Of a stretch of DNA of 64,000 nucleotides, positions 1-64,000 are shown piece after piece. The notes below the pieces were generated by a model. That model saw only the letters and a list, made by a program, of their open reading frames with translations, was not told the DNA's origin and did not search any database. The stretch spans positions 1 through 64,000 of the IMG/VR virus record IMGVR_UViG_3300046010_015054. One strand, 5' to 3'. The stretch is from a virus. Numbering within the stretch: position 1 is the first letter of the stretch; each line of letters opens with the position of its first letter. Made by a program: the position numbers and the translations under genes.

Positions 1-234
1 TAGTTTTAATCTTTCAAAAAAGAAACCTACCTCATCGTCAGAACTAAAAGTACCCTTTGTATCTATTTCCTGTACTCTTTTATTTATGAATTGTATAACC
101 TCATCTATTTCATTGATGTGCTTCTCGTAAGACACAACAACATCTTCTGCCTTCTCATTTTTCTTAAGAAGGTTAAAGGTCGTGAATCCTAAGACCACGA
201 CCAGAACCGAAAGTATTATAATAATTAATATCAT
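1..234 (-). CDS. Membrane-anchored small protein, 3' end outside window
   Basis: Reads from an ATG at 234 off the left edge (78 codons visible). Residues 2-23 are a hydrophobic segment rich in Ile, Leu and Val, followed by a charged, helical-looking region containing SSDDEVGFFFERLK. One N-terminal membrane span with a cytoplasmic tail is likely. Its ATG overlaps the stop of the HD-domain gene (ATGA), so the two are probably translationally coupled. The function is unknown; the overall look resembles small anchored proteins of T4-like marine phages, a memory-based impression only. Confidence 0.7.
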   Translation of the reverse strand, partial: MILIIIILSVLVVVLGFTTFNLLKKNEKAEDVVVSYEKHINEIDEVIQFINKRVQEIDTKGTFSSDDEVGFFFERLKL

Positions 235-1016
235 AAATTGTCTAACATACTTCTTAATCCTTCACTTTTTACTGAACTTAATGCTTTTTGTTTAGCTTGA
301 GCAGGCTTAGGTGTAGGTTTCTGATTGTTTGAATTGAATGTACTATTACCTTTACTCTGAAGCACGGGATTTTTGAACTTAGGTAACCATTCCTGTTCAA
401 ATTCTATACGAGCTGCCATAAGATCTGCCTGGTGGATGATAAATGGTAAAGCTGTACGTGGTTTTTGTTCTGGGAGATAACCCATAAGGTATTTTTTGTT
501 AGCTTCATCGTATAAACCATCATGTGTTTGGATGGCTACCATTTCATTAAAGCTATAAGAAACCCCGTGAGACTGGAGGAGAAATAGTGAACGATCAGGA
601 ACTGAAGCAAATGATAGTTCTTTGTTGAACATCCATTCTTCTCCCAGTTTCTCTCTTCTCCATTGATCAGTATTAGGAAGATAGGCTTCGTGTTGATCGT
701 CACCCATTTTACCTAAATCATGGTTTAGAGCGGAGAATACCAACTCTTCTTTAGTATATGTGGTAACGTCTGCTCCCATATCGGCCCACGTTTTATGAAG
801 GGCTAGTGCGCATCTAACCACACGATTGACGTGATCTACATACCCACCTATAAAAGCATTATGATACTCTTTTTTATGTGAAGCAGGCATCATTGAGATG
901 CGTTCTGCGTATTTCTCATAAAAAGCAAATAATTTTTCTTTTCTGGGTGATTGGATATGGTCTTGAATGTAACCTAAGAATTCAAGCCAATTTTTTTGGA
1001 TTTGTTCTGCTTGCAT
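231..1016 (-). CDS. HD-domain phosphohydrolase
   Basis: A 261-residue protein with the metal-binding order of HD phosphohydrolases: His62 (YVDHV), His99-Asp100 in ALNHDLGK, His150 and His165 (THDGLYD), and Asp198 in HQADLMAAR. Such enzymes hydrolyse nucleotides, cyclic nucleotides or (p)ppGpp; the substrate is not evident here. Residues 215-245 are Pro/Gln/Lys-rich and probably disordered, ending in a conserved-looking EGLRSMLDNL tail. The stop overlaps the downstream membrane-protein start. HD proteins of this size are common in T4-like phages. Confidence 0.85.
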   Translation of the reverse strand: MQAEQIQKNWLEFLGYIQDHIQSPRKEKLFAFYEKYAERISMMPASHKKEYHNAFIGGYVDHVNRVVRCALALHKTWADMGADVTTYTKEELVFSALNHDLGKMGDDQHEAYLPNTDQWRREKLGEEWMFNKELSFASVPDRSLFLLQSHGVSYSFNEMVAIQTHDGLYDEANKKYLMGYLPEQKPRTALPFIIHQADLMAARIEFEQEWLPKFKNPVLQSKGNSTFNSNNQKPTPKPAQAKQKALSSVKSEGLRSMLDNL

Positions 1017-1022
1017 AAAAAC

Positions 1023-1136
1023 TTATTGAATATCTCTTTGGATCATATCTTTTATATCTTGAAGTAAATCTTCAGCAGATGTAATTTGTTCTTGAAATTG
1101 TTGAGCAGTTGATTGACGGGTAAGTAAAACGCTCAT
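1023..1136 (-). CDS. Small helical protein, possible frameshift partner
   Basis: A 37-residue ORF, MSVLLTRQSTAQQFQEQ then a Leu/Asp-rich helical end. Its ATG overlaps the stop of the 21-codon ORF upstream (ATGA). A run of seven A residues just before that stop would allow a -1 shift joining the two into one 58-residue helical protein, see findings. It could be a separate coupled gene, a frameshift product, or one gene broken by a single-base indel. Confidence 0.5.
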   Translation of the reverse strand: MSVLLTRQSTAQQFQEQITSAEDLLQDIKDMIQRDIQ

Positions 1137-1198
1137 AGTTTTTAATTTACCTTCGATTTTTTCAATTTTTGAAATTGCTACTTCAGGAGTTCTCATAA
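1133..1198 (-). CDS. Tiny ORF, upstream half of a possible frameshifted gene
   Basis: Encodes MRTPEVAISKIEKIEGKLKK plus Leu, then TGA. The last codons are TTA AAA AAA CTA TGA on the minus strand. The peptide is amphipathic and reads naturally into the 1023-1136 frame after a -1 slip. It sits about 80 bases downstream of the promoter at 1278-1308 behind a purine-rich leader. Confidence 0.5.
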
Positions 1199-1277
1199 TA
1201 ATATATTTTAGGTTGAATGTACATAACCCCCCTTATCTCTCCTACCTTTCCTTCCCTTTCTTTCTAACCCCGTATCT

Positions 1278-1308
1278 CGAAGTTACAAAAAAAGGTTCAT
1301 GGTAGCAA
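1278..1308 (-). promoter_or_regulatory. Promoter, variant class (TTGC-N19-TAACTTCG)
   Basis: Minus strand TTGC, 19 bases, TAACTTCG. It shares spacing with the main promoter family but has C in the fourth -33 position and ends in TTCG. It is followed by GAGATACGGGGTTAG and a purine-rich leader, almost as at 6472-6502. Confidence 0.6.
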
Positions 1309-1314
1309 GTTTAA

Positions 1315-1716
1315 TTATGATTCTTCACAGAAATCTAGGAGTTTTTTTAGATGAGCACATTTTTCATATGCTTCTTTTTCTTCAAAAAAGTGTATTGATA
1401 ATTTAAAACAAGTTTTTAGTTCTATTCCATTGAAAAATTTTAAGGCTTCTTTACCTAATTCTTCTTCAAATTTAACTTTGTCTATATAAAAATATGCTCT
1501 ATGAAAGACAACAGCTTCACTAAGAATATCAATGCCTTTCATAAAAGGGAATTCCTTGTGTAATTCTTTATGATAAGTATTTTCACTAAGAATTAATTTG
1601 CGGAACATCCCAACATGGAATAAGGCGGTGTCCTCCAATCTCTTGGGGGAACTTTGAGTTAGTAACTCTTGCCCCGATTCAGAGTCAAAGAGACTAAATA
1701 TCTTATCCATATCCAT
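1315..1716 (-). CDS. Unknown protein, 133 aa
   Basis: I start it at the ATG at 1716 (MDMDKIFSLF); the longer frame to 1821 would run through the tRNA-Gly gene. The protein is helical and Lys/Glu/Phe-rich, with AVVFHRAYFYIDKVKFEEEL in the middle. The ATG sits 5 bases after TATATTTATATCC, so the message may have a very short leader. No family recognised. It is the last gene after the tRNA cluster in transcription order. Confidence 0.65.
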   Translation of the reverse strand: MDMDKIFSLFDSESGQELLTQSSPKRLEDTALFHVGMFRKLILSENTYHKELHKEFPFMKGIDILSEAVVFHRAYFYIDKVKFEEELGKEALKFFNGIELKTCFKLSIHFFEEKEAYEKCAHLKKLLDFCEES

Positions 1717-1763
1717 GGATATAAATATATAGCTTTTTAAAAAAGGGAATGTGGATAATTTTG

Positions 1764-1836
1764 AGCGAAAAACCGGATTCGAACCGGCGACCCTAACCTT
1801 GGCAAGGTTATGCTCTACCAACTGAGCTACTTTCGC
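1764..1836 (-). tRNA. tRNA-Gly(GCC)
   Basis: A 73-nt cloverleaf. Acceptor GCGAAAG/TTTTCGC, anticodon stem TAACC/GGTTA around loop TTGCCAA, T-loop TTCGAAT. CCA is not encoded. A strong hairpin (GCCGTTAC-TTT-GTAGCGGT) lies just upstream at about 1838-1868. Confidence 0.93.
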
Positions 1837-1910
1837 ATACCGAAACCGCTACAAAGTAACGGCTTCTTTACTCCTTCTCCACTTACTCCTTTCAGATGGA
1901 AGGCGAGATG

Positions 1911-1983
1911 AGCTTCCTGTCGGATTCGAACCAACGACCTACTGATTACAAATCAGTGGCTCTACCAGCTGAGCTAAGGAAGC
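1911..1983 (-). tRNA. tRNA-Thr(TGT)
   Basis: A 73-nt cloverleaf. Acceptor GCTTCCT/AGGAAGC, anticodon stem ACTGA/TCAGT around TTTGTAA, T-loop TTCGAAT. No encoded CCA. Confidence 0.93.
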
Positions 1984-2090
1984 GTATGGGAGGTTTTTTC
2001 TAAGACGCTATCGGTTCACGTACTCCCCTTTTGAATCTTTTCTCCGAAGTCAACCTCTCTGGGAAGAGGATTTAGAGGCTAGACTCAGTA

Positions 2091-2255
2091 TTATTCAGCT
2101 GCTGCTTCTTCGCCTTCAGCTTCTACTTCAAGTGAGGTAGAGTCTACAGTAGCAGTAGTATCTACTACTACTTCTTCAACTACTACTTCTTCAGTAGATT
2201 GAGCACAAGATACAGCTACAGCTGCGAAAAGAAATGCAAAAATTGCGTTTTTCAT
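2091..2255 (-). CDS. Small acidic lipoprotein inside the tRNA cluster
   Basis: A 54-residue ORF with a signal peptide (MKNAIFAFLFAAVA) and lipobox AVSC, Cys17 as lipidation site. The mature part is low-complexity, rich in Glu, Val, Thr and Ala, with repeated EEVVV, as in Bacteroidota small lipoproteins. It lies between tRNA-Ser and tRNA-Thr and is probably co-transcribed from the promoter at 2377-2407. It likely resides in the host envelope; roles such as superinfection exclusion are speculation. Confidence 0.75.
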   Translation of the reverse strand: MKNAIFAFLFAAVAVSCAQSTEEVVVEEVVVDTTATVDSTSLEVEAEGEEAAAE

Positions 2256-2282
2256 GATTTTGAATTTAATTAATTAAGTTAG

Positions 2283-2369
2283 CGGAGGCTCAGGGATTCG
2301 AACCCCGGTTAGGCTCTCACCTAAAACAGTTTTCAAGACTGCCGCATTCGACCGCTCTGCCAAACCTCC
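2283..2369 (-). tRNA. tRNA-Ser(TGA)
   Basis: An 87-nt class II tRNA with long variable arm. Acceptor GGAGGTT/AGCCTCC, anticodon loop CTTGAAA within CAGT/ACTG, T-loop TTCGAAT, discriminator G. Confidence 0.93.
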
Positions 2370-2376
2370 ATTCCCA

Positions 2377-2407
2377 TAAATATATGGGAAATTGCGATAA
2401 AAATCAA
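2377..2407 (-). promoter_or_regulatory. Promoter (TTGA-N19-TATATTTA)
   Basis: Fits the 19-base-spacer family, with TTGA at -33. It lies between tRNA-Met and tRNA-Ser and can drive Ser, the lipoprotein, Thr and Gly independently of the upstream cluster. Confidence 0.65.
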
Positions 2408-2408
2408 G

Positions 2409-2482
2409 TGCGCCTTGAGGGGCTCGAACCCCCGACCAAGAAATTATGAGTCTCCTGCTCTAACCGACTGAGCTAAAGGCGC
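2409..2482 (-). tRNA. tRNA-Met(CAT), elongator type
   Basis: A 74-nt cloverleaf. Fully paired acceptor GCGCCTT/AAGGCGC, loop CTCATAA, T-loop TTCGAGC. A paired first base and a non-GGG anticodon stem argue against initiator use. tRNA-Ile with lysidine-modified CAT is not excluded. Confidence 0.85.
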
Positions 2483-2486
2483 ATTG

Positions 2487-2563
2487 TTGGAGAAATGGGA
2501 CTCGAACCCACATGTAACCACTTACCCTTTCTACAAGGTATAAGCTTGAGGGGATATTCTCCA
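2487..2563 (-). tRNA. tRNA-like gene, GTA in anticodon region, D-arm abnormal
   Basis: A clear T-arm (GTGGG TTCGAGT CCCAT) and a 7-bp acceptor TGGAGAA/TTCTCCA fix the ends. A long variable arm GTAA-GTGG-TTAC suggests class II. The best anticodon arm is TACCT/GGGTA with an 8-nt loop holding GTA. The D region (about 16 nt, starting TCCCCTCAAGC) shows no D-stem and no GG dinucleotide. A normal tRNA-Tyr(GTA) exists at 3624-3704, so this may be a decayed copy or an unusual functional RNA. Confidence 0.5.
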
Positions 2564-2569
2564 ATATAG

Positions 2570-2640
2570 TTACCCCCCAGGGACTCGAACCCCAATTAAG
2601 TGGACCAAAACCACTTGTCCTGCCATTAGACGAGAGGGTA
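2570..2640 (-). tRNA. tRNA-Gln(TTG)
   Basis: A 71-nt cloverleaf. Acceptor TACCCTC/GGGGGTA, anticodon stem AGTGG/CCACT with loop TTTTGGT, T-loop TTCGAGT. Confidence 0.92.
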
Positions 2641-2646
2641 ATTAAG

Positions 2647-2719
<73 letters not shown>

Positions 2720-2726
2720 AAATATA

Positions 2727-3476
2727 TTAAATCATACAATATATGTTATGATTAACTACTCTATCAGTAAAGTATGTATTAAGTACCCATTCTGTGTTTG
2801 TAAATAAACTTGAAAAATACATCATAATATATAAATTTAAGGTAGATTCATCTATATTAGGTAATTTATCTAACTTATAATTTTCTTTAATTAACTGATA
2901 TGTTTGATGTTTTGTAAGAAGATTATATGGAGCAATATTATCTGTATAATACTTTCTATAGATTGTAATAATTTTTTCTAGAGGCCAAAACCACATCAAA
3001 TCACAATCAATATTTTGTTGACACTTATAAACATCCTGTAACATTTCTTCCCAAGATTCAAGTTCATAATGGTCTAATAATAGAACATCACATTTACCTT
3101 TGTACTCACTAGCATTCCCATTGAATATTTCTACTTTAGGACTAGTAATAAATGGTGAATTTACTTCTTTATGATAATTTATAAGATCTTGGCTACGTTC
3201 AATAACTGTAATCTTAGTTACTTTAGGATTGTTAATCAACCAATTTTCACGAATCCCAAACCCCATTCCAGTACAAACTACATGTCCATAAGCTAAATCA
3301 TAATGTGAAAAAACTTGATAAGCGGTATCGTGATTATTTTCCTTATAGAGAAGCCATTGTTCTCCATCTACTAAAAGAATATAAGTATTATTATTTTTAA
3401 CAATTTCTACATTCCCCCATTTTCCTTCTTTAATAATAGGAAGTGTAAAATTAAAAGCTTTTAATAGTTGTAGCAT
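2727..3476 (-). CDS. Class I methyltransferase-like protein
   Basis: A 249-residue protein starting at MLQLLKAF (ATG 3476); the longer frame upstream runs into the U-tract of the structured RNA and is unlikely. Residues about 66-98 hold a Rossmann signature: VVCTGMGFGIREN (glycine-rich loop) followed by KITVIERSQDLI, where Glu would bind the SAM ribose, then DVLLLDHYE as a motif IV-like segment. The closest general look is spermidine-synthase-like methyltransferases. It sits inside the tRNA cluster, so a tRNA or nucleic-acid substrate is possible but not shown. Tyr/Asn-rich C-terminal half. Confidence 0.6.
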   Translation of the reverse strand: MLQLLKAFNFTLPIIKEGKWGNVEIVKNNNTYILLVDGEQWLLYKENNHDTAYQVFSHYDLAYGHVVCTGMGFGIRENWLINNPKVTKITVIERSQDLINYHKEVNSPFITSPKVEIFNGNASEYKGKCDVLLLDHYELESWEEMLQDVYKCQQNIDCDLMWFWPLEKIITIYRKYYTDNIAPYNLLTKHQTYQLIKENYKLDKLPNIDESTLNLYIMMYFSSLFTNTEWVLNTYFTDRVVNHNIYCMI

Positions 3477-3487
3477 AATTTTAGTAT

Positions 3488-3618
3488 AAAAAAAAAGAAA
3501 CAGGAACAACTTTATCAGGAATCTAACAAATGCTTAACACACCAATAAGAGAGCTACTAAGTGTGTACCCTTGCGTCGCCGCTCTCTCGGCTAGTTGTTC
3601 TACGCTTCCTCTGTTTCT
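3488..3618 (-). ncRNA. Structured spacer RNA with closing helix and U9 tail
   Basis: Between tRNA-Tyr and the methyltransferase-like gene. AGAAACA (3618-3612) pairs with TGTTTCT (3502-3496) and GGAA (3609-3606) with TTCC (3506-3503), followed by nine U. Inside are the hairpin GCCG-AGAGAG-CGGC and a stem ACACAC/GTGTGT; the first loop (AGAGAG plus flank) can pair with GCTCTCT in the second, a candidate kissing interaction. The U-tract suggests it also terminates transcription. Confidence 0.5.
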
Positions 3619-3623
3619 GTAGT

Positions 3624-3704
3624 TGGAAGGGACGGATTCGAACCGCCGTACCCGTAAGGGAGCAGATTTACAGTCTGCCGGTTTTAACCACTCACCCACC
3701 TTCC
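3624..3704 (-). tRNA. tRNA-Tyr(GTA)
   Basis: An 81-nt class II cloverleaf. Acceptor GGAAGGT/CCCTTCC, anticodon stem CAGA/TCTG around CTGTAAA, variable arm CTCCCTTACGGG, T-loop TTCGAAT. Confidence 0.92.
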
Positions 3705-3708
3705 ATTA

Positions 3709-3884
3709 AAAGAGAGACTTCGGGTCTTTCAGGGTTACTGATTGGTGACTTGCTTGGCCTCGGAATACTCTAAAACCCTTTTTCATCCTTTTAGCACCAT
3801 CACCAACTAACAGCTTCACTATCTCTCTCACAAAAGACTTATCCGGGGACGCTGTTCTTATGGGTAGCGTGATAAGTACTCTTT
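3709..3884 (-). ncRNA. Structured spacer RNA between tRNA-like 3886 and tRNA-Tyr
   Basis: About 176 nt with no ORF. Ends AAAGAG (3884-3879) and CTCTTT (3714-3709) pair. Internal helices: ACTTATC/GATAAGT enclosing ACGCT/AGCGT; TTGGTGA/TCACCAA; CTAAAA/TTTTAG; and AGGGTT/AACCCT, which would cross the CTAAAA stem. Confidence 0.45.
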
Positions 3885-3885
3885 G

Positions 3886-3960
3886 TAGTCAGGACAGGAC
3901 TTGAACCTGTATCTGCCCCCGAATTTACGCGAGCGGTAGTTACCATTACACCACCTGACT
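3886..3960 (-). tRNA. tRNA-like gene, anticodon arm not interpretable
   Basis: 75 nt with a perfect acceptor AGTCAGG/CCTGACT and T-arm ACAGG-TTCAAGT-CCTGT, and D-loop AATGGTAA. The anticodon region CGCTCGCGTAAATTCGGGGGC gives no regular 5-bp stem with 7-nt loop; the best is CTCG/CGGG with the 8-nt loop CGTAAATT. Acceptor, T-stem and 3' flank match those of 4356-4444, so the two are related copies. Confidence 0.5.
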
Positions 3961-3985
3961 ATGTTTCCCCACCTGAGATTACAGT

Positions 3986-4168
3986 GAGTAGATATTCCCG
4001 GTTTTTCCTTTCAAAAACCCTGAGGATCTTACTCCTTGAAAACAGTCAACACTACTGGGAGGAGTTGTGTCGTTCTCCTTTATTCCCACGATGTCCCACT
4101 CGCGCCGTAGACATTCTGCGGGTCTATTGTTTAAGTCTTAGACCAAAGACTGTGAGTATCTCTTACTC
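3986..4168 (-). ncRNA. Structured spacer RNA between initiator tRNA and tRNA-like 3886
   Basis: No ORF. GAGT (4168-4165) and AGATA (4161-4157) pair with ACTC (3989-3986) and TATCT (3994-3990), bulging AAG. Internal hairpins: AGTCTT/AAGACT, TAGAC/GTCTA, GGAG/CTCC, and GGTTTTT-GAAAGG-AAAAACC. The last 25 bases before the next tRNA (3961-3985) lie outside the closing helix. Confidence 0.42.
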
Positions 4169-4172
4169 ATTG

Positions 4173-4244
4173 TAGCGGGAGAAGGAATCGAACCTTCGGC
4201 CTTTGGGTTATGAGCCCAACGAGCTACCTCTGCTCTATCCCGCG
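4173..4244 (-). tRNA. Initiator tRNA-fMet(CAT)
   Basis: A 72-nt cloverleaf with the two initiator hallmarks: an unpaired first position (C1 opposite U72 in CGCGGGA/TCCCGCT) and three consecutive GC pairs in the anticodon stem (TTGGG-CTCATAA-CCCAA). T-loop TTCGATT. Confidence 0.9.
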
Positions 4245-4251
4245 ATATAGG

Positions 4252-4354
4252 AAAGTGTTAACGAATTTAAAGCGTTCTTATGGTAGCTACCTATTCTATT
4301 CAAGTATATCGTACTCGATACTTCACTCTAGTAGGCCGGGTGGTTAACACCTTT
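4252..4354 (-). ncRNA. Structured spacer RNA with 11-bp closing helix
   Basis: AAGGTGTTAAC (from 4353 down) pairs with GTTAACACTTT (4262-4252), 11 bp with one GU. It starts 1 base after the upstream tRNA-like gene and ends 7 bases before initiator tRNA. Inside: AAGTA-TCG/CGA-TACTT hairpin and palindromic GGTAGCTACC. Confidence 0.48.
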
Positions 4355-4355
4355 G

Positions 4356-4444
4356 TAGTCAGGACAGGATTCGAACCTGTACGAATGTTCCTTTCTCCGC
4401 AGACATAAAGTACAACGGTGCGTCTACCATTCCGCCACCTGACT
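4356..4444 (-). tRNA. tRNA-like gene with Leu-type D-arm, aberrant anticodon loop
   Basis: 89 nt. Acceptor AGTCAGG/CCTGACT and T-arm ACAGG-TTCGAAT-CCTGT are perfect; D-arm GCGGAATGGTAGACGC is typical of tRNA-Leu. The anticodon arm is CCGTT/TGCGG (one UU mismatch) around a 12-nt loop GTACTTTATGTC instead of 7 nt, then a 16-nt variable region. No anticodon can be assigned safely. Near-identical ends to 3886-3960. Confidence 0.5.
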
Positions 4445-4449
4445 ATAAA

Positions 4450-4744
4450 AAAGTAATGGTGGGAATCCTGACTACCCACACGTCCTGGACATGCCCCCTT
4501 TCACCCATAATCCAACAGAGTAGCTAATTCTGCTGTAATAACTAGCCGGATTGACTACCGGCACCCGCTGCAGAGATCAGTCTGAATAACTTCGCGGGAC
4601 CTCAGAGGCTGAAGGGTTGTACATTCTACCCCGCAGTTTGAGTGGTTTTACCTCACATGTCTGTTCGACCCAACATTCCTACTTTTCAGCAGTTCAGCCA
4701 GTGCCTTAAGAGCTCTCAACCCTTTTGTTCAGCCACATTACTTT
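4450..4744 (-). ncRNA. 295-nt ornate structured RNA, novel candidate
   Basis: Lies between tRNA-Asn (2 bases away) and tRNA-like 4356 (5 bases away), without an ORF. AAAGTAATG (4744-4736) pairs with CATTACTTT (4458-4450), and U residues follow. Then GGCTG and AAGGGTTG pair with CAACCCTT and CAGCC, 13 bp. Hairpins: CTGCT-GAAA-AGTAG (GNRA loop), TGTT/AACA, CAGA/TCTG, GCCGG/CCGGC, CAGCAGA/TCTGTTG, CATGTC-CAG-GACGTG, GTGGG/CCCAC. GCGGG inside the 13-bp helix can pair with CCCGC outside it, a pseudoknot. No RNase P or tmRNA signature seen. Confidence 0.6.
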
Positions 4745-4746
4745 AG

Positions 4747-4820
4747 CTCTCCCTCCTGGGCTCGAACCAGGGACCTAATGATTAACAGTCATTCGCTCTA
4801 ACCAACTGAGCTAAGGGAGA
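4747..4820 (-). tRNA. tRNA-Asn(GTT)
   Basis: A 74-nt cloverleaf. Acceptor TCTCCCT/AGGGAGA, anticodon stem AATGA/TCATT around CTGTTAA, T-loop TTCGAGC, discriminator G. Confidence 0.93.
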
Positions 4821-4828
4821 ATTTTATG

Positions 4829-4902
4829 TGATCCCGATTGGATTCGAACCAATGACCGTCGCATTAGAAGTGCGATGCTCTATCCAGCTGAGCTACGGGA
4901 CC
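4829..4902 (-). tRNA. tRNA-Arg(TCT)
   Basis: A 74-nt cloverleaf. Acceptor GGTCCCG/CGGGATC, anticodon stem TCGCA/TGCGA around CTTCTAA, T-loop TTCGAAT. Only 8 bases separate it from tRNA-Asn, the one short spacer in this part of the cluster. Confidence 0.93.
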
Positions 4903-4908
4903 AATAGT

Positions 4909-5111
4909 AAATGAAAAACTCCTTCCACGCTCACCGTGGTTGTGGGTTTGACTGAGCATAGTTTACTGCTCACCTGTTATGAGTGCACCATAGAGCAGGG
5001 CCCATCACAGAGTACCTTGGGGCATTTAACCTTCGTTATGGTTGCGATCCATTTGAAGCCAAGGTTCCTTTCAACAGTGCTAATCTGTCTTCTGTAAGGA
5101 ATTTTTCATTT
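4909..5111 (-). ncRNA. 203-nt structured RNA with 16-bp closing helix
   Basis: Its ends AAATGAAAAATTCCTT (5111-5096) and AAGGAGTTTTTCATTT (4924-4909) form a 16-bp helix with one GU. It begins 1 base after tRNA-Leu(TAG) and ends 6 bases before tRNA-Arg. Inside: CCTTGG/CCAAGG (competing with AACCTT/AAGGTT), ATGG/CCAT, TGAGCA/TGCTCA, CCACG-GTGAG-CGTGG. No ORF of note. Confidence 0.55.
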
Positions 5112-5112
5112 G

Positions 5113-5192
5113 TACCGAGAGCGGGACTCGAACCCGCACACACTAGGCACTGGTTCCTAAGACCAGCGTGTCTACCATTCCACCATCTCGGC
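5113..5192 (-). tRNA. tRNA-Leu(TAG)
   Basis: An 80-nt class II cloverleaf. Acceptor GCCGAGA/TCTCGGT, anticodon stem CTGGT/ACCAG around CTTAGGA, T-arm GCGGG-TTCGAGT-CCCGC. First RNA of the main cluster transcript. Confidence 0.92.
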
Positions 5193-5239
5193 TTGTTTAC
5201 CCACATGTCAAATAACGTTTGTTATTTCTAACTCTTTTG

Positions 5240-5270
5240 TAAAGATACGAATAATATAAATATTCGCCAA
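5240..5270 (-). promoter_or_regulatory. Promoter of the main tRNA cluster (TTGG-N19-TATCTTTA)
   Basis: A perfect match to the family consensus. It is followed by a leader hairpin AAATAAC-AAAC-GTTATTT at about 5208-5225 and then tRNA-Leu(TAG). Confidence 0.8.
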
Positions 5271-5279
5271 ATTTTTTCT

Positions 5280-5741
5280 TTAAGTTCTTATAACGTGATC
5301 GGCTGCTCTTGTTGCGATCTGGAGTGAAGGTTTTGTAGTAGATTTAAATCCGGCTGCGTGAACCCAACCTTTAGATGCGGCTACAAGTTTGTTAGATAAC
5401 TTATATTCGTCTTCATTAAAATCTAAATCGATTGACTCGACTTTTAGAGGACTGTTTTCTATAACAAATAATGCGGTTTCAATTGACATTTCTGTCTCTC
5501 TCCACAACCGACCCCAAAAATCTCTGATAATAGGGACTTTAGTTTTATGATATAGAACATGACAACCTCGACTTCTATATCTTAAAACAATAGCAGTAAC
5601 ATAAACTGTTTCAGGGCCCCGATTTTGAGAATCAGTACCCACATAAATCTTAGTTTCTGGGTATTCTTTTATATAATTTAAAAGATACGGGATAAGTTGT
5701 ATGGGTTTATGTGTAGTGCCACTTTTAAAGATCCTATTCAT
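5280..5741 (-). CDS. DUF458-like RNase H-fold protein
   Basis: 153 residues from MNRIFKSGTT (ATG 5741); a longer start at 5759 is possible. IYVGTDSQNRG near residues 32-42 is the hallmark Asp-containing first strand of the DUF458/YkuK group, predicted to have an RNase H-like fold. DLDFNEDEYKLSNKL and the C-terminal RAADHVI segment fit the family's further acidic residues. The length matches the family. It lies just downstream of tRNA-Leu(TAA) and upstream of the main tRNA promoter, so an RNA-processing role is tempting but inferred. Confidence 0.7.
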   Translation of the reverse strand: MNRIFKSGTTHKPIQLIPYLLNYIKEYPETKIYVGTDSQNRGPETVYVTAIVLRYRSRGCHVLYHKTKVPIIRDFWGRLWRETEMSIETALFVIENSPLKVESIDLDFNEDEYKLSNKLVAASKGWVHAAGFKSTTKPSLQIATRAADHVIRT

Positions 5742-5800
5742 GTACAAAATGTACAACAAAAATATAAAATCTCAAAGCTTACACACTTAGATATATTTTG

Positions 5801-5886
5801 TACCGCCTACCGGAATCGAACCGGTACGAACATTGCTGTCCGAGGGATTTTAAGTCCCTTGTGTCTACCTATTTCACCAAGGCGGC
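5801..5886 (-). tRNA. tRNA-Leu(TAA)
   Basis: An 86-nt class II cloverleaf. Acceptor GCCGCCT/AGGCGGT, anticodon stem AGGGA/TCCCT around CTTAAAA, T-arm ACCGG-TTCGATT-CCGGT. It has its own promoter 10 bases upstream. Confidence 0.93.
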
Positions 5887-5895
5887 ATTCTTTTG

Positions 5896-5926
5896 TAAAG
5901 ATATAAATAAATATCTATATCTCCAA
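5896..5926 (-). promoter_or_regulatory. Promoter of tRNA-Leu(TAA) (TTGG-N19-TATCTTTA)
   Basis: Consensus boxes with the 19-base spacer, immediately after the nucleotidase gene stop. Confidence 0.78.
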
Positions 5927-5928
5927 AT

Positions 5929-6435
5929 CTAATAACCCAATTCTTTTAATTTTTCTATAACTTCAGAAGGATCACCATTTGTAGAATGATGTAAACCAAT
6001 TCCACCAGCAGACCTCCAACGAGTAATATTGTCGTATCTATCGTCAATAAGAATATCAGTGGGGTATTTTAAAGCTTGATGTTTGTATTTAGCACCTTTA
6101 AAAATAACTTTAGGCATAGGAGATAAATGGTTTATAACCCATTCATTTTTTCCTATTCTAGAAGAAACATCTTGTGAAGGAGCAGTTAAAAGTTTAGGTT
6201 CATGGTCTTTAATAAAGTTCCAAAGTCTACGACCACCGGGGGTCCAAGGCATTTTAGACCAAAAATCTTTTCCTATGGGAGTAATAGCATTCCAAAACGC
6301 TTCTGTTCCCTTAGTGTCCTCGTATTCCTTAGGAGATAAACCGGTGAAATACTCGAATCTCCCATCGAAATCCGTTAGCACCCCATCCATATCACAGAAT
6401 ATCCTACCCCTCGTTTCCATCATTTCCTCCTTCAT
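5929..6435 (-). CDS. HAD-family 5'(3')-deoxyribonucleotidase-like
   Basis: 168 residues. IFCDMDGVLTDF (residues about 12-23) is the HAD motif I DxDxV of NT5C-type deoxyribonucleotidases; DILIDDRYDNI near residue 128 is motif IV. Such enzymes dephosphorylate (d)NMPs and could tune nucleotide pools. An AAGGAGG stretch lies just before ATGATG at 6423-6418, so M5 or M6 may be the true start, one of the few Shine-Dalgarno-like sites here; the ATG at 6435 is also open. Confidence 0.8.
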   Translation of the reverse strand: MKEEMMETRGRIFCDMDGVLTDFDGRFEYFTGLSPKEYEDTKGTEAFWNAITPIGKDFWSKMPWTPGGRRLWNFIKDHEPKLLTAPSQDVSSRIGKNEWVINHLSPMPKVIFKGAKYKHQALKYPTDILIDDRYDNITRWRSAGGIGLHHSTNGDPSEVIEKLKELGY

Positions 6436-6471
6436 CCTTCCTTCCTTTCCTTTTTCTTAACCCCTGTATCT

Positions 6472-6502
6472 CCAAGTTACGAAAAGAGATTTACGAGGGC
6501 AA
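6472..6502 (-). promoter_or_regulatory. Promoter, variant class (TTGC-N19-TAACTTGG)
   Basis: Like 1278-1308: TTGC at -33, TAACTTGG at -7, followed by AGATACAGGGGTTAAG and a purine-rich leader. It drives the nucleotidase gene. Confidence 0.65.
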
Positions 6503-6504
6503 GT

Positions 6505-7005
6505 TTATTTATAAGTTTTTCCTAAAAATTCAATAGTGTTGATAGCTTCTTCTAGTTCAACCTGGAAGAATTCTCTATTGTTGTTTACGCGATAAATATC
6601 TAAATAACGATGTATTTCTTTTTCAAGCATCATTCCATCGTGACATTTAAAAGCAAAAACAACTTTAAATGGAGTAGCAACACCTGTTGAAGAAGAAACT
6701 TGATGTGCTCTTTCCTCAGGCATTAAATGAGTGTAACCAATCTTATAAAGACCGGGCATTGAATCGTTTTGCAAAACATAAACCCAATGCTTTCCATCTC
6801 CTCTATCAGCAAAAATATTTCGCTTTCTAGAAGTATAATAAGTCACATTTTCCCAACCATCACTTCCAGAGGTGAGGGTAAAAAAAGGACATTGATCAAC
6901 AGTTGTACCCGTAAAATCTTCCTTCAAAGGAACATATTCGGCTGCTTGCTCAGGTGTTATCCTTTGTAAGCGGTCTCGAACGGGTTGTACTCCGTAATTA
7001 GCCAT
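6505..7005 (-). CDS. T5orf172/GIY-YIG-like protein
   Basis: 166 residues. The region about 75-150 (VYVLQNDSMPGLYKIGYT, then RAHQVSSSTGVATPF, then EKEIHRYLD and EFFQV) matches the T5orf172/Mug113 branch of the GIY-YIG nuclease superfamily, with YVLQ as strand 1, KIG as strand 2, Arg in helix 1 and Glu in EKEIH. It probably binds or cuts DNA; a homing or modification-linked role is not decidable. Its ATG overlaps the stop of the 52-aa membrane gene upstream. Confidence 0.75.
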   Translation of the reverse strand: MANYGVQPVRDRLQRITPEQAAEYVPLKEDFTGTTVDQCPFFTLTSGSDGWENVTYYTSRKRNIFADRGDGKHWVYVLQNDSMPGLYKIGYTHLMPEERAHQVSSSTGVATPFKVVFAFKCHDGMMLEKEIHRYLDIYRVNNNREFFQVELEEAINTIEFLGKTYK

Positions 7006-7163
7006 TAAAAAAATACTTTAACAAGTGCAATACAAGCAGCAACAAGAATAGTTTGAGCAATGAAGCCGGATACTTCCTTCTTCATATCAAATTCCTTAAC
7101 AAACATGGTGTTCAAAAACCGAAACCCCGAGACAATCGTTAGAGACAATAACATAACCTTCAT
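7005..7163 (-). CDS. Small membrane protein, 52 aa
   Basis: MKVMLLSLTIVSGFRFL at the start and FIAQTILVAACIALVKVFF at the end form two hydrophobic stretches joined by KEFDMKKEV. An internal MKKEV start would keep only the second. It sits 16 bases after the promoter at 7179-7209 with the AAGGTTATG-type leader seen at many genes here. Function unknown. Confidence 0.65.
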   Translation of the reverse strand: MKVMLLSLTIVSGFRFLNTMFVKEFDMKKEVSGFIAQTILVAACIALVKVFF

Positions 7164-7178
7164 TTTTTAATTACAGGG

Positions 7179-7209
7179 TAAAGATACGAAACGAATTTTA
7201 AATTTCCAA
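7179..7209 (-). promoter_or_regulatory. Promoter (TTGG-N19-TATCTTTA)
   Basis: Perfect consensus, 16 bases before the start of the small membrane protein gene. The repeat ACATCCGT appears twice just upstream (around 7243-7258). Confidence 0.8.
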
Positions 7210-7261
7210 GTCTCCTCGAAAGTTTTCTTTAACATTTCGGACATCCGTACATCCGTATATA

Positions 7262-7657
7262 CTACATATTTTGAATAATTCGCGAAGAAGAATAATCTTC
7301 AATTCTATCAAAAAACACAAGGTCTTCAGCAATACCGATTCCAATAATCTTTCCATATTGCTCGATATAGTCACTACCGATTACGTGTATAGTGGGATTA
7401 TACGCCATCATAAGCTCACGTAGTTCGTCGTCGCTCGAGAATGCGAAAACTTCATCTACATATTTTATAGAACGTATAGCAAACATACGATCTTCTAAGG
7501 TATGAAACGGACGACCTTCTCCTTTTAAATTTGTAACCCTATCATCGGTATCTAACCCTACAGCAAGGTGATCTCCTTGTGCTTTAGCAAATTCGAGGAG
7601 TTTAATGTGTCCGGGATGAAGTACATCAAACGTTCCATTAACCCAAATTTTTTTCAT
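7262..7657 (-). CDS. HldE C-domain-like nucleotidyltransferase
   Basis: 131 residues of the cytidylyltransferase superfamily: VNGTFDVLHPGH (His14, His17 of the HxGH motif), DTDDRVTNLKGEGRPFHTLEDR, and a C-terminal YSSSRIIQ (SSS-x-I motif). The LKGEGRP segment is characteristic of the adenylyltransferase half of HldE (ADP-heptose synthesis), though glycerol-phosphate cytidylyltransferases are similar. The matching kinase half lies far away at 27625-28362. Last gene of an operon with the 42-aa protein and the lipoprotein. Confidence 0.82.
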   Translation of the reverse strand: MKKIWVNGTFDVLHPGHIKLLEFAKAQGDHLAVGLDTDDRVTNLKGEGRPFHTLEDRMFAIRSIKYVDEVFAFSSDDELRELMMAYNPTIHVIGSDYIEQYGKIIGIGIAEDLVFFDRIEDYSSSRIIQNM

Positions 7658-7782
7658 GATTGACGTTCTTTCCAGTTACGATACATTTTAACGGCTACAG
7701 CAAATCGTTGCGGGTAAAACTTATAAGTTGGCTTTAAACGCGCCATAGCGATTCGCATAAATTGGTCTTGTTGAGATTCCAT
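7654..7782 (-). CDS. Small basic protein, 42 aa
   Basis: MESQQDQFMRIAMARLKPTY followed by a basic, aromatic stretch ending WKERQS. The stop overlaps the nucleotidyltransferase start (ATGA), and it begins 2 bases after the lipoprotein stop. No family recognised. Confidence 0.65.
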   Translation of the reverse strand: MESQQDQFMRIAMARLKPTYKFYPQRFAVAVKMYRNWKERQS

Positions 7783-7784
7783 GT

Positions 7785-8468
7785 TTATTCAAAAATTACA
7801 TTAATGGTTGTATCTTTTGTAACTCGTAATCCAGAGTCATTATTAAACAACACACGAATAAATAGTTGAGCAGTATCGCCTACCATCTCGTTGTCAAGGA
7901 AAAACTGCTGTCTGGGGGCGTAATTATACTTGCTGTAAGTCCCTAATAAAGTCGGGGTGTACGGACAATCCCAGCACATGCGTTTTGGAATTTGATATCC
8001 TGCAATATTAAGTGGGGGGTGAAGCTGGGAAATTTCTTTAAGGGTATAAGTGCGAGAGCCGACGGGAAAAGGGATCTCGAAACTTCTATCCGAAAACCAA
8101 CTCATATACGAGTACATTGGAATCGTCCATTGCAACGTATCAAACACAACCCAATAATCCGTATCGTATTGAGTCTCGATTAGGGGAATTTTGTTCACTA
8201 CGTAATTCGGATTCAACTCCTCCAAATAACCTTGAATTGTGAAATAATTTAGACCACGAAATTTTACTCTCGTGTACCCGTTTCCGTCTGTGTAAGAACC
8301 GGGTGAAACAATCGTATCAACAAAAAAGTGCATATTACAATTCCCGTCGGGGCAAGGGTAAGCATATACTTTTTCTTTCTCACACGCTGTAATAAGAACA
8401 AACGCGATTGCTGCAATTATAGCTACAATAGCTGAAATTGCAAGGTCTGATTTAGTTTCTTGTTTCAT
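7785..8468 (-). CDS. Putative lipoprotein, 227 aa
   Basis: Residues 10-29 are hydrophobic and end in LITAC, a lipobox with Cys29 preceding EKEKVYAYPCPDG. The mature part is beta-rich with several Cys (CPDGNC, CWDC) and aromatic residues, as in Bacteroidota-type exported domains. It is probably anchored in the host membrane by its lipid, or is simply a type II membrane protein. Shares an operon with DUF932 upstream. Function unknown; envelope remodelling or exclusion of other phages is a guess. Confidence 0.7.
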   Translation of the reverse strand: MKQETKSDLAISAIVAIIAAIAFVLITACEKEKVYAYPCPDGNCNMHFFVDTIVSPGSYTDGNGYTRVKFRGLNYFTIQGYLEELNPNYVVNKIPLIETQYDTDYWVVFDTLQWTIPMYSYMSWFSDRSFEIPFPVGSRTYTLKEISQLHPPLNIAGYQIPKRMCWDCPYTPTLLGTYSKYNYAPRQQFFLDNEMVGDTAQLFIRVLFNNDSGLRVTKDTTINVIFE

Positions 8469-8471
8469 ATT

Positions 8472-9263
8472 TTATCCTGCATAAGCCATTGCTAACTCGT
8501 ACAACTCGCTATTAAGCTTGATATCTTGTTGAAAGTTCTTAATTTTGCGAGCTTTGCGGTTTTTCTTTCCGTTTTGGTAATTTACCATCCCGTGAATCAA
8601 CTTTTCTTGAACTACATTGTAGATACTCCACAAATCGTTTCCTTTATCTTCGGAGCGGGTAGGTTCTAAAAGCTCGTCCATGTTAAACGTTAAATTTTTA
8701 GTATCGAAACGCAAACCAAGAGCAGCAAGAGCAAACTTTTCTTTCTTTTCTTTATCCAACTGGGTTTGCTTAAAGCGATTCATGCATTCAACTGTCAATG
8801 GAAGTTTTTCTACCATTTCGTTGATTGTCTTTTGAAGTTCTTCAAAATCGTAACCCATGTGGCGAATTTTTAGGCTTGCGAAATCTTGATCACTAATAAC
8901 TAACCCATTTTCACACACCAAACGGAACAAACCTGCTGTAAAGGTAAACGCATTCTTTCCGTCGTGTGAATTTGTCAATAAGATACGGGGAAAAACTTTA
9001 TCGTTGTCGGTTCCTTCAATCACGATATCCGCATTTCCGAATACAACCAAGTGCTTTTGGTAACCCATTCCTTTACGGGCGCGAACTTGCTTTGCATCAA
9101 CTACTCCCCAACCTAAAGCACTCATATCGTCAATGATCTGCTCTGTTGAGATATGTTTGTAATGCTCACTTGTTTTACCACCTTTGTCTTTGGTGAAAAC
9201 ACTACTTGCGGCTTGACGAATTTCTTCTTTCGTCATGAATTTGTTTATCTTGATGTCTAACAT
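8472..9263 (-). CDS. DUF932 family protein
   Basis: 263 residues. LTNSHDGKNAFTF followed by AGLFRLVCENGLV (about residues 96-121) is the signature of DUF932, common in phages and plasmids and lacking an agreed function. The N-terminal ISTEQIIDDMSALGWGVVDAKQVRAR and the C-terminal SIYNVVQEKLIHG, an NVxxEKxx(H)G-type motif, also match. First gene after the promoter at 9303-9333. Confidence 0.85.
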   Translation of the reverse strand: MLDIKINKFMTKEEIRQAASSVFTKDKGGKTSEHYKHISTEQIIDDMSALGWGVVDAKQVRARKGMGYQKHLVVFGNADIVIEGTDNDKVFPRILLTNSHDGKNAFTFTAGLFRLVCENGLVISDQDFASLKIRHMGYDFEELQKTINEMVEKLPLTVECMNRFKQTQLDKEKKEKFALAALGLRFDTKNLTFNMDELLEPTRSEDKGNDLWSIYNVVQEKLIHGMVNYQNGKKNRKARKIKNFQQDIKLNSELYELAMAYAG

Positions 9264-9302
9264 AACCTGGTTTTTTAAATTAATTTTTTAATTTTAACGC
9301 GG

Positions 9303-9333
9303 TAAAGATATAAACGATTTCCTGCGCAGCCAA
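9303..9333 (-). promoter_or_regulatory. Promoter (TTGG-N19-TATCTTTA)
   Basis: Perfect consensus. Drives DUF932, lipoprotein, 42-aa and nucleotidyltransferase genes. Confidence 0.8.
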
Positions 9334-9371
9334 ATTTCCTCTGCCGTAAAATCGCGTTCTTCACCCTTTTT

Positions 9372-9926
9372 TTATTTCATTTGAAACCCGTACCAAACTG
9401 AACGATATAATCCACTGTACTGTTCGTTTGAATTGCCGTACAACACACCATTCACAACTGCAAGAGCGTGACCTTCAACAACCAAAACAAACCGACCAAC
9501 TGGGTTACTTTCAATAAAAGATTTCACTGTAAAACCTGTTGGTTTTTTGTACTTAGGGTTAGCCAATATCTTTTTATTTGTAGAATTAGCAATATTCTTT
9601 TGCATCCAAGTTTTATCGGGATGAGCTCCAATAAAATTAATACGTCTACCATTTTTGATTTTACCAATAACGTTTTTACTGTATAAAAAAGTATAGGTAC
9701 CTTGACGATCTTGGCGCTTCATCTCTTTTTTAATGTAAGCGTGAGCTTGTTCGTATGGAAGATCTAATGCACACATGAAAGCACGAACCACACAATCGTT
9801 GGTTTCGCGTTTAGCTAAATCACTATTACTTTGAGCAAGAAAATTACTATCAACAAAATATTCTTGTTTGAATTGCTCGCGATATACCTCGCGGAACACA
9901 CTAACTTTTACTTTTTCTGTAATCAT
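9372..9926 (-). CDS. Papain-like cysteine-protease-fold protein, tentative
   Basis: 184 residues from MITEKVKVSVF; this ATG (9926) has the AAAGGTTATG leader and sits 19 bases after a promoter, unlike the longer frame. ETNDCVVRAFMCALDLPYEQAH gives a Cys at the start of a helix and, near the end, GRFVLVVEGHALAVVNG gives a His on a strand, the Cys...His order of papain-like/C39-like folds. Related small phage proteins exist in that superfamily; proteolysis is not proven. Confidence 0.6.
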   Translation of the reverse strand: MITEKVKVSVFREVYREQFKQEYFVDSNFLAQSNSDLAKRETNDCVVRAFMCALDLPYEQAHAYIKKEMKRQDRQGTYTFLYSKNVIGKIKNGRRINFIGAHPDKTWMQKNIANSTNKKILANPKYKKPTGFTVKSFIESNPVGRFVLVVEGHALAVVNGVLYGNSNEQYSGLYRSVWYGFQMK

Positions 9927-9945
9927 AACCTTTATTTCTTTGATA

Positions 9946-9976
9946 TAAAGATACGAAACGGAATTCACCCAACCAC
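9946..9976 (-). promoter_or_regulatory. Promoter (GTGG-N19-TATCTTTA)
   Basis: Consensus with GTGG at -33; a TATATACGGATAT element (as read on the plus strand) abuts its upstream side. Confidence 0.78.
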
Positions 9977-10322
9977 ATTATATACGGATATCCTTTGTCG
10001 ACGCGCAAATTTTTTTATTAGAGTCGAAATGCGCGGGGATGGGTATGTGGTGAAGGGGGTATAGGTAAATCTACATTTAATATATAAGTATATACGTTCG
10101 ATGCCTACTATCTATATTCGATCTATTTTTACATCCACTTTTACTATAGGTAGTGCCGGCCCCCGTATGGACATCAGCGCGCGTGGGTACCAACCACTAT
10201 AGTAGTACGTACGTACGCCCAACCCCCCTAGTAGGTACTGCCGGGGTAGTATAGATAGGATAGGGACGGGCACCCGAAGGTACCCGCCCCACCACCTAAC
10301 CAAATGTAACCCCTTTAGGTCA
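9977..10322 (-). other. GC-richer 346-base intergenic region with hairpins
   Basis: No convincing gene. Contains TATATACGGATAT at 9979-9991, an AT-rich part around 10080-10135 and a clearly GC-rich part around 10150-10300. A C(UUCG)G hairpin, GGGTACC-TTCG-GGTGCCC, lies at 10285-10268 on the minus strand, 38 bases after the stop of the 112-aa gene; it lacks a U-tract. An 80-codon frame here overlaps that gene and looks random. Confidence 0.5.
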
Positions 10323-10661
10323 TCACTTGCTCTTAAACCAGCGTTTCCACACAATTGAATTTGTGAAGAGGGCCTGGCGTGCTTTTTGGCGTTGGCTTCT
10401 CATTTCAACCTGAGTATTCTCAGGATAACATTTAAATTGAAATGCCAGACGCTTTGTTGTAGGCACAATCGAGACATCACTCAACGCTACAAAGTCTCGG
10501 GCAGGGATTTTAGCAATAATGCCTGCGTCGTCCACAATCAGGTTTATGATTACTTCCCCACCTTTGGTTTCGCTATTGAAGATACGATCCTCCTCAACAT
10601 TGAATTGATAGCGCCCTTGAGTGGTTACACCCTCAGTTGAGCAATAAATCTCGTGTGCCAT
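10323..10661 (-). CDS. Unknown protein, 112 aa
   Basis: MAHEIYCSTEGVTTQGRYQF then a beta-rich body (GGEVIINLIVDDAGIIAKIP) and a basic C-terminus with RQKARQALF and WKRWFKSK. It overlaps by one base the AT-hook gene upstream (TAATG). No family recognised. Confidence 0.7.
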   Translation of the reverse strand: MAHEIYCSTEGVTTQGRYQFNVEEDRIFNSETKGGEVIINLIVDDAGIIAKIPARDFVALSDVSIVPTTKRLAFQFKCYPENTQVEMRSQRQKARQALFTNSIVWKRWFKSK

Positions 10662-10882
10662 TACTTCTTCTTAGATTTCTTGGTTGATGATACTTCCATC
10701 GCATCGAACACCTCCATCGGTACCTGCTTTGGGGCTTGTAAAACGGGGGCTGTCTTAGACGGGCGACCACGCTTTACTTCCATTCCGGCTGCACGTTTGG
10801 CTTCCCAAGCGGTCAAGCGGGCTTGACGTGCACTTGAAGGATTGATCTTACGACCACGGGATTTAACAACTAACTCACTCAT
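10661..10882 (-). CDS. Small basic protein with AT-hook-like motif
   Basis: 73 residues, very basic. Contains KSRGRKI near the start, VKRGRPSK at about residues 37-44, an AT-hook-like RGRP core, and a Lys-rich C-terminus. Minor-groove DNA binding is a reasonable inference. First gene after the promoter at 10926-10956. Confidence 0.65.
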   Translation of the reverse strand: MSELVVKSRGRKINPSSARQARLTAWEAKRAAGMEVKRGRPSKTAPVLQAPKQVPMEVFDAMEVSSTKKSKKK

Positions 10883-10925
10883 AACTAATTAAATTAAATA
10901 AAATTAAACAAATCGTTCAATGGGG

Positions 10926-10956
10926 TAAAATTACGAAACGGGTTTGGGGTAACCAA
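10926..10956 (-). promoter_or_regulatory. Promoter (TTGG-N19-TAATTTTA) overlapping a hairpin
   Basis: The -33 TTTGG lies inside the hairpin GGGTTTGG-TTACC-CCAAACCC that follows the stop of the 195-aa gene, so terminator and promoter share bases. Confidence 0.72.
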
Positions 10957-10965
10957 ACCCCTCCT

Positions 10966-11553
10966 TTAGGCTTTTAAAGGCTTTAAAGAACTGCGGTAGC
11001 GGTAGTGTAAGCACTGAACATCACCCCCACACAACGTTCCGAATGATTTAAATTTCATCTGTTCGTTTATGATTGCTGTTACTTCAGCTCCGTCTCCACC
11101 TACGCTTACCTGAATATTATTAGCAGACATATCGTTGGTAATGTCTTTAGCTAGGGCACGGTTTAATTTAACCATGTTCGCCCCAATAAATGCTTCGCGG
11201 TACTTAGCTTCCCAATTACCCATCATCATGGTTCTCAAATCGTTCACCATGTACATCAAGTCTTTATAGTAACTCATTTCTGTCCGTCCGCGGTAATCAC
11301 TAGGGTAGGCAACGGGTAATTCATATTGATTCAACTCCCGATTATATGTTTTAAACTGGGTCATGTAAATGTATTTGTGGGCGGATTGATAGGTATCAAC
11401 TTGATTACCATAACCACTTCTAAGCTCATTACCGTCAATGCTCATCCACTCCAGGAATTCATTGTAACGTTCCTTCATGGTGTTGATCTGGCGATCGGCT
11501 AATTGCTCAACAATCACCTTCGCTTCGTTCTGGATTTCATTTAATGCGTTCAT
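10966..11553 (-). CDS. Unknown protein, 195 aa
   Basis: Helical, with MNALNEIQNEAKVIVEQLAD then a long polar body; SAHKYIYMTQFKTYNREL and the DITNDMSANNIQVSVGGDGAEVTAIIN segment stand out. Codon choice is less AT-biased than in genes after 13 kb. Single gene between the promoter at 11590-11620 and the hairpin at about 10945-10965. No family recognised. Confidence 0.7.
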   Translation of the reverse strand: MNALNEIQNEAKVIVEQLADRQINTMKERYNEFLEWMSIDGNELRSGYGNQVDTYQSAHKYIYMTQFKTYNRELNQYELPVAYPSDYRGRTEMSYYKDLMYMVNDLRTMMMGNWEAKYREAFIGANMVKLNRALAKDITNDMSANNIQVSVGGDGAEVTAIINEQMKFKSFGTLCGGDVQCLHYRYRSSLKPLKA

Positions 11554-11589
11554 AACCTTGATTTTAATCGTTTTTTTAATTCAACGCCA

Positions 11590-11620
11590 TAAATGTATGA
11601 ACGGATCATTGCGCAACCAA
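11590..11620 (-). promoter_or_regulatory. Promoter (TTGG-N19-TACATTTA)
   Basis: Consensus; start codon 37 bases downstream behind AAAATCAAGGTTATG. Confidence 0.8.
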
Positions 11621-11883
11621 ATTTTTCATGCAATTTTTTGCGGGGCGGGTCGCGATTCTCACCCGATTTGTATATACTTTTAACTATAGGTAAGATCCGG
11701 GGCACTCCCTGTAAAAAGGTTGACTACCCTCCACTCCCGTGTCATCTCATATATCAATATCTTGACACATACACATATCCAAACATCCATATCTCACAAT
11801 ATACGGATAGGACAGGTCACATTACTCAACCACCCACATCAGGGTCATCCCCGTATAATGGTGTTATGTTTTATAGTATCAAT
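11621..11883 (-). other. 263-base noncoding region
   Basis: No supported gene on either strand. Holds a TATACGGATAG element near 11803 and CTATAGGTA near 11687, the latter resembling CTATAGGTAG near 10146 in the other long gap. The plus-strand frames here overlap each other and look random. Confidence 0.45.
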
Positions 11884-12192
11884 TTACAGGGGCAGGACAC
11901 GTAGTTCCACATCCACGTATTCCCTCAAATGAGATACGAACGTAGGCCACGTGATTCTCTCCAATTGCTCCAGTTTGATGTAATGGATGTTCTCGATCGT
12001 GACCGTCTCACACCATAGATCCATCCGCGGGATGAGACCTTCGTACTCGTTCCGTTTCATGAACCGACGCACGTGCGATTTATTAAGAAGCATTCCCGTC
12101 GTGATTTGAGCTGGAGTTATTGCCGTATCGCCTTTATATTCTTGCCCCCATGAAGTGCTGTTTATGAGTTCCATGATGTTAGAATCCCTCAT
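11884..12192 (-). CDS. Unknown protein, about 100 aa
   Basis: Two starts are possible: MRDSNIMEL at 12192, overlapping the upstream gene by 14 bases, or MELINSTSWG at 12174, just after its stop. The body has ITTGMLLNKSHVRRFMKRNEY and a C-terminal WPTFVSHLREYVDVELRVLPL. No family recognised. Confidence 0.65.
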   Translation of the reverse strand: MRDSNIMELINSTSWGQEYKGDTAITPAQITTGMLLNKSHVRRFMKRNEYEGLIPRMDLWCETVTIENIHYIKLEQLERITWPTFVSHLREYVDVELRVLPL

Positions 12193-12397
12193 AAAAGTCT
12201 GTTAATTCATTTTGCTCGCGGGCTGTTTCAAACGCCTCAAGAATGTCATCCACATTTGAGGGTTCTTGACCTTCACTATCGAATACTTCAATCTCGTAAT
12301 TCATCATGTTTTCGGTTTCATCAATGGTGTAGTAGTTACCTTCATAGATGAACTCATAAGTGAGTTTTTTAGATACCAATGAACCTTTATTTTCCAT
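12179..12397 (-). CDS. Small acidic protein, 72 aa
   Basis: MENKGSLVSKKLTYEFIYEG then a strongly acidic second half. It has the appearance of a phage DNA-mimic or inhibitor-type small protein, but no family is recognised. Confidence 0.65.
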   Translation of the reverse strand: MENKGSLVSKKLTYEFIYEGNYYTIDETENMMNYEIEVFDSEGQEPSNVDDILEAFETAREQNELTDFYEGF

Positions 12398-12423
12398 AAC
12401 TTGTTTTTTTAATAATTAAATAA

Positions 12424-12684
12424 TCAATCGTTGTAGAGCTCAAAAATTACTTTGTTCGCTTTATCCATTATTCGAACAGCATTCCAATCATCTAAGCTAC
12501 CTACTCGGTATTCAACGTCTGCGTTTACATCATAGCGATAGATATCGTCTGAGCTGCCACCAAAATAACATAGAATTTTATATTCATCCTCTGTGTGACC
12601 AATGAATGTGAACGTGTATTTGTAATAGTGAGAAAAGCGTAGTAATGTGTTACCGAATTTCTCCTGTACTTGTTCTTTATTCAT
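12424..12684 (-). CDS. Unknown protein, 86 aa
   Basis: Acidic with many Tyr and Phe; YKYTFTFIGHTEDEYKILCY suggests beta structure. Its leader CCTTTAACACCAAATAAAATG is a member of the repeated leader group. Confidence 0.68.
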   Translation of the reverse strand: MNKEQVQEKFGNTLLRFSHYYKYTFTFIGHTEDEYKILCYFGGSSDDIYRYDVNADVEYRVGSLDDWNAVRIMDKANKVIFELYND

Positions 12685-12713
12685 TTTATTTGGTGTTAAA
12701 GGTTACTGTTTGT

Positions 12714-12926
12714 CTATAAGTAATTTAAATCTTCAGCTAACCCAACAACCTCAAAGCACCACTTCATTTGGGGTTTATTCATCTGCAAAACATTGTCGTT
12801 AAGTGGTTGGCCGCAGCCGTAAAACTTGCCTATTATTTTGGATTTAAGTTTTTTGTTCTCCTCAAGCATTTCTTTGTATTTCTCGATTTCGAGCTGTTGC
12901 TTTACAATTAATTCATCTTTTTTCAT
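12714..12926 (-). CDS. Small coiled-coil protein, 70 aa
   Basis: The first 33 residues (MKKDELIVKQQLEIEKYKEM onward) form a heptad-like charged helix; the rest contains YGCGQPLNDNVLQMN. Leader CTTTAACACCACAGAGAAATG. Overlaps upstream gene by 4 bases. Confidence 0.65.
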   Translation of the reverse strand: MKKDELIVKQQLEIEKYKEMLEENKKLKSKIIGKFYGCGQPLNDNVLQMNKPQMKWCFEVVGLAEDLNYL

Positions 12927-13138
12927 TTCTCTGTGGTGTTAAAGGTTTCGTTGTAGTATTCCTCACATTGAGAACCGACTGTTGGAACCCACTGTCCGCC
13001 ATCCCAATAGGCATTTTCAATTTCTTCCTTGTGCATTGCTTTGGCTTGTTCTAAAATTGCTCCAATGGCAAGTTGATTACCACTTGGGATTAGTTTTTCC
13101 AATTGACTAGCTACCCATTCAATACTGCTCTGTTTCAT
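12923..13138 (-). CDS. Unknown protein, 71 aa
   Basis: IEWVASQLEKLIPSGNQLAIG then a helical, aromatic tail ending YYNETFNTTEK. The IEWLxxxLxxL-type start resembles a domain seen in many phage ORFs of Bacteroidota. Leader CTTTAACACTTAAGAGAAATG. Confidence 0.65.
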   Translation of the reverse strand: MKQSSIEWVASQLEKLIPSGNQLAIGAILEQAKAMHKEEIENAYWDGGQWVPTVGSQCEEYYNETFNTTEK

Positions 13139-13160
13139 TTCTCTTAAGTGTTAAAGATTA

Positions 13161-13451
13161 TTAATCGTTTTCTTTACTAAATTGACCTAACATTTTTACT
13201 ACTAATTCAGCCATCTTGATCTTGTCATCCACTTCACTTTGAATACGACCAATCAAATAACCAGCTAAAACGAGTTTTTTCTCATAGGCAGATAATTTAA
13301 TACTTGAATTCAACTCTTCACGTTGAGTGTAAAATGCCATAATTAATAGAGCATCTGAAATTGTTTCTTGCTCATCATAGGTTTCTCGAGCTACTTTAAG
13401 CATAGCATCAAAGCATTCCTCCTCCAAACCTAAACCATCAGTAATAGTCAT
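13161..13451 (-). CDS. Unknown protein, 96 aa
   Basis: Starts at MTITDGLGLEEEC (13451), which has the AAGGTTATG leader; the longer frame would start upstream of it inside the promoter leader. All-helical, acidic then Leu-rich (LSAYEKKLVLAGYLIGRI). No family recognised. Confidence 0.65.
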   Translation of the reverse strand: MTITDGLGLEEECFDAMLKVARETYDEQETISDALLIMAFYTQREELNSSIKLSAYEKKLVLAGYLIGRIQSEVDDKIKMAELVVKMLGQFSKEND

Positions 13452-13491
13452 AACCTTAATTGTTGGGGGTTTAATTAGATTTCCAACACCA

Positions 13492-13522
13492 TAAATGTAC
13501 AAAAGGAATTTGACGCAACCAC
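13492..13522 (-). promoter_or_regulatory. Promoter (GTGG-N19-TACATTTA)
   Basis: Consensus; drives the 13.45-11.9 kb small-gene operon. Confidence 0.78.
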
Positions 13523-13559
13523 ATATGAAACGTCTTTTTTAATCCGTTTTTACCTGTTT

Positions 13560-14192
13560 TTAACCAATGATTTTGAAATTTAGAGCAATGGTTACTCTTA
13601 GATCATCACTATTATTCCTATAAATAACATGATCTAAATGAGAAGGAAATATAATAAAATCACCCTCATTAATTTGTGGTGTAAACACTTCTTGATATAA
13701 AGAATGCTCTGGATTTGTTTCCTGTAAATTTTTAATTACAGGGTCACTTAAACTTTTATAATATTTAGCTTCATTTAATCTTGGATTAATAAAGGTAGTA
13801 CCTGTATGAACTTGAGGATTAAATTTAAAATAATGTACAGCTGAAAAGTCACAAGCTATATGATTATGCTGCATTCCATCTTGTCCCTTACCATAAACAT
13901 TATACCAAATATTATCTATAATTTCCCAACTTCTACCTGCACCAAAAAATTCAAGGCAAAATTGATCTATATAGTATTGATAAATGGAGAAAAAATGTTC
14001 CCAATTAATTTGATATGGTAGTTGTTCATTATCATTTTTACCAAATGAAGTATGAACATTCCAATCATATGAATGGTGTGGGAATGCCTTATAATTAATC
14101 AGCATAGCTTCAAGATGAATTTGTTTTAAAAATTCAGTCTCAGCTATATTTGTTTTATAATAAAATGGAGAAAATAAATTAACTCTTTCCAC
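13560..14192 (-). CDS. 2OG-Fe(II) oxygenase-like protein
   Basis: 210 residues of the small phage 2OG-Fe(II) oxygenase group (2OG-FeII_Oxy_5 type). His109/His111 in MQHNHIACD lie where the first metal ligands are expected, EGDFIIFPSHLDHVI supplies the distal His185/188, and Arg199 in LRVTIALNF would bind 2-oxoglutarate. Which His pair binds iron is uncertain because the Asp follows at an unusual distance. Such proteins are frequent in T4-like phages; substrate unknown. Much more AT-rich codons than genes before 12 kb. Confidence 0.75.
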   Translation of the reverse strand: MERVNLFSPFYYKTNIAETEFLKQIHLEAMLINYKAFPHHSYDWNVHTSFGKNDNEQLPYQINWEHFFSIYQYYIDQFCLEFFGAGRSWEIIDNIWYNVYGKGQDGMQHNHIACDFSAVHYFKFNPQVHTGTTFINPRLNEAKYYKSLSDPVIKNLQETNPEHSLYQEVFTPQINEGDFIIFPSHLDHVIYRNNSDDLRVTIALNFKIIG

Positions 14193-14356
14193 TAAAAAGA
14201 CAAGAAATTTTGCTTATAATGTTCAATAAAATACCTCTCAGTCATAATACGAGAAGTATTTTTATGCTTTAGGGCTTGTTTTTGATTTTTATATCTATAA
14301 ATTTTACCCCACTCATCAATTACAACCCAAGGTTCATTTTCAATCTTGTTTGCCAT
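14192..14356 (-). CDS. Small basic protein, 54 aa
   Basis: From MANKIENEPWVVIDEWGKIY (ATG 14356). Basic, with tail RYFIEHYKQNFLSF. Overlaps the end of the DnaA-like gene. No family recognised. Confidence 0.55.
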   Translation of the reverse strand: MANKIENEPWVVIDEWGKIYRYKNQKQALKHKNTSRIMTERYFIEHYKQNFLSF

Positions 14357-14771
14357 AACGATTATAATAAAATTCAACTAAACTTTTTAGATGTTTGTTT
14401 TCTTGCTCTAAAAAATTAACTCTTGCTTCTAATTTTCTAATTTCTTCAGTTAAAATAATAGGATCTCTTAAAGGTAATTTTCTATTAGTTAATTTAGGTA
14501 CTTTTTCAAGATGCTTTTTAGCTACTTTAAAATAATGAACATATTCATCAGAAAAATTAACATTAGCTTGGTGATGTTTAGTTGCATGACAGACAGTAGA
14601 GTGATCTCGATCCCACATTCCACCTAAAATTTTAGCTGTAGATAAACCTCGACTAGCACAGATAAAAGCATTTCTTACAAATACATTAGTTCTTTCTCTT
14701 GAATTTAGTGATTTAAATTCCATACCTAATTCTTGTAAGTAATTGTTTTTAGCTATTTTAAGCTGTTTCAT
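14340..14771 (-). CDS. DnaA domain IV-like DNA-binding protein
   Basis: 143 residues. Residues 30-66 hold VRNAFICASRGLSTAKILGG and WDRDHSTVCHATKHH, matching the DnaA C-terminal DNA-binding signature (GGRDHSTV-HA). No AAA+ domain is present: the frame starts 25 residues before it. Residues about 109-135 form a coiled coil (EEIRKLEARVNFLEQENKHL). It probably binds DNA as a dimer; a role in phage origin recognition or in competing with host DnaA is inference. Confidence 0.8.
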   Translation of the reverse strand: MKQLKIAKNNYLQELGMEFKSLNSRERTNVFVRNAFICASRGLSTAKILGGMWDRDHSTVCHATKHHQANVNFSDEYVHYFKVAKKHLEKVPKLTNRKLPLRDPIILTEEIRKLEARVNFLEQENKHLKSLVEFYYNRYGKQD

Positions 14772-15018
14772 CTGTGTTAAGCTTTACAATTTTAACTAAT
14801 TCTTCTAAATCACCTGAACCTTTAATTTTAAGAGTATCCGAGTCAAAAATAGAACACCACCATCCTTCTTTTTCAGCCTCATCATTAGCATTTGAGATAA
14901 GACAAATATCACCAATATCTAAAGTATAGTAATAAAAATCATTATCGTGACCTGATTCTTCTATCGGAACATCATTACGTTCAAAACCCAATTTTTCAAA
15001 AATTTCCTCAGTCATCAT
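14758..15018 (-). CDS. Unknown acidic protein, 86 aa
   Basis: Starts MMTEEIFEKLGFERNDV (ATG 15018, overlapping the upstream stop as TAATG). Beta-rich centre DFYYYTLDIGDICLIS and WWCSIFDSD resemble small phage proteins of unknown role found in Bacteroidota. Confidence 0.65.
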   Translation of the reverse strand: MMTEEIFEKLGFERNDVPIEESGHDNDFYYYTLDIGDICLISNANDEAEKEGWWCSIFDSDTLKIKGSGDLEELVKIVKLNTDETA

Positions 15019-15170
15019 TAACATTTTATATGTCCCCAAGATACGGAAAATCCCCAACGTCCCCAAATTACGTCTACACAATAATTACCAAATAATAATT
15101 TATCGTAAGTGTATTTGATAGTTGGAGTTATAAAAAACTCGTACAACTGCTCGTAACGTTCAATTTTCAT
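15018..15170 (-). CDS. Unknown protein, 50 aa
   Basis: Starts MKIERYEQLYEFFITP, immediately after the upstream stop; aromatic-rich, ends SWGHIKC. No family recognised. Confidence 0.55.
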   Translation of the reverse strand: MKIERYEQLYEFFITPTIKYTYDKLLFGNYCVDVIWGRWGFSVSWGHIKC

Positions 15171-15171
15171 T

Positions 15172-15372
15172 TCAAGGAAAAAATTTAGTTTCTTCAAAAG
15201 TAAATAATAGTGTTCCATCTGGTTTGTCCCATTCATCTAAGCCTTCAACAAAACCGCAAAATTTATATTCTGAAAAATTATTTGTTTCGTTAACTTTAAT
15301 AATTTCAATTTCGTTTAAAAGAAATTCAATAGGCAGTTCCTCAATTGCCATTTTAAGTTCGAGTAGGGTCAT
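15172..15372 (-). CDS. Unknown acidic protein, 66 aa
   Basis: MTLLELKMAIEELPIEFLLN then an acidic, aromatic second half. Overlaps the DUF6884-like gene by 4 bases. Confidence 0.6.
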   Translation of the reverse strand: MTLLELKMAIEELPIEFLLNEIEIIKVNETNNFSEYKFCGFVEGLDEWDKPDGTLLFTFEETKFFP

Positions 15373-16085
15373 AACTTAGTTTTTTTTCTCCACTTTCCAT
15401 TTTTATTTTCAAGTAAATCTAAATATTCTTCTTTAATTACCCAACCCTGAGTTTGAAAATTTAATCCTCTACTAACACGCGCAGCATTACCTTCATCTAC
15501 AATAGGATACTTTTTAACTAAATGGCGGGCATATCCAAAAAATGGTTCATAATCATTATGATACCACCATCTTTCTAATTCTGGGTCTTTACTTTTTTTA
15601 CGTTCACCTATTTGGGTTAGATCAACTTTACCTTTATCTTGGTAAATCTCCAAAGCTTCAATATAGCGATTTTTTACTAATCCAGGATTAACAGGTTGTT
15701 TAATATGGATAGTTTTATTATCCAAAATATCTTTAATAGGATCTAAGTAAGCATTTGAAATATGAAGATCAATTTGATCATAGTTATCTTTTAACCAATC
15801 AAATTGTTTTTTTACTTTTTCAACCCATTTTTTTAATTGTTCTCCCTCTAACCTATTAACTACTTTAAGTCGAGCTCCTTTAGCTAATGTAGTTTCATAG
15901 GGTTCAATTATTTTCTTAGGTGAAATTAAACCATATTTAGATGATAAAATTAAATAATCATCATAATATTCTTTAATAAAATTTACCTGATATCTAAACT
16001 GAAAGGAAATATCATACATCTCCTCAGCAGTACATTTATATTTTTGTTTTTTGGCTTTACAATTTATTATTGCTAATCTTGACAT
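15369..16085 (-). CDS. DUF6884-like protein
   Basis: 238 residues. The N-terminal CKAKKQ, then EEMYDISFQFRYQ, ILSSKYGLISP and IEPYETTL (residues 9-67) are the order of motifs in DUF6884, related to the YaaA fold, a group often found near DpdA-type nucleic acid modification genes. The C-terminal RARH-like half (GYARHLVKKYPIVDEGNAARVS) is probably a separate DNA-associated part. Overlaps the GIY-YIG-like gene by 13 bases. The link to base modification is inferred from family context and from FolE/QueE elsewhere. Confidence 0.65.
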   Translation of the reverse strand: MSRLAIINCKAKKQKYKCTAEEMYDISFQFRYQVNFIKEYYDDYLILSSKYGLISPKKIIEPYETTLAKGARLKVVNRLEGEQLKKWVEKVKKQFDWLKDNYDQIDLHISNAYLDPIKDILDNKTIHIKQPVNPGLVKNRYIEALEIYQDKGKVDLTQIGERKKSKDPELERWWYHNDYEPFFGYARHLVKKYPIVDEGNAARVSRGLNFQTQGWVIKEEYLDLLENKNGKWRKKTKL

Positions 16086-16636
16086 AATATACGAGCTCTT
16101 TCTAATCTTTCTTGTAAATCTAAATGTACGAACTCTTTAGCAGATAATCCCTTTGAAGATGGCCTTGTTCCTTTATTATTGAAATTAAATGGTGGTTCTT
16201 TTTGGTTTTTACTTTTATATAATTCTATATAACGTGATTCTTCCGGTACGGAATCGACTATCTCATCTCTAACCAGTTCGCCGTTAAATAAATATTCTCT
16301 ATAAATTGGAGGTGAAACTAAAGCATAAAGATCAATAGTAAATCCACTATTCAACAATTCTAAAATAGTAGGTTGCATTTTTTTATCATGTGCGCCTGGT
16401 GTTCCTTTATCACCATTAGAGGTTGCTCTGACTCTAGATTCTAAACCCCCCAAACCATCTGTAGAGCCAATTTTTAATATCTTACCCGTTTTTTCTGAAA
16501 CATAAAAATAGACTGAAAAGTTTCTATTTTTATAAAGAGGATTATTTTCCAAAAACAACCACTTCCATCCTGTTTCCGTCTTAATAGCTTTTGCTACCTT
16601 TTTTGGAGAAGGATTGTTTAAATCATCTATTTTCAT
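16073..16636 (-). CDS. GIY-YIG-like protein
   Basis: 187 residues. SVYFYVSEKTGKILKIGST (residues about 41-59) looks like the two-strand GIY-YIG core, then LESRVRAT with an Arg in the first helix and GELVRDEIV as a possible catalytic Glu region. The rest is unlike typical homing enzymes; a nuclease partner of the DUF6884-like gene is possible. First gene after the promoter at 16659-16689. Confidence 0.55.
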   Translation of the reverse strand: MKIDDLNNPSPKKVAKAIKTETGWKWLFLENNPLYKNRNFSVYFYVSEKTGKILKIGSTDGLGGLESRVRATSNGDKGTPGAHDKKMQPTILELLNSGFTIDLYALVSPPIYREYLFNGELVRDEIVDSVPEESRYIELYKSKNQKEPPFNFNNKGTRPSSKGLSAKEFVHLDLQERLERARILCQD

Positions 16637-16658
16637 AACCTTTATTTTTAATTACCCC

Positions 16659-16689
16659 TAAATATACGACCCGTTCTTCAGGTCTCCAA
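16659..16689 (-). promoter_or_regulatory. Promoter (TTGG-N19-TATATTTA)
   Basis: Consensus; start 23 bases downstream with AATAAAGGTTATG. Confidence 0.8.
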
Positions 16690-16693
16690 ATCT

Positions 16694-16987
16694 TTATTTC
16701 CAATCACTATATTTAAGCCCCCATTGCAAATTAACCCATTGCATTTCTTTCTCAGCTAAGGTTTTATTCAATTTGAGGTTTTTACGCAGATAATCTACAC
16801 CCCAAACTTTCCATTCATCAGCTTGAGCTGTAGTCATAGTCCATTCGGTCCACCAATTGTCCTTACGACCTTTGATATCTTCATAGGTAACATTGTGACC
16901 CGCAATAATAAACATTTGATTAAGCAGGTCAATTACTGCCTGCTCTCGTTTCTGATCTCTGGTTAATCGCTTGCGTTTAGCTTCCAT
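16694..16987 (-). CDS. Unknown protein, 97 aa
   Basis: Basic start MEAKRKRLTRDQKREQ, Trp-rich second half (WWTEWTMTTAQADEWKVWG and LQWGLKYSDWK). Helical. No family recognised; appears in an operon of small genes. Confidence 0.65.
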   Translation of the reverse strand: MEAKRKRLTRDQKREQAVIDLLNQMFIIAGHNVTYEDIKGRKDNWWTEWTMTTAQADEWKVWGVDYLRKNLKLNKTLAEKEMQWVNLQWGLKYSDWK

Positions 16988-17319
16988 AGTTCGTATACTG
17001 AATTATTTGTTCTAAATTTAAGATAATTTTCTCGAACTTCCAACACCTCTGTCAAAGAAGTTGTTTGCCAGGTAAAGAATTGATTGAATGGAGACATAAT
17101 CAAAGAACGTCCAACAGCAGGTTCATCGTGTCTTGCTTGAAAACGACCTTCCTCATTCCATTCAACCCACATTACTTCTTTAGATTGATTTTCTAGTCCG
17201 TCTCGTTCACGAACTAATTTCCAATTGAATTCGTTTTCAATCACTCCTTGTTCCAGAGCAACCTTCATAACATTATCTTCTAATGTCATTGGGATTTTAG
17301 TTTGTTTGAGTTTGCTCAT
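16963..17319 (-). CDS. Unknown protein, 118 aa
   Basis: MSKLKQTKIPMTLEDNVMKV, then beta-rich VMWVEWNEEGRF and LIMSPFNQFFTWQTTSL, ending VYELWKLNASD. Leader AACTCCAAAGAGAAATG. Stop overlaps the 97-aa gene by 25 bases. Confidence 0.65.
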   Translation of the reverse strand: MSKLKQTKIPMTLEDNVMKVALEQGVIENEFNWKLVRERDGLENQSKEVMWVEWNEEGRFQARHDEPAVGRSLIMSPFNQFFTWQTTSLTEVLEVRENYLKFRTNNSVYELWKLNASD

Positions 17320-17582
17320 TTCTCTTTGGAGTTAATTTGATTTTTGACATAAGAAATTTTCTCATCTTCGGTCAAATCGGTAAAAAATTGAACTGCTATT
17401 GCTTTTCCAAATAATACTTTTCTAGCCATTACAAATCGGTCTTTAAGCGTAGTGTATTTCTTGTCATAATTAAGAGGTTTAGCAATTTGCCACCCTTCAA
17501 GCATTTTACCTTCAATCACTACTGATGCCTGTTCTTTTACTGATTGGTCTTTTACCAATTCATCAATTAAGATTGTTTTCAT
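17316..17582 (-). CDS. Unknown protein, 88 aa
   Basis: Starts MKTILIDELVKDQSVKEQ (ATG 17582, ATGA overlap with the gene upstream). Helical; FTDLTEDEKISYVKNQ near the end. Leader AACGCCAAAGAGAAATG. Confidence 0.65.
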   Translation of the reverse strand: MKTILIDELVKDQSVKEQASVVIEGKMLEGWQIAKPLNYDKKYTTLKDRFVMARKVLFGKAIAVQFFTDLTEDEKISYVKNQINSKEK

Positions 17583-17749
17583 TTCTCTTTGGCGTTGAAG
17601 GTTAATATTGCAAAGAATCCAAAGAAGAACGATGTTATTACCCATCTGTAATCTTCAATAGGTGTGTTAAATTTGAATTGAGAAGCAGCATATGCTCCTA
17701 TCATAAACATACCTAAGTAACTTAATATTGCGCTAAGTGTCTTTTTCAT
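17579..17749 (-). CDS. Small membrane protein, 56 aa
   Basis: Two predicted membrane spans: LSAILSYLGMFMIGAYAAS and WVITSFFFGFFAILTF, ending NAKEK. Leader CTTTAACACCAAAGAGAAATG, the best copy of the repeated leader. Function unknown. Confidence 0.68.
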   Translation of the reverse strand: MKKTLSAILSYLGMFMIGAYAASQFKFNTPIEDYRWVITSFFFGFFAILTFNAKEK

Positions 17750-17761
17750 TTCTCTTTGGTG

Positions 17762-18019
17762 TTAAAGTTCCTGAATCTGACCCAAGTACTTAGTTACATC
17801 ATCTTCAGTCAAATATCCAAGTACATCATCAGTAATAGGAGTATCATAGCAAATAGCATCATCTTTTATAACTGCTAATTCGTATAAACCCTGATTACCT
17901 CCGTAGCTGTACGGAGATTTAATAACACTAGCACCGTACCCGTTATCAAAATTGATACGTGCTTGAATACCTACATCAAATTGCATAGGTTGAAAATCTA
18001 AGTCATTAAATGTTTTCAT
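17762..18019 (-). CDS. Unknown acidic protein, 85 aa
   Basis: From [17 protein letters not shown] (ATG 18019); the longer frame runs through the upstream gene. [21 protein letters not shown] suggests a compact beta domain. No family recognised. Confidence 0.65.
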
Positions 18020-18647
18020 CTTCTTCTTTATTTTGTAATTTTTCCAATTGTTCTTCAAGGTGTTTGATGCCAGTGAAAATAATTTTAGCATCTGGGTCAG
18101 GCTCGTACATAGCAATATCTCGCATTAGCTTAGCTCTGTAACCTTCCTTATAATATCCTTGTTCAATCCAACTTGCTAAATTATGTAGGTGTTCAGGTCC
18201 TGAAATTGAAATACGTAAATCGTAATCACACCATTTAGTTTTCCAATCCCAAAACATAATACCTTTAGTTAGTTTTCGGTGTAGATCACTTAACCTGCGA
18301 TTACGAACACGAACTAATGATTTATCGTTTCCAAACACGTGTAGGAAACGTAGAAACCATCTTGGACACCACCAAGGTTTTGCTTCATAATCCATTGCTA
18401 ATACAAGCGGTAACAATGCATTACAGTAAGTCTCAGAGGTATAATGAAGTGAGATGTTCAAATATCCATACTTCTCTGTTTTGCGTGGAAATAAGATGTA
18501 ACGTAAATCACTCCATTCTAAATTACGAGTGGTAATATACTTTTTCTTACGACCTTTCCAAAATAGGATAGTATACTTTAAATCTTCCAATCGCTCTTTA
18601 AGCGTTGGTTTAGGTAGTGGAGTAAAAAATTTACTATTTTTGTTCAT
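18006..18647 (-). CDS. Unknown protein, 213 aa
   Basis: Basic and aromatic; contains [20 protein letters not shown], a [15 protein letters not shown] segment and a C-terminal coiled coil ([15 protein letters not shown]). No recognised family. Overlaps the next small gene by 14 bases. Confidence 0.7.
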
Positions 18648-18649
18648 AA

Positions 18650-19345
18650 CTAAATAAATTCTAATTCGTTTGTTTCAGGATCCCAATCAATAGTAATTGG
18701 TTTGTTAGCGTATTTGTATTTTTCATTCAATACAGCAGCATTAATGAAGTGTGTGCCTTCGTGGAACTTATAACCATAACCTGAATGAATGTGTCCAAAC
18801 ACGTGAATTTTAGGTTTTAATTCATCTACTCGAACACGAAGCAATTCACAACCTACATTCAAGTTACCATAAGGGGTAACATCACAATGACCAAATGGAG
18901 GACCGTGAGTAACTAAAATGTCAGTATCGTTTGGAATATCTTTCCATTTCAATTCCAACTCCCAACCATTTCGAGGCAAATTAAAAGCCCAATCGTAAAA
19001 TTCTGGTTGCCAAGGTGAACCATAAATTTTTACTTCATCAATAACGTGAGACTGATCTTGTAGGTAAATTAACCCACCACTATAGGCATTCATCAACTCC
19101 ATAGCTAAATTAGGATAATCTTCAAACAATCGATCGTGATTACCAGCAATAAACACTCGGTGTTTGTAGTCCATTGTAAGCAATGAACTATACCAATTTA
19201 CAAAATCAGCTACGTCTTGTGACTCATAACCTGAATTCATAAAATCACCAGCGTGAATGATCAAATCACCACCAGGAAGATCTTTATTGATTTCCCTATG
19301 TTTAGTGTGAGTGTCACTGATGAAGGTGATTTTCATTTCATTCAA
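18650..19345 (-). CDS. Calcineurin-like metallophosphoesterase
   Basis: 231 residues with all five metallophosphoesterase motifs in order: SDTH, GDF (HAGDFMN), GNHDR, THGPP and GHIHSG. Two-metal phosphoesterase, substrate unknown (nucleotides, nucleic acid ends or phosphoproteins are all known for the fold). Starts MNEMKITFISDTH, where MKITF at 19336 is equally open. Overlaps the glucosaminidase stop. Confidence 0.9.
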   Translation of the reverse strand: MNEMKITFISDTHTKHREINKDLPGGDLIIHAGDFMNSGYESQDVADFVNWYSSLLTMDYKHRVFIAGNHDRLFEDYPNLAMELMNAYSGGLIYLQDQSHVIDEVKIYGSPWQPEFYDWAFNLPRNGWELELKWKDIPNDTDILVTHGPPFGHCDVTPYGNLNVGCELLRVRVDELKPKIHVFGHIHSGYGYKFHEGTHFINAAVLNEKYKYANKPITIDWDPETNELEFI

Positions 19346-19898
19346 ATTTAGACTTCAATTTTTCAGCTAAAGCTTTAACTTTCAAAATGTAATTAGGATC
19401 TTCTGCGTAACCCAATTGAGCTAACAAGTTGTAGTACTCTTCATCACTATTAACTTTAGCTAAACCTTGGTAAGCTTGATAGTAACCATAATCTTCAACT
19501 GATGATTCCCACTTATCGTAATAGGCGTGACCACGCTTAATACCTAAGCTAGTAGTTGGCCTAATTCTAGCTTTCTTCATACCAAACAGATTGTGGTTCT
19601 GTTTAAAAATGGCTGAAGTAAAGTTACCGGTCTCAATTTTAGTTTGAGCTAGTACAATATAGGGTTTATTTATATTCTTAGACTTTAGTTCTTTAACTAA
19701 TTGATCTTCACTAAAGTACTTTTGATCTAAATATATAATAAACTCTCTTTCGTGTTCTGTAAGCGAATTAACCGCCTTATAACGGCCAACCATATACGAA
19801 ACACCACCAATGGCGACTGCAAGAAGCGCGTTTGTTATAAAAAAACGGCTGTTTACTCGCTTAAATACGAGTTCCTTTTTGTTGTAAATGTAAAACAT
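19338..19898 (-). CDS. Membrane-anchored glucosaminidase (peptidoglycan hydrolase)
   Basis: 186 residues. A membrane span at about residues 20-38 (FFITNALLAVAIGGVSYMVG) is followed by a glucosaminidase domain: VLAQTKIETGNFTSAIFKQNHNLFGM with catalytic Glu89, then AYYDKWESSVEDYGYY and a Tyr-rich end. It should cleave the glycan strand of peptidoglycan from the periplasmic side, as endolysin-like enzyme; signal-anchor-release type endolysins are a known analogy. The gene sits among early-type promoters, so a role other than lysis is open. Confidence 0.85.
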   Translation of the reverse strand: MFYIYNKKELVFKRVNSRFFITNALLAVAIGGVSYMVGRYKAVNSLTEHEREFIIYLDQKYFSEDQLVKELKSKNINKPYIVLAQTKIETGNFTSAIFKQNHNLFGMKKARIRPTTSLGIKRGHAYYDKWESSVEDYGYYQAYQGLAKVNSDEEYYNLLAQLGYAEDPNYILKVKALAEKLKSKFE

Positions 19899-19903
19899 AA
19901 CTT

Positions 19904-20050
19904 TTATTTAAAAGTGAAACGAACACGATTAGCCCAAGCATTTTCATACTCTTGCTCATCCAACATACTTTGGATTACCTCTTCTCTGGTACGACCCATT
20001 GCTTTCAGCTCTTCGTCTGTAAACAGGGCGCTTATTTCTTCTCTTGTCAT
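19904..20050 (-). CDS. Small acidic protein, 48 aa
   Basis: MTREEISALFTDEELKAMG and REEVIQSMLDEQEYENAW suggest two short helices. Leader AAAAAGGTTATG, 18 bases after the promoter at 20068-20098. Confidence 0.6.
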   Translation of the reverse strand: MTREEISALFTDEELKAMGRTREEVIQSMLDEQEYENAWANRVRFTFK

Positions 20051-20067
20051 AACCTTTTTCTTTTGAT

Positions 20068-20098
20068 TAAATATACGAATCTACTTTACGATATCCAA
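20068..20098 (-). promoter_or_regulatory. Promoter (TTGG-N19-TATATTTA)
   Basis: Consensus; its -33 box lies inside the 3' end of the 70-aa gene. Confidence 0.78.
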
Positions 20099-20293
20099 CA
20101 TTTCGTCAGCACTTATCTCGTATATCTCGTATAATTGAGTTTCAATCATAGTACTTGTCAATTGAATCTGATTGATAACATCATACACCTTTTGACTGTA
20201 CTTAATTTTATTGTCGTTGATTTGTTCAGCAAGTATATTGATTTGTTGTACATTAAGTTTCAACAACTCAATCAATAATTCCTTCTCTGTCAT
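20081..20293 (-). CDS. Small helical protein, 70 aa
   Basis: MTEKELLIELLKLNVQQINI then a long amphipathic region. Probably coiled coil. No family recognised. Lies after the terminator-like repeat at about 20320. Confidence 0.62.
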   Translation of the reverse strand: MTEKELLIELLKLNVQQINILAEQINDNKIKYSQKVYDVINQIQLTSTMIETQLYEIYEISADEMLDIVK

Positions 20294-20313
20294 AACTTTA
20301 ATAGTTAAAATAA

Positions 20314-20345
20314 TTTAAAAAAAGGAGGGGTTTAAAACCCCCCCA
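20314..20345 (-). terminator. Terminator-like GC repeat with U-tract
   Basis: Minus strand GGGGTTTTAAACCCC then TCC and seven U, spanning the stop of the 86-aa gene. The loop is short, so strength is uncertain. Confidence 0.5.
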
Positions 20346-20592
20346 AATGAGCTTTAAATTCAGCCATCTCTTCATTGTACTGCTTCTTCATTCTCTCTTC
20401 CATTCGAAGTACATCTTTACAATCCATCAGGTACTCCTTCATTGCATTCAGCTTAGCATCCATTTGCTCTGGGCTGAGAAAATTCTTTTCAATGTGCAGA
20501 TCTGAAAGATTTGAAATAGTGCGCTGCAAAACGTCTTGGATATCAAAACCAAACATTTCGTTGTGCTTTTGTGCGAATTCGTTCTTGTTCAT
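20332..20592 (-). CDS. Helical protein, 86 aa
   Basis: MNKNEFAQKHNEMFGFDIQD, then a Leu/Met/Lys-rich coiled region (LNAMKEYLMDCKDVLRMEERM). Single gene of its transcript. No family recognised. Confidence 0.65.
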   Translation of the reverse strand: MNKNEFAQKHNEMFGFDIQDVLQRTISNLSDLHIEKNFLSPEQMDAKLNAMKEYLMDCKDVLRMEERMKKQYNEEMAEFKAHLGGF

Positions 20593-20617
20593 AACCTTGA
20601 TTTTTAATTTAACGTGG

Positions 20618-20648
20618 TAAATGTACGATAAAAAAATCGGGACGCCAC
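20618..20648 (-). promoter_or_regulatory. Promoter (GTGG-N19-TACATTTA) embedded in a terminator
   Basis: The -33 GTGG sits in the loop/3' arm of the terminator hairpin at 20630-20662, and the spacer contains its U-tract. Confidence 0.75.
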
Positions 20649-20662
20649 ATTTAGCGTCCCGA
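20630..20662 (-). terminator. Intrinsic terminator
   Basis: CGGGACGC-TAAATGTG-GCGTCCCG followed by an A and seven U on the minus strand. It ends the transcript of the 122-aa GIY-YIG-like gene. Confidence 0.88.
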
Positions 20663-20689
20663 TCTTTAACCGAAAGATACCTCTTTTTA

Positions 20690-21058
20690 CTACAACATCC
20701 ACAAAAGTTGTTTAGCTGTGTTCTCCCTATCCAAAGAATAGATCCTAAATTCCCCGATTCCGGAACAATACTCCTTCATCGAAAAGTCTTTAGCTCCCCA
20801 CTTCTCTAATACTTTCTTCTCCACCATTCGAGCTTTTCCCTGCGTAATTGAGGTCACCTGCCCTAAAATAGTAACTTTCCCGAATAGTTCTTTCCAGGCC
20901 ACTGAATCATTATCAATCCGTCCTTCAAGTCTGGTATTATTTCTAATACGCGTTTCAGCGTTTTCCTTAGAAATACCAATCTTGATGAGGGGATTTTTAG
21001 TTGATAGCATACCACCTTTATACTCCTCAAATTTTAATAAGTATATACAATAGTTCAT
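20690..21058 (-). CDS. T5orf172/GIY-YIG-like small protein
   Basis: 122 residues. CIYLLKFEEY at the start and LIKIGISKENAETRIRNN (residues about 24-41) fit the two strands and Arg-bearing helix of the GIY-YIG/T5orf172 fold; VEKKVLEKWGAK may provide the Glu. Followed by a strong terminator. Function unknown, possibly DNA cleavage. Confidence 0.55.
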   Translation of the reverse strand: MNYCIYLLKFEEYKGGMLSTKNPLIKIGISKENAETRIRNNTRLEGRIDNDSVAWKELFGKVTILGQVTSITQGKARMVEKKVLEKWGAKDFSMKEYCSGIGEFRIYSLDRENTAKQLLWML

Positions 21059-21207
21059 TTCTCATCGAATTTACCGAACATTGCTTTTCCAAAACAAGTC
21101 CCAAAAAGAAAAAAGAATCCTACATTCCAAGGGTAATCTAATATCACTCCTATACACCAAAAGGTAAAACCTAATAGTGCCCATCCGTGGCGAGTTAATT
21201 GTATCAT
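21055..21207 (-). CDS. Small membrane protein, 50 aa
   Basis: Two hydrophobic spans, WALLGFTFWCIGVIL and VGFFFLFGTCFG, ending KFDEK. ATGA overlaps on both sides. Confidence 0.65.
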   Translation of the reverse strand: MIQLTRHGWALLGFTFWCIGVILDYPWNVGFFFLFGTCFGKAMFGKFDEK

Positions 21208-21443
21208 TTATTACGTGCTTTATCGTGTTGGTGCTCGCATTTTGGGCTACAAAAATATTCGCTGCCGTCTTTGATTTGGTATTCTTTATTACACCATCTA
21301 CATTCGTTAAACCAAGAGTAGATCATTTTTCTATACTCTTCTTGTGCTTCTCTTTTTAAGCGTTCTTGTTCTTCTTGTGTGTCGCGGTAAATCCAATAAA
21401 GGATCCAAATCACGATTCCGATAAGTGCAATTATCCCATACAT
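21204..21443 (-). CDS. Membrane protein with zinc-ribbon tail
   Basis: 79 residues: one span (IIALIGIVIWILYWIY), a charged coil, then CRWCNKEY and FCSPKCEHQH, a four-Cys/His zinc finger of cytoplasmic orientation. Role unknown. Confidence 0.7.
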   Translation of the reverse strand: MYGIIALIGIVIWILYWIYRDTQEEQERLKREAQEEYRKMIYSWFNECRWCNKEYQIKDGSEYFCSPKCEHQHDKARNK

Positions 21444-21516
21444 AATTTATTGTGTTTTTTGAGGGGTGGGTTGTATATACGGATATTAATATAAATGTAT
21501 TGTAGTTAAAAAGCTT

Positions 21517-21672
21517 TTAGTTAACTTCTTTTACAAAATCAATAAACTCTTTTAACGCTTGATGCCTTGGAAGTTGTTCTTCTAATTCAAAAGGATCGGC
21601 ATAACTCTCTAAATCATTTAGATAAAGCTTTGCTTGCTTTTCTAACCATTTAATTTGCTCGTTTGCATTCAT
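21517..21672 (-). CDS. Small acidic helical protein, 51 aa
   Basis: MNANEQIKWLEKQAKLYLND, then acidic helix ending FIDFVKEVN. Behind the promoter at 21697-21727 with AAGTTATG leader. Confidence 0.65.
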   Translation of the reverse strand: MNANEQIKWLEKQAKLYLNDLESYADPFELEEQLPRHQALKEFIDFVKEVN

Positions 21673-21696
21673 AACTTTAATTTTTAAAACTTTTTC

Positions 21697-21727
21697 TAAA
21701 TGTATGAAATGTTTTTTAAATTTCCAA
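21697..21727 (-). promoter_or_regulatory. Promoter (TTGG-N19-TACATTTA), divergent pair left arm
   Basis: Consensus, minus strand, 25 bases from its gene start; diverges from the plus-strand promoter 32 bases away. Confidence 0.8.
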
Positions 21728-21758
21728 ATATATCTTTATATATTACGTTTTTGACTAT

Positions 21759-21789
21759 TTGGTTACTTAAAGATGACGACGTATATTTA
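21759..21789 (+). promoter_or_regulatory. Plus-strand promoter (TTGG-N19-TATATTTA)
   Basis: TTGG at 21759-21762, exactly 19 bases, TATATTTA at 21782-21789, 36 bases before the only plus-strand gene. Its orientation supports the motif being a real promoter rather than a coding by-product. Confidence 0.82.
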
Positions 21790-21824
21790 TAGCAAATTTA
21801 AATTAACCCTTAAAAACCATTAAC

Positions 21825-22028
21825 ATGAAAAAATTACTTTTAATTGGGGTTGCGTTGGTTATGGCTTCTTGCTCTACTTCAGACTATGCTGTTCACAGCA
21901 TTAAAGAAACACCTAAAACCACTCGTCAAGCATTAATATATGATGATCACGTAGTTATTGTTACTAAAACTAGATTTACTTTAGAAGAGTATAGACAGTT
22001 AGTAGCAGTTACAGAAAATAATAAATAA
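21825..22028 (+). CDS. Small lipoprotein, only plus-strand gene
   Basis: 67 residues: MKKLLLIGVALVMASCSTSD has a signal peptide and lipobox MASC (Cys16). The mature part is short and mixed (RQALIYDDHVVIVTKTRFTL, then EEYRQLV), which may fold into a small beta-hairpin. It has its own promoter and a bidirectional terminator, so it is an independent unit like a moron gene. Likely attached to the host inner or outer membrane; blocking competing phages is a plausible but unproven job. Confidence 0.82.
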   Translation: MKKLLLIGVALVMASCSTSDYAVHSIKETPKTTRQALIYDDHVVIVTKTRFTLEEYRQLVAVTENNK

Positions 22029-22058
22029 AAAAGGGCGCTTTAAGCGCCCAATTTTTTT
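22028..22058. terminator. Bidirectional intrinsic terminator
   Basis: GGGCGC-TTTAA-GCGCCC with A-rich left and T-rich right flanks, so it works for the plus-strand lipoprotein gene and the converging 70-aa gene. Confidence 0.88.
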
Positions 22059-22252
22059 CTTAATACTTTATGGGTGTGTTCATAACTCACCAACATGTTA
22101 TAGTAATCTATAATTTTATATTTATCTTTTATAAAATCTTGATAACTTGTTTTGGATGCCATACTTCTCCAAAATTTAAGTTTTAAATTAAGTGGAAGTT
22201 TTTCAAACCAATCTAAAATTTCATTATCACTCAATGAATCTACATTCTTCAT
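22040..22252 (-). CDS. Unknown protein, 70 aa
   Basis: MKNVDSLSDNEILDWFEKLP then Lys/Tyr-rich helices ending RKKLGA. It ends inside the bidirectional terminator. Confidence 0.62.
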   Translation of the reverse strand: MKNVDSLSDNEILDWFEKLPLNLKLKFWRSMASKTSYQDFIKDKYKIIDYYNMLVSYEHTHKVLRKKLGA

Positions 22253-22469
22253 AGCGACATATTAGATCGGCATTTTTAGAGGTTACATCAACAAAGACAA
22301 CACTTTTAAATGGTATTTCTTCTTCCGATACTCTCCATTCTACATTTTTGCCCTTTTCAAGCCAGTAATCTACTTTAAGAGCATTACATCTGTCTTGAGC
22401 TTGTTCTTCAGTTGGGTAAGCAGAATCAATATTCTCGAACCAATCGAAAACTACAAATATTGTTTTCAT
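22227..22469 (-). CDS. Unknown protein, 80 aa
   Basis: Starts MKTIFVVFDWFENIDSAYPT (22469, ATGA overlap upstream). Compact alpha/beta look: YPTEEQAQDRCNAL, VEWRVSEEEIPFKSVVFVDV. No family recognised. Confidence 0.65.
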   Translation of the reverse strand: MKTIFVVFDWFENIDSAYPTEEQAQDRCNALKVDYWLEKGKNVEWRVSEEEIPFKSVVFVDVTSKNADLICRYEECRFIE

Positions 22470-22636
22470 ACTACACAACCATTTACAAACTTCAAAACCC
22501 TTCCGCTAGCTATACCTTTGGTATTTAAACGTACAGCCCACTTTATATCTCCATCTTTATGAATTACTTGATATCGTTCATTATTATGGAGGAGGTACTC
22601 GTTATAAACTTTCTGTTTGAATTGTATCCTCTTCAT
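22466..22636 (-). CDS. Unknown protein, 56 aa
   Basis: MKRIQFKQKVYNEYLLHNNE, then YQVIHKDGDIKWAVRLN, beta-rich, ending FVNGCVV. It overlaps the upstream gene by 35 bases and its stop overlaps the next start; coupling supports it. Confidence 0.55.
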   Translation of the reverse strand: MKRIQFKQKVYNEYLLHNNERYQVIHKDGDIKWAVRLNTKGIASGRVLKFVNGCVV

Positions 22637-22805
22637 ATTCAAAATTATTTCTAAAAGGATAATTTTTGTAGTGGCCTCTAATGCTTGCTAATTTTTCTTC
22701 AGCATCAGCACTAGCAACAATACTTCCAAATCTATACAAAACAAAACGTTTTTTTTCTTTAACAATAGTTAGATTAGCTCGACTACCTGTTTTACCAGAA
22801 CTCAT
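22602..22805 (-). CDS. Unknown protein, 67 aa
   Basis: MSSGKTGSRANLTIVKEKKR then FVLYRFGSIVASADAEEKLASI. ATGA overlap with the upstream gene. No family recognised. Confidence 0.6.
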   Translation of the reverse strand: MSSGKTGSRANLTIVKEKKRFVLYRFGSIVASADAEEKLASIRGHYKNYPFRNNFEYEEDTIQTESL

Positions 22806-23041
22806 ACTGCAACTTTAAATTTATGGGTGTATTTTTTTAAACGTAAACGACGGAAAGGGTCATATGGTGTTCTACCAACAAAAACACCTGAGTCAAAATA
22901 AAAATTAATTTGATCTGTAGGGCAATTGTTTTGAAAACATTGATGAATCTCCCTGATATATTCTATATCATCTGGGAAATTCATTTTAATGGAGCTTATT
23001 TTTCGCCCGCTTCGGATTTGTTCAATTGTGACTTGTTTCAT
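22802..23041 (-). CDS. Unknown basic protein, 79 aa
   Basis: MKQVTIEQIRSGRKISSIKM then acidic centre and a basic C-terminus with FRRLRLKKYTHKFKV. First gene after the promoter at 23057-23087. Confidence 0.62.
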   Translation of the reverse strand: MKQVTIEQIRSGRKISSIKMNFPDDIEYIREIHQCFQNNCPTDQINFYFDSGVFVGRTPYDPFRRLRLKKYTHKFKVAV

Positions 23042-23056
23042 AACCTTAACTTTGGA

Positions 23057-23087
23057 TAAAATTATGAATAAATCATAACATAACCAA
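23057..23087 (-). promoter_or_regulatory. Promoter (TTGG-N19-TAATTTTA)
   Basis: Consensus; start codon 16 bases downstream with AAGGTTATG. Confidence 0.76.
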
Positions 23088-23116
23088 ATATTTTTTTAAC
23101 CGAAAAATACCTAGGA

Positions 23117-23566
23117 TTATTTACCTATAAACTTATTCCATTTAGCTTTGTAAGATTCTGTTACTTCTTCACTTCCTTGGAATAACATACCTTCTAAAGC
23201 ATCTATCATTTGTCGCTTGCCGTAGACCTTAATACGATCCCATTTATTAATATTTGGGTTATAGAAGTAAGCAAAGTCAGCACCATATGAATCTACTAAA
23301 TCAGCTACATCTTCAACTGCATCTTGTGGATCCATTTTATTCAAGTCTACCTTATCTGCAGTGTCTTGTCTATTAGCTTCAATTTCTCCAGTATCAGCAT
23401 TAACATAGCTAATATAACCTCTATTAGCAATTTCTTTTGCTTTTTCAGGTTCATTATAAAAAGTTTCTAATGCCTTACCTAAATTTTCAGGATAACCATC
23501 ATAATGGTTGTAAGTTGTAGTTAGAACTCCATCTTCAAGGTATCCAATCAATGCACGTGTTGCCAT
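23117..23566 (-). CDS. Conserved phage protein of MATRALIGY type
   Basis: 149 residues. The opening MATRALIGYLEDG followed by TTYNHYDGYPENLGKALE is a widespread phage protein start of unknown function. The middle is acidic (DPQDAVEDVADLVDSYGADF). No TTGG-type promoter is seen upstream; only TATATTTATTAA at about 23583-23594. Confidence 0.7.
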   Translation of the reverse strand: MATRALIGYLEDGVLTTTYNHYDGYPENLGKALETFYNEPEKAKEIANRGYISYVNADTGEIEANRQDTADKVDLNKMDPQDAVEDVADLVDSYGADFAYFYNPNINKWDRIKVYGKRQMIDALEGMLFQGSEEVTESYKAKWNKFIGK

Positions 23567-23609
23567 AGCTTAATAATTTATGTTAATAAATATATAAGAA
23601 AAACTCATC

Positions 23610-23825
23610 TTACTTTTCAGGTGCAGGATTTGGTAATTTATCTGCCCATTGATTAAAATCTCGTTTACCACCCCAATTTGGAGGGTAAACAGCACGTACA
23701 TTAATAGTATCTTGGATTGACCGGCACTTTGTCTCTGGGGTCTCCTTCAAGTGTGTAAACAAAATTGTTTGTTCCTTGCGGTTCCACTGTAACGTTTGTT
23801 TTAAAAAGGTAAATAGGTCCTTCAT
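23610..23825 (-). CDS. Doubtful ORF, C-terminal part may be real
   Basis: 71 codons, of which the first 42 overlap the 97-aa gene in another frame. The last 30 residues (AVYPPNWGGKRDFNQWADKL and on) look protein-like. They may form the tail of the 97-aa protein through a frameshift near 23720-23740, or a short gene without obvious start. Confidence 0.3.
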   Translation of the reverse strand: MKDLFTFLKQTLQWNRKEQTILFTHLKETPETKCRSIQDTINVRAVYPPNWGGKRDFNQWADKLPNPAPEK

Positions 23826-23994
23826 AACTGCGATAAATTAATTGGTTGTTTTCATCAATGTCTGTAGAGATACGGCGTTCACCATCAAAACTACGGAATT
23901 GGCGAGCCGTAACTCTGTACCAACTGTCTTTAATTTTTACCTCACAACATTTGTAGGGTTCAAAATCGTATTTTAACGTAACCGTTTTAGCCAT
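23701..23994 (-). CDS. Unknown protein, 97 aa
   Basis: Starts MAKTVTLKYDFEPYKCCEV (ATG 23994), 12 bases from the promoter. Beta-rich throughout (WYRVTARQFRSFDGERRI, YEGPIYLFKTNVTV). No family recognised. Confidence 0.65.
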   Translation of the reverse strand: MAKTVTLKYDFEPYKCCEVKIKDSWYRVTARQFRSFDGERRISTDIDENNQLIYRSYEGPIYLFKTNVTVEPQGTNNFVYTLEGDPRDKVPVNPRYY

Positions 23995-24006
23995 AACTCT
24001 TTTTTG

Positions 24007-24037
24007 TAAATGTATAAACAATTCTTCAGATCACCAC
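24007..24037 (-). promoter_or_regulatory. Promoter (GTGG-N19-TACATTTA)
   Basis: Consensus; starts right at the stop of the 81-aa gene. Confidence 0.76.
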
Positions 24038-24038
24038 A

Positions 24039-24284
24039 TCAATCGGCAAGAAGAAGATCATTGTTTTCTAAGGTGTACCAAAAACGTTCTAACCATAATC
24101 CGATCCGAACGTTATCAACAATATCGTCTACACTTAAATGATTTGCATAGCGATGTTGAGCGACTAATAAAATGCCCAAGTCACATAAATCTCGAGCCAA
24201 GTCTCTATTACCTTCTTTTATTGCTTTTCTAGCTTTGTCGTAGGTTTTTGAAACTGATCCTTTGCATAATTCACGAGTGTACAT
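24039..24284 (-). CDS. Unknown protein, 81 aa
   Basis: All-helical: MYTRELCKGSVSKTYDKARK, LARDLCDLGILLVAQHRYA. No family recognised. Its leader holds a short CCTAACCTAACC repeat directly before the ATG. Confidence 0.62.
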   Translation of the reverse strand: MYTRELCKGSVSKTYDKARKAIKEGNRDLARDLCDLGILLVAQHRYANHLSVDDIVDNVRIGLWLERFWYTLENNDLLLAD

Positions 24285-24347
24285 TAGGTTAGGTTAGGTG
24301 TTAGGGTAGTAATATTTACTATTTAATTATTTATTGTATTTATACAA

Positions 24348-24378
24348 TAAATTTACGATAAAAACTTTGCTTTTCCAA
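24348..24378 (-). promoter_or_regulatory. Promoter (TTGG-N19-TAAATTTA)
   Basis: Consensus; leader of about 55 bases containing TTGTATAAATACAA, an inverted repeat. Confidence 0.76.
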
Positions 24379-24403
24379 GCAGTTCATATCACGTAATTAT
24401 TAC

Positions 24404-24547
24404 TTAACCTTTTAAAATTTGTTTGGTAGCGTTTTTGGCATTATCAAGATCTTTTTTAATATCAGTGATTGCATGCCTAATTTTCCTTACTTCAATATAT
24501 AGAAGAACTATACATGAAATTGAAAATCCAAAGAAAAAATATTCCAT
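24404..24547 (-). CDS. Small membrane protein with coiled tail, 47 aa
   Basis: MEYFFFGFSISCIVLLYIEV (one span) then a basic helix ending KNATKQILKG. TAATG overlap with the gene upstream. Confidence 0.6.
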   Translation of the reverse strand: MEYFFFGFSISCIVLLYIEVRKIRHAITDIKKDLDNAKNATKQILKG

Positions 24548-24705
24548 TATTTATTTTTAGATTTAATTTTGTAATAAGCCATAAAATACCTATCCTTTAA
24601 ATCCATTTCTGGATTTGATTTTTTAAGTGTTTGGGCTTCATTCATAACATCTTCATAGTAGCCTTTTTTATGGGCTTTAAGTAACAATTCTTCAACATCA
24701 TTCAT
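24547..24705 (-). CDS. Small helical protein, 52 aa
   Basis: From MNDVEELLLKAHKKGYYEDV (ATG 24705, overlapping the upstream gene by 8 bases). DLKDRYFMAYYKIK at the end. No family recognised. Confidence 0.58.
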   Translation of the reverse strand: MNDVEELLLKAHKKGYYEDVMNEAQTLKKSNPEMDLKDRYFMAYYKIKSKNK

Positions 24706-24928
24706 CTTCGTCAGAAAAACCTTCAATTGTATTATAATAAGCGTCAAATATGCTCTCTATTTCCGAAAATGTTTCTTCATTTTCTACTTCAAAGCCGTTT
24801 TGATCCGTAATACATATTAATTCTTCATCTAGGTTTGTGTGATCTAGCTCTAAGTCTACTTTATAATGTTGTTCGTCGTTGTGATTATATACCAAAAAAG
24901 ATTTTGTAGTAGACGTATGAATAACCAT
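24698..24928 (-). CDS. Unknown acidic protein, 76 aa
   Basis: MVIHTSTTKSFLVYNHNDEQ then VDLELDHTNLDEELICITDQ; acidic C-terminus ends FSDEDE. No family recognised. Confidence 0.6.
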   Translation of the reverse strand: MVIHTSTTKSFLVYNHNDEQHYKVDLELDHTNLDEELICITDQNGFEVENEETFSEIESIFDAYYNTIEGFSDEDE

Positions 24929-24947
24929 ATTAATTAAGATTAAGATT

Positions 24948-25109
24948 TATTTTTCTATTATTTTCTATTATTAATTCTAAAGCTGCTTCAAGACCATGGA
25001 CATAACCATTATCAAACACTACTTCACCATCAGTGTAGTCTCTAGAAGGATTTAACATTTCTAGTTTATGTTCTTGAATAGCTTCTTCTAATTCTTGTAT
25101 TATATTCAT
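24948..25109 (-). CDS. Small acidic protein, 53 aa
   Basis: MNIIQELEEAIQEHKLEMLN, DYTDGEVVFDNGYVHGLEAA, ending IIEKIEK. Follows the oxygenase stop by 2 bases. Confidence 0.6.
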
Positions 25110-25111
25110 TT

Positions 25112-25768
25112 TTATCCTACATTAAAGGCTATTGCTATTCTAGGTTCAGATACGGGATTTTCTAACACCATATGTCTAAACCATAAAGGAAAAATATTAT
25201 ATAAACCTACTTCAGGTCTAGAAAATATAAAATCCCAAGTATAAGGATTATTACTATCTACTACAGGAAATTTTTGTAAAAGTCTTTCAGTTACTGGGTC
25301 TTCGAATTCTAAAGCTGAAGTACCTGCAGGAGCTGTTAGATACATCACACCGCTAAATACGCAATCATAATGGGTATGACTTTTATGATAACCTCCTTTA
25401 TCTAGAGCATTAGCTAGTAAAAATACATTATTTTTCAATCCACGTCTGTGAAATCCTTGTTTTTCAAGGAATGTACAACCTAACTCATATACCCATTCTT
25501 TCATTTCTTTAAACTCAGGTATATCTACTAAATTAAAATCTGGGATATTGTGAGTTGTTCTTCCTCTGGGGAAGAAATCAGGATTGCAAGTTCTAGGGTC
25601 ACTAAGTAAATCTTGAACAATAGGTAAATATTTTTGAGCTAATTCTAAATTATAACCCCAACCAAGAGGTACAGCAAAATGCCCATCTACATTCATTTCA
25701 ATTTTTTTTGTTTGAGGAATTTCATTTCTAAAATCTCCTCCAATTTGACCTTTTTTCATATTAAACAT
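25112..25768 (-). CDS. 2OG-Fe(II) oxygenase (2OG-FeII_Oxy_5 type)
   Basis: 218 residues. HxD ligand set His133-x-Asp135 in SHTHYDCVFSGVMYL, distal His199 in WFRHMVLENP, and Arg210 (EPRIAIAFN) for 2-oxoglutarate. Matches phage oxygenases such as those in T4-like marine phages. The N-terminal KKGQIGGDFRNEIP (residues 5-18) is shared with the next gene. Starts at 25768 or at MKKGQIG (25759). Confidence 0.85.
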   Translation of the reverse strand: MFNMKKGQIGGDFRNEIPQTKKIEMNVDGHFAVPLGWGYNLELAQKYLPIVQDLLSDPRTCNPDFFPRGRTTHNIPDFNLVDIPEFKEMKEWVYELGCTFLEKQGFHRRGLKNNVFLLANALDKGGYHKSHTHYDCVFSGVMYLTAPAGTSALEFEDPVTERLLQKFPVVDSNNPYTWDFIFSRPEVGLYNIFPLWFRHMVLENPVSEPRIAIAFNVG

Positions 25769-26567
25769 ACCAAGCTGTAAAAGCTATTCTTTTATTTTTA
25801 ACACCCTTAACTACTTCACTTACAAAATGTGGTGCTCCTCCTACTACATTAAACATAGTTAAAGTATTAAAAGGAGGATTTACTGCTTTAGTAACTACCT
25901 CATTACCCCATTCTGTTTTCATAAAAACGCCTCCGTAGTAAGGTTTCCAATCTTTAGATAAATGATATACCATAGCTACTCTACCATTATCACCATCAGT
26001 ATGAGGTCCATTATAATGACCTTCTTCATAACAAGATACAAAACTATATTCTGGTATATATTCTAAATTTTTAAAACCTGTTAAATTTTCTATTATTTTT
26101 ATAAATTTATTAGAACTAAACCATTTTAAATAAGGATGAAAATCATTTGTTCTTCTATAAACATAAGCAAATTGATTATTTGCAATAGCTTCTCTGGCAA
26201 ATTCTAATCTATGAGGTAAAGTTGGGTCATCATCTTTAGTTAAAAACATATGGTAATAACCTTCTTCTGTTAATGGGTTTCCATCTTCAACTTCACCATA
26301 ATTAAAGTAAGGATCAGGATGTACAACTAAATCCCAATCATCTTTATGTTTATCATAATAGTAACTATGTAAAATACTAGCTATATCCTCAGGAAAAAAT
26401 TCATCCCAATTAAAAACACTATTATTAACCCAACTTCTTTGAAGAGATTTTAATTTTGGGGCACTAACACTAAATTGGAACTGATAAGGGATTTTAGAGG
26501 GTTCAATTTCATTTGGCAAAGAATTGCTAAAATCTTGACCTATTTGTCCTTTTTTTGAGTAGTCCAT
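25761..26567 (-). CDS. 2OG-Fe(II) oxygenase (prolyl-hydroxylase type)
   Basis: 268 residues. His189-x-Asp191 in GPHTDGDNGRVAMVYHLS, GGVF turn, distal His247 in GAPHFVSEV, and Arg260 (KRIAFTAWY). Dioxygenase that oxidises a C-H bond of a peptide, sugar or nucleobase substrate, which cannot be told here. Residues 5-18 (KKGQIGQDFSNSLP) match the neighbour's N-terminus. Head of the pair after an upstream TATATTTATTAG element at about 26588-26600. Confidence 0.85.
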   Translation of the reverse strand: MDYSKKGQIGQDFSNSLPNEIEPSKIPYQFQFSVSAPKLKSLQRSWVNNSVFNWDEFFPEDIASILHSYYYDKHKDDWDLVVHPDPYFNYGEVEDGNPLTEEGYYHMFLTKDDDPTLPHRLEFAREAIANNQFAYVYRRTNDFHPYLKWFSSNKFIKIIENLTGFKNLEYIPEYSFVSCYEEGHYNGPHTDGDNGRVAMVYHLSKDWKPYYGGVFMKTEWGNEVVTKAVNPPFNTLTMFNVVGGAPHFVSEVVKGVKNKRIAFTAWYV

Positions 26568-26616
26568 TTTTTAATTCCTTATCTTCTAATAAATATAAAA
26601 AAAATTTCTTGAGATT

Positions 26617-27315
26617 TCACGTTAAATTATTAGGATCTAGCATTTCATAATTAAAAATTTCAAAATCTTTTTTATATCTTTCATTAATTGTTTCCACAAG
26701 ATATGGTGTTAACATTTCTTTATAATTAGGTTTAGGCACATTAAAAATTTTTGATATTTCTAATAAATGTGGAAAATTATTTTTTATTTCAAAACCTAAT
26801 TTTTTTATTATGTTTTCTAAACCTTCTTCAAATTTAAATATTTGATAGTTAACATTTACATCTTCAAAAAATTTATATTGTTCTAATGAATGATACGAAT
26901 GATAATGATTCTTTGCAGGATGTTTAAAATATCTTTCAACACAATAATCAATATACATTTTTTTTGAATAATTAGGTAGCATATGATAATTATATTTTAA
27001 AGGTACTGCTTCTGTAAAAAGTAATTCAGATAAAAATTTAAAATAAGGATTTCTAACTATTGAAAAAATAGTCCAAGAGTCGTCTACAAAAATTTTATTT
27101 TTTTTAGCAATATCTAAAATAAATTTTAAATTATAATGCATTGTTGGTACAACCATAAAGTGTTGTAATTGAATTTTAGGGTCAACACCAAACCCATGAA
27201 CTAATAGACATTCATTTCTTTGATACCCATAATAATTCATAATAAATTCCTCAACCGAAGAACCTCCAGTTTTAGGAATATGAACAAATATAGTTTTTTC
27301 TGGAGGTAAAATCAT
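26617..27315 (-). CDS. Sulfotransferase-family protein
   Basis: 232 residues. IFVHIPKTGGSSVEE (residues 9-23) is the PAPS 5'-phosphosulfate loop of the Sulfotransfer_2 type, SIVRNPYFKFLSEL (about residues 86-99) the 3'-phosphate site with Arg and Ser, and YKKDFEIFNYE near the end the usual C-terminal motif. Probably transfers sulfate to a sugar made by the neighbouring genes or to the host glycan. Very AT-rich. Confidence 0.82.
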   Translation of the reverse strand: MILPPEKTIFVHIPKTGGSSVEEFIMNYYGYQRNECLLVHGFGVDPKIQLQHFMVVPTMHYNLKFILDIAKKNKIFVDDSWTIFSIVRNPYFKFLSELLFTEAVPLKYNYHMLPNYSKKMYIDYCVERYFKHPAKNHYHSYHSLEQYKFFEDVNVNYQIFKFEEGLENIIKKLGFEIKNNFPHLLEISKIFNVPKPNYKEMLTPYLVETINERYKKDFEIFNYEMLDPNNLT

Positions 27316-27599
27316 TAAATAATACCTTTCTTTTTAGCAGTTTGATAGCCTACATAATAACCTTCAGCTTCATCAAAATACATTCTTTTGGTTGCAGGAA
27401 GATTTTCTTGTTCTTCCTCAAAATTTTTATAATTTTTAGGATATTCTATATCTACTGAAATAGGTCCAAAAGCAAATTTAGTTTTGTCCCAAGTCCAAGT
27501 TGTTTTAATCCCATCTTTTTCAAATACTTGTGTATATTTAAGTAAAACTTCATTTAGTTTTTCAGAAGGACGTCCTTTGGGTAATTCGTAATTCGCCAT
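27315..27599 (-). CDS. Unknown conserved-type protein, 94 aa
   Basis: MANYELPKGRPSEKLNEVLL, then KTTWTWDKTKFAFGPISVDI, EAEGYYVGYQTAKKKG. 10 bases after the -7 box of the promoter at 27609-27639, so the leader is nearly absent. Last base overlaps the sulfotransferase start. Confidence 0.65.
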   Translation of the reverse strand: MANYELPKGRPSEKLNEVLLKYTQVFEKDGIKTTWTWDKTKFAFGPISVDIEYPKNYKNFEEEQENLPATKRMYFDEAEGYYVGYQTAKKKGII

Positions 27600-27608
27600 T
27601 TTTTATTT

Positions 27609-27639
27609 TAAAGATATAAATGAATCAGGGCGTAACCAC
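27609..27639 (-). promoter_or_regulatory. Promoter (GTGG-N19-TATCTTTA)
   Basis: Consensus; overlaps the 3' end of the kinase gene (27625-27639). The last clear member before the long dense gene train. Confidence 0.78.
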
Positions 27640-28362
27640 ACCTCTTTTTGAAACAACTATACTAGCCATTTCATTAGCATACGCAATTGATGCTCTTTCT
27701 TCTAATGTCTCTAAAAATTTAAGAGCAAAAGCAGCTACAAATGTATCTCCAGCTCCTGAAACATCTATGGTTTGTTGGGGGTTTTCTTGAGGAATTAACT
27801 CACCATTGTAATATGCTCCTTTAGAACCTAAAGTAACAATAATATTTTTAGGATCTAGATGTTTATTATTTTTAGATTCACTTTCATTTAATTTAATAAA
27901 TGAAAATTTATTAGCTATGTCTGGGGTTAATTTACGTTTAGTATCTAAAATAGATAATTTAGCAAGATGACCAATATTCCATAGACTAGTAGTATCTAAG
28001 AATCCTTTATTATAATCACTTACAATAACAGCATCTGCTTCTTTGATAGATGCTTCTATTTCAGAATCAGTTATAAATCGATCTATCTTACCTTCCCCAG
28101 TATCTACTCTAAGGAACATGTGGTTTGATTTTACATCAACATATCTTGTTTTTGTAATATTTTTATCTTGAGAAATTAGAATAACATTTGCCTTTTTATC
28201 TAATACACAAACATTTTCATATACATTTCCGGCCATACCATTGTTTGTAGTTGTTTTAACCGGGTTTAAAACTGGGACTGGCGCCTCTGGTGATAATCTA
28301 TTTACTTCACAATATATAAACTCATCAATGCACTGTTCGCCAATTATTATTATTTTTTTCAT
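27625..28362 (-). CDS. PfkB-family kinase resembling the HldE kinase half
   Basis: 245 residues, shorter than HldE kinase domains (about 315). The start (IIIIGEQCIDEFIYCEVNRL then SPEAPVPVLNP) matches the heptose-7-phosphate 1-kinase signature, and VSGAGDTFVAAFALKFL (about residues 200-216) holds the PfkB anion-hole/catalytic Asp (GAGD). The lid region seems shortened. Together with the nucleotidyltransferase at 7262-7657 it makes a split HldE-like pair for activating a heptose-type sugar. Confidence 0.85.
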   Translation of the reverse strand: MKKIIIIGEQCIDEFIYCEVNRLSPEAPVPVLNPVKTTTNNGMAGNVYENVCVLDKKANVILISQDKNITKTRYVDVKSNHMFLRVDTGEGKIDRFITDSEIEASIKEADAVIVSDYNKGFLDTTSLWNIGHLAKLSILDTKRKLTPDIANKFSFIKLNESESKNNKHLDPKNIIVTLGSKGAYYNGELIPQENPQQTIDVSGAGDTFVAAFALKFLETLEERASIAYANEMASIVVSKRGVVTP

Positions 28363-28480
28363 TTTCTAAAACTTGTAATTCCAAACTTAACCCAAGACAG
28401 ATACTTTGAACAATATCTGGGTTGTAAAGTATTAAGTCTACCCATTTTTCATCGGGTAGACTATATACTAAATCAAGCAT
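28325..28480 (-). CDS. Small acidic protein, 51 aa
   Basis: MLDLVYSLPDEKWVDLILYN then helix and an Asn-rich C-terminus read through the kinase start codon region (38-base overlap). Start overlaps the upstream stop (ATGCTTGA). Plausible coupled gene. Confidence 0.5.
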   Translation of the reverse strand: MLDLVYSLPDEKWVDLILYNPDIVQSICLGLSLELQVLENEKNNNNWRTVH

Positions 28481-28628
28481 TGAATTCGGAGTCATTAAAA
28501 TGCATATAAAGTGGATTTTGCTCTGGTTTTGGCTTTCTTTTTTTTCTTAGTTCAGGATACTGGGTTTTAGCCCATTTGTGCCATTCCATAAATGTTTCAT
28601 AGGTTTGACGTGCTGAATTACTACTCAT
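28473..28628 (-). CDS. Small basic protein, 51 aa
   Basis: MSSNSARQTYETFMEWHKWA, a basic patch RKKRKPKP, then acidic end. Overlaps the upstream gene by 8 bases. Confidence 0.58.
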   Translation of the reverse strand: MSSNSARQTYETFMEWHKWAKTQYPELRKKRKPKPEQNPLYMHFNDSEFNA

Positions 28629-28926
28629 GACTTTGATTGATTATTTGGTTTATTAAATTAATTGCTTTTGAACAATATTCATATTGTTCGTTTTTTTCAA
28701 GGGTAATTATATTCTTATTTAAGGTATCGATAAAATTTGAACGCTCCAAGGTAATGTCTAAAACTTCTTGCTCTTCTATTAATTCTATTGAAAAGACTGG
28801 TATGTGTTGTTTTTTGGTTTTTAAATTTTTTTCAATAATATCAACTATAGACATAGAAATTTTACAACCATTCTTAATTAAAAATGATTCAAATTCTTCT
28901 TTATTTTGCACCGCAAGTTGTATCAT
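28621..28926 (-). CDS. Unknown helical protein, 101 aa
   Basis: MIQLAVQNKEEFESFLIKNG; KNLKTKKQHIPVFSIELIEE; end-to-end helix with NLINQIINQ. No family recognised. Confidence 0.62.
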   Translation of the reverse strand: MIQLAVQNKEEFESFLIKNGCKISMSIVDIIEKNLKTKKQHIPVFSIELIEEQEVLDITLERSNFIDTLNKNIITLEKNEQYEYCSKAINLINQIINQSHE

Positions 28927-28927
28927 T

Positions 28928-29083
28928 TTAAAAATTATCTAAAAATTTACCTTTAGTTTTTTTATTTTTTAAATTTTCAAATTTTGCATCATTATCCAAC
29001 ATTTTAGAAGCTAATCTTTCTAAATGTTTTGATTTAGATTTTTGATAATCTTTAGTTACTTGTTCATGTTTTTTACTTTTCAT
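28928..29083 (-). CDS. Small Lys-rich protein, 51 aa
   Basis: MKSKKHEQVTKDYQKSKSKH, then LERLASKML and a Lys-rich tail ending KFLDNF. Strongly basic, possibly nucleic-acid associated. Overlaps the HNH gene by 4 bases. Confidence 0.62.
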   Translation of the reverse strand: MKSKKHEQVTKDYQKSKSKHLERLASKMLDNDAKFENLKNKKTKGKFLDNF

Positions 29084-29718
29084 AAATGAGAAACAATATT
29101 TAAATCATCTAAATCACTTTTAGGAGGGTTATATAAACCTAATTCTTTTAAACGTTGTGCTTGGTAATCATCTAATTGCCAATCAGCATCGTGCCCATGA
29201 TTTATAGGTTTATGTTCTTCCATCTGTTCAATTTGTTTATCAGTAAAAATATTACCAACAGTTAAAAAGTAACAATTATAACAAAGCATTTCAAGATTTT
29301 CAAGTCTATAATTTTTCTTATTATTATCCTTAAAATGCATTATTAAAGGAACTTTATAATCTAAAATTCTTCTTTCTTCAAAACCACAACAATCACATTT
29401 TTCTTGTAAATACCCCTCTTCAAATAAACGCTTTTTTACTTTTTCAGGACTAAAATTTGTCATAGGTACTCTACCTTCTAACAAATCTTGTAATGCTGGG
29501 ATTTTTTGGCTATTTTTTAAAAATTTAGGGATGCCTACTCCTTTTTGATTAAAATGGATTTCAAATAATGTTCTATTATCCTCACCTTTATAAAGCTTAG
29601 CCCATTTTTTATAATGTTGGTAACTTACATTAAGATAGCGAGCTGCAGACCTGTTTGATTTAGTCTGTGACATAGCAGCTATAATTTGCTCCTTAGTAAG
29701 TGGTTTGGGCAGTGGCAT
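29080..29718 (-). CDS. HNH-like endonuclease with N-terminal HTH
   Basis: 212 residues. Residues 8-40 look like a helix-turn-helix (KEQIIAAMSQTKSNRSAARYL). Residues about 110-150 are a zinc-bound HNH-like module: CDCCGFEERRILDYKVPLIMHFK, then NYRLENLEMLCYNC (two CxxC pairs, His and Asn). Probably a DNA endonuclease of the free-standing phage type. Confidence 0.78.
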   Translation of the reverse strand: MPLPKPLTKEQIIAAMSQTKSNRSAARYLNVSYQHYKKWAKLYKGEDNRTLFEIHFNQKGVGIPKFLKNSQKIPALQDLLEGRVPMTNFSPEKVKKRLFEEGYLQEKCDCCGFEERRILDYKVPLIMHFKDNNKKNYRLENLEMLCYNCYFLTVGNIFTDKQIEQMEEHKPINHGHDADWQLDDYQAQRLKELGLYNPPKSDLDDLNIVSHL

Positions 29719-30035
29719 TATTCTAAATCTCCTTCTATTTCATCAAGGTTAATTGATTGAATTTTTTCAATATGATCATCTTCATGCTCATAGTCAATTT
29801 CTTCTAGCACTTTAGGCTTTTCAAAATTACTTTGCTTGTGCATTATTTTTCTATATTCTTTTTCTTCTACAATTACAATATCTGTAAAGCTATGGTCTCC
29901 TTCTCCATATTGGAAAGTAAGTCCTTTTTTTCTTCCTGAGTCACTGCAATTGACACAATATTTTGTATTGGGGAGGATTTCTAATCTTTTAGGATTAATT
30001 TTTTCTCCACATCCCAAACATTCTCTTTCTATCAT
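29718..30035 (-). CDS. DksA-type zinc-finger protein
   Basis: 105 residues. CLGCGEKINPKRLEILPNTKYCVNC (residues 5-29) is the DksA/TraR C4 zinc-finger pattern with the conserved R-LE--P-T--C--C. It lacks the long coiled coil before the finger, so RNA polymerase control is not assured. Acidic C-terminus. Confidence 0.78.
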   Translation of the reverse strand: MIERECLGCGEKINPKRLEILPNTKYCVNCSDSGRKKGLTFQYGEGDHSFTDIVIVEEKEYRKIMHKQSNFEKPKVLEEIDYEHEDDHIEKIQSINLDEIEGDLE

Positions 30036-30430
30036 TCGTCTTGAAGGGTTACAATAAGGTTATATAATTCTTCTGATGTGTGTATTATATATGCATTCCC
30101 CTCTGTATCATTAAGTGTTCTATCCTCATCTGATTCAGCTAATGGGTGTTCATATATATACCATAAAATTACTTCAGCAATGTCTTCAGGGAAAGCTAAG
30201 TAAATTAGGCCTTCTAAAGATTTTGCGTATGTGTCTTCAAAAGCCCAAGCATCAATACCAAATTCTTCTTGTAATTTAAGTGAACGTAAAATTGCATTTC
30301 TATAATTATCTACAAATATTAGAAAATTTCTTTTTTCCTTTTGCTCGTCAGTTAAAATAACACCATCAAATTCTACTTCAATTCCTAATACAGAGTTAAA
30401 TAGGTCTACTATATTATCAATCTCTTCCAC
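30032..30430 (-). CDS. Unknown acidic protein, 132 aa
   Basis: Mostly helical: MEEIDNIVDLFNSVLGIEVE; YRNAILRSLKLQEEFGIDAW; FPEDIAEVILWYIYEHP. Family not recognised. Confidence 0.62.
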   Translation of the reverse strand: MEEIDNIVDLFNSVLGIEVEFDGVILTDEQKEKRNFLIFVDNYRNAILRSLKLQEEFGIDAWAFEDTYAKSLEGLIYLAFPEDIAEVILWYIYEHPLAESDEDRTLNDTEGNAYIIHTSEELYNLIVTLQDE

Positions 30431-30745
30431 TTAAAATCTATGTTTTAATTCTACTAATTCTTGACATGTGTCGTAATCTTCTAACTTTTCATAGTAAGCT
30501 AAACAACTATTTAAAAGTTTTTCGTATTGACTTTTTTTAATTTTTATTTTAGCTTCTAAATTAACAATTTCATATAAAACACATTCACTTTTATTTTTTC
30601 TAATTGCTTGCTTTAAAGCACTTACTGCTCCTTTAAAAACAAGTTCTGAAAATTCATCTGAAGATTTTAAAGCAGTAAGATCTTCTGAATCTTCATAGAT
30701 TAAATTAAGTTTAAGAGGGATTTCCCATGTGGCTTTTTTCTCCAT
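30431..30745 (-). CDS. Unknown helical protein, 104 aa
   Basis: MEKKATWEIPLKLNLIYEDS then helices with paired Leu/Lys; LEAKIKIKKSQYEKLLNSCL. The final part, EDYDTCQELVELKHRF, resembles the end of the 133-aa protein at 1315-1716 (EKCAHLKKLLDF), a loose likeness. Confidence 0.6.
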   Translation of the reverse strand: MEKKATWEIPLKLNLIYEDSEDLTALKSSDEFSELVFKGAVSALKQAIRKNKSECVLYEIVNLEAKIKIKKSQYEKLLNSCLAYYEKLEDYDTCQELVELKHRF

Positions 30746-30756
30746 AACAATAAATA

Positions 30757-31548
30757 TTAAATTTTAAAATCGGGAACCCTATCGTACTGATGTACTAGGC
30801 AGTATGTGTCTCCAAATTCAGTATAGACTTGATTGTCTTTTATAACAGGAGGATAATCTAGAAGAAATTTATCGTATTTATCTTTTACTTTAGGATCATG
30901 AGTAGTTCCTAATTGAGCACACCAGGGTAGATTCATACTGGTGAATGCTGTAATATCTTTCCAAGGTTTTAGATTAAGTAGAATATTAAATGCAGCTTGA
31001 TCTGGTTGTGGGTCATATTGAGTACCTACTAAACTAAGATGGAATACTTGAAAACAAAAATCTCTTAAATACTTATTTTCCCCTGCAAAAGTACCAGCAT
31101 TATAAATTTTATTATTTTTATTTAATTCATATAAATGGGGGTAGCATTTATTTAGATTATCATTACCCCAATCTTCATTTTTATAAAGTAAACCTTCACT
31201 ACCCGCAATAATTTTTTTTCTACCAATTAAAGTAGAACTAATAAAGGGCATAGGATCTCTTTGAAAGTATACATCTTTAACATCAGTAACTATAATTTTA
31301 TTATAATCCTGATTGTTTTTTAGAAATGTATAGATATCTAAAAATCTTTGAACAACTATATGAAAACCTAAAGGTTGAGTTAAAACTATTTTAACTTCAT
31401 TTTCATTTAAATAATCAATAGTTTCTTTAGGTAAATCGTATCCTAAAATTAAAATTTCACCTTGAAAATATTTTTTAGCACTTTGAACCCAATTATGTAT
31501 TTTATCTGGAGTGTATTTAGTTAAGTTCCCTATTAGTAAGTTTTTCAT
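30757..31548 (-). CDS. GT-A-type glycosyltransferase-like protein
   Basis: 263 residues. A DxD-type metal motif, KIIVTDVKDVYFQRDPMPF (about residues 83-101), then GSEG, YNAGTFAG and a PDQAAFN segment, as in small GT-A-fold transferases acting on nucleotide sugars. First of the run of sugar-transfer genes; last in the transcription order. Overlaps the next by 32 bases. Confidence 0.75.
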   Translation of the reverse strand: MKNLLIGNLTKYTPDKIHNWVQSAKKYFQGEILILGYDLPKETIDYLNENEVKIVLTQPLGFHIVVQRFLDIYTFLKNNQDYNKIIVTDVKDVYFQRDPMPFISSTLIGRKKIIAGSEGLLYKNEDWGNDNLNKCYPHLYELNKNNKIYNAGTFAGENKYLRDFCFQVFHLSLVGTQYDPQPDQAAFNILLNLKPWKDITAFTSMNLPWCAQLGTTHDPKVKDKYDKFLLDYPPVIKDNQVYTEFGDTYCLVHQYDRVPDFKI

Positions 31549-32404
31549 CTAATTTTATTAACTCAAATTGGAAATTATTATGTGCGTGCTTAGTAAATTC
31601 TTCTTTTCTATCAATTAAGGTAAGAAAATCCTTAAAATACTCCAACCTAAATTTATTATTTTCAATAACAATTTCGTTTTCAATAACATATTGCTGTGGG
31701 TGGATATTATGACGTTTTAATATCTCACAACCACACATTATAAAAGTATCATCTAAACCATAAGGTCCTAGATCATCTGGGATATCTATTAGGCGAGCTA
31801 ATTTAGTAGAGATAGTTGTGCCCCATCCCGCAAATTTAAATCCTTGAATTGGTTTTAAATTAACATCACCTTTAAATTGAACTGCTTTATAAGGATCTCT
31901 ATTAAAATAGTTTTCATGATTAGCTTCTTCATTAAAAAAACTTTCATTACTAACTATATCCCAAGTAGTGTCCCACATTCTGGTTAATTGTGGAGTTATA
32001 ATTGATAGAGGATTGGTTGCAATTTCAATACTATCAAATACTCTTCTTAAAAATGTATCATTAAAAATAACATCAGTATCAAGATACATAATATAATCTG
32101 CATCTGTAGTTCTAATTGTATGTCTTCTTAAGTCATTGCAACCTAAAAATGAAGCACTATCATCTATTCTTAAAACACATTCAGCCCAATCTTCATTTAA
32201 TTTAATTAATTTATGATAAGCATCTTCAAAAAACCATAAACCAATTTTAGATAAATTCCAATTTACTAAATTAGTATTAAGTAAAACTTCAATTCTTACC
32301 CTATGATTTTCATTTAAATAATGACTTGAACGTTTTAATTGAATTAAAGTTTGTTCTAAAGCATTAAGTTCATAAGGTAAGGTGTGTATTATTATATGAA
32401 TCAT
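31517..32404 (-). CDS. Glycosyltransferase (GT-A fold)
   Basis: 295 residues. DADYIMYLDTDVIFNDTFLRR (residues about 99-119) provides the DxD motif; FKFAGWGTTISTKLARL and GPYGLDDTFIMCG follow as in GT2-type acceptor regions. Cytoplasmic; substrate unknown. Confidence 0.8.
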   Translation of the reverse strand: MIHIIIHTLPYELNALEQTLIQLKRSSHYLNENHRVRIEVLLNTNLVNWNLSKIGLWFFEDAYHKLIKLNEDWAECVLRIDDSASFLGCNDLRRHTIRTTDADYIMYLDTDVIFNDTFLRRVFDSIEIATNPLSIITPQLTRMWDTTWDIVSNESFFNEEANHENYFNRDPYKAVQFKGDVNLKPIQGFKFAGWGTTISTKLARLIDIPDDLGPYGLDDTFIMCGCEILKRHNIHPQQYVIENEIVIENNKFRLEYFKDFLTLIDRKEEFTKHAHNNFQFELIKLDEKLTNRELN

Positions 32405-33168
32405 TATAACGTAACTAAAGTATGATCTTTTAATCCTGTAATTATATCAAATTGCTCCCAACCTTCAGGAACTTCCCAGTGTTCACAGAGAAGTGGATTT
32501 TGAATAATTTCATAACCACCAATCATCATAATGTATTGTAAGAAGAAATCAACCCAACCCATAATTTTACTAACTTTAACTAACTCATCATAGTCTTCAT
32601 AAAGTTGATCTTTACAATTTTCCCAAGCTTCAATAAATTGTTCTCTATTAAAAATAGTTCCACCACCTGAAGCATATCCTGGGCATGTGGTTACTCCTCC
32701 TAATTTAGCAGAATAATCAAAAAATTCTCTAGGTATAGGATTTGGTCTCATTCTTCCTGTTGGACTCGGTGCTGTAGGGTGGATTGCACAACTAAATTCA
32801 TAATCTAAAATAGTAGCTGGTTTAAGAAGAAAATCATCTTCTTCTAATAGCATCATATAATGTGAATCAGTTGTTTTACAAGCTTCATAGAAGCCCCTAA
32901 TAAATTCAAATGTTTTTTCTTTATCCCAACATTCGTAACCAACATTGACATTTCCAAAGTTACCACAATAACCTAATTGAAATAAATTAATTGAGGTTTT
33001 AGCCCCAATTTCTAGACCACGTTGTTGATAATTAATCAGATCACCTTCATAATCTACATTAATGAATAAATCAGCATCTGGGTAGTATTTTTTAAGGCTT
33101 TGAAGTGATTTAATCCCAGAATCTACATTTCGGTATGCCCAAAGGTACCCACTTATTAGTTTACTCAT
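32404..33168 (-). CDS. Glycosyltransferase-like protein
   Basis: 254 residues. MMLLEEDDFLLKPATILDYE (about residues 102-121) looks like a variant DxD region of GT-A folds; YASGGGTIFNREQF follows as an acceptor-loop segment. Overlaps the upstream gene by 8 bases. Confidence 0.7.
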   Translation of the reverse strand: MSKLISGYLWAYRNVDSGIKSLQSLKKYYPDADLFINVDYEGDLINYQQRGLEIGAKTSINLFQLGYCGNFGNVNVGYECWDKEKTFEFIRGFYEACKTTDSHYMMLLEEDDFLLKPATILDYEFSCAIHPTAPSPTGRMRPNPIPREFFDYSAKLGGVTTCPGYASGGGTIFNREQFIEAWENCKDQLYEDYDELVKVSKIMGWVDFFLQYIMMIGGYEIIQNPLLCEHWEVPEGWEQFDIITGLKDHTLVTL

Positions 33169-33829
33169 GTCTGGTTAGGATATATAAGTTATTAGTAATC
33201 GTATTTATAAATTCTTCTTCAACCCATTGAACTTTACCTAAACCTACTTGATTTACCATTGGTAGATACCAATTATGCATAGCTATATTTACATTATAAG
33301 ATGGGTTAATCTCCATTTCATGAATAGAATCTATAACATTTCCTAACATATTATAAGGAAATACTACAAAAGTATCATTTACAATGGGTAAATGAGTAAA
33401 TTCAGGTTCTCTCCAAAGAAAATTAAATTTAGTAAAATCAAAATTATATTCTTTAAATGGATTTTTTAAAAATTTAATATCAAATCTAGTAGATATTACT
33501 AAATCTAAATCTTGATTTCTCATTTGTTCTAAACTAACAATGTAAATAGAAGATATAGCTTTAAAATTACCTACTTTATCACCTCCTCCTAATTGATTAT
33601 AAGAAGAAGGAGCAATAATGAAGTTTTTAGGTGAGTAATATTTTTGTATGTCTTCTATTTCAGAATTAAGATAAGTACAAAGATAAAATGAAATTTCGTG
33701 TCCTTCTTCTTTTAGAGGATTAACAATGTGCTCAAAAAATTCGTTTATAGCGTCTTTATAGTTCCTATATCGACCGAAAACCCCATCATTATAGGACACC
33801 CCAACTAAATTTATACCGATTTTCATCAA
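33161..33829 (-). CDS. Glycosyltransferase-like/capsule-type protein
   Basis: 222 residues. IGINLVGVSYNDGVFGRYRN at the start and DLVISTRFDIKFLKNPF (STRFD as DxD-like) mark a family seen next to sugar-transfer genes. Similar organisation to the gene upstream at 33826 (IIRSRYDLG). Substrate unknown. Confidence 0.65.
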   Translation of the reverse strand: MMKIGINLVGVSYNDGVFGRYRNYKDAINEFFEHIVNPLKEEGHEISFYLCTYLNSEIEDIQKYYSPKNFIIAPSSYNQLGGGDKVGNFKAISSIYIVSLEQMRNQDLDLVISTRFDIKFLKNPFKEYNFDFTKFNFLWREPEFTHLPIVNDTFVVFPYNMLGNVIDSIHEMEINPSYNVNIAMHNWYLPMVNQVGLGKVQWVEEEFINTITNNLYILTRHE

Positions 33830-34530
33830 CTTATAACTTTATCTGAGATGATATTTCCATTTTGGTCACCCCACCAGAGCCAGTTATCTCTTAAAAGTTG
33901 AAATTGGAGAGATAGATTTTTTTGAGAATAAGTTATTAAACCTGCTCTATTCACTATTTCAGTCCAACTTTCTTCAGCACTACCTAAATAACCTTTTTCT
34001 TGTGAGTAATTAATTAACTTGTAAAATACCCCCCAATATAATTTTTCAGCATTTTGGTAATTAGTAATACATAAATTATCATCAAGAAAATTACCATCAC
34101 TACTATGATTAACTAAACTATGATCTAAATTTTCTAAATTTAAAGGTTGAAAAATACCTAAATCATATCTACTTCTAATTATAACATCATATTGAATTTG
34201 AGTATCATACATTTGTTGATAAACATTTTGCCAACTATAAACCATTGGAAATTGTCTAAAACAACTCATTACATCATATTGAGGTAAAGGTCTGGAAGTA
34301 TCGTTATGAGGTAGTTTTATACCTTCTTTATATTTAGTAAATTTGAAAGGTTCCTGTATGTGGGTTGATTTAGCATTAGGATAAAATTGAGATATTTTAT
34401 TCCATTCTTCATCTTTCCAAGCATGTAGATAGATATCTACATCATAATTATCTATAAGATGCCCCCAAGTAGCTTTATATCCTTCTTCTACCTTTCTAGC
34501 AAGACCTGATAGTAGTAGTGCTACTTTCAT
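33826..34530 (-). CDS. Glycosyltransferase-like protein
   Basis: 234 residues. MKVALLLSGLARKVEEGYKA, VDIYLHAW, and DVIIRSRYDLGIF match a family of putative sugar transferases with an R-x-RYD core, commonly annotated by analogy. Overlaps by 4 bases on both sides. Confidence 0.68.
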   Translation of the reverse strand: MKVALLLSGLARKVEEGYKATWGHLIDNYDVDIYLHAWKDEEWNKISQFYPNAKSTHIQEPFKFTKYKEGIKLPHNDTSRPLPQYDVMSCFRQFPMVYSWQNVYQQMYDTQIQYDVIIRSRYDLGIFQPLNLENLDHSLVNHSSDGNFLDDNLCITNYQNAEKLYWGVFYKLINYSQEKGYLGSAEESWTEIVNRAGLITYSQKNLSLQFQLLRDNWLWWGDQNGNIISDKVIS

Positions 34531-35282
34531 ATTCCGTATTTAACTATATCCTCGTGTTTAAATAATCCTTCTCCGTGTGCACAAGTAAAGTTTTGTCGAG
34601 CCCACCAATAACTAATATTCTTTTCTAAATCTATACCTTCACCTGGAAATTCAGTAAGCACTTGTTCAAAAAATTTAGTTTTAAATAGTCCTGGATTGTT
34701 AGTCCAATTACTTACTTCAGAATCAGCTAAATAATAATTTTCTTCTAAAAAATCTAATTTAGAAATTTTATCTGGGAATTTTTGATCAGGATTTTCAACC
34801 CAATGTACACAATCAAGTAAGTGACTAGATCTAGTTTGAATCCAAGGATCAATATAATTCCAATTAATGCTCATGTAACGTTCACTGAAATGAGGATAAC
34901 CTGGTTGTTTTCTATGACGTAATCTAATTGTACTGATTCCTCTGTCTAAAAGTTTAATTCCGTTGTTTAGCCTATTGTAAGTAATCTCAGAATTTTCAAT
35001 TAATTTCCAATCATGTTCTAAAATAAGAAAATTTTCATATTTAGCTTTTTTAACTAACTCAATAAAAGCTTTACCAATACCAATATTATCAGGTGAAGCT
35101 ATATACTCAATTCCAAAATGATCAGCAATTCGTTTATCTTCATCACTAAATTCTTGGAAGAATAATTTTATATCATCAGATAACTCTAATAAACCATTAT
35201 GGTAATATGTAACTAAAGTTTCTACTAAAGTTTGCCCTGAATTCCAGGCTAATATTCCTATACTTAAAGGTAATTTATTCAT
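34527..35282 (-). CDS. GT2-like glycosyltransferase
   Basis: 251 residues. LSIGILAWNSGQTLVETL is a GT2 nucleotide-binding start, SPDNIGIGKAFIELV the N-x-G segment, LILEHDWKLIEN a variant DxD. Acceptor region WARQNF near the end. Confidence 0.75.
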   Translation of the reverse strand: MNKLPLSIGILAWNSGQTLVETLVTYYHNGLLELSDDIKLFFQEFSDEDKRIADHFGIEYIASPDNIGIGKAFIELVKKAKYENFLILEHDWKLIENSEITYNRLNNGIKLLDRGISTIRLRHRKQPGYPHFSERYMSINWNYIDPWIQTRSSHLLDCVHWVENPDQKFPDKISKLDFLEENYYLADSEVSNWTNNPGLFKTKFFEQVLTEFPGEGIDLEKNISYWWARQNFTCAHGEGLFKHEDIVKYGI

Positions 35283-35905
35283 AGAGAATTATAGTAATTG
35301 TTTTGTCTTTCTTGGCGTTCAATATCCTTATGATGCTCTAAAGCAAATTCTTCCTCTAAAGGTAAAATAGCATGAGTCTTATAACCATCTAAAACCTCAT
35401 GTACTTTATTCTTCCATTTAATTTCAGGGGTACGTTTGTAAATTCTCCACTGGAGGTCAGGCCAATTAACTCTACCTCTATTATCTACAGTCCACCCCCA
35501 TTTTTGGGTATGTTCTTGGGTAAGACCTTTAACTGTATTAATGCGGGGTACTCTAAGTACTTCTACATCATTATTTTCAAGAAGAATGGGCAAATATTGT
35601 ATTAAGTACCAATTAGGCATTTCATCTGCATCAATTTGAAAGATATAGTCTCCTAAACAAGCTTCTGTCAGGGCATTTTTCATATTAGCAAAATGTCCAT
35701 CAAAATGGTAATGAATACATCTAAAAGGAGCAAATGTAAGTTGAGATTGAGATCTTAAATACTCATCTACTGATTTAGAGCCATTACTAGAATCATAAAA
35801 TACAACTATTTCATCCTGTTTTCTTTTATTTTCAGCTAAAAAAGGAAGTAGGCGTTGTATTTCTGCTAATTCATTACAAACTGTTATAGCGTAACTAATT
35901 TTCAT
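35279..35905 (-). CDS. GT2 glycosyltransferase (WaaE-like)
   Basis: 208 residues. ISYAITVCNELAEIQRLLPF, DEIVVFYDSS, GDYIFQIDADEMPNW (DxD) and the C-terminal WRIYKRTPEIKWKNKVHEVL with HH are the motifs of WaaE/KdtX-type GT2 enzymes that add sugars to lipopolysaccharide cores. Confidence 0.85.
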   Translation of the reverse strand: MKISYAITVCNELAEIQRLLPFLAENKRKQDEIVVFYDSSNGSKSVDEYLRSQSQLTFAPFRCIHYHFDGHFANMKNALTEACLGDYIFQIDADEMPNWYLIQYLPILLENNDVEVLRVPRINTVKGLTQEHTQKWGWTVDNRGRVNWPDLQWRIYKRTPEIKWKNKVHEVLDGYKTHAILPLEEEFALEHHKDIERQERQNNYYNSL

Positions 35906-35907
35906 CT

Positions 35908-36357
35908 TTATTCAGGTAATACACCAATATATGAGAGTGCTTCCATATAATCACGTTCATGAAAATGCATCATAGTAGACATATCCATTTTCCACTCATA
36001 ATCTTTACCTTTTTCTTTAAACTTGGCTCTTTCTTCTTCAGGCATTGGAACTGCTTTAACCGCAGCCCAACCCCAAACAGCTCCTTTACCAGCACCATCA
36101 GCAAATACCATTCCTTTATCAGGAATATTTACAATTGAAGGCATCCAGACAAGACCATTTTCATCTTCACCCATTAATTCTTTATATAGTTCTGGAAGAA
36201 GTTCAAGTTGTTCTTTTAAAAATTCTGAGTCACGTTTCATAGCTGAATTGGCTTGAAAGCCACAGCCATAACAAAAGTGTAATGTGATTTTAGAGTTTAC
36301 TTCTTGTACATAACAAGCATCTGAACCACAGCGGTTACAAGTTGTTAGATTATCCAT
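35908..36357 (-). CDS. Zinc-ribbon phage protein, 149 aa
   Basis: Starts MDNLTTCNRCGSDACY and FCYGCGFQAN: two CxxC pairs (Cys7, Cys10 and Cys29, Cys32) form a zinc ribbon. The rest includes VWGWAAVKAVPMPEEER. Conserved-looking protein of unknown role, overlapping the GT4 gene by 8 bases. Confidence 0.7.
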   Translation of the reverse strand: MDNLTTCNRCGSDACYVQEVNSKITLHFCYGCGFQANSAMKRDSEFLKEQLELLPELYKELMGEDENGLVWMPSIVNIPDKGMVFADGAGKGAVWGWAAVKAVPMPEEERAKFKEKGKDYEWKMDMSTMMHFHERDYMEALSYIGVLPE

Positions 36358-37630
36358 TTAATTTTTCTAATTTTGGTAGTTGTAGTTTTGGTAATTCTAA
36401 TTTTACTTCTTTAGGAAATTCAGGAATATTATTAGTCAAAATCATATCTAATTTTTCTTTCATTTTATCCCAGCTAAATTCAGTTTTGCTTCTATAAGCT
36501 TGTCTTTTAGCTCCATCAAGATATTTTTTATAATTTTCAAATACATCTCTAAGATAAAAACCAACCTGCCCAGAATCAACTTGAAACCATTGAGCTTCAG
36601 TTAAAATCATATCTTTTACTGCTGCTGAAGGATGAACATTTTCTAATTTACCATTAATTAAAGGGACAAATTCAGGGTTAAGAAACTCTGTGTGGGCACT
36701 CCAATTTGAAGTAATAATTGGTTTTTTAGAAGTTGAAAACTCAAGTAAAGGTCTTCCAAATCCTTCACCTTTAGTAAAACTAATCATAGCTTTAATTTTA
36801 GGATGATTATAAAGAACATTTATATCTTCATCACTTAAATCACCATGAACTAAATAGATATTAGGTAAATTAGTACTATTTACACTTTCTCTAATTGAAT
36901 TAATTCGTTTAAGTAATTCATCTCTATCCATAATAGATGAACCCATTACACTAGTTTTAAGAATAAGTGCAGGTTTTTTAGCTTTATTTTTAAAAGTTTC
37001 AAGAAACGCTTTAATCATATAACCTACATTCTTTCTATCTTGACCAAAATCACCTTGTAACCAATGACCTACAAATAAATAAGCAAAATCTTCAGTTACT
37101 TGTGATAAGTTAAAAATTTCATTAGTTGATTTATATTTTTCTAAATCAACACCTTCAAATAACACTTCAATAGTAGTTTTTAACTCAAGATTTCCTTGAA
37201 CTAAACCTTGAGCATTTCTTACTTCATATTTAGTATTTTGGAAAACCCCTTTAGCAAATTCAGAAGATGTAATTACTAAATTCATTCTATTACAACCTTC
37301 AACCCAAGGGCCTGAAATTAAAGTAGTTTCCATTCCTGCAGTAACACCAATGTTATATTTTCCTACGGGTTGAAATTCATTGGGGACTGTAATTTGCATC
37401 CAAATTTCAGGTTGTTTATCTAATCTAGGTTCTTTTAAAATGTATTTATTTAAAAATTCCCATTCAGGATTTTCTAAAATAAAGTTCCAAGCGGTATTAC
37501 CCCATCTTTGGGGGATAATTTTTACATCATACTTATCAAGTTCAACAATAGCTTTAACTAAATCTCTTGAGCGGGCTCCATAACCTGAGTATGTGTCTAT
37601 AGGACAACTAATTGCGAATATAGGCTTCAT
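36350..37630 (-). CDS. GT4-type glycosyltransferase
   Basis: 426 residues. SGYGARSRDLVKAI at the start is the glycine-rich acceptor-side loop of GT-B enzymes; SFTKGEGFGRPLLEFSTSKKP (about residues 283-303) is the GT4 nucleotide-sugar motif with E-x7-E. Cytoplasmic retaining transferase; acceptor unknown. Confidence 0.85.
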   Translation of the reverse strand: MKPIFAISCPIDTYSGYGARSRDLVKAIVELDKYDVKIIPQRWGNTAWNFILENPEWEFLNKYILKEPRLDKQPEIWMQITVPNEFQPVGKYNIGVTAGMETTLISGPWVEGCNRMNLVITSSEFAKGVFQNTKYEVRNAQGLVQGNLELKTTIEVLFEGVDLEKYKSTNEIFNLSQVTEDFAYLFVGHWLQGDFGQDRKNVGYMIKAFLETFKNKAKKPALILKTSVMGSSIMDRDELLKRINSIRESVNSTNLPNIYLVHGDLSDEDINVLYNHPKIKAMISFTKGEGFGRPLLEFSTSKKPIITSNWSAHTEFLNPEFVPLINGKLENVHPSAAVKDMILTEAQWFQVDSGQVGFYLRDVFENYKKYLDGAKRQAYRSKTEFSWDKMKEKLDMILTNNIPEFPKEVKLELPKLQLPKLEKLNG

Positions 37631-39066
37631 TAATATACTAAACTATGATTTATATAATTAGGTTTAATTTTATCAACTTTGATAACATCGTATTTAGGTC
37701 TTGGAGACCAAGTATGAAATAGAGTATCACAAGCTTCAATAACTCTCTCACCCATAATTTCAGCAGTAAAACCGGCTTCTACATTAGTAGCCCATTTTCG
37801 ACCTTCTTCACCTCGTCTTTGTTTTTCTTCAGGTGTCATTTCGTAAAGCTCCATAATTCTATCAGAAGCATCTTCAGGAGTACATCTATCATCCCAAATA
37901 TAAGGAGTTAAAGGGCTACCAACTAAAGAACGATTTGAAGGATATACGGGAAAAGCCCACTCACCATGTTTAGTTAAAGTTTTTCTATTATTTGAAGGTA
38001 ATTCTGGGGTAGGTTCAAACCAACCTCCTTTTTTACCTTCAAATCTCATTTGGTCTTGCATTCCTCCTGTAACATTAGCAATAAATGGGGTTCCGGTTAC
38101 CATTGCTTCAGTTAATGATAAACCCCAACCTTCAGCTGATGATAAAAGAATAACAGCATCTGATATGTTATACATTTTATTTAAAGTAGCATGATCCACT
38201 TTATCATAAGAGAAATAAACATTATCATAAACATCTCCAAATAATAATTCTTTAACAGCTACTAAATCTGTACCTGCTTCACTAACTAATTCAGTATGAA
38301 GTAAAAAAGCACATTTATTAGCTTTTTCTTTAGGTAGTTTATCTAAAAATAATTTAAATGCTAATAAAGTATCTGGGGTAGATTTTCTTCTAATATTTCT
38401 AGAATTAAAAAATAAAATAAAATCATATTCTTTACCACCAAATAATTTCTTTTTAATTTCTAATAATTCTGTACTATTTTTTTCAATAGGATAAAAGAAA
38501 TTAGTATTAATTCCATGGGGGATGTATCTTGTTACTTTATCTTTTATTTTATCACCTAAAACTAATTCATTAATTAATTTAGTTTGTTTTGAGATAGCTA
38601 ATAAAGCATCACACGATTCATAAAATGCTCTATTATAATGAGGAGCAGGGTAATCATCCCAAATATTAAGATAAATGATAGGCATTTTTTGGCGAATCTC
38701 ATTTTCAATCTGAAAAAGCCAAATAAAGTATCTAGGATCTGTAATTAAAAAGATAGCATCAAAATGTTCTCCTTTTAAAATAGCTCTAATTTGATCAGCA
38801 CTACCATAACCAGTATTAGCCATGATATGAACATATGAATCACTAAGCCCTGTTAATTTATCAGTCTCAGGACTTAAATCAAAACGTTTTCCATTTTCTG
38901 GGTGGTTAACTGCTCCTCCTAAATTTACCCAATTAAAATGGTGGGCTGTGTGTAGGATAATTTCTTTACCCATACTACCAACACCCGAAGGAAATCTAAT
39001 ATCATCTGTAATTAATAATATTTTCTTCCTCTCATTTTGAGGAAGATATCGAAACTTATCTTGCAT
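37630..39066 (-). CDS. GT4-type glycosyltransferase, 478 aa
   Basis: ITDDIRFPSGVGSMGKEI opens the GT-B fold; FFNSRNIRRKSTPDTLLAF and LLSSAEGWGLSLTEAMVTGTP (about residues 302-322) are the donor-side motifs. Shares one base with the gene downstream, TAATG. Confidence 0.87.
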   Translation of the reverse strand: MQDKFRYLPQNERKKILLITDDIRFPSGVGSMGKEIILHTAHHFNWVNLGGAVNHPENGKRFDLSPETDKLTGLSDSYVHIMANTGYGSADQIRAILKGEHFDAIFLITDPRYFIWLFQIENEIRQKMPIIYLNIWDDYPAPHYNRAFYESCDALLAISKQTKLINELVLGDKIKDKVTRYIPHGINTNFFYPIEKNSTELLEIKKKLFGGKEYDFILFFNSRNIRRKSTPDTLLAFKLFLDKLPKEKANKCAFLLHTELVSEAGTDLVAVKELLFGDVYDNVYFSYDKVDHATLNKMYNISDAVILLSSAEGWGLSLTEAMVTGTPFIANVTGGMQDQMRFEGKKGGWFEPTPELPSNNRKTLTKHGEWAFPVYPSNRSLVGSPLTPYIWDDRCTPEDASDRIMELYEMTPEEKQRRGEEGRKWATNVEAGFTAEIMGERVIEACDTLFHTWSPRPKYDVIKVDKIKPNYINHSLVY

Positions 39067-39071
39067 GAAAA

Positions 39072-39260
39072 CTATTTTTCTATTTCTAAATTATTGTGGT
39101 TATGTAATTGTTTTCTAAAATTCTCATCAGTAAGATATAAATGAATAGCTCGGTCGGCAAGTTTTTGAAACGAAAACTTATGTCTTACACACGAAACTTT
39201 AAATTCATTAAATAAATCACTTTGGATTTTTACACTGGTTAATGTCATATCTTTTGCCAT
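39072..39260 (-). CDS. Ribbon-helix-helix-like regulator, 62 aa
   Basis: TSVKIQSDLFNEFKVSCVRH then SFQKLADRAIHLYL has the strand-helix-helix pattern of RHH DNA-binding proteins such as Arc/MetJ. It lies upstream of the two GT4 genes and might regulate this region. An AT-rich leader with TATATAAA lies before it. Confidence 0.65.
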   Translation of the reverse strand: MAKDMTLTSVKIQSDLFNEFKVSCVRHKFSFQKLADRAIHLYLTDENFRKQLHNHNNLEIEK

Positions 39261-39308
39261 ATTTATATAATTTTATATACGAACATACATATATCGGGAT
39301 TTACATTT

Positions 39309-40253
39309 CTATTGAAAATTGCACAAATTTTTCATGTCTTTAAAAACACAATATTGACAATTCCATTTAGAGGGTTTTGCTTCTTGTTGATGCTTATTAT
39401 AAGTACCATCTTTTGAGAAAGCAAGCTCAATAAACGTATTAAGTCTATTTGTGGCTTGATTTAATTTTATCTTACCAGAAGTAGGCTTATGAGTTTGTAT
39501 TCTTCTATCAGGATACTCACTTTCTTCATTTATTTTTCTTTTTAGAATAAAATATTCTATATCTATATTTTCTACTGGGTAGTCAAATTGCTCAGCAAAA
39601 AATTTTTTATAAAGAATAAGTTGAGAATTTTTTACTTCATCACCTTTTTCTTTTTGTTTCCAACCCCTAGTACTAGTTTTAATATCTATAATTTTTACAT
39701 TTCTAGTATTTTCATTATAAAGTACTAAATCAAGTAAACCTTTATAAAGAATACTAGGGTATCCTGAGTGTGGTTTAAGTATAATTGGGAGTTCAATTCC
39801 TAATAAATGCCAAAATCTTTTACTAAAATATTTACCTTTATTTTTCTTAAACCAATTTATAATAGCTACACCATCATTAAAAAATTCTCTTAGTTCAGTA
39901 GCACTAGAAAAATGGATTTTATTGTTTTTTTCGTAATCTTGTTTATATTGATTACGTAATTTTTCTTCAAATAATCCAATAATATTTTCTCTATCAGCTG
40001 CAGCTATACTTTTACTATACATTATTTGTAGATAATGTTGCAATGTTTCATGCATAGCAGTTCCAAAGGTCATATGAATGCTAAATTCACTTTTATAATG
40101 ACCATCACGATAAAGAAGTGCCCATTTATGAGGACACTGCTCGAAAATTTGATATTGACTAAAAGAAATTACTCTGTTTTTAGTATAATCTATTTCAATT
40201 AGTTTTTTATCTCTTACTTCTTTTAATATACTTGGTTCTTTCTTTTTAGCCAA
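39309..40253 (-). CDS. PD-(D/E)XK nuclease, RecB/Cas4-like
   Basis: 314 residues. ISFSQYQIFEQCPHKWALLY (residues about 29-48), FGTAMHETL with the helix His, GLLDLVLYNENTRNVKIIDIKTS (Asp and D-x-K core), QLILYKKFF, and a C-terminal CQYCVFKDMKNLC cluster. With the first Cys in EQCP this gives the four cysteines of an iron-sulfur RecB/Cas4-type exonuclease. Likely acts in recombination or DNA end processing. Confidence 0.85.
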   Translation of the reverse strand: MAKKKEPSILKEVRDKKLIEIDYTKNRVISFSQYQIFEQCPHKWALLYRDGHYKSEFSIHMTFGTAMHETLQHYLQIMYSKSIAAADRENIIGLFEEKLRNQYKQDYEKNNKIHFSSATELREFFNDGVAIINWFKKNKGKYFSKRFWHLLGIELPIILKPHSGYPSILYKGLLDLVLYNENTRNVKIIDIKTSTRGWKQKEKGDEVKNSQLILYKKFFAEQFDYPVENIDIEYFILKRKINEESEYPDRRIQTHKPTSGKIKLNQATNRLNTFIELAFSKDGTYNKHQQEAKPSKWNCQYCVFKDMKNLCNFQ

Positions 40254-40255
40254 AA

Positions 40256-41350
40256 CTATTCTTTTATAAATCTAGTATTTAATTCTAAAATATTTTGAGG
40301 AGATACTTTATTTGTAAATTCTTCTACTACTCCGTTTCTTATATTTTTATTAAATACTATATATTCTCCTTCTAAATCTAATTCATCATAACACCACGTA
40401 AAAGGATTAAGTGAAATGTTTTTATGATAAATTTCTTTCCCTTCTAAATTAATAACCTTACATTCAATCTCCAAGCTATCTTCTTCATTCCAGTAAAATA
40501 AACCTATTTTATTAGTAAGTTCTTTTTTATCATTTTTATGTAAAAGAATTTTACAAACTTTAGGTATATTTTTCCATTTATCTACCCACCCTCCAGGATT
40601 ATTAATAAGATCAAATTTAGAATTAGGATATTGATCTCTAACACTTCCTGGGTGGTTTATACCTTTAAATGGGTATTTTTGTTTTTGGTAATAAAATATT
40701 GTTGGGATAATATATTCAATCCATTTACCATAATAGTTAATTTTTTTACATAAATCCCAATAGTCTTTATCATTATTTACTAGATTAAAACCGGTAAATA
40801 AATCTGTAGAAAAGCCTACCATATGAACATCCATTAATCTATGATGAGGTTTGGCCCAATCTCCTTCTTGACGTTCACCATATAAAAGAAAATGTTCAAA
40901 TGTTTCTAGGTCATTTTTTAAAGATTCTAAATCATTTAGATCAAATTCGGTATCAGCTTCAATTCTAAAAATACGTTTATAACCTAAATTTTCAGCTGCT
41001 GTGCTAGCAAATATAAAACTATTGTAAATATTAGCAGTATGATCTTGAACACCTACTAAGGGTAACCAATTTTCATGGGTACCCATAGATGTTTTTACAT
41101 AAACATAAGGACGTTCATATAATTCTTTATCTAAAAGTTCTTGAGGGGGATGCCCTATCATAAATCCTCCTGTATGATTCCAGTAATGTTTTACTTTAGA
41201 ATCTAACCCCCATGAAAATGAAAATTTATTAAATAAAGCAATTTCATATGGTAAAATTGAATTAAGTTGATCTATTAAATTAGAACATACTTTTGCTCTT
41301 TCTGGGGTAGATAAATAACCATCTACAACTATTAATAGATCTGAGGTCAT
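40256..41350 (-). CDS. Glycosyltransferase-like protein with C-terminal extension
   Basis: 364 residues. YKRIFRIEADTEFDLNDLES (about residues 133-152) resembles a GT-A DxD region (EADTE). Residues 270-364 (KIGLFYWNEEDSLEIECKVI and on) look like a separate small beta domain, similar in position to the tail of the next gene. Overlaps its neighbour by 4 bases. Confidence 0.62.
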   Translation of the reverse strand: MTSDLLIVVDGYLSTPERAKVCSNLIDQLNSILPYEIALFNKFSFSWGLDSKVKHYWNHTGGFMIGHPPQELLDKELYERPYVYVKTSMGTHENWLPLVGVQDHTANIYNSFIFASTAAENLGYKRIFRIEADTEFDLNDLESLKNDLETFEHFLLYGERQEGDWAKPHHRLMDVHMVGFSTDLFTGFNLVNNDKDYWDLCKKINYYGKWIEYIIPTIFYYQKQKYPFKGINHPGSVRDQYPNSKFDLINNPGGWVDKWKNIPKVCKILLHKNDKKELTNKIGLFYWNEEDSLEIECKVINLEGKEIYHKNISLNPFTWCYDELDLEGEYIVFNKNIRNGVVEEFTNKVSPQNILELNTRFIKE

Positions 41351-43803
41351 ACTTTTATGATATTTGTGTAAATAATCTTATTAGTATATTCTTCTACTAT
41401 TCTAGTTTCATAATAACCTGAGTTTAGAAATAAATCACTTAAGAAAAAACTCCAATATTTAAAAATTTCTTGATAATTTAAAGTATAAAGAATCTGATCA
41501 TTGTTTAATATTTCAAATCTAACAACAGGTTGGAGATTTTTATCTCCTAAAAACGAATTTTTAGTCCACCAAAAAGAATTATTTTTGTATTCAATTAAAA
41601 AATCATCTTGAGATAATATCGTTTTAAAATAATTTTCTTTTAATTGGTTTTGAAATTCAGGATTTTTAAACCCATGAAATGCAATTAAATCATTTTCATG
41701 TTGAGGTAAGACTAATTCATCAGATACTGGATGTTTGCCATATTTGTAGTTATGGAATATTTCCATATCAACGTATGGGATTTCTTCAATATCTACTAAT
41801 GGGAGGCATTTTCTGTAATTATATCTATTAATTAATAAATTAGCAGAATCTTCATCATGTAAAGCAAATATACCTGGTTTAGTATTTTTGTAAGTATTAA
41901 ATAAATTAATTTGTTCTTCAAAAAACCATTTACAAGTTTTATCAAAAACAATTACATTAGTTTTTCTTCTAGGATAAACATGAACTGGGTCACCTGTAAC
42001 ATCTGCTAAAATATTTAAAGGGCTAGACCATTCTTCTCCTTCAATTAAATTCATAACAACAATCCTATCGTGAGTATGTGAATTTATTAAAGGAAATCCT
42101 TCTAAATGCTTAAAGTATTTAACTATAGAATCAGCATTTACTGTCAAAGAAATATCTGTATCAACGTACACAAATTTACTTTCGGGAAGATATTCAACTA
42201 CATCTGTTAAAATAGAAGGCTTTAAGGATAATACATTATCATATTTACCTCTAGCATTTAATTCACCTAATTCAACATCTAATCTTCTTACTATAAATTG
42301 ATCACTTAGTTTAAAAGCTAAATCTGAGGTATAGTTTATAGTATAAAGAATACATTTTCTATTAGAAAATTGTTCTATTGAATTAATTAAAACCTGAAGT
42401 AAAGATTCATAATTTTTAGTAAAATGGGTTACCCAATAAAAATCTTCTAAATAAACTTTTTTATATTCTGAAATTATAGAATTTCCTCTAAAGGATAATT
42501 TTGTATAAGGTTTATTATAGAAATGGTGAAGCATAATTTCCTTATCTTTACAATAAGTTTTACCCCCAACCCAAGTAGCTCCATAAATTACTTTACCTGA
42601 TTCTTCTTCTAGATTTTGACTATAAGTAATTACTTTAACTTTTTTATTTTGAGTAGCCCAATCATTCAAATCCTTTTCTCCTATACCATAAATTTCTTTA
42701 GTATCAAAAATATTATAATATCTTTCAGTCTGGAATTGGTTTAGTATTTCAGGATCATTTTTAAAAATTAATAAAGGACCTCCTAATCTATTATGAAAAT
42801 TTTCTCCTCCAGTACTTATAAAATCATATTCTCCTAAATAAGGATTTACCCAATTGTACAGATCACCCATTAAAGTGTCTATATCAAAAATACCAAAATA
42901 GTCATACTTTGAATAATCAATTATGTCGCTAAACATATTTACAAAGTATGAAAACTTTAAATCAGTAATTTTTTTATTACCTCCTAAAAGTTGTAATTCT
43001 CTATTATTAGCACGACTAAATCTTTGTTTTAATTCTTCTATATTTAAAGGAATAATATTATAATTAGAAGGTAAATTAGAAATATCTACTTCTTGATCTG
43101 TAAAAAAGTAAATATCAAAAATTTCATTTTGCTTTGTAATAGTTTCTTTATGAAACTGATAATAATCTGGTAAAGGTCCTAACCAAACTTCAATTAATAA
43201 TACTTTGGGTTGAGAGTTATATTTTAAAATAACATCTCTTTTAGCATTAAATTCTATAAATGAATATCCTACACTTTTAGCTTTATTAATAGTATCTATT
43301 CTAGTTTGGTCTGGGGTTAATTCATTAGCTTCAAAAATAATAGTTTCAGGGTATACATTATGTCCTCCTTCTAGGATATTATTAACAATAATAGTATCGT
43401 GCCCTTCAGCATCTATTTTTAAAGTTTTAACACTTTCTATATTATACCTTTCTACTAAATCTTTCCAAGTAAGAACTTCTACTTCATCTATTTTTAAAAG
43501 ATGTTCTAAACTTCGTTCTTTTAACTCTCTAAGAGTAACAGGATGAGGTTCACCAATAGAATTACAACCTTTTAAATACCAAGAAAGATTATTAGATTCT
43601 ATGTCTTCAGGTTCAACATAATAAACCTGAGTAATTCCTGAATAGTTACTAATGGCATGGTTTAATTTAGTAACTTTTTCTTTATTTGGTAGGCGATTAA
43701 GGTATAAATTAACAGCATCTATAGATAATCCTATTTCATCAGTTGAGGATTGGATAAGAGTTTCAAAATCAGAAGTACCTATTTCTATAAAATCGTAATT
43801 CAT
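41347..43803 (-). CDS. Three-domain FkbM methyltransferase/DUF6625/glycosyltransferase fusion
   Basis: 818 residues. Residues 1-180: FkbM-type SAM methyltransferase (FIEIGTSDFETL, KTLKIDAEGHD with the family's DxEG). Residues about 203-440: DUF6625-like GT-A domain (VLLIEVWLGPLPDYYQFHKE, YFGIFDIDTLMGDLYNWV, GGPLLIFKN). Residues about 450-818: a second GT-A-like domain (WVTHFTKNYESLLQVL, KFVYVDTDISLTVNADSI). It could methylate and extend the same glycan. Fusion read directly from one open frame without stop. Confidence 0.78.
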   Translation of the reverse strand: MNYDFIEIGTSDFETLIQSSTDEIGLSIDAVNLYLNRLPNKEKVTKLNHAISNYSGITQVYYVEPEDIESNNLSWYLKGCNSIGEPHPVTLRELKERSLEHLLKIDEVEVLTWKDLVERYNIESVKTLKIDAEGHDTIIVNNILEGGHNVYPETIIFEANELTPDQTRIDTINKAKSVGYSFIEFNAKRDVILKYNSQPKVLLIEVWLGPLPDYYQFHKETITKQNEIFDIYFFTDQEVDISNLPSNYNIIPLNIEELKQRFSRANNRELQLLGGNKKITDLKFSYFVNMFSDIIDYSKYDYFGIFDIDTLMGDLYNWVNPYLGEYDFISTGGENFHNRLGGPLLIFKNDPEILNQFQTERYYNIFDTKEIYGIGEKDLNDWATQNKKVKVITYSQNLEEESGKVIYGATWVGGKTYCKDKEIMLHHFYNKPYTKLSFRGNSIISEYKKVYLEDFYWVTHFTKNYESLLQVLINSIEQFSNRKCILYTINYTSDLAFKLSDQFIVRRLDVELGELNARGKYDNVLSLKPSILTDVVEYLPESKFVYVDTDISLTVNADSIVKYFKHLEGFPLINSHTHDRIVVMNLIEGEEWSSPLNILADVTGDPVHVYPRRKTNVIVFDKTCKWFFEEQINLFNTYKNTKPGIFALHDEDSANLLINRYNYRKCLPLVDIEEIPYVDMEIFHNYKYGKHPVSDELVLPQHENDLIAFHGFKNPEFQNQLKENYFKTILSQDDFLIEYKNNSFWWTKNSFLGDKNLQPVVRFEILNNDQILYTLNYQEIFKYWSFFLSDLFLNSGYYETRIVEEYTNKIIYTNIIKV

Positions 43804-44381
43804 TATTTTATTTTTTTAGCGGGAATCCCCACATAAACCCCAGATTCTTCTATAGGTTTTACTACGCATGAATTCATACCAATGGTAGATGAGCTATGGA
43901 TTGAAAGTTTTTCTTTAATAGACGAGTTAGTACCCATATAAACCATATCAAATATGGTAACATTACCTGATACTATGGCTCCAGGCATAGCACTAAAATA
44001 AGAACCTATTTTACAATCATGACCAATTTGATTACCTCGATTCAAAATAGAATGTCTACCTAATTCAATATTTGTAGTTAATATGCTATTTACTCCTATA
44101 AAACTACCTACTCCTACTTTGATATTACTATCTAATATTTGAACTGTTGGATGAACAAAAGTAAAATATTGAGTTTCTTTAGGTAAACGTTGAACTATAT
44201 CAAAACGATCTTTTGGGTCAGCTACGGCAACCATCATAGCATATTCTTGAGGATTAAACTCAGAAATAGGCTTAGCTACATCATTAGCATACTGATCATC
44301 TACAAAAAATGTAACTTCATCTTCAATCTGACATGCTACTTCTCTTGCATGTCCTCCATAACCGAATAGTGCTAATTTCAT
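43803..44381 (-). CDS. NeuD/PglD-like sugar O- or N-acyltransferase
   Basis: 192 residues. LALFGYGGHAREVACQIEDE is the N-terminal Rossmann start of NeuD-type enzymes; VHPTVQILDSNIKVGVGSFIG begins a left-handed hexapeptide beta-helix; NRGNQIGHDCKIGSYF holds the catalytic His; ends GVYVGIPAKKIK. Acetyl or similar transfer to a sugar nucleotide, usually after an aminotransferase step, fits the neighbouring DegT genes. Confidence 0.9.
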   Translation of the reverse strand: MKLALFGYGGHAREVACQIEDEVTFFVDDQYANDVAKPISEFNPQEYAMMVAVADPKDRFDIVQRLPKETQYFTFVHPTVQILDSNIKVGVGSFIGVNSILTTNIELGRHSILNRGNQIGHDCKIGSYFSAMPGAIVSGNVTIFDMVYMGTNSSIKEKLSIHSSSTIGMNSCVVKPIEESGVYVGIPAKKIK

Positions 44382-45037
44382 TGTTGATAAATTGGGAATT
44401 TAGATAGATCTGGGTATGGTAGAGTTAAATCTTCGTTTTGTTTTTTACTACCATCTAAATTATAAAATTGATTCATAAGTAATAAACCACGAGCTGCTAA
44501 TTCAGGCATCATATAAAAATTCCACCCTAGCATATCAAGATTATCGTCATGATATGAACACTCACGTCTTCCTGAATATCTGGCTCTTTTGAACCAATGA
44601 TAAGCTGCTAAATTATCAGTTAAGATAGCTCCTCCTTTACTTAATTTAAAATGTTTATATGGGCCCGTAAAAGAAATACACATATGGGTTCCTTTTAAGT
44701 ACATATCTGCTGTAAATCTTAAAGCAGAATCATACACATTACTATTACCTAATTCATAGGCTCCAGTTAAAGTACCCTTTTTTGTATCTAAACATCCGTA
44801 ATTTTTAGTAAACTTAACTTTTAAACCAGCATGAATAATTTCACAAGGTACAGATGGGTAAGTTCGATTTGGGATAATAATATGATCACTAATAATACTT
44901 TTCTTTACATTTTTTTCATAATATAAAGCTAAAAATAAAGCATTAGACATGTTATCTAATGTAACGACATAAGGGGCCCCAGTATAATCACCTAGGGCTT
45001 TTTCAAACTCGTTTGTTATATCATAAACGTTTTTCAT
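44378..45037 (-). CDS. Short DegT/DnrJ aminotransferase-like protein
   Basis: 219 residues, about half of a usual DegT enzyme (about 370-400). VVTLDNMSNALFLALYYEKN corresponds to the PLP-phosphate region, SFTGPYKHFKLSKGGAILT to the Schiff-base Lys segment. The middle and C-terminal small domain are abbreviated. It may be a degenerate or specialised aminotransferase, or a dehydratase-like relative. Overlaps both neighbours. Confidence 0.68.
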   Translation of the reverse strand: MKNVYDITNEFEKALGDYTGAPYVVTLDNMSNALFLALYYEKNVKKSIISDHIIIPNRTYPSVPCEIIHAGLKVKFTKNYGCLDTKKGTLTGAYELGNSNVYDSALRFTADMYLKGTHMCISFTGPYKHFKLSKGGAILTDNLAAYHWFKRARYSGRRECSYHDDNLDMLGWNFYMMPELAARGLLLMNQFYNLDGSKKQNEDLTLPYPDLSKFPIYQQ

Positions 45038-45446
45038 ATTCCATCTTAATATAATTTCTATCTCTTACAAATCCACGCTCACCTGTTTCTTTAAAACCTA
45101 ATTTTAAATATAAATCTTTAGCAAAATTATCACTAAAAACCCATAAACTAGCATAAGTTTTATCTTTTAGATACTCTTGATAAGCAGCTTTAGCATATCC
45201 TTGTTTTCTATGTAAAGGATGGATATCACATCCAACTTCATCTCCATTAGTTCTTAAATAACCTACAGCTTCTAAGTGTTTATTAATTATAATATACCAA
45301 GGAGATGTTAAATTACTAAACCAGCTTTCACATTGTTCAAGATTAAAAATAGAATTATTCTCTAAATTTCTTCTAGTTGAATAATCATTTCTAACTTCTA
45401 AAAGAAATGGTAAATCTTCTTTAGTTAAAAGTCTTAATGTTACCAT
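45021..45446 (-). CDS. GNAT acetyltransferase
   Basis: 141 residues. MVTLRLLTKEDLPFLLEVRN, then PWYIIINKHLEAVGYLR, GCDIHPLHRKQGYAKAAYQEY (acetyl-CoA loop R-x-x-G-x-A) and LYLKLGFKETGERGFVR. Likely acetylates an amino sugar made by the aminotransferases beside it. Confidence 0.86.
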   Translation of the reverse strand: MVTLRLLTKEDLPFLLEVRNDYSTRRNLENNSIFNLEQCESWFSNLTSPWYIIINKHLEAVGYLRTNGDEVGCDIHPLHRKQGYAKAAYQEYLKDKTYASLWVFSDNFAKDLYLKLGFKETGERGFVRDRNYIKMEYEKRL

Positions 45447-46633
45447 CCTTTTTTAATACAATCAGCAATGTATTCTCTTTCTTCAGGAGTAACCCACCAA
45501 CCAACTGGGATTGAAACTATTTTTCCAATTGTTTTATCCAATGTAGGGAGTGAAGTTCTAAATTCTTTAACGGCTGTATGCTTATCATTTCTTTCATGTA
45601 CTTGAGATACAGCAATTTTACATTCATCCATCCAACGATAGAAACCATCTCTATTGTCAACTAACATTGAGTAAATCCAAAAAGAACTTTCATGACCAAA
45701 ATGACGATCTAAAAGAGTTACACCCTTAACATCATTAAGATTTGAATCATAAAAAAAAGCATTTTCTTTATGTTTATTTACTATTGAGTTGATGTGTTTT
45801 AGATTTTCTATACCAATAGTCGCATTAACATCATTCATGTGGAATTTATAACCCCACTCTTCAATATTGGCTTCACAACGGAAATCTTTACGATCACCAT
45901 CTCTGTCAATTCCATACCAACGAATTAATTTACCTCTATCATGTAGTTCTTTATGAGGTGAAAGAAGTAAACCACCGTCTACTGAAGTAAGGTGTTTAAT
46001 TGCTTGAAGAGAGAACATAGTTAGATTACCATGACTTCCAATTGGTTTGTTTTTATAGTAAGAACCAAATGAATGAGCTCCATCTTCAATTACAGCAGGT
46101 TTAAAACCATACATGTGATAGGCTTTATTCTGTATTTGTTTAATTTTATCTAAATCGTTAGGGTACCCACCCCAATGGACTAACATTATAGCTTTGGTTG
46201 TGGGGCTAATTTTACGAGCTAAGTCATCCAAATCCATATTAAGTGTAGTAGGGTCAATATCTACCCACTTAATTTTTAAACCATGAGCTAAAATAGGCCA
46301 ATTTGAAGCAGTACACGTCATAGCTGTAGCTAACACTTCATCTCCAGGTTGTAAGCCTGGCCAATTGGTTTCGTATCCTATAACTCCTTCAAAAACTTTA
46401 TTATAAGTAGCAGGTTTTTTTAATAAATGAAGTGCTAAATGTAAAGCAGAAGTTCCAGAATTTACGGTTTGAACATAATCATGATTAAAATAGGTTTTAA
46501 GTTGATTTTCAAACTTTTCAACTTGGGGACCTTGACCAATGTAGCCACTGTTAAGAACTTTTGTTACCTCTTCAGCAGCGGTATCCGCCATGAATACTTT
46601 AAATAATGGAATTTTATTTTTTGGACTAAACAT
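45440..46633 (-). CDS. DegT/DnrJ/EryC1 aminotransferase
   Basis: 397 residues, full length. QTVNSGTSALHLALHLL binds PLP phosphate, ATAMTCTASNWPILAHG, VIEDGAHSFGSYYKNKPIG (PLP Asp) and LTMFSLQAIKHLTSVDGGLLL with the Schiff-base Lys (AIKHL). Transfers an amino group to a keto-sugar nucleotide. The trailing EEREYIADCIKKGW is typical. Confidence 0.93.
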   Translation of the reverse strand: MFSPKNKIPLFKVFMADTAAEEVTKVLNSGYIGQGPQVEKFENQLKTYFNHDYVQTVNSGTSALHLALHLLKKPATYNKVFEGVIGYETNWPGLQPGDEVLATAMTCTASNWPILAHGLKIKWVDIDPTTLNMDLDDLARKISPTTKAIMLVHWGGYPNDLDKIKQIQNKAYHMYGFKPAVIEDGAHSFGSYYKNKPIGSHGNLTMFSLQAIKHLTSVDGGLLLSPHKELHDRGKLIRWYGIDRDGDRKDFRCEANIEEWGYKFHMNDVNATIGIENLKHINSIVNKHKENAFFYDSNLNDVKGVTLLDRHFGHESSFWIYSMLVDNRDGFYRWMDECKIAVSQVHERNDKHTAVKEFRTSLPTLDKTIGKIVSIPVGWWVTPEEREYIADCIKKGW

Positions 46634-46634
46634 A

Positions 46635-47075
46635 TTATTTATATTTTTCTATATAATCACTACAAACACCAAGTGTTTTTTCGTTAGGTTCTTTATTAAA
46701 TACTTCGGGCATAACTAAAATACCTCTTTCAAATAAATTTGTTGACCAAATATAACCCTTAGATGTTAAAACACCAAGGTCATTTTCATGCCAAAAATAA
46801 TTTACTTTATCACCATTTTGATCTAATTGATTTAATGTAGATAAAGCAGCCATATTTTTACAATGAATCCAAAGATTAGGATAGTTTTTATCTAAAAGAT
46901 CAAAAGGAAATTCATATTGTGGTTCATCATGCCCAAGCATAAATTTTCCGTTTTCAAGCCAAACATCAATTTCAACATCATATCCTGCTTTTAAAGCTTC
47001 AAAAATATATTCTGGGTGGTTTTCGCGTTCAGGGTTGGGGCCTGAAATGTTTCCGCGGTGTGATATTAATTTCAT
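46635..47075 (-). CDS. GDPD-like phosphodiesterase, short
   Basis: 146 residues. ISHRGNISGPNPERENHPEY (HRG and N-P-x-x-EN motifs), then GYDVEIDVWLENGKFMLGHD (E-x-D plus His), as in glycerophosphodiester phosphodiesterases but only half the family length. It may cleave glycerol-phosphate or sugar-phosphate diesters in glycan building. Confidence 0.8.
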   Translation of the reverse strand: MKLISHRGNISGPNPERENHPEYIFEALKAGYDVEIDVWLENGKFMLGHDEPQYEFPFDLLDKNYPNLWIHCKNMAALSTLNQLDQNGDKVNYFWHENDLGVLTSKGYIWSTNLFERGILVMPEVFNKEPNEKTLGVCSDYIEKYK

Positions 47076-47767
47076 TTTTTAATTATTATTGACATATTAT
47101 TTCCTAAAGGTTCTTTAATTTTTATAATAGGTAAAACACCAAATAATTTTTTTAGAAACTTAATTACTTTAGGTGTCATAAACTCAGGAAATATATCGTG
47201 AAGTACAATTATATATTCTTTATCTAATAAAGGATAAATTGCTTCTATATCTTTTATTAATTGATCAGGAAAATGTCCTCCATCAATAAAAATAAAGTCT
47301 AAAGGCTCTGTAATGTGCTTTTTAATACATTTTTCAGTATCATTAGGACTCCAACCTATTTCTAAAAAAACATTATCTTTTAAATCAAAATGTTCTATTA
47401 AGTAATTAGCAGATTTATAACCATCTGCATCATAAAACAATGAAGGATTTTGATTTTCATAAGTCCAAAAAGAATTTACTTCTTCTTCAATATAGGCATC
47501 CATTGAAACAAGTTTACCTCCTGTTTGTTTAAATCCTAATCCTAAAGCGGTTGTACTAATGCCAAACGCTGTAGCTATTTCAAAACCATTTTTACAATTA
47601 TATTCTACTATAGTATTTTTTAAAAATTCAAATTCAGTAGGTCTAATTGAATAAGGAAAATCATGACCAACCATTTTTAAATTTTTACCTAAACCATATT
47701 CTCCAGGAGCTATTTCATACTGAACAGGTCCATCTTTTAGATTAAGTAGATTTTCAAAATAGTCCAT
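47072..47767 (-). CDS. SAM methyltransferase (Methyltransf_24 type)
   Basis: 231 residues. GFEIATAFGISTTALGLG is the SAM-binding glycine region, KLVSMDAY its acidic ribose site, DFIFIDGGHFPDQLIKDIEA motif IV with a metal-type DGGH, and YIIVLHDIFPEF. Small-molecule or sugar O-methyltransferase. Confidence 0.85.
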   Translation of the reverse strand: MDYFENLLNLKDGPVQYEIAPGEYGLGKNLKMVGHDFPYSIRPTEFEFLKNTIVEYNCKNGFEIATAFGISTTALGLGFKQTGGKLVSMDAYIEEEVNSFWTYENQNPSLFYDADGYKSANYLIEHFDLKDNVFLEIGWSPNDTEKCIKKHITEPLDFIFIDGGHFPDQLIKDIEAIYPLLDKEYIIVLHDIFPEFMTPKVIKFLKKLFGVLPIIKIKEPLGNNMSIIIKK

Positions 47768-47769
47768 AA

Positions 47770-48420
47770 TTATTTTATTTTAGCAAATCCAATCCCCCAA
47801 TCATCTTGTTGCTCACAATATTGAGTAACTTCAAAAATATCTGGGTTTAGGTTTTTAATAATTCTACTAGGGCCTGGGTGATAATTTGTGTCATGGAAAC
47901 CTATTACCCCACCAGGTGCCATGAAATCAACATACCAAAGTTCATCAATAACTTGATTAATAGAATGCCAACCATCTACAAATAAAAAGTCAATTTGAGA
48001 TATTTTTAGAGCATCTAATTTAGCTTGAATTTTTTCATAATCTTCACTTTTAGATTGTAAAGTAAAAATATTTCGACCCATTCCCTGTAAGAATGTTTTA
48101 TCATCAATATCAATTCCTAAATAAATAGCTTTAGGATTTTTATGTTTTAAAAGTATAGAGGTTGAAGTTTGGTCGTAGGATTGGTTATAAGTAATTCTTG
48201 AAACACCAATTTCGACAATAACCTTAGTTTGGTCTTTTACTTTAGTAAATTCTTCGGTCAATGCTGCTTGGTTGCACATTGAAAATTCTTTGTTCCCTAC
48301 TAATTCAAAAGGGTTAGGGAATTGAGGTATAAAATCTTTATCGTTATCTTCTAAATTTTCTAGTCTAATATCATTTACAAGATATTTTTGTATATTATGT
48401 TTTCTAAAGTTGTTTTCCAT
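47770..48420 (-). CDS. SAM methyltransferase (Methyltransf_24 type)
   Basis: 216 residues. KVIVEIGVSRITYNQSYDQT, IYLGIDIDDKTF, IDFLFVDGWHSINQVIDELW and GGVIGFHDTNYHPGP match a cephalosporin-hydroxylase/methyltransferase-like Rossmann family. Sits directly after the RuBisCO-like gene in transcription order. Confidence 0.83.
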   Translation of the reverse strand: MENNFRKHNIQKYLVNDIRLENLEDNDKDFIPQFPNPFELVGNKEFSMCNQAALTEEFTKVKDQTKVIVEIGVSRITYNQSYDQTSTSILLKHKNPKAIYLGIDIDDKTFLQGMGRNIFTLQSKSEDYEKIQAKLDALKISQIDFLFVDGWHSINQVIDELWYVDFMAPGGVIGFHDTNYHPGPSRIIKNLNPDIFEVTQYCEQQDDWGIGFAKIK

Positions 48421-48430
48421 TTTATTATTA

Positions 48431-49666
48431 TTAAAAAATTCTATATGCTAAATCTTCAGAAAACTCTTCTTTACCCCATTTTTCAATAGCAGCTTTATAT
48501 TCAGGTTTATCTGTTTCGTGATTAATTGCTTGTTTCATAGCTAAACCACCTGCTAAAGTTCCCATAGGATGACCATGTAATGCTCCTCCTACATTAGCTA
48601 ACCAATCATTACTTTCTAACGACTGATTAATAAATTGAACTAGTCCTGGGTGCATACCGCAACTTAAAGCAGGGACAATATTGTAATGCCAAAGTACTTT
48701 TAAGGCATCTCTTAATTCTTCTTCGTCTTGATTCATGTAACCACCAATCATACCAGCGTGGATTGAATCAGCACCTGACCATCCTGCTATCTTACATATT
48801 ACAGGCCAGTAAATATGGAATGGTGCTCTTCTATCTGTAAAGAATTTATCACCACTCTTTTGGAAGTGAATCCATAAACAAGGATTTTGTTTTCTAATTG
48901 CTCTGTATATTCCTAATCCACTCCAAACGTTAATGTGAATGCCATTTCCACCATTATCTGCTACAAATTTAGCTCTTTCTAAGGCATATGGGCTATCCCC
49001 ATTTATACAAAAACAATAAATAACGTCAGGAGCATTTTCTTTAAGCCATGATGCAATCAAAGGTACTCTTACTTCAAGAGGACAATGTTCTGGGTTAGCT
49101 AATAATTCATCTTCTTTAATAAAATTAACTCCCCCATAAACCATTTCTTTTACTGCTTCTAGTAGTACTTCAGGACTCATCCCTACTTTAGGTTTAATAA
49201 TACCTCCTAAAAATGGTTTGTCATAAACCTTATTAAATTTTCTCCAACCATCAATTCCGTAGGCAGGTTTTAAAGCAAATTGTTCCTCTACTTTTTCTGG
49301 GAGTTGGATATCAAGTACTTGGCATTTTTGAATTTCTAAGATATCAACTTGACCACCTGCTATATGGCATAAAATTTGAGAAATACCATCTTCTTCAAGA
49401 TTAATATTAGCTAAAGGAAATGCTATTTTTACATTTCCTGCTTTAGTAGATTTAAGATATTCTTGATTAGCTAAAATAAAACAACTATGGTTTTCAAACA
49501 TTTCTTCTGTTTCCCATATACTTCTATTATTAGGATTACCTATACTTTGACCTATAGCTAAATTCCAAGCTGCTTCTCGAAGTGAAGTTTTTGCTTCTAA
49601 ATAATAAGTAACTATAAAGTATTTTTCTTTATTTATTTCTTCTTCTGTTCTAAAAATTTTAATCAT
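48431..49666 (-). CDS. RuBisCO-like protein (form IV), large-subunit fold
   Basis: 411 residues aligning across the RuBisCO large-subunit fold. Kept: Lys158/Lys160 in GGIIKPKVGMS (RuBisCO K175/K177), Lys184-Glu-Asp186-Glu187 in NFIKEDE (carbamylated K201, D203, E204), His267 (H294), His303 in SIHAGMIGG (H327), Ser335 (S379) and ANVGGALHGHPMG (G403/G404). Changed: R295 position is Phe268, loop 6 Lys334 is Tyr310. It therefore should enolise or cleave a sugar-like phosphate, not fix CO2. Operon with cupin and HAD-nucleotidyltransferase genes upstream. Length normal. Confidence 0.92.
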   Translation of the reverse strand: MIKIFRTEEEINKEKYFIVTYYLEAKTSLREAAWNLAIGQSIGNPNNRSIWETEEMFENHSCFILANQEYLKSTKAGNVKIAFPLANINLEEDGISQILCHIAGGQVDILEIQKCQVLDIQLPEKVEEQFALKPAYGIDGWRKFNKVYDKPFLGGIIKPKVGMSPEVLLEAVKEMVYGGVNFIKEDELLANPEHCPLEVRVPLIASWLKENAPDVIYCFCINGDSPYALERAKFVADNGGNGIHINVWSGLGIYRAIRKQNPCLWIHFQKSGDKFFTDRRAPFHIYWPVICKIAGWSGADSIHAGMIGGYMNQDEEELRDALKVLWHYNIVPALSCGMHPGLVQFINQSLESNDWLANVGGALHGHPMGTLAGGLAMKQAINHETDKPEYKAAIEKWGKEEFSEDLAYRIF

Positions 49667-49669
49667 AAC

Positions 49670-49990
49670 TTATACTATATACTTATCTCCTTTTACACTA
49701 GGGGTTTTTACAACTATTAGTTCACAATTAGTTAAAAATTCAGGAACTGCTACTTCACCCGGGTGTAGAATAAATATATCACCCTTTTTTAAGTAAGTCC
49801 CGCTTAACTTCATCTTCCCACGAATAATATAATTTATTTCAGTAGCTACTTTGTGGTAGTGGTTATCCCAAATTTCTCCTTTTGGGTGAAACTTATAACT
49901 AACTTCAAATTCTTTTGTAGAATAAGCAGTTGGTTCGAAGTCACCTACAAACCAACCACCTACCATATTTTTACCTTTTAAAACGTCCAT
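49670..49990 (-). CDS. Cupin protein
   Basis: 106 residues with a single cupin barrel: WDNHYHKVATEINYIIRGKM supplies the His-x-His and Glu metal ligands, YLKKGDIFILHPGEVA the second motif. Lies 3 bases upstream of the RuBisCO-like gene and overlaps the fusion gene by one base. Possible sugar-phosphate isomerase, epimerase or dioxygenase for the same substrate. Confidence 0.87.
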   Translation of the reverse strand: MDVLKGKNMVGGWFVGDFEPTAYSTKEFEVSYKFHPKGEIWDNHYHKVATEINYIIRGKMKLSGTYLKKGDIFILHPGEVAVPEFLTNCELIVVKTPSVKGDKYIV

Positions 49991-51363
49991 TATTTAAAAT
50001 TTTCAAGATAATACGTTAACTCTTCAGGGGTACCTAATCCCCACATATCATCTTTATCAATCATAAAACATGAAATATGTTTATCATCTTGAATAGCTTC
50101 ATTATATACAGGACAAACATAAAATTCATTATTTACCCTAATATTTTTAGAAATCATTTGTTCAGCATATTTTACAAAGTCTGAACCTTGTTTCCAGTAA
50201 TACATTCCAACTGTTGCATTATCTGAGATTGGGTTTTTTTCTGCTACTTCGGTTACTCTATTATTTTCATCTACTTTAGCAAATGACCATTTAGGATGAG
50301 TGCCTTTAAAACATAAAATACCTCCATCAACACTAGTTTCATTCATTTTATAAAAGAATTCATTTGAATCCCAAATAATATGTTGATCTGAATTAGCAAA
50401 CAAAAGTGGAGAATCATTATCAATATATTCTTTAGCTAATAAAGCAGTACAAGCAGCACCTTCGGTTACACCATCTACTTCTATAATTTTACATCCTGGA
50501 GTAAGTAAATTGAGTAGAGTATCTAAGTTGTATTTTTCTCTATGTTCTTTTTGTACTGCATAGATAAAATTAGCTTTAATGTTAAGCATTTCAACTACAA
50601 CTTGAATCATAGGTTTACCTTTAACATCAATTAAAGGTTTAGGGAATGTATAACCCGCTTGAGCAAATCTAGAACCTGCTCCAGCCATTGGTATAATTAC
50701 ATTTAATTTATTATCTCTCCAAGCAGGTGATTTCATGACGTATCCTTTTTCTATTTCTGTTAATTTATTAAAAATATTTGTATAAGTAACTTCTTTTGGA
50801 TTTTTTACTCTTAAAATATGTGATTTACTTCTTGAAGCTGCTAATAATCCATAAGGTGAATCTTCTACAATAAGTGTTTCTTCTGGGAGGCAACTCATCA
50901 TAGAAATAGCCTTCCAATACATTTCAGGGTGTGGTTTGCTATTTTTAACGTCTTCGTTAGAAATAACTAAATCCATAAATTCCATTATCCCTAACTTAGA
51001 AAGTACAGTTAATACTGTTTTTCGAATGCTATTAGAACAAACTGCTAGTTTATAACCGCTTTCAGATAAAGATGACATCATTAATTGAAATTCTTCATTC
51101 GGTTTAAGGGCACGAAGTTCTTCTAAAGTATATTTTTGTTTATCTTCCCAAACTTTAGAATGTAATTCAACTGGTAAACCTTTTTCCTTAGTTAACATTT
51201 CAAGTTTTTGATTGGTTTTTAAACCATCATATTTACTTAAATGTTCTTTCCAACTAATAGAATATTCATTCCCTAAAGCTTTATTTAGGGCTTCATAATG
51301 AAGATTTTTAGCTTCAACTAATACTCCATCTAAATCAAAAATAATTAACTTTATCATTTCCAC
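49990..51363 (-). CDS. HAD phosphatase fused to sugar-nucleotidyltransferase
   Basis: 457 residues. Residues 3-210: HAD of the beta-phosphoglucomutase type, IIFDLDGVLVEAKN (Asp10, Asp12), CSNSIRKTVLTVLSKLG, SKPHPEMYW and VEDSPYGLLAA. Residues about 220-457: nucleotidyltransferase, NVIIPMAGAGSRFAQAGYTFPKPL with the G-x-G-x-R and PKPL motifs. One enzyme could dephosphorylate or isomerise and then activate the sugar that the RuBisCO-like protein makes or uses. Confidence 0.88.
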   Translation of the reverse strand: MEMIKLIIFDLDGVLVEAKNLHYEALNKALGNEYSISWKEHLSKYDGLKTNQKLEMLTKEKGLPVELHSKVWEDKQKYTLEELRALKPNEEFQLMMSSLSESGYKLAVCSNSIRKTVLTVLSKLGIMEFMDLVISNEDVKNSKPHPEMYWKAISMMSCLPEETLIVEDSPYGLLAASRSKSHILRVKNPKEVTYTNIFNKLTEIEKGYVMKSPAWRDNKLNVIIPMAGAGSRFAQAGYTFPKPLIDVKGKPMIQVVVEMLNIKANFIYAVQKEHREKYNLDTLLNLLTPGCKIIEVDGVTEGAACTALLAKEYIDNDSPLLFANSDQHIIWDSNEFFYKMNETSVDGGILCFKGTHPKWSFAKVDENNRVTEVAEKNPISDNATVGMYYWKQGSDFVKYAEQMISKNIRVNNEFYVCPVYNEAIQDDKHISCFMIDKDDMWGLGTPEELTYYLENFK

Positions 51364-51716
51364 TTATTTCTCATAACTAGCTGGGCAATGATTCCATAGT
51401 TTGAAATGTCAATAAAACTATCAATTGCGGCTTCTCCTGCTACGTAATTTTTACCATTACGCTTAAGAATATTCTTTAAGCGATTGATTTTATCATTACA
51501 GCGAAGCCAGATGCCTGTGATTGAAAGGTTTATATCATCTTGGTCTTCGAGTGTTGAGCCCAAAGCAATATTACCTAGACCGTAATCCATCATTTTAGCA
51601 GCGAACAATTCATATTGTTCCTCTTGAATTTGCTTAAATTCAGCTGCTAATTCAGGGTATGTTTTTTGAAAATCTGTAACTGCTTTTGAATTACCGTAAC
51701 CTGCTTGTTCTTCCAT
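51354..51716 (-). CDS. DUF1599-like protein
   Basis: 120 residues. MDYGLGNIALGSTLEDQDD then IWLRCNDKINRLKNILKRN and IDSFIDISNYGIIAQLV match the DUF1599/nucleotide-modification-associated pattern of phage proteins. The role in nucleotide handling is an annotation by analogy only. Overlaps the fusion gene by 10 bases. Confidence 0.7.
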   Translation of the reverse strand: MEEQAGYGNSKAVTDFQKTYPELAAEFKQIQEEQYELFAAKMMDYGLGNIALGSTLEDQDDINLSITGIWLRCNDKINRLKNILKRNGKNYVAGEAAIDSFIDISNYGIIAQLVMRNKWK

Positions 51717-51717
51717 T

Positions 51718-52395
51718 TTATTTATTGTTTATGTAAATTATAACTTCATTATAGTATTCTATAAAATGCTCATTCCACAAATCCCATTTTATATCTATCC
51801 CATCTACAGAATATACAGCATGATTTGGAAAAAGCCTAAGGAAAACATCCCTAAATACTCTAAATTGTTGTTTTAGTTCTGGGGTAGATAGATGCCATTC
51901 ACCTACTGCTACTCCTAGATTATCTTTTAACCAACAAAGATTTTCAAAATTAAAAATACTATATTCTCCTCCTTCACAATCTGTTTTAAGAAAATCTATC
52001 TTATTAATATTATTTTCTTTTAGTAAAGTTTTAAATGAAATACCCTCTAATGTTGAAGATTTTGTTGGATCAAAAATTTCAGTAGTAGCTAATTCACCAT
52101 CAGTAGGTGTTATAGCTTTTTTAATAATAGTAACAGGACCTCCTTGTGTATTTTTTTCTAAAGTAGGGTGTTCAATTACTGATGGTTCTATACAAAATAC
52201 TTTAGATGGATTTTTATGAAGTATAGAATAAGTAAAAGGACCAATGCTAGAACCAACATCTAATACAATATCACCTTCTTCAACTTCAAAAAACTTTTCG
52301 TATAAATTTTGTTCAAAAATTTCAAATGTAATAGCCTTTTGGTGAAAAGCATCTCCTTCAGCCATCCAACCCCAGTCAAAACCTTTTAAATCCAT
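51718..52395 (-). CDS. FkbM-type methyltransferase
   Basis: 225 residues. GDIVLDVGSSIGPFTYSILH, KVFCIEPSVIEHPTLEKNTQ, and KIDFLKTDCEGGEYSIFNFE are the three FkbM SAM motifs. Opens the sugar region in transcription order; follows gp62. Confidence 0.85.
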   Translation of the reverse strand: MDLKGFDWGWMAEGDAFHQKAITFEIFEQNLYEKFFEVEEGDIVLDVGSSIGPFTYSILHKNPSKVFCIEPSVIEHPTLEKNTQGGPVTIIKKAITPTDGELATTEIFDPTKSSTLEGISFKTLLKENNINKIDFLKTDCEGGEYSIFNFENLCWLKDNLGVAVGEWHLSTPELKQQFRVFRDVFLRLFPNHAVYSVDGIDIKWDLWNEHFIEYYNEVIIYINNK

Positions 52396-52396
52396 A

Positions 52397-52813
52397 TTAA
52401 AGTTTTTTAATTAACTTATCTTGTTCTTTAACGTCAACTCCCATTTCCCACAAAATATGTCGAACACCTGGTTCTCGAATTATATCAATATAGTGATCAG
52501 CTTCACCTAAACTACATTCATAATATTTTGCTATGTATTCTACTACTTCTTGTGGTTTTATTTTTTTATTTGATTTAGTGTATTTTAAAAATACATTTTT
52601 CTTGGGAATCATTTGACAATAAATGGTATAATATTTTTCTTTTTCGGTAAACGGGATTGTTTGGACATAATTTACAAATTCTATATAATTAACATCCATC
52701 GATAAATACCGATTAATCATGAAAACATTAAAAGACTCGCGATCTTTCTCAGAAAAATTTTCCCAAGGTGTTTTATTGGTTGTTATTTCTTTTAACCAAT
52801 CAAACAAATTCAT
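52397..52813 (-). CDS. 62: Clamp-loader small subunit, gp62-like
   Basis: 138 residues. MNLFDWLKEITTNKTPWENF and FNVFMINRYLSMDVNYIEFV with YCQMIPKKNVFLKY match the gp62 subunit of T4-type clamp loaders in marine phages. It is short, as in those relatives. Partner of gp44 at 53233-54138. Overlaps the gene upstream by 14 bases. Confidence 0.82.
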   Translation of the reverse strand: MNLFDWLKEITTNKTPWENFSEKDRESFNVFMINRYLSMDVNYIEFVNYVQTIPFTEKEKYYTIYCQMIPKKNVFLKYTKSNKKIKPQEVVEYIAKYYECSLGEADHYIDIIREPGVRHILWEMGVDVKEQDKLIKKL

Positions 52814-53042
52814 TGTACTCGTCTTGTAAATCCTTAGGTAAAGTATCTTTTAGAATTTTACCACTAGTTACATCATAAAATACGGGGATAGGGATAATAG
52901 CATCCTCTGCAGTTCCGGTCATAAATTTAGAAGCTTTGCGAAGAATAAGACCTTCAGCAAATACTACATTACCATCTTCTGATTTTACGATTTCTGTATT
53001 TTTTAGATTAATATTTAATCTAGGTTGTTCTGTGTTTTTCAT
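52800..53042 (-). CDS. Unknown protein, 80 aa
   Basis: Starts MKNTEQPRLNINLKNTEIVK (ATG 53042), ATGA overlap with the membrane gene. Acidic, contains AIIPIPVFYDVTSGKILKDT; lies between clamp-loader genes, like a cyanophage-type replication accessory protein. No family recognised. Confidence 0.65.
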   Translation of the reverse strand: MKNTEQPRLNINLKNTEIVKSEDGNVVFAEGLILRKASKFMTGTAEDAIIPIPVFYDVTSGKILKDTLPKDLQDEYNEFV

Positions 53043-53236
53043 GAGTTTTCTTTTTTGTGTTTTAACCAATCTAAATAAAAGCCTATTCCTACTATTATAT
53101 TCATCCCAAAGGAAGCTATAATTTCATATAAATCTTCATATACATTTGTTGTTAGGTGAACGTGTCCTACCATCCAAAAAGGTATTGACAAATTACCACT
53201 AATCCAACTTAATGTATATGAGATAAATTTTTTCAT
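53039..53236 (-). CDS. Small membrane protein, 65 aa
   Basis: From MKKFISYTLSWISGNLSIPF (ATG 53236); second span FGMNIIVGIGFYLDWLK. Within the clamp-loader operon, function unknown. Confidence 0.68.
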   Translation of the reverse strand: MKKFISYTLSWISGNLSIPFWMVGHVHLTTNVYEDLYEIIASFGMNIIVGIGFYLDWLKHKKENS

Positions 53237-54138
53237 AGAGCTTGAATAACTTTTGCAATACAAGCCATGATATTAATTTCTTTATCTATTCTAAAATTAG
53301 CATGATATTGATATTCTTCAAGAATAATTGTTATAACTCCCTCGTTCCCTCCAGCATATGTTGAAGCTTTCTCGTAAAGTGCTTTAAATAATTCATCATA
53401 ATCATTAATATTAGAATCTGTAATTATCTGGCGGATATTTTTCCAGTTTTTACTGGTTTTAAGTTCGTTTATAACTTGCTCAATGTAATTATTCGATACA
53501 AGTATTGATTTATCTAAAGTAAGTTTATTATCAATTGTAGATAATTGAGCTGTACCTAAAATTTTACGAACATCTGGGTAAAATTGTTTAACAATAGTGC
53601 CTAATGATTCTTTATCCCAATCAATATTTTCTTTATCTAAAATACCTGCTACGTGTCGCGCAACATCCTTCATTGAAGGAGGTATAATTTTAAGTACCTG
53701 ACAACGTGATTGAAGAGGGTCAATAATACGCTCAACAAAGTTACAAGTTAAAATAAAACGAGTACTTCGTGAAAAAGTTTCAATAACACTTCTTAATGAA
53801 GCTTGGGCTTGAATTGTTAAGAAATCTGCTTCGTCTAAAATAACTACTTTGAGTGGTTTGAACGAAGCAACCGAAGCAAAACCGGACACTTTGTCCCTAA
53901 TTGTTTCAATTCCTCTTTCGTCTGAGGCATTGATGTAAAGATGGTCACAATTAAGGTTATTAACAATGAGCTTAGCAAGAGTAGTTTTGCCAGTTCCAGC
54001 GGGTCCATAAAATATAAGATTTTGAATGTCGTTCTGTTCTAAATATTTAGAAATTGTCAGTTTGACATTCTCATTTCCTACATATTCATCAAGGGTTTTA
54101 CTTCGGTACTTCTCAACAAGTAAAGTATGTTCTTTCAT
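53233..54138 (-). CDS. 44: Clamp-loader large subunit, gp44-like AAA+
   Basis: 301 residues. Walker A GPAGTGKTTLAK (residues 45-56), Walker B VVILDEAD (98-105), sensor LTCNF, SRC box LQSRC (about 149), as in RFC-small/T4 gp44. Loads the gp45 clamp on primed DNA. Overlaps the membrane-protein gene by 4 bases and begins 9 bases downstream of GroEL. Confidence 0.95.
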   Translation of the reverse strand: MKEHTLLVEKYRSKTLDEYVGNENVKLTISKYLEQNDIQNLIFYGPAGTGKTTLAKLIVNNLNCDHLYINASDERGIETIRDKVSGFASVASFKPLKVVILDEADFLTIQAQASLRSVIETFSRSTRFILTCNFVERIIDPLQSRCQVLKIIPPSMKDVARHVAGILDKENIDWDKESLGTIVKQFYPDVRKILGTAQLSTIDNKLTLDKSILVSNNYIEQVINELKTSKNWKNIRQIITDSNINDYDELFKALYEKASTYAGGNEGVITIILEEYQYHANFRIDKEINIMACIAKVIQAL

Positions 54139-54147
54139 ACTTAGAAG

Positions 54148-55803
<1,656 letters not shown>

Positions 55804-56094
55804 TTATTTATTAATTTTTGCTAAAATATCATTTTCTTTACCAATCCAGTATTCTTCACCTTGATATTCAAATTTGGTAAATCCTAATGCAGGTAATACA
55901 ACAATATCTCCTACTTCGAGGATAGTTTTAACAAATTTTCCATAACCTGATTCAAAACCAGGGCCAATAGAAATAACTTCTGCTGTTTTATTTCTTTCAC
56001 TACCCAAATCAGGTACAATAATATTACCATAAAGAGTTTCTTCCAATTCAATTGGTTTTACTATAATGGCATTAAATAGGGCTTCTAATTTCAT
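55804..56094 (-). CDS. groES: Co-chaperonin GroES
   Basis: 96 residues. FNAIIVKPIELEETLYGNII (mobile-loop region GNIIVPD), EVISIGPG, VGDIVVLPALG and YWIGKENDILAKI are GroES strands. Cap partner of the adjacent GroEL. Confidence 0.95.
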   Translation of the reverse strand: MKLEALFNAIIVKPIELEETLYGNIIVPDLGSERNKTAEVISIGPGFESGYGKFVKTILEVGDIVVLPALGFTKFEYQGEEYWIGKENDILAKINK

Positions 56095-56378
56095 AACTCT
56101 GTTAGTTTACTTAATCTATCAATTATTTTATTATATTCTTTAATGAATTCTTTTACACTTTCGTAACTACCTTTTTTAACTTCACTTTTAGCAATTGCCT
56201 TTAAACAACTACCAAAATCAGAGAAAAACCCTAAAGTGTTTTGATATTCTTTACCACTTTCTTGGGCTACAATTATTTCTTGTACTGCATAGCAGTAGTC
56301 ATCTAATTGTATAAAATAAGGTTCGAGAGCAGGATCTTTAATGTACCGGATTCCTGTCGGTTTTTGGTTGTCACTCAT
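56091..56378 (-). CDS. Unknown protein, 95 aa
   Basis: MSDNQKPTGIRYIKDPALEP then helices; NTLGFFSDFGSCLKAIAKSE and LIKEYNKIIDRLSK-like end. Overlaps GroES by 4 bases. First gene of the chaperonin operon. No family recognised. Confidence 0.68.
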   Translation of the reverse strand: MSDNQKPTGIRYIKDPALEPYFIQLDDYCYAVQEIIVAQESGKEYQNTLGFFSDFGSCLKAIAKSEVKKGSYESVKEFIKEYNKIIDRLSKLTEL

Positions 56379-56396
56379 AAACTTTTTAATTATAAC

Positions 56397-56427
56397 CGAA
56401 GATACGAAAAGACCTAATACCCGGCAA
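56397..56427 (-). promoter_or_regulatory. Promoter variant (TTGC-N19-TATCTTCG) for the chaperonin operon
   Basis: 19-base spacer again, in the variant class. It overlaps the terminator hairpin of the clamp gene. The only such promoter found between 28 and 64 kb. Confidence 0.65.
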
Positions 56428-56447
56428 GCTAAAGTACGAGGTCTTTT
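56406..56447 (-). terminator. Terminator-like hairpin of the sliding-clamp gene
   Basis: AAAAGACCT (from 56446) pairs with AGGTCTTTT, with an inner GTAC/GTAT pairing. The loop contains the TTGC box of the following promoter. Confidence 0.55.
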
Positions 56448-56454
56448 ATAAATA

Positions 56455-57201
56455 TTAAAGATCTGCTTTTCTTACTAAAAAGTAAGTACTTTCAATATTT
56501 TCGTTTTCAAATTGCAATTTTAATAACCCTTGAGTGTTTAAACTCATGTGAGCTGTTTCAAAATCTTTATTATTACTTAATATAGTTTTAAGAATGTCAG
56601 AATTAAACGGAATTACAAAATCCATAGTTCCATTTGATAAAGAAACATCTTGAATTATATAATTAATTTTATTAGAATGTTCTGAATTGTCTCCAAAGAT
56701 TAATTCTAATACAGCTTCACCATCAAAATTTCTACCTACATTAAAAATAACATTATCACTATCTAAAGCTGATTTTGCTCTAATAATGTTATCTACTATT
56801 TCTTTAGTTAAATCACAATTAATCTCAAATGTAAAATTATCAGTAGGTTCATTTAATTTTTTAAACTGGTTAAGTAAAATATCACCTAGTGGATAATGTA
56901 GTGTGTAATTGGTATCTGAAAATGAAAGTTTAGTAAATACTTTATTTATAGAATCTAATTTTAATTCTATTAATCCTGTTGTTACTGCAAGTAATTTATT
57001 AAGTTTACTTGTATCAGTTATACCAATTTCACAATTATTTAAAGGAAAATTTTTATGGCATATTTTACCAATCATTTCCTTATTAGGTGATTTAAAACTA
57101 ATATTTAATTTTTTATCACTTACTTCCCACCTAACAGCTTCATTAAGACCTCCCAAAAAATATTTTGAAATAATTGATTGGAGTTCACTTTTATTAATCA
57201 T
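56455..57201 (-). CDS. 45: Sliding clamp, gp45-like
   Basis: 248 residues with T4-gp45-type layout, two similar beta-rich halves; KNFPLNNCEIGITDTSKLNK, LSFSDTNYTLHYPL and TMDFVIPFNSDILKTILSNN are typical. Ring clamp holding the polymerase to DNA. Position next to gp44/gp62 and the polymerase supports it. Moderate divergence. Confidence 0.88.
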   Translation of the reverse strand: MINKSELQSIISKYFLGGLNEAVRWEVSDKKLNISFKSPNKEMIGKICHKNFPLNNCEIGITDTSKLNKLLAVTTGLIELKLDSINKVFTKLSFSDTNYTLHYPLGDILLNQFKKLNEPTDNFTFEINCDLTKEIVDNIIRAKSALDSDNVIFNVGRNFDGEAVLELIFGDNSEHSNKINYIIQDVSLSNGTMDFVIPFNSDILKTILSNNKDFETAHMSLNTQGLLKLQFENENIESTYFLVRKADL

Positions 57202-57204
57202 AAC

Positions 57205-58134
57205 TTATATATTAAAAAACATTGTAATGTAAGGGTTAAGATTTAAACTCCAACCCAAATCATGATAAAAACCTTCTAATTTACTTTCAAGAATAGACTC
57301 AAAAGATTTATTTTTATTTGCGTACTTATTTAAAAGATCTTTTATTTTATCAGGCATATCAAAATCAAGAAAAGCAAGTGCCTCTATTTTATAAGGATTA
57401 TCTTTTAAGTAAATCCATTTTACTTTATCACCTTGTACAATACGAGAATGTTGCTTATCTAAGCCCCAAAATGATAATAAATCATTATATTTAATAGCAG
57501 CTTTAACTGAAGCAGGTGCTCCTTGTTTAATAGCAGAGAACATTTCACCTTTTTTAGCTTTACGTTCAATGTATTTATCTAAAGTTTTAACTGAAGTAGG
57601 GTTACCTAAAATAGCAATATCTAAATCTTTAGAAAGAATATAATTTTTAAAATCTAAAAGTAATTTATCAATTTCTTTTTGATCAGATCCTTTTAGTACT
57701 TTTTCTAAGATTGAATTAAAGAATTTACCAAATATTGGAGGGAAATTAGCTTTCATAAACTCTAACCCTTTAATATCTAATTCTTCTTTAGTTACACCTT
57801 CTTTTTTAGTAATCCATTGAGCATATCTACGAGTAGCTCTAAAATAGGCCGAACGAATAACTGCTTCAGTTTTCATTTCAAATCGGTGTTCTTTAATATT
57901 GAATACTTCTTCAGCCATTTGTTGGTAGTACCCCGTAATTAAATCTTGGTATTTAAGGGCAATCTTTTCTAATGCTTCATCTCTTTCTGCTTCAGACATC
58001 TCATCAAAATTAGGATAAAGATGCTTTAATAAAGGCTCTGCATTATAATAGTTAGAATCCGTATCTACATAAGCACAGAAATTCACGTCATCTTCTTTAC
58101 AGATGAACCACGGAGTACCTTCTAAATGAATCAT
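57205..58134 (-). CDS. 43: DNA polymerase family B, C-terminal part (motif C half)
   Basis: 309 residues. AYVDTDSNYY (Asp24, Asp26) is polymerase motif C, followed by thumb/C-terminal helices as in T4 gp43: FEMKTEAVIRSAYFRATRRYAQ and GNPTSVKTLDKYIERK. The missing palm/finger half and exonuclease lie in 58597-60312. Two small genes sit between. Both halves are in order on one strand, each without internal stops, so they probably assemble into one enzyme. Confidence 0.93.
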   Translation of the reverse strand: MIHLEGTPWFICKEDDVNFCAYVDTDSNYYNAEPLLKHLYPNFDEMSEAERDEALEKIALKYQDLITGYYQQMAEEVFNIKEHRFEMKTEAVIRSAYFRATRRYAQWITKKEGVTKEELDIKGLEFMKANFPPIFGKFFNSILEKVLKGSDQKEIDKLLLDFKNYILSKDLDIAILGNPTSVKTLDKYIERKAKKGEMFSAIKQGAPASVKAAIKYNDLLSFWGLDKQHSRIVQGDKVKWIYLKDNPYKIEALAFLDFDMPDKIKDLLNKYANKNKSFESILESKLEGFYHDLGWSLNLNPYITMFFNI

Positions 58135-58355
58135 TCTATTACTTGAATTTCGCCTAAATTATCAGACGGAATATAATATTTAAAATCATACCCATCAAGC
58201 CATTCAGTAACAATTTTCTGCATAGCAGAAGACTTACCAGTGATAATTTTAGTATTTTTAAATTCTTGAGAATGCCAAAAGAAAAAATCAACTAATTCTT
58301 TCTCAACATCCTCATGTTTAACACCATGTAAATCTAGGGTTCTTTGTGTTTTCAT
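58131..58355 (-). CDS. Smr-domain-like protein between polymerase halves
   Basis: 74 residues. TLDLHGVKHEDVEKELVDFF then KIITGKSSAMQKIVTEWLDG correspond to the LDLHG and G-x-G motifs of Smr (small MutS-related) nuclease domains. ATGA overlap with both neighbours. Possibly a nicking nuclease, or a relic of whatever split the polymerase gene. Confidence 0.78.
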   Translation of the reverse strand: MKTQRTLDLHGVKHEDVEKELVDFFFWHSQEFKNTKIITGKSSAMQKIVTEWLDGYDFKYYIPSDNLGEIQVIE

Positions 58356-58600
58356 TCTTCATCAAATACTTCTAAAGGTTGTTCTTCTTCTCCTTTAGAA
58401 TTATAAATGGTTTCTAGAGCAAAAATAGTAAATTTTTTACCTTTAATTTTAAAAGTACCTCCTTGTTTTAACATTTTCTTTAATAAAGAGGTTTCTTTAT
58501 CTGACCAATTTAAAGTAAGATTAATTAATTGATCTTTATTTAATTGTTCTCCATCACAAAATATAGTGACTCCGTTTCGAATTGATTGTTTTGATATCAT
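58352..58600 (-). CDS. Unknown protein between polymerase halves, 82 aa
   Basis: MISKQSIRNGVTIFCDGEQL, then LKKMLKQGGTFKIKGKKFTI and an acidic tail ending EVFDEE. ATGA overlaps on both sides. No family recognised; not a homing-nuclease motif. Confidence 0.65.
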   Translation of the reverse strand: MISKQSIRNGVTIFCDGEQLNKDQLINLTLNWSDKETSLLKKMLKQGGTFKIKGKKFTIFALETIYNSKGEEEQPLEVFDEE

Positions 58601-60312
58601 AAGGCTATCTCTTCTCGCATTATTTTGTTCATATGTGTGTTAGCAAACAAGGCCGATTCTTGGATAATACGCTGACCGGACAATGTAATACTCTCACTTA
58701 GAATAACATTACCATAACGAAAACCCCCTAAAGCAGTAGCACCATACAATGAGTTCAACAAGATCTTCATTGTATGTTGTAGTAAGTGGTATTGAGCCCC
58801 TTTCTCTTTATCACCTGCTTTATAAGATTCCTTCATTTTATTTTTATACAAAACCCTTTCTTCAAACCATTTAGCAAGAATAGTTTTCAATACTGAATCG
58901 AAATCTGTTCTATACATAACACCATTAGCAGACACTGCAAATCCCATATCTTCAATTAGATTTATAAGTTTCCCAGCCTCTATCTTGGTTCGTTTTCTGG
59001 ATGAATTTTCCAGTGTAAGTTCGGTTTCCGGATTTAGTTTTTTCAAATCATTTAATCCGTAACGGCAGTTAAATATTTCCTTTCCTTCCACTATAACTTT
59101 CTCATTTGGTATAATTATACGCCCTACTAGCGTTTCTTTACCAATGTTTAAAGACATAATAATAGATGGGTATAGAGAAGTTAAATCTTCGTCAAACATA
59201 TACTTATATAACCCTGCTTGGGGGCAAAATAAGTAACCACCGGCGTAGTTCAACTTAGTAATTGGGTTTTTATCGCGGCTAGGCGGTATAGTACCTTGAG
59301 ACAATAGGTAAGCACTAATTGCGCCGTCGTGAATCATGCTGTTTTTATAGACGTCACTATAATTGATCTTACCTTTGTGGGCTAGGTTTTTTGTTAACGA
59401 AATATATTGAAATTTTTCGTCTAACGCTTTTAAGATCTCAACATCTCGAAAGTTATATTGAATAAAAGTTTGAATATCTTCTTCAAACAACCGATCTAAA
59501 CTACCTTCGTATTCAATTTTTTCTAAACCAACGTATTTTTTACCTAACGCATCTAATTTATACGAGGGTTCATCTTTAAAGCTATATTTTTTGTGTAGCT
59601 TCATGTAGTCAAGATTTTCAACTCCCGCCATTAGTAGGGGTTGGTCTTTATTCCACTCACTTTGGTCGTAAACAATGTTAACCGGAGAGATAGCACTAGC
59701 GATTTCTTGGTCGAATACATTAGAGATGCGGTAGTAGAGGTAGGGTATGTCGAAATAATCGCTATTATACCCTATGAGTATATCCGGATTAATTTCGCGC
59801 ATTCTTATTAAGAAAGTTTCTAAAAGCTTTTCTTCGCTTTCACAAGGAACAATTTCTTTATTTTTAGCTTTGGTGTGCTTTAATTGTCCTTTTTTATCTA
59901 AAATAAGAATTACCCATTGATCCTCTTGTTTGTACCACCATGCAATTGAAGTAACGGGTTTGGGAGCACTTTTGATATATTCTTCCGTAAGTGCTCCCCC
60001 CATTTCAATCTCAATATCAAAAAATACTTCTTTATGGGTTGTTGAAGGTTCATCATTAGTTCCATACTTTTCAACTAAAAACCTTTGGTAAGGTTTCATA
60101 TCGTTAAAATGAACTTTATTATCTTCTTTATCCCATTTGTAAGTTTTCCTAAGAGATTCTTTTTTTAAACCAACAAATTCTTCTTCTTGTTCGTCACATT
60201 CGATGTAGGCAGGGTAGTTCCACTCAAAATTAGTGTAACCCTTATCTTCCCATAAATGGATTTTATATTTGTTATTGCCTAATCTAGTAGCAAAACAAGA
60301 TTTGTAACTCAT
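58597..60312 (-). CDS. 43: DNA polymerase family B, N-terminal part (exonuclease, motifs A, B)
   Basis: 571 residues. Exonuclease motifs: FFDIEIE (Asp99, Glu101), GYNSDYFD (181-188), YNFRDVE (286-292). Polymerase motif A DLTSLYPS (376-383) and motif B KILLNSLYG (516-524). Ends HMNKIMREEIAL just before motif C would begin. T4-type replicative polymerase, proofreading intact; needs the 57205-58134 product for activity. Confidence 0.95.
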   Translation of the reverse strand: MSYKSCFATRLGNNKYKIHLWEDKGYTNFEWNYPAYIECDEQEEEFVGLKKESLRKTYKWDKEDNKVHFNDMKPYQRFLVEKYGTNDEPSTTHKEVFFDIEIEMGGALTEEYIKSAPKPVTSIAWWYKQEDQWVILILDKKGQLKHTKAKNKEIVPCESEEKLLETFLIRMREINPDILIGYNSDYFDIPYLYYRISNVFDQEIASAISPVNIVYDQSEWNKDQPLLMAGVENLDYMKLHKKYSFKDEPSYKLDALGKKYVGLEKIEYEGSLDRLFEEDIQTFIQYNFRDVEILKALDEKFQYISLTKNLAHKGKINYSDVYKNSMIHDGAISAYLLSQGTIPPSRDKNPITKLNYAGGYLFCPQAGLYKYMFDEDLTSLYPSIIMSLNIGKETLVGRIIIPNEKVIVEGKEIFNCRYGLNDLKKLNPETELTLENSSRKRTKIEAGKLINLIEDMGFAVSANGVMYRTDFDSVLKTILAKWFEERVLYKNKMKESYKAGDKEKGAQYHLLQHTMKILLNSLYGATALGGFRYGNVILSESITLSGQRIIQESALFANTHMNKIMREEIAL

Positions 60313-60935
60313 TATTTAAAGAATTGATTCAGATCAGGTTTAAAATAATTAATTGATTTCATTACTTTACGGTCTCGAGTACGATATACAACATACTTGT
60401 TACCAACCTGCTCATAGTGACAGCCTTCGCCTTGTTCTTGTGAACGTGTTTCAACAGTCTTTTGTGCCTCTTCTTGTGTAAAACAAGCTTTTGAAAGATT
60501 TGATGCCTGTACTTCCATATAAGCGGGCCAAATTTGATTCTTAAGGCCATGAAGCATAGTACCGTTCCCAAGGGATACATAAGCAATGTCACACAATGCA
60601 TCCAAAATTTCCACGATGTCTTGTTTTTCACAAGCTTGTTTATATTCCTCAAGTTCTTCCAAAACGAAGTTGTAGACAAAATCCCATTCAGATTTTGCTG
60701 GAATTGTGGGTGCATAATTGTTGGGTTTATTCATTAAGCTGTTGAACTCTTCAACCTCGCTTACGAATGGTACATATTTGGAATTGAATAATTTTGCAAT
60801 TCTACCTGCAGTTTCTTCAGCCCAATCTATTTCAGGGTTACGGGTTGCTTCATCTCGATCAGAGAATGAACGAAGTAATCCTAAACTATTAATTAATTCT
60901 ATTGTTATTAATTCTTTAAATTGAGACATGACCAT
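60312..60935 (-). CDS. MazG-like NTP pyrophosphohydrolase
   Basis: 207 residues. KLFNSKYVPFVSEVEEFNSL and EWDFVYNFVLEELEEYKQAC followed by VEILDALCDIAYVSLGNGTM give the E-x-x-E...D-x-x-D metal motif of all-alpha NTP pyrophosphatases. Likely removes unwanted nucleoside triphosphates. Start at 60935 or MSQFKEL (60929). Overlaps folE by 20 bases. Confidence 0.82.
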   Translation of the reverse strand: MVMSQFKELITIELINSLGLLRSFSDRDEATRNPEIDWAEETAGRIAKLFNSKYVPFVSEVEEFNSLMNKPNNYAPTIPAKSEWDFVYNFVLEELEEYKQACEKQDIVEILDALCDIAYVSLGNGTMLHGLKNQIWPAYMEVQASNLSKACFTQEEAQKTVETRSQEQGEGCHYEQVGNKYVVYRTRDRKVMKSINYFKPDLNQFFK

Positions 60936-61620
60936 TATTTATTTTAAGACTATCAAAGAATTCTTTACGAGCTTGGTTATCATTTTCCATGAACACACCT
61001 GATGCTTTGGTAGTTACCATTGCTGCACCTTGGTGATTAATACCTCTACAAGATACACAGTTGTGTGTAGCAACTACAGTTACAATTACACCACGATTAC
61101 CTTCACATACTTTATTTACTGCTTGGTGAATAGCTGATGTAAGTTGTTCTTGGATAGCACCTCGACGACCAAAATGTTCTACAATTCGGTTTAGTTTAGA
61201 TAAACCAATTACACGACCATTATCTCCAGCTACATAACCAATATGTACTACACCACGAATTGTTTGGTGGTGGTGTGAACACATTGATGTAAGTTGAATG
61301 TTACGTTCAATGATAATTCCATCATAACCATCTGAGGGGAATGAAGTAATTTCTGTAAATGGAGTATAACGGCCTTTCCATAAATCGTTTACGTATGCTT
61401 TAGCTACGCGACGAGGTGTCTCCATTGAGTTAGGGTCATTTTGCCAATCACATTTTAGTGCTGTAAGAAAGCGTCCAAAGTGCTCTGCTGCTTCCTCGAT
61501 CATTGCTTCTTTTTGTTCAGCTGAAAGTGGGAAATCACCTGCTACTCCGTTTGCGAAACCAACAGGAACGCATTCAATATTTTCGTGTTTTTTACGACGT
61601 TTATTTTCTATATTTTCCAT
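60916..61620 (-). CDS. folE: GTP cyclohydrolase I
   Basis: 234 residues. Zn ligands Cys114 (TSMCSHHH, with His116/His117) and Cys188 in ATHNCVSCRGI; QLTSAIHQAV and LSKLNRIVEHFGRR complete the GTP site. Makes dihydroneopterin triphosphate for folates, or with QueD/QueE/QueC for 7-deazaguanines. Together with queE at the right edge the second use is plausible. Confidence 0.95.
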   Translation of the reverse strand: MENIENKRRKKHENIECVPVGFANGVAGDFPLSAEQKEAMIEEAAEHFGRFLTALKCDWQNDPNSMETPRRVAKAYVNDLWKGRYTPFTEITSFPSDGYDGIIIERNIQLTSMCSHHHQTIRGVVHIGYVAGDNGRVIGLSKLNRIVEHFGRRGAIQEQLTSAIHQAVNKVCEGNRGVIVTVVATHNCVSCRGINHQGAAMVTTKASGVFMENDNQARKEFFDSLKINNGHVSI

Positions 61621-61643
61621 AACATTAATATAATAACTTTTTT

Positions 61644-62168
61644 TTAAAGAGCAAAGATAGATTTAAGATTTCTTTTATAACCCCCTGTTGAATCCATTCC
61701 ATAACCAATCAACCATTCATCCTCGCATTCAAAAGCATGTCTAAATGAAGATATAAGACTATGAGGTCCTATAGGGTTAAATTCATTTTTAGCTCGTTTT
61801 ACTAGAGTAACAACATTGATATCTTTTGCACCTTTAATATTAAAATATTTAGCTAAAAATCGCATTGTTTCTCCTGAATCAAAAATATCATCAACTAAGT
61901 AAACGTACTTACCCTGCACTGATGTTTCAATATCTTTAGTGAGTTGAATACTGCCTCGTTCTTTACCTGAGTAGGATTTGACTCGAACAAAATCACATTC
62001 TACATCAATATCCATATTACGAACTAGATCTGAATAGAACATAAATGCTCCATTTAGTACTCCTACCATTACAACAGGTGTAGCATCATTTTTATGCTCG
62101 CGAGAAATTTGTTGAGCAATAATTTTGGTTTTAATGTCTATATCGTGAGCAGAATATAATTCAATCAT
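61644..62168 (-). CDS. Hypoxanthine-type phosphoribosyltransferase
   Basis: 174 residues. VYLVDDIFDSGET (residues 89-101) is the PRPP loop; GVLNGAFMFYSDLVR and VKSYSGKERGSIQL match purine PRTases of the HPRT group; ends with the family's YGMD...YRNL segment (YGMDSTGGYKRNLKSIFAL). Salvages a purine base with PRPP. Confidence 0.92.
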   Translation of the reverse strand: MIELYSAHDIDIKTKIIAQQISREHKNDATPVVMVGVLNGAFMFYSDLVRNMDIDVECDFVRVKSYSGKERGSIQLTKDIETSVQGKYVYLVDDIFDSGETMRFLAKYFNIKGAKDINVVTLVKRAKNEFNPIGPHSLISSFRHAFECEDEWLIGYGMDSTGGYKRNLKSIFAL

Positions 62169-62170
62169 AA

Positions 62171-63109
62171 TTAATTAGATAAAGGTGCTTTGATTGGATC
62201 GTGGTGAATATAGTTTTTTAATTCTGCCGATACACTACCTTCCAACAAATCTAGTTCTGTTATCTCTACTGTAGGTAAAGTCATTGGTTTTCTAGTGATT
62301 TGTTCTTTTGCCTGTTCAACGTGATTTGAATACAAATGAACATCACCTAAATTACCAATCAATTCATCAGGTACCATGTCTACTTCTTTAGCAATCATTT
62401 CAAGCAATAATCCGTAAGAGGCAATATTGAATGGTAAACCTAAGAATGTATCTACTGAACGTTGATTCCACATTAGAGAGATTGCTCTGTATTTTCCAGG
62501 ATTAATAATCTTCTCTTCACGTGTAGTTGGTCTTGTATAAACTTGAAATCCGTAATGGCAAGGAGGTAGAGCCATATGTTCTAGATCATCAACATTCCAA
62601 GCTGAAACCATTAATCGTCTTGAATCTGGGTTTGTTTTGAGTTGATAAATTAGATTTTTAATTTGGTCAATATCACCACCTGCTAAATCAGATGATGGCC
62701 ACTTTCTCCATTGTGCTCCATAAATTGGTCCTAACTCACCCCAAACGTGTGCAAAAATAGGATCTGTTTTAATACGCTGAACAAAGTCTTCCATTGACAA
62801 TGGTTCATCTAATTCGTATTCCCATACAGTTTTATAACGTTTGTATGCATCCCCAGTCCATATGTTACATCCATTCTCAACCAAATACTTAATGTTGGTA
62901 TTTCCTTTCAAAAACCACAGTAACTCAGTTACCATAGTTTTGAATGCCATTTTCTTAGTAGTAAGCAAAGGATAACCGTCAGACATTTTATGTCTGATCT
63001 GACGACCAAATACTGAAATAGTTCCGGTACCTGTTCTGTCTTCCTTTTTTACTCCGTTATCTAGGATATCTTGTAGGAGTGCTTGGTATGTTTTATCTAA
63101 ATTGTTCAT
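62171..63109 (-). CDS. thyA: Thymidylate synthase
   Basis: 312 residues. DRTGTGTISVFGRQIRHKM, ELLWFLKGNTNIKYL, GPIYGAQWRKWP, and catalytic Cys in LPPCHYGFQVY, QRSVDTFLGLPFNIASYGLL. Converts dUMP to dTMP with methylenetetrahydrofolate. Confidence 0.97.
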   Translation of the reverse strand: MNNLDKTYQALLQDILDNGVKKEDRTGTGTISVFGRQIRHKMSDGYPLLTTKKMAFKTMVTELLWFLKGNTNIKYLVENGCNIWTGDAYKRYKTVWEYELDEPLSMEDFVQRIKTDPIFAHVWGELGPIYGAQWRKWPSSDLAGGDIDQIKNLIYQLKTNPDSRRLMVSAWNVDDLEHMALPPCHYGFQVYTRPTTREEKIINPGKYRAISLMWNQRSVDTFLGLPFNIASYGLLLEMIAKEVDMVPDELIGNLGDVHLYSNHVEQAKEQITRKPMTLPTVEITELDLLEGSVSAELKNYIHHDPIKAPLSN

Positions 63110-63279
63110 TTTACAAAACGTGTTGCAGAGTGAGTCCCATCTGGGTTATTTGTAAAACTGGCTAAGTTAATAAAATCTTGTTTATTTTTAATAGCATTAT
63201 GAACGACAACAGAAATAATTTTACCTGTAGAATCGTCTACTATAACATGTCCTTTATTATTTTCTAGTAGGAGCTGCAT
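63106..63279 (-). CDS. Unknown protein, 57 aa
   Basis: Starts MQLLLENNKGHVIVDDSTGK (ATG 63279); beta-rich, ends SATRFVK. Overlaps thyA by 4 bases and the zinc-ribbon gene by 23. Confidence 0.6.
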   Translation of the reverse strand: MQLLLENNKGHVIVDDSTGKIISVVVHNAIKNKQDFINLASFTNNPDGTHSATRFVK

Positions 63280-63409
63280 CGTAACATTTTTTACAAATCC
63301 AAACAAAATGAGGAATCCCAAAGTTATTTCTTTCTACTTTAACTCCTTTTTTAAAAGTTATAGAATCTAAACAGTTATGGCAAACTATTTTTTCACTAGT
63401 TTTAGCCAT
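63257..63409 (-). CDS. Zinc-ribbon small protein, 50 aa
   Basis: MAKTSEKIVCHNCLDSITFK and VWICKKCYDAAPTRK: two CxxC pairs (Cys10, Cys13 and about Cys39, Cys42) form a small zinc finger. One-base overlap (TAATG) with the upstream 59-aa gene. Possibly nucleic-acid binding. Confidence 0.68.
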   Translation of the reverse strand: MAKTSEKIVCHNCLDSITFKKGVKVERNNFGIPHFVWICKKCYDAAPTRK

Positions 63410-63588
63410 TATTTTATTTTTTTTACTTCGTAAATATTTCCTGAAGTGGTGTTGGCTTGAAATAGTTCAGCTAATTTTGTAGCAGCACTCATAGATTCAA
63501 ACTCCATAGGAATACCCTCACTATCATTCACGATGATAGTACGAGGGATTCCTTGGATGTTAGTATGCTTAAAAATGACAAAAGGCAT
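63409..63588 (-). CDS. Unknown protein, 59 aa
   Basis: MPFVIFKHTNIQGIPRTIIV, acidic centre, SMSAATKLAELFQANTTSGN. TAATG overlap with the QueE gene. No family recognised. Confidence 0.65.
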   Translation of the reverse strand: MPFVIFKHTNIQGIPRTIIVNDSEGIPMEFESMSAATKLAELFQANTTSGNIYEVKKIK

Positions 63589-64000
63589 TAGACTTCACGT
63601 TTAGTATCAAAAGCAATAATATGTTCACGACCTGTAAAGTTATAGTAATTCTTAGTACACCAATCAATTACCATAGGATAAACACGAATTAGTTCTTGAC
63701 GATTATCTCCAGGAGGCATAATCCAGATTTTATCTTTTGGTACTTCTAGCTCATCCATAAATGAACGAATTTCAGCCCAAGTTTCTGGCATTTCATCTGG
63801 GTTAACGACTACCTTCATATGGTAGTCTGAATGATAAGCCATTGACTTTTTAATCGCGTCTTTGTTTAGACGTAGTCGATTGTGAGTATCAATGAATTTT
63901 TGATCTACAATACTCCCAAGAGGTGTAGTACCCCCAAGTACAGGCACGCTGTTACTAAATTTAGGGCTGAAACTAATAAGCCCAATAGGATAATCTGTTT
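63588..64000 (-). CDS. queE: 7-carboxy-7-deazaguanine synthase QueE, 5' part outside window
   Basis: The frame is open to the window edge: upstream of the GTG at 63947 it reads DYPIGLISFSPKFSNSVPVL, which continues the QueE signature, so the GTG is not the start. HSDYHMKVVVNPDEM, then WIMPPGDNRQELIRV and NFTGREHIIAFDTKREV are the C-terminal QueE motifs. The N-terminal CxxxCxxC SAM cluster must lie outside the window. QueE makes CDG for preQ0; with FolE it suggests 7-deazaguanine in tRNA or phage DNA. Confidence 0.88.
   Translation of the reverse strand, partial: TDYPIGLISFSPKFSNSVPVLGGTTPLGSIVDQKFIDTHNRLRLNKDAIKKSMAYHSDYHMKVVVNPDEMPETWAEIRSFMDELEVPKDKIWIMPPGDNRQELIRVYPMVIDWCTKNYYNFTGREHIIAFDTKREV

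Follow-up and report, generated by a model that had tools for sequence, protein, structure and literature searches.

The long gaps in the tRNA array of the virus described here hold self-closing structured RNAs, as an original prediction made on this DNA had proposed. Compensatory changes in relatives, suggested at that time as a check, were found for two of these RNAs, A and B; they decide the question and leave the prediction standing. The gap RNAs occur next to tRNA 3′ ends as modular units that are conserved and covary. Judging from sequence comparison, the gaps appear to be separate folded RNA genes, some corresponding to orphan motifs and others apparently new, and related viruses seem to exchange these RNAs freely among tRNAs. 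Phage RNAs located near tRNAs are already known; the new elements are the presence of several families in one array, the placement of an orphan motif within a complete gene, one or more families missing from Rfam, and the exchange of modules.

Organization of the tRNA array and likely host

The window (the whole stretch of DNA analysed, 64,000 nt) represents bases 1–64,000 of a virus record of 170,105 bp. ARAGORN identified 14 tRNA or tRNA-like genes on the minus strand at positions 1763–5886, and the array is interrupted by protein genes at 2727–3509 and 5280–5759. The gaps had been described as lacking ORFs, and none of 60 aa or more was found on the minus strand in 3509–5280. Their positions were also reproduced: ARAGORN genes bound the gaps within a few to 25 nt, with the third gap spanning 3961–4171. 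The features of this region are listed below in descending coordinates.

5112–5192, minus strand: tRNA-Leu(tag), immediately upstream of RNA A (ARAGORN, Rfam)
4903–5111, minus strand: RNA A, with a freshwater-1 match and compensatory changes in 26 relatives
4947–5009, minus strand: freshwater-1 core of RNA A (cmscan)
4828–4902, minus strand: tRNA-Arg(tct) (ARAGORN; Rfam, 70.4 bits)
4746–4820, minus strand: tRNA-Asn(gtt) (ARAGORN, Rfam)
4445–4745, minus strand: RNA C, distantly manA-like, with homologs in loci L089, L296 and L298
4355–4444, minus strand: tRNA-like RNA with the AGUCAGG acceptor frame, named Ile(tat) by ARAGORN (ARAGORN, family analysis)
4245–4354, minus strand: RNA D110, with homologs in L092, L296 and L302
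4172–4244, minus strand: tRNA-Met(cat) (ARAGORN, Rfam)
3964–4170, minus strand: RNA B (51-sequence alignment A1, pair counts, RNAalifold, covariance model R2)
3885–3960, minus strand: tRNA-like RNA with the AGUCAGG acceptor frame, named ???(aaat) by ARAGORN (ARAGORN, family analysis)
3832–3884, minus strand: RNA D53 (end pairing, MFE z, homologs in L007 and L338)
3706–3831, minus strand: RNA E (end pairing, homologs)
3622–3705, minus strand: tRNA-Tyr(gta) (ARAGORN, Rfam)
3488–3621, minus strand: RNA F (fold, MFE z, homolog in L296)

Among cultured phages, the GroEL encoded in the window is nearest to that of Flavobacterium phage immuto (57%), and the 18-base start of RNA B has a copy in one GTDB contig, assigned to a Bacteroidia bin. 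Hence, a Bacteroidota host is likely, though not proven. The tRNA cluster of phage immuto contains an 84-nt self-closing spacer, and no clear homolog of the RNA families of the window was found in that cluster. A blastn search of 50,697 records revealed no cultured phage carrying RNA A, RNA B or the tRNA-like RNA at 4355–4444.

Relatives and exchange of modules

About 160 viral loci were collected with protein queries located beside the array, and at least about 180 more with two pattern scans. Approximately 90 loci of the first set contain two or more tRNAs, some of them being one contig fetched twice. All relatives are uncultured contigs. The gap lengths in relatives fall into two groups, of about 4–10 nt and 40–600 nt. 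The long gaps recur, with one RNA placed between differing tRNAs in differing viruses; not all of them are RNAs, since some prove to be protein genes or tRNAs that had been missed. Locus L296 carries homologs of RNAs B, F, D110 and C beside other neighbours, i.e., in a shuffled order.

Covariance models R1 (RNA A) and R2 (RNA B) matched 5 and 13 places, respectively, and nothing else in 1.32 Mb of loci, nearly all of which had been retrieved by protein homology; the scores on some of these loci are not independent, since the models were built partly from them. In the virus's own genome, each model found one copy, that of RNA B scoring 201.9 bits.

RNA A contains the freshwater-1 motif

RNA A is a self-closing unit of about 207 nt situated between tRNA-Leu(tag) and tRNA-Arg(tct). 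A permissive Rfam scan detected freshwater-1 (RF02979) at 4947–5009 over positions 1–62 of the 62-nt model, with E = 7.8 × 10−15 and a score of 68.3 bits against the gathering score of 72 bits. Homologs scored 69.4, 70.1 and 72.9 bits; the last of these (L035, 9871–9932) exceeds the gathering score, and its spacer is 75% identical to RNA A over 204 nt. The match in the window is full-length, whereas the Rfam model describes the core only, and the RNA found here measures about 207 nt, is sealed by a closing helix and comes immediately after many different phage tRNAs. To our knowledge, freshwater-1 was originally described without a tRNA context; the phrase “freshwater-1 RNA” was not found in a literature search. 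The orphan Rfam motif is now placed within a full-length gene with a defined context.

The sequence of the 16 bp closing helix is wholly rewritten among relatives, with pairing kept, and inner helices show compensatory changes as well. In the alignment of 26 sequences, some rows of which were trimmed at estimated coordinates, leaving a few 5′ strands incomplete, 89.1% of cells are paired and changes on both sides occur in 35 of 56 pairs. The covariation score was 0.381, compared to no more than 0.115 for slid controls, and 60 columns are invariant. Among the 55 distinct non-edge copies of RNA A listed, at least 50 come immediately after a tRNA or tRNA-like gene, and the upstream genes are of at least ten types. 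Two of the five exceptions resemble coding-sequence matches of the search pattern. Some copies have no downstream tRNA. A T5 or longer tract follows 8 of 14 last copies versus 5 of 22 copies with a downstream tRNA, which is no more than suggestive of a U-tract tied to the last position in the array.

RNA B is rich in pseudoknots

RNA B is a pseudoknot-rich RNA of about 210 nt that matches no Rfam 15 family; its newness is judged against Rfam, and candidate lists outside Rfam may include it. Alignment A1 (51 sequences) supports three pseudoknots and several hairpins, with 83.1% of cells paired, changes on both sides in 34 of 55 pairs and a covariation score of 0.295 (no more than 0.123 for controls). 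The first pseudoknot and the 3′ hairpin were chosen independently by RNAalifold.

The loops of the 5′ and 3′ hairpins, GAGAU and AUCUC, are perfect complements, and the ends of RNA B probably close via this kissing loop. Both loops are invariant in A1, partly because the search patterns fixed both, so covariation cannot serve as a test of the kissing loop. Loci L025 and L147, found without loop-fixing patterns, retain the complementarity, one of them via a G-U pair. The direct end-to-end helix of the original prediction was rejected in favour of hairpins with complementary loops owing to covariation in the 3′ hairpin: by eye, L102, L248 and L304 keep this hairpin by paired changes while end-to-end pairing is weakened or broken.

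In 64 of the 66 close cases, RNA B starts 1 nt past the tRNA end assigned by ARAGORN. The next tRNA begins 12–15 nt past the AAUCUCA of RNA B, i.e., a few nt beyond the last hairpin, and this spacing resembles the usual distance between two tRNAs (median 5 nt). By rule, at least 82 of the 97 copies that are distinct and non-edge lie directly behind a tRNA or tRNA-like RNA, as do several of the other 15 by eye, and at least 22 types of upstream gene are represented.

RNAs C, D110, D53, E and F

RNAs C, D, E and F appear to be further families, of which D, E and F are smaller. RNA C, of about 300 nt, has the closing strands AAAGUAAUG/CAUUACUUU and homologs in L089 (86% identity), L296 and L298 (both 83%). 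It aligns with the full manA model (RF01745, positions 1–192) at 27.8 bits (E = 2 × 10−4), far below the gathering score of 55.2, and the homolog in L089 scores 25.1 bits. It shares with manA the GUGACUGAA..AA 5′ motif and the UGGGUA..CAG..CCCA 3′ hairpin; however, its interior is larger, and it is flanked by tRNA-Asn and a tRNA-like gene instead of occupying a 5′ UTR. RNA C is at best a distant relative of manA.

RNA D110 consists of a closing helix, AAAGGUGUUAAC/GUUAACACUUU, and a hairpin with the loop UACCAUAAGAAC. Its homologs in L092, L296 and L302 are 99%, 93% and 78% identical, with a paired helix change in L302. RNA D53 is a 53-nt self-closing hairpin with the loop ACCCAUAAGAAC and an MFE z of −3.49, and its homologs in L007 and L338 show 92% and 88% identity. 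Common to both is a stem whose 12-nt loop, [U/A][A/C]CC[A/G]UAAGA[A/U]C, is nearly constant, a type also present in relatives’ spacers of 46–157 nt. The core CC[AG]UAAGA occurs in spacers 24 times on the plus strand and 0 times on the minus strand, a count inflated by homologous copies.

RNA E (about 125 nt) is self-closing, and its homologs in L007, L006, L089, L242, L334, L009 and other loci have closing strands that differ yet remain complementary. RNA F (about 131 nt) is multibranched and self-closing, occupies the last place in the sub-array and ends in a U-tract (MFE z −2.36). Its homolog in L296 (92%) is internal, between tRNA-Asp and tRNA-Ser. Judged by MFE alone, the stability of RNAs B, D110 and C is unremarkable (z about −1).

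Statistics of the closing helices

The 16 bp helix of 4909–5111 and the 11 bp helix of 4252–4354 were both found as claimed. End complementarity was scored on 22-nt ends against 2000 dinucleotide shuffles, giving −18.9 kcal/mol (p = 0.002) for the former gap and −12.2 kcal/mol (p = 0.012) for the latter. The values were p = 0.05 for 3488–3618, 0.067 for 4450–4744, 0.27 for 3709–3884 and 0.37 for 3986–4168. End pairing is thus significant in two gaps, marginal in two others and non-significant in the remaining two. Taken jointly, the six gaps gave Fisher p = 2 × 10−4, and it is only jointly that single-sequence significance is reached. The view that chance is unlikely to produce such helices beside tRNAs at six spacers is therefore upheld for the set, whereas “six of six” was a slight overstatement, two gaps not being significant alone. 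The weakness of 3709–3884 as one gap is due to its composition: 3706–3884 comprises two tandem RNAs, each self-closing (3832–3884, p = 0.001; 3706–3831, p = 0.031). That of 3986–4168 is explained by the different closure of RNA B, with a hairpin at each end and complementary loops. Among 234 unrelated non-tRNA spacer families from relatives, 22.6% have a closing energy of −10 kcal/mol or lower versus 4.1% with ends exchanged among spacers (p = 2 × 10−14). Self-closure of the gap RNAs is real.

tRNA-like RNAs

A scan for a T-arm with a matching acceptor outside ARAGORN genes yielded 250 candidates, 143 of them with the acceptor AGUCAGG. With covarying acceptors included, 174 copies share a D-arm, which we take to be of the tRNA-Leu type, and mostly the T-arm ACAGGUUCGAAUCCUGU. 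In contrast to these constant parts, 169 interiors form 122 clusters without detectable mutual similarity; they show slightly more structure than shuffled sequences (mean z −0.60). In a search for antisense matches, the minus-strand matches of the interiors look like sense copies in loci of opposite orientation.

A canonical anticodon arm (5 bp, 7-nt loop, U33) is present in 1.1% of the 174 copies, 1.7% of shuffled interiors and 85% of 2277 ordinary tRNAs; the set is defined by escaping ARAGORN and is thereby biased against normal anticodon arms, and the two copies in the window, being ARAGORN calls, lie outside that count. This bias leaves the number of frame-sharing, arm-less copies unexplained. 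The RNA at 4355–4444 seems to have no recognisable anticodon arm. Both it and the RNA at 3885–3960 seem to be members of an abundant family of tRNA-like RNAs in which the acceptor, D and T arms are constant, the interior is hypervariable and the anticodon arm is missing.

Comparison with known phage RNAs

GOLLD and ROOL are structured phage RNAs located near tRNA islands (PMC12286853). The suggestion that the spacers are diverged members of these classes did not hold: neither model matched the window at the gathering score, nor 1700–5950 at E values up to 5, and the RNAs of the window are much smaller (50–300 nt). The analogy of context was right, since GOLLD fills an inter-tRNA spacer in relatives L048 and L112 (278 bits). 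As for a new class, RNA B is indeed absent from Rfam, but the RNAs form no single class and represent at least six unrelated families.

The species 1 and 2 RNAs of phage T4 (rnaC and rnaD) are late RNAs of unknown function validated by Northern blotting (PMC9697503). They are annotated as small stable RNAs 3′ of tRNA-Arg, with rnaD 1 nt after it, and rnaC has a T-arm and a replaced interior. Like them, the RNAs studied here sit immediately behind a tRNA within a tRNA cluster of a phage; no convincing sequence similarity was found between rnaC or rnaD and the spacers (best E = 0.008 over 20 nt).

Proposed mechanism and alternatives

We consider it fairly probable that tRNAs, anticodon-less tRNA-like RNAs and structured ncRNA genes together form a mixed operon in this array, and that the ncRNAs are freed by tRNA processing and act in trans. 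The tRNAs would serve as the punctuation of a common transcript. The 5′ end of each RNA would be generated by cleavage at the 3′ end of the upstream tRNA, and the 3′ end by an RNase P cut at the next tRNA or, in the last RNA, by a U-rich terminator. The closing helix, or the probable kissing loop in RNA B, would seal and protect the ends, and the excised RNAs would be stable and act in trans during infection. Their targets may lie in host takeover or translation, given that the RNAs share an operon with tRNAs and that GOLLD is reported to bind ribosomes (PMC12286853). In this view, the RNAs are most likely full members of the array, and the T4 species 1 and 2 RNAs are the model for them.

In one of the two main rival readings, the RNAs would instead be cis-acting insulators or processing guides that help the flanking tRNAs to fold and be cut. 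They do adjoin the 3′ ends of tRNAs, and adjacent tRNAs are drawn close to each other by their helices. A purely tRNA-processing role, proposed earlier as an alternative, is nevertheless disfavoured by the long conserved cores (such as the invariant columns of RNA A), by the movement of the modules between tRNAs and by some 890 short junctions between tRNAs (20 nt or less) that do without structured RNAs. Several unrelated families would moreover be performing one and the same job, and the copies of RNA A without a downstream tRNA are at odds with it. We regard such a role as unlikely.

Self-cleavage, the other main rival, is a serious one because theta ribozymes are located no more than 5 nt from the 3′ ends of phage tRNAs, chiefly in phages of Bacteroidota (PMC10879173). 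Some of the RNAs, with the pseudoknot-rich RNA B at 1 nt past the ARAGORN tRNA end as the best candidate, could be new theta-like ribozymes cutting the tRNA 3′ end. Apart from the shared position, the HDV-like fold was not detected here: HDV-type Rfam models gave no match, and a coarse HDV-topology scan 3′ of 2259 tRNAs found 109 matches versus 125 in shuffles, i.e., no enrichment. Most array tRNAs also lack RNA B, and the ribozyme reading appears improbable.

It is more doubtful still that the RNAs are transcription elements (antitermination, attenuation or terminators) setting how far the array is read. The U-tract at the end of RNA F, the U-tracts into which many terminal RNA A copies lead and the U-rich ends of D-type hairpins would suit this role, but a fixed distance from the tRNA is not needed for it, and most of the RNAs lie mid-array with more tRNAs downstream. 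RNAs A and B also exceed in size any antiterminator sites known to us. Finally, that the helices are chance features of unconstrained spacers, as the two gaps not significant alone might hint, is next to impossible in view of the covariation of RNAs A and B, which already refutes it for both, the recurrence between different tRNAs and the excess of closure across the 234 unrelated families.

Implications

GOLLD, ROOL and the T4 species 1 and 2 RNAs have long remained without a function or a unifying picture. The array described here contains at least six unrelated structured RNAs, and its relatives feature exchangeable modules anchored at tRNA 3′ ends. The exact ends of the RNAs are predicted, so excision and function are directly testable for the mixed operon proposed. 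The analysis also brought to light a tRNA-like family that is overlooked or wrongly named by a standard tRNA finder; RNA genes should be looked for wherever a phage tRNA array has long spacers or unusual “tRNAs”.

More speculatively, constant tRNA and tRNA-like frames might act as processing and recombination anchors for exchangeable ncRNAs, forming a modular RNA-cassette platform in which the anticodon-less tRNA-like RNAs would themselves make up a set of effectors that diversifies rapidly; they could, for instance, be decoys against host defences that target tRNAs, or RNAs presented on a tRNA scaffold. The findings as a whole suggest that these viruses use tRNA genes to produce and release a toolbox of non-coding RNAs.

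tRNA-like RNAs

The following tRNA-like features of the window are considered here:
3885-3960, minus strand, tRNA-like RNA
4355-4444, minus strand, tRNA-like RNA
2487-2563, minus strand, further tRNA-like gene

RNAs of the type found at the first two sites also occur in L147, L238, L314, L302 (loci compared with the window) and others. As a family they have constant acceptor, D and T arms, no recognisable anticodon arm and hypervariable interiors, with a total length mostly of 67-260 nt. They are abundant, and ARAGORN misses most of them. The gene at 2487-2563 was not called by ARAGORN, scoring 28.9 bits vs. the tRNA gathering value of 29, and has homologs (80-96%) in about 12 relatives. T4 species 1 RNA (rnaC, L346 1109-1247) resembles the tRNA-like RNAs described here, with a tRNA T-arm (CCGGGTTCGAATCCCGG) kept close to its 3′ end and the interior replaced.

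Spacer RNAs

A hairpin with a nearly invariant 12-nt loop, [U/A][A/C]CC[A/G]UAAGA[A/U]C, recurs across otherwise unrelated spacers:
window 4245-4354 and 3832-3884, minus strand
L035 7621-7666
L067 11951-12001
L092 671-774

Small spacer families, including the GUGUUGUUCCCUUGAGAAAGGAA...AACAACAC type and others, lie directly 3′ of tRNAs (L022+3476; L048 14703; L103 1010; L065 11316). They look like compact pseudoknots and are possible ribozymes. Among the relatives, GOLLD RNA is present in L112 (3850-4264) and L048 (11658-12087), flanked by tRNA-Leu and tRNA-Thr.

Links to Flavobacterium phage immuto

The window carries a phage-encoded GroEL (54148-55800, minus strand) that shares 57% identity with the GroEL of the cultured Flavobacterium phage immuto (L349). 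In immuto, a self-closing 84-nt spacer (21172-21255) is located between tRNA-Glu and tRNA-Gln and may provide a laboratory model.

Follow-up and report, generated by a model that had tools for sequence, protein, structure and literature searches.

The window, a stretch of 64,000 nucleotides, belongs to a 170,105-base viral record that encodes a Gp23 capsid protein, a T4-like polymerase and a clamp loader. Its minus strand carries an island in which a gene for a RuBisCO-like protein (RLP) is surrounded by genes for a DegT aminotransferase, a NeuD-like protein, methyltransferases and glycosyltransferases. These glycan genes were found by domain matches, in agreement with a preliminary description that had placed the RLP in a glycosyltransferase region. 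The features relevant to the RLP are the following.

40256..52395, minus strand: glycan-biosynthesis island with the RLP module, flanked by the clamp-loader/groEL/polymerase block and an exonuclease-like gene
43803..44381, minus strand: NeuD/PglD-type sugar acetyltransferase
45440..46633, minus strand: DegT/DnrJ/EryC1 (PseC-like) aminotransferase, part of the glycan operon
46635..47075, minus strand: short protein (146 aa) resembling glycerophosphodiester phosphodiesterase (GDPD-like), with the HRG, EN, ExD and GHD motifs kept
47072..47767, minus strand: second Methyltransf_24-type protein, same operon
47770..48420, minus strand: Methyltransf_24-type protein adjoining the RLP
48431..49666, minus strand: RLP, 411 aa, with the metal-carbamate triad K184/D186/E187 and with K158, K160, H303 and S335 kept; G39, N44, G105, Q269, K270 and Y310 replace E60, T65, N123, H294, R295 and K334
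49670..49990, minus strand: small cupin, 106 aa, 3-base gap to the RLP; H44, H46 and E51 invariant in 33 homologues
49990..51363, minus strand: HAD-nucleotidyltransferase (NTase) fusion, 1-base overlap with the cupin; HAD at about 3-206, NTase at about 219-457

The list of open reading frames agrees with the positions given previously for the RLP, the cupin and the fusion, and so does the spacing of these genes, which read HAD-NTase, cupin, RLP on the minus strand. For the fusion, the ATG at 51357, which forms an ATGA overlap with the upstream stop, is a more likely start codon than the GTG at 51363. Pfam recognises both parts of the fusion (HAD_2, E 1e-32; NTP_transferase, E 2e-9, 38.1 bits for a cut-off of 21.2), and the NTase resembles sugar-1-phosphate NTases (PDB 4evw, E 6e-22) and, weakly, enzymes of the 6-deoxy-heptose pathway. 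With regard to the cupin and the GDPD-like protein, Pfam was uninformative on the window copies, and profiles of homologues were needed. The window cupin is below the Pfam thresholds; 18 of its 33 homologues match Cupin_7 and 11 match Cupin_2 (E <= 0.01), and these domains, along with the metal-type His/Glu motif, identify it as a cupin. The GDPD-like protein gave a profile match to 7e0v (E 8e-5) with its catalytic motifs retained, no match in Pfam and a weak fold comparison (best E 0.02).

The RLP locus of this record is truly phage-borne. A second contig of 48 kb is 99.995% identical across 21,233 bp around the RLP gene, and in a distant phage, L007, the region is 87-95% identical and lies beside the same phage replication genes. 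An assembly chimera, including the bacterial chimera at 48-52 kb that the preliminary description had named as a refuting finding, is therefore very unlikely and was rejected. A recent foreign insertion was likewise rejected, as the G+C content of the RLP gene tracks that of its own contig (r 0.94 over 24-70%). The RLP differs from its close relatives by a dN of about 0.14 with saturated synonymous sites, and is thus under purifying selection.

The RLP clearly exhibits a RuBisCO fold. It matches the Pfam families RuBisCO_large (E 1.2e-30) and RuBisCO_large_N (E 4e-6), and most of its length can be aligned with RuBisCO and RLP chains of the PDB, far beyond chance (best 1.1e-33). Structure prediction, which the preliminary description had proposed as a check, was performed with AlphaFold2 on 46 homologues and yielded a confident model (pLDDT 92, pTM 0.90), for which Foldseek returned a form III RuBisCO as the top match (E 4e-31, TM 0.84), followed by other RuBisCOs and RLPs. 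Form III RuBisCO of archaea and DPANN is also nearest by profile score and shares the KPK motif and the metal triad; it differs in keeping E60, T65, N123, H294, R295 and K334 and in forming a separate clade. On a profile of the RLP family, members usually score above 470 bits and a fragment still scores 356, while other homologues reach about 240 or less. The curated equivalog models for RuBisCO, MtnW and OiaX all score the window RLP far below their cut-offs: 114 bits for a cut-off of 700 with the OiaX model NCBIfam NF042437, and 92 and 125 bits for cut-offs of 514 and 409 with the MtnW models TIGR03332 and NF007095. The earlier comparison with MtnW and OiaX thus does not amount to membership of either family.

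The catalytic residues were mapped on an alignment of 80 RuBisCOs and RLPs. The metal/carbamate triad K201/D203/E204 of RuBisCO corresponds to K184/D186/E187, K175 and K177 to K158 and K160, H327 to H303, and S379 to S335, whereas K334 of loop 6 is replaced by Y310; in all of this, the preliminary description was correct. It had also considered H294 as kept and R295 as replaced by Phe268, and both assignments need correction: H294 corresponds to Q269 and R295, conservatively, to K270, with H267 and F268 pairing with positions 292 and 293. Three replacements are added here, namely G39 for E60, N44 for T65 and G105 for N123. The signature is shared by the homologues: K175, K177, K201, D203 and E204 are retained, and E60G, T65N, N123G and H294Q are present, in 97 out of 97; K334Y is found in all 95 homologues scored, and R295K in 93 of 97. 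In RuBisCO, the residues kept here serve metal binding and enolisation, and those lost serve carboxylation and part of the site that involves the P1-phosphate and the neighbouring subunit. The signature therefore indicates that the parts required for enolisation have been retained and that the carboxylation residues and part of the P1-phosphate-binding residues are gone. R295K, H327 and S379 hint at a preserved phosphate site.

In an IQ-TREE phylogeny of 80 RuBisCOs and RLPs, the RLP family forms a single clade (100/100), whose stem measures about 1.0 change per site. A second clade comprises forms I-III (100/99) and a third OiaX and the kinase-linked RLPs (100/100), and the node defining the sister group of the RLP family has a support of 90/73. 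The placement within genuine carboxylases, which the preliminary description had named as counting against its reading, is thus not observed. Together with the active-site signature, the tree supports the earlier assignment of the window RLP to form IV, i.e., a protein with a RuBisCO fold that lacks essential carboxylase residues and is probably not a carboxylase, and it points to a distinct, mostly viral clade. This clade could coincide with a named one, above all IV-GOS, since the tree was made without named IV-GOS, IV-Photo and IV-DeepYkr sequences. The GOS survey contained RuBisCO homologues that remained unplaced (PMC1821046); these and IV-GOS, compared here by description only, are marine, non-RuBisCO and reportedly poorly conserved at N123 (PMC1821046, PMC10173188).

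We confirmed 240 IMG/VR stretches as relatives of the RLP and kept the best 80 of these loci, all at least 51% identical; the clade is thus represented on 80 or more viral contigs. It was absent from the 50,697 isolate phages searched, it had no PHROG, and BFVD yielded no RuBisCO fold, only generic barrels with TM < 0.4 of the query. Among viral contigs, none of 279 matches to narrow sequence patterns was confirmed as a bona fide form I or III RuBisCO. The RLP is rare in cells, with 16 loci across the 84,980 species genomes scanned. It was present in 2 of the 247 genomes of the order of a SAR11 member and in 1 of the 241 genomes of the phylum of a Verrucomicrobiia member. The earliest branches of the clade are cellular (Elusimicrobia, Verrucomicrobiia, Nanoarchaeia/Pacearchaeota and some SAR11). 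Other RLPs from SAR11, Patescibacteria and alphaproteobacteria branch among or beside the viral copies, a pattern suggestive of gene exchange between phages and their hosts. A T4-type prohead protease was present on 6 of the 12 large RLP-carrying contigs tested.

The neighbourhood of the RLP was examined in the best 80 of the 240 viral loci and in the 16 cellular loci, counting genes on the same strand within five genes. Homologues of the NTase part of the fusion were found in 77 of the 80 viral and 13 of the 16 cellular loci, those of the GDPD-like protein in 59 and 11, and those of the cupin in 76 and 3, respectively; the methyltransferase adjoining the RLP (47770..48420) has homologues in 27 of the 80 viral loci. 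The cellular loci that retain the NTase include archaea, SAR11 and Elusimicrobia, and the cupin is missing from most cellular loci, the basal ones of the clade among them. When the 97 loci were collapsed at about 90% RLP identity, 66 remained, of which 62 had the NTase, 53 the cupin and 51 the GDPD-like protein within six genes. Most loci exhibit the order NTase-cupin-RLP, the cupin being the first gene upstream of the RLP in most viral loci and nearly contiguous with it (median spacing of -4 bp in 68 loci). The SAR11 copies adjoin GT17, GT61 or epimerase genes. GroEL was dropped as a possible partner, as it lies within the stored flanks of only 4 RLP loci, this phage's included.

A scan with the cupin only revealed that the cupin-NTase module also occurs without the RLP. 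In non-redundant loci, the cupin-linked NTase stands alone in 70 of 73 cases when the RLP is present and is fused to another domain in 25 of 27 cases when it is absent: 13 carry a C-terminal HAD domain, 7 an N-terminal HAD domain as in the window and 5 an RpiB domain. A fused NTase is likewise found in three loci with the RLP, one of which is that of the window. The HAD-phosphatase/NTase fusion named in the preliminary description is real, but HAD is not a fixed partner of the RLP. The association is strong when the relatedness of the loci is ignored (Fisher p 4e-18); corrected for relatedness on the NTase tree, it is not significant, because this tree contains only about 4 changes for RLP presence and 3 for fusion. 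In the cyanophages Bellamy and SynMITS9220M01, homologues of the NTase and of the GDPD-like protein also lie in glycan loci of Kyanoviridae, with a cupin at 47-48%, but the RLP is absent and the NTase is fused to RpiB. The RpiB domain is unambiguous in Bellamy (PF02502, 3.9e-32), where the next gene encodes the same cupin (47%). S-CAM9 and S-PRM1, also without RLP, exhibit a homologous HAD-NTase and a GDPD-like protein in glycan loci of Kyanoviridae. RpiB converts ketose phosphates into aldose phosphates and back by way of an enediol, the same first chemistry as in RuBisCO. We read RLP, RpiB and HAD as probable alternative suppliers of the NTase substrate. The cupin and the GDPD-like protein may serve other steps, as both are also found without the RLP.

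Given the rebuilt active site and the adjoining sugar-activating genes, the RLP most likely contributes to the synthesis of an unusual activated sugar that is destined for a glycan, and not to carbon fixation. On balance, we favour a Mg2+- and carbamyl-lysine-dependent, non-carboxylating sugar-phosphate isomerase or epimerase that feeds a nucleotide-sugar pathway; its chemistry, its substrate, the order of the reactions and what becomes of the glycan are what we infer from the sequences. Mg2+ would be bound by carbamylated Lys184, Asp186 and Glu187. Lys158 would act as the base and abstract a proton adjacent to the carbonyl group of a phosphorylated sugar, either a ketose or an aldose, giving an enediolate. 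As K334, N123 and E60 are missing, this enediolate would not be carboxylated but re-protonated at another position, so that the sugar is isomerised or epimerised. The cupin, perhaps another isomerase or epimerase, and, in this phage, the HAD domain could shape the product further before the NTase converts it into a nucleotide-sugar. A precedent for an RLP isomerase that precedes a cupin enzyme is the DeepYkr RLP of R. rubrum (PMC5893883). The aminotransferase, acetyltransferase, methyltransferases and glycosyltransferases of the island would then use this nucleotide-sugar to decorate a surface glycan. The earlier proposal that the phage remodels a sugar phosphate which is then activated is strengthened by the conserved neighbourhoods and by the RpiB- and HAD-NTase fusions of loci without the RLP, with the reaction and the substrate still conjectural. 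More tentatively, this mainly phage-borne branch of RuBisCO may be new and represent a dedicated isomerase or epimerase, swappable with RpiB or HAD fusions, for making an unknown sugar nucleotide.

Within the same glycan pathway, the RLP might act after the NTase, as an enolase, a dehydratase or an enzyme of nucleotide-sugars, which we consider not very likely. The usual order NTase-cupin-RLP and the retained enolisation parts would be compatible with this, and one RLP, MtnW, is an enolase (of 2,3-diketo-5-methylthiopentyl-1-P). However, RLP-free loci have the NTase fused to RpiB or HAD domains, which points to the sugar-phosphate level, and R295K, H327 and S379 argue for a retained phosphate site. 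MtnW is likewise form IV without K334 and R295, but the MtnW used here has a valine at K177, and its context is methionine salvage. An OiaX-like decarboxylase or C-C-cleaving enzyme, which would shorten the phosphate of a branched or oxo sugar acid ahead of the nucleotidyl transfer, is unlikely. OiaX is an RLP decarboxylase according to its NCBIfam name, its model does match the window RLP, and the metal triad is common to both. In contrast, the score is far under the cut-off, the clades are separate, and OiaX and the kinase-linked RLPs keep K334, R295 and H294 and have S, N or A at K177, the reverse of the pattern observed here. Their context is catabolic, and their usual neighbour, a four-carbon acid sugar kinase gene, was not seen in the loci of the present family.

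It is very improbable that the RLP and the cupin form a viral MTA-isoprenoid shunt, acting as methylthio-ribulose-1-P isomerase and methylsulfurylase. The DeepYkr/cupin pathway requires MtnA and has no NTase. No MtnA-family gene (PF01008) was detected in the 170-kb record, which may be incomplete, with a control that was positive in 9 genomes. The steady partner of the RLP is the NTase, not MtnP or MtnA, and in the majority of cellular loci, the basal ones included, the RLP has no cupin beside it. What speaks for the shunt is the DeepYkr Rlp1 of R. rubrum and R. palustris, a non-carboxylating 5-methylthioribulose-1-P 1,3-isomerase that is paired with a cupin gene and precedes the cupin enzyme (PMC5893883). 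Rlp1 lies among MTA salvage genes, whereas NTase and glycan genes surround the window RLP. Finally, a working RuBisCO that aids carbon fixation during infection is extremely improbable. The fold, the metal triad and K175/K177 are intact, and 'rbcL' or 'RbcL-like' genes in viral contigs from landfill and the Great Salt Lake were read as CO2-fixation genes (PMC12607003, PMC8506154). Nevertheless, K334, N123, E60, T65 and H294 are replaced in every homologue scored, the family lies outside the form I/II/III clade and below all RuBisCO cut-offs, and no Calvin-cycle neighbours were seen.

The preliminary description considered the activity as not known from any phage. In the open-access literature, we found no report that connects an RLP with an NTase, with a pair of cupin and NTase or with a glycan locus, although viral 'rbcL' and 'RbcL-like' genes have already been reported (PMC12607003, PMC8506154). 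If the isomerase/epimerase reading is true, the interpretation of the viral 'rbcL' genes of this RLP family as carbon-fixation genes would be corrected, and the NTase, the cupin and the RLP would offer a concrete three-protein system in which to look for a new sugar nucleotide of phage or SAR11 glycans. To our knowledge, the RLPs characterised so far function as enolases, isomerases or decarboxylases in salvage and catabolic routes. The residues of the window RLP are also compatible with an enolase or a decarboxylase, activities exhibited by other RLPs.

The short glycerophosphodiester phosphodiesterase (GDPD)-like family is widespread, being present in more than 590 IMG/VR stretches, and is often carried by phage glycan loci, with or without the RuBisCO-like protein (RLP). 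The GDPD motifs are invariant across the family, for which neither a Pfam model nor a close solved fold was found. The member in the window and the other features considered here are the following.

Features of the window and of a cyanophage locus
3885-3960 (-), tRNA-like gene, predicted four-base anticodon (aaat)
44378-45037 (-), 219-aa DegT-family protein, match to aminotransferase model
46635-47075 (-), short GDPD-like protein
54148-56094 (-), adjacent phage groEL and groES genes
57205-60312 (-), split T4-like DNA polymerase gp43, match to phrog_262 profile
L171:7829-8986 (Synechococcus phage Bellamy), nucleotidyltransferase (NTase)-RpiB fusion, also in L173

The NTase-RpiB fusion, found in isolate cyanophage genomes, is annotated only as 'phosphatase', and makes the module testable in a cultivable system.

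The DegT-family protein matches the aminotransferase model over its N-terminal part only, and is possibly a truncated or repurposed aminotransferase. The groEL/groES pair lies a few kb from the RLP gene; GroEL is also near the RLP in L007, L070 and L071, but this is not general among RLP loci.

The two gp43 pieces, of 571 and 309 aa, cover profile positions 62-568 and 565-845, respectively, and are separated by two small ORFs, one of which (58131-58355) looks Smr-like by eye. The tRNA-like gene with the predicted four-base anticodon lies among 14 tRNA genes.
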